A DNA stretch of 8,147 nt, taken from NCBI GenBank assembly GCA_903864555.1, contig CAIPGJ010000133.1:1-8147 (forward strand). The letters run 5' to 3'. The stretch is from an uncultured Pseudomonadota bacterium (GTDB lineage Bacteria; Pseudomonadota; Gammaproteobacteria; Burkholderiales; SG8-39). Shown piece after piece: positions 1 through 8,147 of the stretch. How positions within the stretch are numbered: position 1 is the stretch's first letter; every line of letters begins with the position of its first letter. A program made the translations under genes and the position numbers. Under the pieces are notes generated by a model. That model had not been told where the DNA came from and did no database searches. It saw only the letters and a list, made by a program, of their open reading frames with translations.

Positions 1-1
1 C

Positions 2-709
2 GATCCCATGCCGATTCGCGGCACCATCTACGCCGGCACCTGGGAGTTCACCGTGCGCGGCATCTTCGACGGCGCCGACAGCACCAAGGTCACGCGCCAG
101 ATGATGTTCCACTACGACTACCTCAACGAGACCATCCGCAAGACCGCGCCGCGGCGCGCCGATTTCGTCGGTGTGTTCGTGGTGGGCATCCGCAATGGTG
201 ACGATGCGGCCAGCGTCTCGCGCGCAGTCGACGGCCTGTTCACCAATTCCCTGGCCGAGACCCTGACCGAAAGCGAGCAGGCCTTCCAGCTCGGTTTTGT
301 CGCCATGTCCGACCAGATCATTGCCGCGATCCGACTGGTGTCCTATGTGGTGATCCTCATCATCATGGCGGTGATGGCCAATACCATGGCCATGAGCGCG
401 CGCGAACGCATCTCGGAATACGCCACCCTGAAGGCGCTGGGCTTCGGGCCGGGTTTTCTGGTGATGCTGATCTTCGGCGAGTCTTTCGCCATCGCCGGCA
501 TCGGCGGCGCTCTGGGCATGGCGCTGACGGCGCCGGCGGCGGAGGCCTTCAAGCAGGCGGCGGGGGTGTTCCCGGTGTTTCATGTGTCCGCAGACACCTT
601 GCTGCTGCAGGCCGGCTGTGCCCTGGCGGTGGGGGTGTCGGCGGCCTTGATGCCGGCCTTCAATTCGGCACGGGTGCGCATCGTCGACGGGCTGCGGGCC
701 CGTGGATAG
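2..709 (+). CDS. ABC transporter permease, FtsX/MacB type (5' end outside window)
   Basis: This is the C-terminal part of an inner-membrane permease subunit. The frame is open to the window edge: codons for Asp-Pro precede the first ATG at 8, so that ATG is internal. Numbering from it, residues 1-100 are the end of a periplasmic MacB_PCD-like domain. A membrane span follows at about 105-127, then the FtsX-family cytoplasmic loop with ARERISEYATLKALGFGPGF (131-150). Further spans lie at about 150-175 and 196-216. The end, ARVRIVDGLRARG, matches the usual FtsX ending and closely resembles the end of the second permease at 1314-2492 (ARMDIVDSLRAA). Such permeases work in pairs with a LolD/MacB-like ATPase in lipoprotein release, lipid or drug export, or cell-envelope tasks. 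The substrate cannot be read here. The family call is firm; the exact role is open. Confidence 0.9.
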   Translation, partial: DPMPIRGTIYAGTWEFTVRGIFDGADSTKVTRQMMFHYDYLNETIRKTAPRRADFVGVFVVGIRNGDDAASVSRAVDGLFTNSLAETLTESEQAFQLGFVAMSDQIIAAIRLVSYVVILIIMAVMANTMAMSARERISEYATLKALGFGPGFLVMLIFGESFAIAGIGGALGMALTAPAAEAFKQAAGVFPVFHVSADTLLLQAGCALAVGVSAALMPAFNSARVRIVDGLRARG

Positions 710-742
710 ACGCTCGATGCATGGACATGAGGCGATGAGGTC

Positions 743-1165
743 ATGACAGCGACCATCGATCTTGAGCAACTGGTGACCACGGCCGGCGATGCCATCGTGG
801 TGGCCAATGCGGCCGGCAATGTCGTCCTGTGGAACGCCGCGGCCGAGCGCATCTTCGGCTTCACGGCGGGCGAGGCGATGGGGCAGACGCTGGACATCAT
901 TATCCCGGAGCGCCTGCGCCAGCGGCATTGGGAGGGCTACCACAAGACCATGGCCACCGGGCAGACGCGTTACGGTGCGGAGGTGCTGCGCGTGCCGGCA
1001 GTGCGCAAGGATGGCGGAGCGCTGTCCATCGCCTTCACCGTGTCCATGCTGTACGGCGCTGATGGCCAGGTGACCGGGATCGTCTCCATCATCCGTGATG
1101 ACACGGCACGCTGGGATGAGGAGCGGGCACTGAAGCAGCGCGTCAGGGAACTGGAGGGCAAGTGA
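743..1165 (+). CDS. stand-alone PAS-domain sensor protein
   Basis: A 140-residue cytoplasmic protein that is almost entirely one PAS (S-box) domain. Its opening resembles the PAS N-cap and first strands (LVTTAGDAIVVANAAGNVVLWNAA is spread over residues 10-33). The helix signature AERIFGFTAGEAMGQ is at 34-48, the FG region at 55-78, the RKDGG turn at 88-92, and the closing strand GIVSIIRD at 112-119. A short charged helix (125-140) ends the protein. No kinase, GGDEF or DNA-binding domain follows. His62, in RQRHWEGY, aligns without gaps with the proximal heme histidine of FixL, so heme binding is possible but unproven. The position of FixL's distal Arg is Leu82 here, with Arg83 next to it. The start at 743 has GAGG at 729-732, ten bases upstream. 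It begins 33 bases after the first permease and is probably cotranscribed with it. Function is inferred only as a sensor or partner module. Confidence 0.88.
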   Translation: MTATIDLEQLVTTAGDAIVVANAAGNVVLWNAAAERIFGFTAGEAMGQTLDIIIPERLRQRHWEGYHKTMATGQTRYGAEVLRVPAVRKDGGALSIAFTVSMLYGADGQVTGIVSIIRDDTARWDEERALKQRVRELEGK

Positions 1166-1228
1166 TGCCGGTCCCCGCCCAAGCTGTCTTCCCGGTTTGC
1201 AGACCTGGGCACCAGGCGGGAAGTGTCG

Positions 1229-1298
1229 TTCATATGAATATAATCAATTTAAAACAGTAGTACAGATTATTATTAAGTCAATAAGCATATTATGATCA
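1229..1298 (+). promoter_or_regulatory. AT-rich promoter/leader island before second permease
   Basis: About 80% A+T over 70 bases (14 G/C counted), in a neighbourhood that is otherwise strongly GC-rich. It holds an exact TATAAT at 1239-1244, but without a good -35 at the usual distance. A weaker pair, TTTAAA (1248-1253) and TATTAA (1271-1276), is separated by 17 bases; TATTAT lies at 1288-1293. A 6-bp inverted repeat, ATAATC (1240-1245) and GATTAT (1265-1270), lies inside. It most likely drives the permease that starts at 1314. Which hexamer is used cannot be decided. Confidence 0.5.
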
Positions 1299-1313
1299 CC
1301 GACATTCACTGAG

Positions 1314-2492
1314 ATGCCTGCCCACACCGCCATCCCGCTGGCCTATATCGCGCGCAACCTGTGGACGCGCCGGCTGACCACGCTGCTCACCGCAGGCGGT
1401 CTGGCGCTGGTGGTATTCGTGTTTGCCACGGTGCTGATGTTGGATGCGGGACTGAAGAAGACCCTGGTCACCACCGGCGAGATCGACAATGTGGTGGCCA
1501 TCCGCAAGGGTGCGCAGACGGAGATCCAGAGCGGCATCACGCGCAACCAGGCCAACATCATCGAGACGCACCCGGCGGTGGCTTCACGGCCTGACGGTTC
1601 GCGCCTGGTGTCCAAGGAGACGGTGGTGCTGATCTCGTTGAAGAAGACCGGTGCGGCCAAGCCGTCCAACGTGATCATCCGCGGCGCATCCGAGGTCGGC
1701 CTGGAGCTGCGCCCGCAGATCCGCATGCTGCAGGGTCGCAGCTTCCGCCCCGGTTCCACCGAGATCATGGTTGGCAGCGGCATCGCGCGCGGCTTCGCGG
1801 GAGTGGCTATCGGCAATACGCTGCGTTTCGCCCAGCGCGACTGGACCGTGGTCGGCGTCTTTGATGGCGGAGGCAGCGGCTTCGATTCGGAGATCTGGGG
1901 TGATGCCGACCAGTTGCTGCAGGCCTTTCGCCGCACCGCCTATTCCTCCATGGTGGTGCGCCTGGCCGACACCAGCCTGTTCGACCAGTTCAAGGCCGAC
2001 ATCGACACGGACCCGCGCCTCACCAACGAGGTGAAGCGCGAGCAGATCTTCTACAGCGACCAGTCGCGCGCGCTGTCGGTGTTCATCAACATCCTGGGCA
2101 TGACGCTGACGGTGATCTTCTCCATCGGTGCCATGATCGGCGCGATGATCACCATGTATGCCTCGGTGTCCAGCCGGGTGGGGGAGATCGGCACGCTGCG
2201 CGCGCTGGGTTTCCGCCGCTCCAGCGTGCTGGTGGCCTTTGTCGCCGAGGCGCTGCTGTTGGGGCTGATCGGCGGGGTGGCGGGGCTGGGCTTTGCCTCC
2301 TTCATGCAGTTCGCCTCGTTTTCCACCACCAATTTCCAGACCTTCGCCGACCTGTCTTTCAGTTTCACCCTGACCCCGGGCATCGTTTTCAACACGCTGT
2401 TGTTTGCCCTGGGCATGGGCCTGATCGGCGGCTTCCTGCCGGCGCTGCGGGCGGCGCGCATGGACATCGTGGACTCCCTGCGGGCGGCCTGA
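1314..2492 (+). CDS. ABC transporter permease, FtsX/MacB type
   Basis: A complete 392-residue permease. Residues 21-43 form the first membrane span (TTLLTAGGLALVVFVFATVL). About 45-255 is a periplasmic MacB_PCD-like domain, with a strand-rich core around 118-182. Three more spans lie at about 258-283, 303-330 and 355-378. The FtsX loop SRVGEIGTLRALGFRRSSVL (287-306) follows the second span and the protein ends ARMDIVDSLRAA. This four-span plan with a large loop is that of MacB, LolC/E and FtsX. It probably forms a heterodimer with the truncated permease at the left edge; the ATPase is not in view. The ATG at 1314 has no clear Shine-Dalgarno sequence, and no in-frame start was found just upstream. 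The N-terminal LAYIARNLWTRRLTT looks like a natural family start. It has its own AT-rich leader, so it need not depend on the upstream genes' promoter. Substrate unknown. Confidence 0.92.
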   Translation: MPAHTAIPLAYIARNLWTRRLTTLLTAGGLALVVFVFATVLMLDAGLKKTLVTTGEIDNVVAIRKGAQTEIQSGITRNQANIIETHPAVASRPDGSRLVSKETVVLISLKKTGAAKPSNVIIRGASEVGLELRPQIRMLQGRSFRPGSTEIMVGSGIARGFAGVAIGNTLRFAQRDWTVVGVFDGGGSGFDSEIWGDADQLLQAFRRTAYSSMVVRLADTSLFDQFKADIDTDPRLTNEVKREQIFYSDQSRALSVFINILGMTLTVIFSIGAMIGAMITMYASVSSRVGEIGTLRALGFRRSSVLVAFVAEALLLGLIGGVAGLGFASFMQFASFSTTNFQTFADLSFSFTLTPGIVFNTLLFALGMGLIGGFLPALRAARMDIVDSLRAA

Positions 2493-2600
2493 GCGGCTGG
2501 AAGCCCGGGCCGGCCGGATACGTTAAAGTGCCGCTGCGCCAGCCCGTCCCGGGCGGCGTGCCGGCGCTTGCAGCTGGCATCAGGGCACCGGGGGGTGGGC
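2493..2600 (+). promoter_or_regulatory. intergenic region with weak -10-like element
   Basis: This 108-base gap lies between the second permease and the carrier gene. TAAAGT at 2524-2529 matches four of six bases of a -10 element, but no -35 was found 17 bases upstream. Self-complementary GC runs (GCCCGGGC, GGCCGGCC) lie near 2503-2516 and lack a T-tract, so I do not call a terminator. A short G-run at 2590-2595 precedes the chosen start. Confidence 0.22.
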
Positions 2601-3923
2601 ATGGACAACTGGTGGATACAAAGACTGGAGCGGGTGGTCAAAGTCCGTCCGGATGAAGTGAAGGCACTGCTGTGGGCCTTCGTCTATTTCTTCTGCCTGC
2701 TGTCTTCGTACTACATCCTGCGTCCGCTGCGCGACGAAATGGGCGTGGCCGCCGGTGTGGCCAATCTGCAATGGCTGTTCACCGGCACCTTTCTGGTCAT
2801 GCTGGTTGCCATGCCGGCCTTCGGTGCACTGGTGGCGCGGCTGCCGCGCAAGCGCTTCATCCCCTGGGTCTATCGTTTCTTCATCCTCACCCTGCTGGGC
2901 TTCTGGGCCTTGCTGCAGATGGATGAGGGGCGTGTCTATGTGGCACGTGCCCTGTTCATGTGGGTGAGCGTGTTCAACCTGTTCGTGGTGACGGTGTTCT
3001 GGGGTTTCATGTCGGACCTGTTCAGCTTCGCGCAGGGCAAGCGCCTGTTCGGCTTCATCGCCGCGGGCGGCACCGCTGGTGCGCTGGCCGGCCCGTCGCT
3101 GACCGCCGCGCTGGCCGTGCCGCTGGGGCCGGTGAACCTGCTGCTGGTGTCGGCCCTGCTGCTGGAGGCGGCCACCCAGTGCGCGCGCGGGCTGATGCGC
3201 ACGCCCATGGCTGTATCGGTACAGGCTGCGACCGCGCAGGGCGGGGGCGGTGCAGACCAGGCGGTGGGCGGCGGCATGATGGCCGGGCTGGTGGAGGTGA
3301 TGAAGTCGCCCTACCTGCTGCTCATCTGCGTGCATGTGCTGCTGCTGTCGCTGACCAACACCTTCCTCTATTTCCAGCAGGCCTCCATCGTCGCCGGCGC
3401 CTTTGACAGTCCGGCCGAGCGCACGCGGGTGTTTGCGCTGATCGACCTGTCAGTGGGCGTGATCACGCTGATGGTGCAACTGGCTTTCACCGGGCGCGTG
3501 CTGCTGCGCTGGGGGGCGGGCGTGGCCCTGGCCCTGCTCGCCGCGGTCACTATGGCCGGCTTTGCCGCGCTGGCGCTGGCGCCGCTGCTGATTGTGGTGA
3601 TCGCCTTCCAGTCCCTCAAGCGGGCCACCGAGTTCGCGCTGGCCAATCCGGCGCGCGAGACGCTGTTTACCGTCGTGACGCGTGAACAGAAATACAAGTC
3701 GAAGAGCTTCATCGACACCGCGGTGTTCCGCGGCGGCGATGCCGCCAGCGGCTGGGTGTATACGGGCTTGCGCAACATCGGCCTGGACCTGCCGGGCATC
3801 GCCTGGGTGGCGGTGCCCATTGCGGCCCTCTGGGGTGTGCTGCTGCTGAGGCTGGGTGGCATGCAATCGAAGCTTGCCCAGGCGCAAGGGGCGCAGGCAG
3901 AATCGCCGCAGGGCCGGGATTGA
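2601..3923 (+). CDS. MFS carrier, NTP/NDP exchange transporter-like
   Basis: A 440-residue polytopic inner-membrane carrier. Residues 1-21 are a polar N-terminus (ERVVKVRPDEVKALL). The first span carries AFVYFFCLLSSYYILRPLRDEMG (26-48), the signature of the MFS branch annotated as NTP/NDP exchange (ADP/ATP translocase-like) proteins. About eleven further hydrophobic segments follow, with a polar mid-loop at about 205-230 (TAQGGGGADQ). Late motifs FALANPARETLFTVVTREQKYKSK are at about 343-366. True nucleotide exchangers are best known in intracellular bacteria and plastids; free-living relatives have no settled substrate, so transport of nucleotides is not claimed. An ATG at 2568 lies in frame and adds 11 residues. 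I prefer 2601 because the conserved start of the family follows directly and a G-rich stretch precedes it. The gene ends 61 bases before the aldo/keto reductase, and the two may share a transcript. Confidence 0.82.
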   Translation: MDNWWIQRLERVVKVRPDEVKALLWAFVYFFCLLSSYYILRPLRDEMGVAAGVANLQWLFTGTFLVMLVAMPAFGALVARLPRKRFIPWVYRFFILTLLGFWALLQMDEGRVYVARALFMWVSVFNLFVVTVFWGFMSDLFSFAQGKRLFGFIAAGGTAGALAGPSLTAALAVPLGPVNLLLVSALLLEAATQCARGLMRTPMAVSVQAATAQGGGGADQAVGGGMMAGLVEVMKSPYLLLICVHVLLLSLTNTFLYFQQASIVAGAFDSPAERTRVFALIDLSVGVITLMVQLAFTGRVLLRWGAGVALALLAAVTMAGFAALALAPLLIVVIAFQSLKRATEFALANPARETLFTVVTREQKYKSKSFIDTAVFRGGDAASGWVYTGLRNIGLDLPGIAWVAVPIAALWGVLLLRLGGMQSKLAQAQGAQAESPQGRD

Positions 3924-3936
3924 ATCGACATCGGCA

Positions 3937-3961
3937 GGGCAGGGCGCCATGCGGCCTGCCC
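3937..3961 (+). other. intercistronic hairpin between carrier and reductase
   Basis: GGGCAGG (3937-3943) pairs perfectly with CCTGCCC (3955-3961). Inside, CGC (3945-3947) can pair with GCG (3951-3953) around a CAT loop after one G·G mismatch. No T-tract follows; the next bases are GTCACAAGAC. It may stabilise or partly terminate the transcript between the two genes rather than act as a classic terminator. The left arm shares GGGCAGGGC with the hairpin at 4980. Confidence 0.45.
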
Positions 3962-3973
3962 GTCACAAGACAC

Positions 3974-3978
3974 AGGAG
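3974..3978 (+). promoter_or_regulatory. ribosome binding site that fixes the reductase start
   Basis: AGGAG lies six bases before the ATG at 3985. This favours 3985 over the earlier in-frame ATG at 3856, which lies inside the carrier gene, and over the in-frame ATG at 4015. Confidence 0.75.
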
Positions 3979-3984
3979 ACAGGC

Positions 3985-4959
3985 ATGACTACAGGCAATG
4001 GCAATAATGGCGGGATGAAACTGACCCGCGCGGAATTCCTCAGGCTGGCCGGCGGCCTGGCGGGTGCTGGTGTGGCGGGTAGCCTGCTGGGGCCAGTGGG
4101 TGCGGCGCTGGCGGCGGAGGCGCCGGTGCTGCGCCGGCCCATTCCGTCCTCCGGCGAACTGCTGCCGGTGGTGGGCGTGGGCACCGCCGTGGTCTATGAA
4201 ATCCAGACCGCCGACGCCAAGTTTCCCAACCTGGTCGACAGCGTGCGCGCCTTCCTCGCCAATGGCGGCACCCTCATCGACACCTCGCCCACCTATGGCC
4301 GGGCGGAGCAGAACCTGGGCGAGATTTTCAAGCGCATCGGCGCCCCGGTGCGCAACCGTGCCTTCATCGCCACCAAGATCAGCACCACCGGGGAGCAGGC
4401 CGGCATCGACAGTGTGTTGCGTTCCTTCACCGACATGGGCGTGGACCGCATCGACCTATTGCAGGTGCACAACATCCGCGACACCAGCACCCACCTGCGC
4501 ACCATCCGCCGCCTCCGCGACGAGGGGAAGGTGCGCTATGTCGGCATCACCACCTCCTTCGACAACACCTACGAGGAGTACGAGCGCATCATGCGGCGCG
4601 AGAAGCTCGACTTCATCCAGATCGATTACGCGCTGGATAACCGCAACGCCGAGGAGCGCATCCTGCCGCTGGCGCGCGACCTGGGCATGGCCGCCATCAT
4701 CAACCTGCCATTCGGGCGCGGCCGCCTGTTCGCCAAGGCGCGCGGGCATGAACTGCCGGCCTTCGCCAAGGACATCGACTGTGCCAACTGGGCGCAGTTC
4801 TTCCTCAAGTTCCTGCTCGGGCATCCGGCGGTGAACGTGGTCATGCCCGGCACCGACCGGCCCGAGTACGCCCTGGACAACCTGAACGCCGCGCGCGGTC
4901 GCATCCCGGACGAGAAGATGCGCCAGCAGATGATCGCCTTCTGGGACAAGCTGGGATGA
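3985..4959 (+). CDS. exported aldo/keto reductase with imperfect Tat-like signal
   Basis: A 324-residue aldo/keto reductase that reduces a carbonyl with NAD(P)H, or oxidises the alcohol. The catalytic tetrad is visible: Asp99 and Tyr104 in LIDTSPTYG, Lys131 in IATKI, and His162 in LLQVHN. The later barrel carries FIQIDYALDNRNAE and the C-terminal MPGTDRPEYALDNLNAA typical of the family. Before the barrel (from about residue 50) there is an N-terminal signal: LTRAEFLRLAGGLAGAGVAG (13-32), a small-residue hydrophobic stretch, and a likely cleavage site at ALAAEA (41-46). The region looks like a Tat signal of the S/T-R-R-x-F-L type, but the second Arg is Ala16, so only Arg15 remains. Export is inferred; the path could be Tat or Sec. 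The barrel seems intact, so a working enzyme is likely. Substrate unknown. A hairpin with a short T-rich tail follows the stop. Confidence 0.88.
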   Translation: MTTGNGNNGGMKLTRAEFLRLAGGLAGAGVAGSLLGPVGAALAAEAPVLRRPIPSSGELLPVVGVGTAVVYEIQTADAKFPNLVDSVRAFLANGGTLIDTSPTYGRAEQNLGEIFKRIGAPVRNRAFIATKISTTGEQAGIDSVLRSFTDMGVDRIDLLQVHNIRDTSTHLRTIRRLRDEGKVRYVGITTSFDNTYEEYERIMRREKLDFIQIDYALDNRNAEERILPLARDLGMAAIINLPFGRGRLFAKARGHELPAFAKDIDCANWAQFFLKFLLGHPAVNVVMPGTDRPEYALDNLNAARGRIPDEKMRQQMIAFWDKLG

Positions 4960-4979
4960 ACGGGCGGCCCATGAACAAC

Positions 4980-5005
4980 GCCGGGCAGGGCTGTCCGGCT
5001 TCCTT
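4980..5005 (+). terminator. candidate terminator after aldo/keto reductase
   Basis: An eight-pair stem, GCCGGGCA (4980-4987) with TGTCCGGC (4992-4999), includes one G·T wobble and has a GGGC loop. It is followed by TTCCTT. The T-tail is short and interrupted, so termination may be partial. It lies 21 bases after the reductase stop. The same stem occurs again at 7527-7545. Confidence 0.5.
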
Positions 5006-5017
5006 GACCTGAATCAA
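5004..5017 (+). promoter_or_regulatory. FNR/ANR-type box upstream of potassium channel
   Basis: TTGAC-CTGA-ATCAA matches nine of ten bases of the FNR/ANR consensus TTGAT-N4-ATCAA. Its centre is 5010.5. A weak -10-like TAAGCT lies at 5039-5044, which fits a class II layout (box near -41.5, start of transcription near 5052). The channel gene begins at 5101. This suggests control by oxygen; not tested. Confidence 0.62.
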
Positions 5018-5100
5018 GCGCATCGCCCCGGCAGCCCCTAAGCTCCCTGCTGGCGTGACTGCCGGGGCCGGCCCGGACCGGTGCACGTTACGAGCCCTCC

Positions 5101-6129
5101 ATGTCCACGCTACTGCGATCCTTCTACCTCACCTACGGCGGGCCGCTGGCCCTGCTGGTGCTGTTGCATGCCATCGGCACCATCGGCTACCGGCTCATCG
5201 GCGGCGTGCAGTATTCGCTACTCGACTGTTTCTACATGAGCTTCATCACCATCGCCACCATCGGCTATTCAGAAGTGGTGGATGTATCTCACAGCGCCGT
5301 GGGCCGGCTGTTCACGGTGTTCATCGGCGCTGGCGGCATCGGCACCGTCTATTACACGCTGGCCAAGATGACCATGTCGCTGGTGTCCGGAGAACTCGAT
5401 ATCGTCCTGAGGAGGCGCAATATGCGCAAGCGCATGTCGGAACTGAAGCAGCACTACATCGTCTGCGGTACCGGGCGGGTTGGCAGCAATGTGGCGCATG
5501 AACTGGCCATGACCGGGCACGACTATGTGGTGATCGACACCAACCAGGCCCACATCGACGCCTATCGCGAGCGTTACAGTGACACCCTGTACCTGCACGG
5601 CGACGCCAGCGACGACGAGCTCTTGCTGGAGGCCGGGTTGCATCACGCCGCCGGCGTGTTTGCCGTGACCGGCGATGATGCGAAGAACCTGGTGATTACC
5701 CTGTCGGCCAAGCAGCTCAATCCGTCGGTGCGCGTGGTGGCGCGCTGCCACGAGGTGAGCTACATCGAGAAGATCCGCCGTGTCGGTGCAGACGACATCG
5801 TGTCACCGGATTACACCGGTGGCATGCGCATTGCCTCGTCGATGATCCGGCCGCACGTGGTGAGCTTTCTGGACGAGATGCTGCGTGCCGACGGCTCCAT
5901 GCGGGTGGAGCAGGTCAGCGTGCCGGCAGGCTTTGCCGGTGGCAGCGTGGGTGAGATCGTGCCGCGCAGCCGCGAGTACATCCTCATGGCGATGTGTTCG
6001 GGCGGTCAGTGGTCGTTCAACCCCGCGGACGATGCGCGCATCGCAGGTGGTCACACGCTGGTGCTGATGACCAGCCCGGAGGGGCGCCGGTCAGTGGCGC
6101 GGCGGGTCGGGGCGCTGGTGGTCACGTAG
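5101..6129 (+). CDS. two-TM potassium channel with RCK/TrkA domains
   Basis: A 342-residue MthK-like channel subunit of the inner membrane; four or more assemble into a pore gated by cytoplasmic RCK rings. The first span is at about 14-33, the pore helix at 42-52, and the selectivity filter is T53-I54-G55-Y56-S57, followed by Glu58. The second span is at about 67-90. The linker is basic (RRRNMRKR, 104-111). The RCK-N (TrkA-N) fold starts at about 118 with the nucleotide motif G123-T-G125-R-V-G128 and an acidic residue, Asp146, closing the second strand. The segment HGDASDDELLLEAG follows. An RCK-C (TrkA-C) domain occupies about 255-340. The filter has Ser where most K+ channels have the last Gly (TIGYSE). 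The ATG at 5101 lacks a clear Shine-Dalgarno sequence, but the first span fits well. An FNR/ANR-type box upstream suggests low-oxygen control. Confidence 0.92.
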   Translation: MSTLLRSFYLTYGGPLALLVLLHAIGTIGYRLIGGVQYSLLDCFYMSFITIATIGYSEVVDVSHSAVGRLFTVFIGAGGIGTVYYTLAKMTMSLVSGELDIVLRRRNMRKRMSELKQHYIVCGTGRVGSNVAHELAMTGHDYVVIDTNQAHIDAYRERYSDTLYLHGDASDDELLLEAGLHHAAGVFAVTGDDAKNLVITLSAKQLNPSVRVVARCHEVSYIEKIRRVGADDIVSPDYTGGMRIASSMIRPHVVSFLDEMLRADGSMRVEQVSVPAGFAGGSVGEIVPRSREYILMAMCSGGQWSFNPADDARIAGGHTLVLMTSPEGRRSVARRVGALVVT

Positions 6130-6159
6130 GTCCGTGGCAGCCCCCGTGGAGCGCCTGCC

Positions 6160-6188
6160 ATGACGGCGAAGGTCGACTGGGTTAGGAT
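6160..6188 (+). promoter_or_regulatory. candidate promoter for Bug receptor
   Basis: ATGACG (6160-6165) and TAGGAT (6183-6188) each match four of six bases of the -35 and -10 elements and are separated by exactly 17 bases. Transcription would start near 6195, leaving a leader of about 90 bases. A repeat copy (6168-6177) sits in the spacer. Confidence 0.38.
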
Positions 6189-6237
6189 GGCGCCAGCCGC
6201 GCGTGTCACGGTCATTCACCTCGCAAAGAAGGTCGAC
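6168..6237 (+). repeat. 10-bp direct repeat pair upstream of Bug receptor
   Basis: GAAGGTCGAC occurs at 6168-6177 and again at 6228-6237, exactly 60 bp apart, each with the palindromic core GTCGAC. The first copy lies between the candidate -35 and -10; the second is in the leader. They may be regulator sites, or chance in GC-rich DNA. Confidence 0.4.
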
Positions 6238-6271
6238 CTGCTCCTGCAGAGGGCAGGCGCAAGTGCAGTGC

Positions 6272-6280
6272 AAAGGAGGA
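6272..6280 (+). promoter_or_regulatory. strong ribosome binding site of Bug receptor
   Basis: AAAGGAGGA is nearly the full anti-16S complement and lies three bases before the ATG at 6284. It settles the start there rather than at the earlier in-frame ATG at 6203. It is the strongest such site in the window. Confidence 0.85.
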
Positions 6281-6283
6281 TTG

Positions 6284-7303
6284 ATGAGCAACAGCAATGT
6301 CATGCGCAGGGGTGGCCCTGCGCGTTCCCTGTTGGCGGCTGCCGCCCTGTGCTGCGGCAGCTTGTGTTGCGCACAGCAGGCGCTGGCGCAAAAAGATCCA
6401 GCCCCGGGATATCCTGCACGGGCGATACGCCTGGTCATCCCCTTTGCCGCAGGCGGGGTGCTCGATATCGTCGGCCGGCTGGTGACCACGCGCATGAGCG
6501 AGACCTGGGGCTTGCCGGCCCTCATCGACAACCGTCCCGGCGCCACCGGCACCATCGGCATGGACCAGGTGGCCAAGTCCCCGGCGGATGGCCATACCCT
6601 AGTCATGCTCATCATCAGCCACTCGGTGAATTCGGCGCTGGAAGGCAGCCGCATGCCTTACGACATCGTGCGCGATTTCTCACCGGTCACCCAGCTCACC
6701 AGCAATGCCTATGTGCTGTCGGTGAATGCGAAGCTGCCGGTGCGCACTGTGCAGGAGCTGATCGCCCACGCGCGCAGCAACCCGGTGCGCTTCGGTTCAT
6801 CGGGGACGGGTGGCGTGATCCACCTTGCTGGCGAATGGCTGGCGCTGTTGGCCAAGACAGGCAACATGACCCACGTGCCCTACAAGGGCAATGCGCAGGC
6901 CATGACTGATGTGGCCGGTGGCCATATCGAGATGATGTTCTCTTCGGTGCCGACGGCGAACGCGCCCGCGGCGCAGGGCCTGGTGCGGCCCATTGCGGTG
7001 ACATCGCCTAAGCGGCTGGGGCCTTTGCCGGATGTGCCCACGCTGCAGGAGTCGGGCTTCCCGACCTACGAGGTGGATGGCTGGTACGGCATTGCCGGGC
7101 CGAAGGGCCTACCCACCGGCATCATCGACAAGCTCAACCAGGAAATGGTGCGGGCCATCCGCTTGCCCGACACCCGCGACAAGCTCGCCGTCGACGGCAT
7201 GCTGCCGGTGGGCAGCACGCCAGCGCAGTTCGGTGCGTTGATCCGGGCCGAAGACGAGAAGTGGCGGCGCGTCGTGCAGGAGCGCGGGCTGGCCGTGAAG
7301 TAG
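6284..7303 (+). CDS. Bug-family (TctC-like) periplasmic solute receptor
   Basis: A 339-residue extracytoplasmic receptor of the tripartite tricarboxylate receptor group. Residues 1-35 form a Sec signal: basic MRRGGPAR, a hydrophobic stretch with four cysteines (LCCGSLCC, 22-29), and cleavage after ALA (33-35). No lipobox precedes these cysteines. The mature part opens with the family signature YPARAIRLVIPFAAGGVLDI (43-62). Other family segments are DNRPGATGTIGMDQVAKSPADGHTL (about 82-106), VPYKGNAQAMTDVAGGHIEM and PDVPTLQESGFPTYEVDGWYGIAGP. The ligand is usually a carboxylate or another small organic anion, but it cannot be told from sequence. No TctA/TctB membrane genes are near, as is common for the many orphan Bug receptors of betaproteobacteria. 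The convergent 2-hydroxyacid dehydrogenase further on hints at organic acid metabolism, weakly. It has its own candidate promoter and a very strong ribosome binding site. Confidence 0.94.
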   Translation: MSNSNVMRRGGPARSLLAAAALCCGSLCCAQQALAQKDPAPGYPARAIRLVIPFAAGGVLDIVGRLVTTRMSETWGLPALIDNRPGATGTIGMDQVAKSPADGHTLVMLIISHSVNSALEGSRMPYDIVRDFSPVTQLTSNAYVLSVNAKLPVRTVQELIAHARSNPVRFGSSGTGGVIHLAGEWLALLAKTGNMTHVPYKGNAQAMTDVAGGHIEMMFSSVPTANAPAAQGLVRPIAVTSPKRLGPLPDVPTLQESGFPTYEVDGWYGIAGPKGLPTGIIDKLNQEMVRAIRLPDTRDKLAVDGMLPVGSTPAQFGALIRAEDEKWRRVVQERGLAVK

Positions 7304-7370
7304 ACAGGTGCCTGAGTGCGGTGCGTCTGTGCCACGGGGCGCGTGTCGAAGCCACGGTATTTCCGGTGGG

Positions 7371-7434
7371 CATGATCACAATATTCTATTTAACGAAATA
7401 AAGACGGATATTGCTGTTCTTAATTGATCACAAT
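7371..7434 (+). promoter_or_regulatory. AT-rich island with direct and nested inverted repeats
   Basis: About 72% A+T over 64 bases. TGATCACAAT occurs at both ends (7373-7382 and 7425-7434), 52 bp apart, close to five DNA turns. Between them lie TATTT-AACG-AAATA (7387-7400) and an outer pair, CAATAT (7379-7384) with ATATTG (7408-7413). It looks like an operator or promoter region for the small gene at 7565. No clear -35/-10 pair was found, and no regulator can be named. Confidence 0.45.
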
Positions 7435-7526
7435 GGCTCTTCAGGTTCTGCCGTTTTTCCCACAGCACAAGCCGTTGCCAACCTACAGACTTCGCCCGCT
7501 TGACTGACTCGTCTGGGTTGCGGGGA
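7435..7526. other. leader segment without recognised gene
   Basis: No supported gene lies between the AT island and the leader hairpin. TTGCCA (7475-7480) and TTGACT (7500-7505) each match five of six bases of a -35 element, but neither has a fitting -10. A run of five T at 7454-7458 has no good stem before it. Confidence 0.35.
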
Positions 7527-7545
7527 GCCGGGCAGGGTGTCCGGC
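7527..7545 (+). other. leader hairpin, copy of the 4980 hairpin
   Basis: GCCGGGCA (7527-7534) pairs with TGTCCGGC (7538-7545) around a GGG loop. Arms and loop equal the hairpin at 4980-4999 except for one missing C in the loop. There is no T-tail, and the ribosome binding site of the small gene begins eight bases later. It probably acts in the 5' leader, if transcribed. Confidence 0.55.
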
Positions 7546-7560
7546 CCGATTGAAAGGGCC
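7543..7560 (+). promoter_or_regulatory. inverted repeat covering the small gene's ribosome binding site
   Basis: GGCCC (7543-7547) and GGGCC (7556-7560) form a perfect five-pair GC stem around GATTGAAA. The Shine-Dalgarno sequence AAAGGG (7553-7558) lies partly in the loop and partly in the right arm. The left arm shares GGC (7543-7545) with the upstream hairpin, so both structures cannot form at once. This is a possible translation switch. Confidence 0.45.
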
Positions 7561-7564
7561 ATCC

Positions 7565-7639
7565 ATGAACTCAGTCATTTACATTGTCGGGCTTGTCGTT
7601 GTCGTAGTTGCCATCCTGTCCTTCTTCGGGCTGCGCTGA
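7565..7639 (+). CDS. 24-residue single-span membrane peptide
   Basis: A very short gene: ATG at 7565, TGA at 7637-7639. The peptide begins MNSVIYIVGL, continues with five valines, and ends AILSFFGLR. It is one uninterrupted hydrophobic helix long enough to cross the inner membrane, with only a polar start (Asn-Ser) and a final Arg, which would favour the C-terminus facing the cytoplasm. AAAGGG (7553-7558) lies six bases before the ATG, a good ribosome binding site. The structured leader and AT-rich island upstream support a regulated gene rather than a chance frame. I have an unverified impression that peptides ending in LSFFGLR recur in betaproteobacteria. Function unknown; peptides of this kind often bind or tune a larger membrane protein. 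It is convergent with the dehydrogenase gene, with 53 bases between their stops. Confidence 0.72.
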   Translation: MNSVIYIVGLVVVVVAILSFFGLR

Positions 7640-7692
7640 GCAGTCGGAACAGGAATGGCCGGGGAACGCGTCTGAGGCGTCGCTGCACCCAG

Positions 7693-8147
7693 CTAGGGAT
7701 AAGTGGCTGCCCGCAGCGCCTCCTCGATACCACGCAACATCTCCTGCATGTCGGCGAGGCCATTGCGGCGCGAACCGCCCGCCGTGTGCGGGATCAGCAG
7801 CACGTCCGGCCGTCCGAGCAACGGGTCCTGCTCCTGCACCGGTTCCTCGTAGTGCACATCCATGGCCACCCCGCCCAGCCGTCCACTCGCCAGACAATCA
7901 AGCAATGCCTGGCGGTCGATCACGGCGGCGCGTGAGGTGTTGATCAGGAAGGCGCCGGGCTTGATCAGGCTCAGGCTCCGACCATCGACGACGCCGGCTG
8001 AGGCTGTATCGGAGGGCAGGTGTATGGACAGGAAGTCGGATTCCCGAAACAGGTCTTCCAGGCTGCGATAACTCACGCCGGTCGCGGCCTCGTCGGCAGC
8101 GCTGAGGCGATTGCGCTTGTGGTAGAGCACCTGCATGCCGAAAGCGC
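7693..8147 (-). CDS. D-isomer-specific 2-hydroxyacid dehydrogenase (5' end outside window)
   Basis: The C-terminal 150 residues of a cytoplasmic NAD(P)-dependent dehydrogenase that interconverts D-2-hydroxyacids and 2-oxoacids. The frame is open beyond the ATG complement at 8134-8136 (codons for Ala-Phe-Gly precede it), so the true start is beyond the edge. The visible part begins just after the expected GxGxxG motif, at AFGMQVLYHKRN. It includes DFLSIHLPSD, the catalytic Arg in LINTSRAAVID, the catalytic Glu in AMDVHYEEPV, and the catalytic His in LIPHTAGGS. All three active-site residues are thus present. The usual RG after the catalytic Arg is RA here, a mild change. The family includes glyoxylate/hydroxypyruvate, lactate and phosphoglycerate dehydrogenases; which one cannot be told without the N-terminal substrate domain. 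No terminator was seen between this gene and the small convergent gene. Confidence 0.92.
   Translation of the reverse strand, partial: AFGMQVLYHKRNRLSAADEAATGVSYRSLEDLFRESDFLSIHLPSDTASAGVVDGRSLSLIKPGAFLINTSRAAVIDRQALLDCLASGRLGGVAMDVHYEEPVQEQDPLLGRPDVLLIPHTAGGSRRNGLADMQEMLRGIEEALRAATYP

Follow-up and report, generated by a model that had tools for sequence, protein, structure and literature searches.

The DNA considered here is a stretch of 8,147 nucleotides from an uncultured bacterium, which we refer to as the window. Close to its end lies a very short open reading frame, and directly before it are two hairpins that overlap, such that only one of them can form fully. In the preliminary description of this DNA the arrangement was taken to be a translation switch controlling a very small membrane protein. 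Is the frame a gene, and if so, are the hairpins the means by which it is controlled?

The peptide gene and the hairpins of its leader

The features of the locus are collected in Table 1. The ATG at 7565 and the stop codon at 7637-7639 are read directly from the sequence and enclose 24 codons; the peptide has a hydropathy of 2.9 across 19 residues. On re-reading the sequence, the positions previously assigned to both hairpins, to the AAAGGG and to the frame were all confirmed.

Table 1. Features of the peptide locus, in coordinates of the window
Feature	Position	Strand	Description	Basis
CCTACAG, conserved upstream element	7482..7488	+	begins 83 nt before the start codon	
TGAC	7505..7508	+	weak counterpart, 1 nt off, of the CCGACA half-site	by eye
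Hairpin A	7527..7545	+	8 bp, loop GGG; position and sequence not kept in relatives	
Hairpin B	7543..7560	+	5 bp; overlaps A; covers GGG of the binding site	
Ribosome binding site AAAGGG	7553..7558	+		direct sequence reading
Peptide gene	7565..7639	+	24-residue single-helix membrane peptide MNSVIYIVGLVVVVVAILSFFGLR	conserved family, pS/pN, hydropathy

Hairpin A is formed by GCCGGGCA (7527-7534) with TGTCCGGC (7538-7545), including one G-U pair, and hairpin B by GGCCC (7543-7547) with GGGCC (7556-7560) around a loop of eight. The two have 7543-7545 in common, and stem B leaves the AAA of the binding site uncovered. Taken alone, the stems have energies of -12.6 (A) and -10.1 kcal/mol (B). In the proposed switch these would be alternative folds, B closing the binding site and A freeing it, with the balance shifted by a signal or by the point at which the RNA is cut off.

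The rarity of the arrangement speaks for the switch. Dinucleotide shuffling of the 70-nt leader, repeated 2000 times, produced an A-like stem of 8 bp in 3.8% of cases, a B-like one in 4.5%, and the two overlapping in just 0.05% (0.2% allowing an A stem of 6 bp), by criteria that were chosen after the sequence was seen. Across the window there are 11 hairpins of the 8-bp A type, where 6.0 are expected from 20 shuffles. The A/B arrangement is uncommon, and partly above chance. A second point in favor is that the stem predicted to win depends on where the RNA begins and stops; A is preferred for 7520-7580 (0.92), and B for RNAs reaching 7600 from starts at 7496-7520 (0.93-0.99).

The folding of the leader is otherwise ordinary in energy, with z = +1.0 for 7500-7640 and -0.33 for 7520-7580. 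When the leader before the binding site was shuffled, SD pairing over 7496-7640 was 0.50 for the real sequence and 0.52 for the shuffled ones; start-codon pairing was 0.78 compared with 0.59, a value reached by 23% of the shuffles. SD pairing, start-codon pairing and energy all fell inside the shuffled range for 7496-7600, 7496-7640 and 7520-7640. In the shorter RNA 7520-7580, 96-98% of 300 shuffles had a less open start region than the real sequence. A search of the whole window against Rfam at the gathering score gave no match.

A conserved family of 24-residue peptides

Neither Pfam nor NCBIfam contained a model matching the 24-residue peptide at cut-off. Against the Thivi_2564 family (NF041949, cut-off 33 bits) a 29-codon reading extended upstream scored a weak 18.6 bits and the 24-codon reading gave no match; that family differs in having a model of 51 positions. 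Scores against MPN207a (NF046005, cut-off 45 bits) were 12.7 and 14 bits. Window positions 7555-7645 had no match among phages and E. coli genomes, and literature searches with peptide strings and on small stress membrane proteins found no paper.

The search for relatives began from a degenerate DNA pattern that covered residues 5-24. In viral contigs this gave 12 matching stretches, all with one and the same peptide, and in species genomes at least 118 stretches holding 119 peptides. Together with plasmid loci, loci from protein searches of whole genomes and the window itself, these made up the family set, from which L070, L144, L145, L156, L157, L163, L184, L192, L195, L197 and L198, unrecognized by the peptide filter, were dropped before counting. 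In all, 181 frames were recognized, that of the window included; 180 have 24 codons and the remaining one has 23. There are 173 different sequences and 118 different peptides among them, and the frame in L199 is interrupted by an internal stop. Members come mostly from Alpha-, Beta- and Gammaproteobacteria. Among the 98 distinct 24-mers available when the set stood at 153 frames, G9, V12 and G22 were invariant, part of these being fixed by the search pattern; N2 (88 of 98) and I4 (85 of 98) lie at positions that the pattern did not fix. Synonymous change (pS = 0.631) is far above replacement change (pN = 0.175) over 16110 pairs, near saturation. Length, start and sequence are thus kept in the relatives, giving strong support to the membrane-peptide gene of the preliminary description; the frame 7565-7639 is a real gene.

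The gene is patchily distributed, being present in 24/299 and 10/150 genomes of two betaproteobacterial families. The closest DNA match among those listed is to an alphaproteobacterial metagenome-assembled genome (Pseudotabrizicola, L072:3832-3907), identical to window 7564-7639 at 86.8% over 76 nt; despite this, the two leaders do not align. The blastn matches listed for peptide loci begin at window positions 7554-7577, and none of those listed includes the hairpin stretch 7527-7552. We found no close relatives of the window's own species carrying the gene. The closest genome found (G196) contains two pieces of the transporter gene, at 72 and 76% identity to the window, and a search of it for the peptide gave nothing at E≤1. 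Of its 18.5-kb contig 9 kb were read, and these match the window nowhere but within 2631-4965. A tblastn search of plasmids with a 24-mer of rhizobial type gave no match, perhaps through low-complexity filtering, whereas DNA queries did match plasmids.

Some individual copies are of interest in their own right. L107 carries two adjacent peptide genes on one 8-kb stretch, with similar upstream regions that include GTACAG and GCGATTCGATCC. Records of a Firmicute (Jeotgalicoccus, L091) and a cyanobacterium (Scytonema, L121) hold members resembling the proteobacterial copies, and may be contamination. The copy in L070 has ATA at the usual place of the start, in place of ATG, GTG or TTG, and is possibly decayed.

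The family libraries searched do not include the peptide, nor do most of the gene tables consulted. No feature is listed at any of the four plasmid matches of the window. For an Agrobacterium-type copy, 25 of 32 plasmid matches lack a feature and seven lie on unannotated records, the feature table being incomplete (one such record lists a single feature). A rhizobial type has a feature at two of three matches, which in both is the next gene. On pSymB of S. meliloti, with 3239 features, a 24-codon copy (L380:1501-1575) falls between two DUF1236 genes, in a gap where nothing is listed. The same species has SEP6, described as a protein of fewer than 30 residues that is conserved in Hyphomicrobiales, is predicted to have a membrane helix and was recovered in the membrane/ribosome pellet (PMC10117765). 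The 24-residue L380 peptide is similar to SEP6 in so far as their descriptions can be compared, and may be the same peptide. Taken together, the matches indicate that the family is widespread and largely unannotated.

Leaders and promoters of the relatives

If the hairpins control translation, they might be expected in the leaders of the relatives. Among 141 non-redundant leaders, a stem blocking the SD sequence occurs in 22 (23.7 expected), and a mutually exclusive pair in five (0.95 expected), namely the window and four loci of Bosea type. In the 26 leaders of the CCTACA class, to which the window belongs, criteria of 5 bp gave an SD-blocking stem in nine (6.9 expected) and an exclusive pair in the window only (0.73 expected). 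The nearest taxonomic family found supplied three different leaders (L141, L142 and L143). None of them contains an SD-blocking stem, and two have some 6-bp hairpin elsewhere. The peptide is therefore kept where stem B is not, the very outcome that the preliminary description had named as telling against its switch. The overlap of the two hairpins stands, while their conservation in the promoter class of the window does not.

The leaders are nevertheless not without structure. Hairpins of at least 6 bp occur in 51 of the 141 (33.4 expected), and by the 5-bp criteria hairpins are present in 16 of the 26 CCTACA-class leaders (9.9 expected). The mean fold z of the 141 is -0.66, that of the window -0.12. 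Leaders overall tend to be somewhat more structured than shuffles, though not at the binding site, so that some RNA role is possible, and there may be a lineage-specific RNA device in the lineage of the window. By eye, the L149 leader has a 15-bp inverted repeat directly before the binding site; between L147 and L149 this repeat has changed on both arms with pairing mostly kept.

The best case for RNA control is an alphaproteobacterial genus of Bosea type (named after record titles), in which 55 of 61 genomes have the gene, in one to four copies each. Folding of its 57 non-redundant leaders is stronger than that of shuffles (mean z = -0.81, s.e. 0.16), and the four Bosea-type loci counted above have a stem pair analogous to A/B; both points lend the switch some support. 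In an alignment of 15 leaders of this type, one of five predicted pairs was changed on both sides (in four sequences), with a covariation term of 0.07. SD pairing in these leaders, however, is 0.60 compared with 0.64 on shuffling, the real value being higher in only 22 of 57. The Bosea-type data favor a hairpin rather than an SD switch. We rejected an SD-blocking stem, an exclusive pair and SD occlusion as family-wide features. With SD occlusion as in shuffled leaders, and the pair kept neither in the promoter class of the window nor in the closest family, control of the peptide by an A/B switch is very unlikely; of the original interpretation the membrane-peptide gene survives.

What, then, is shared by the upstream regions? 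The top dyad to emerge unprompted was GGAAC-N16-CGTT, in 18 of 140 regions. Allowing N15-19 it lies upstream of 28/140 copies, where random stretches would give 0.8 and the reverse strand has one, and GGAAC-N15-19-[CGT]GTT is present in 76 of 78 Bosea-type leaders. An exact GGAAC-N16-CGTT precedes the pSymB copy. This is the published motif of EcfG general-stress promoters (PMC7083833, PMC3892343), and EcfG is described as confined to Alphaproteobacteria (PMC3892343). Many alphaproteobacterial copies thus have a promoter of the same type as the genes of the EcfG regulon, and are by this sequence candidate members of it; the window differs in having no GGAAC-N-CGTT site. In 10 of the 28 leaders of EcfG type, 25-31 nt separate the end of the -10 box from the start codon, which leaves no room for a leader like A/B in those copies.

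The window has a different element. In 24 of 76 non-alphaproteobacterial leaders (selected by record titles, after removal of near-repeats), that of the window among them, CCTACA stands 83-90 nt upstream of the start; 0.45 is expected and the opposite strand has none. Its CTACA resembles the -10 element of RpoS promoters, given as CTAcacT in PMC3533512, with which CTACAGA of the window agrees at five of seven positions. In leaders of Variovorax type CCTACA is followed by a CCGACA half-site; the second half-site of the window is weak. One Variovorax-type contig of 1.99 Mb contains 25 TCCTACA sites, several inside genes. Those located 64-116 nt before a start with a binding site, listed without a control set, include sites in front of BON, Usp, hemerythrin and glycine-zipper genes as well as the peptide, and further such sites precede at least three frames that have no known domain or were not domain-tested. 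On these data the conserved part of the control of the locus appears to be the upstream element and not the hairpins.

Other upstream sequences were noted. Leaders of Rhodocyclales type (e.g., L084, L111, L147, L149, L151 and L155) have a second motif, GGCGTACAGAGC or GCGTACNGA, at about -86 to -118; GCGTACNGA occurs in 9 of the 76 non-alphaproteobacterial leaders (0.13 expected). In the window, TGATCACAAT occurs twice (7373-7382 and 7425-7434, spacing 52 nt), in an AT-rich stretch between a TctC-type receptor gene and the upstream element.

These promoters also bear on a quite different possibility, that the peptide is a type I toxin silenced by the structure of its leader together with an antisense RNA. 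It is very short, and like toxins of the Ibs/TisB kind has a single hydrophobic helix; it resembles those of Ibs type. The adjacent copies in L107, and a predicted long fold in which the leader is paired with the coding region, would fit such a toxin. Yet many copies, unlike those toxins, have stress-type promoters and short plain leaders, the peptide is conserved over long range across classes, and a scan of 7280-7720 for sigma-70 promoters and terminators found nothing, and hence no antisense promoter. We consider it improbable that the peptide is a toxin of this kind.

Neighboring genes and the role of the peptide

The neighbors of the peptide gene vary. The commonest family, in 12 of 148 contexts, lies directly behind the peptide and is a membrane protein without Pfam match. 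A gene of this family, for a membrane protein of about 365 residues, begins at the last base of the peptide stop codon, an overlap of 1 nt, in Ochrobactrum and Haematobacter plasmids (L167:2587-3681, L168:2576-3688), and likewise at loci L001-L012; it is possibly a translationally coupled partner in some Alphaproteobacteria. Other neighbors in some loci are CsbD, DUF892, PRC-barrel, AI-2E, DUF2254, DUF3309 and DUF3096. Families such as CsbD, DUF3309 and DUF892 are linked to stress.

The overlapping gene, the commonest neighbor and the strong conservation of residues might indicate that the peptide, as other single-helix subunits do, belongs to a membrane complex as a small, constitutively made part, the stress promoters being just one of several controls. 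It has no constant neighbor, and the contexts mostly differ. We regard a constitutive subunit as an unlikely explanation.

We think it probable that the locus encodes a stress-induced, single-pass membrane peptide of 24 residues, controlled mainly by transcription, with the hairpins incidental. Stress would turn on transcription, through EcfG in Alphaproteobacteria and through RpoS or another factor using CCTACA in Betaproteobacteria. On the short leader, ribosomes would then initiate at a binding site of the ordinary kind, and the peptide would insert in the inner membrane, tuning a partner or the membrane itself; the candidate partner in some Alphaproteobacteria is the protein of about 365 residues. 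Hairpins A and B would be incidental, or A at most a stem at the 5′ end, and there would be no conserved on/off switch.

A broader reading, which we put forward tentatively and hold to be somewhat short of an even chance, is that one 24-residue peptide is the shared effector of two unrelated stress systems, EcfG in Alphaproteobacteria and an RpoS-like, CCTACA-dependent system in Betaproteobacteria and perhaps Gammaproteobacteria. Falling below the length that gene callers accept, it would have escaped notice.

For GC-rich genomes, the locus indicates that leader hairpins should be compared with shuffles and with relatives before a switch is proposed. For the family, conservation that is nearly residue for residue across proteobacterial classes, combined with differing stress promoters, would point to a common task at the membrane in stress that present annotation has missed.
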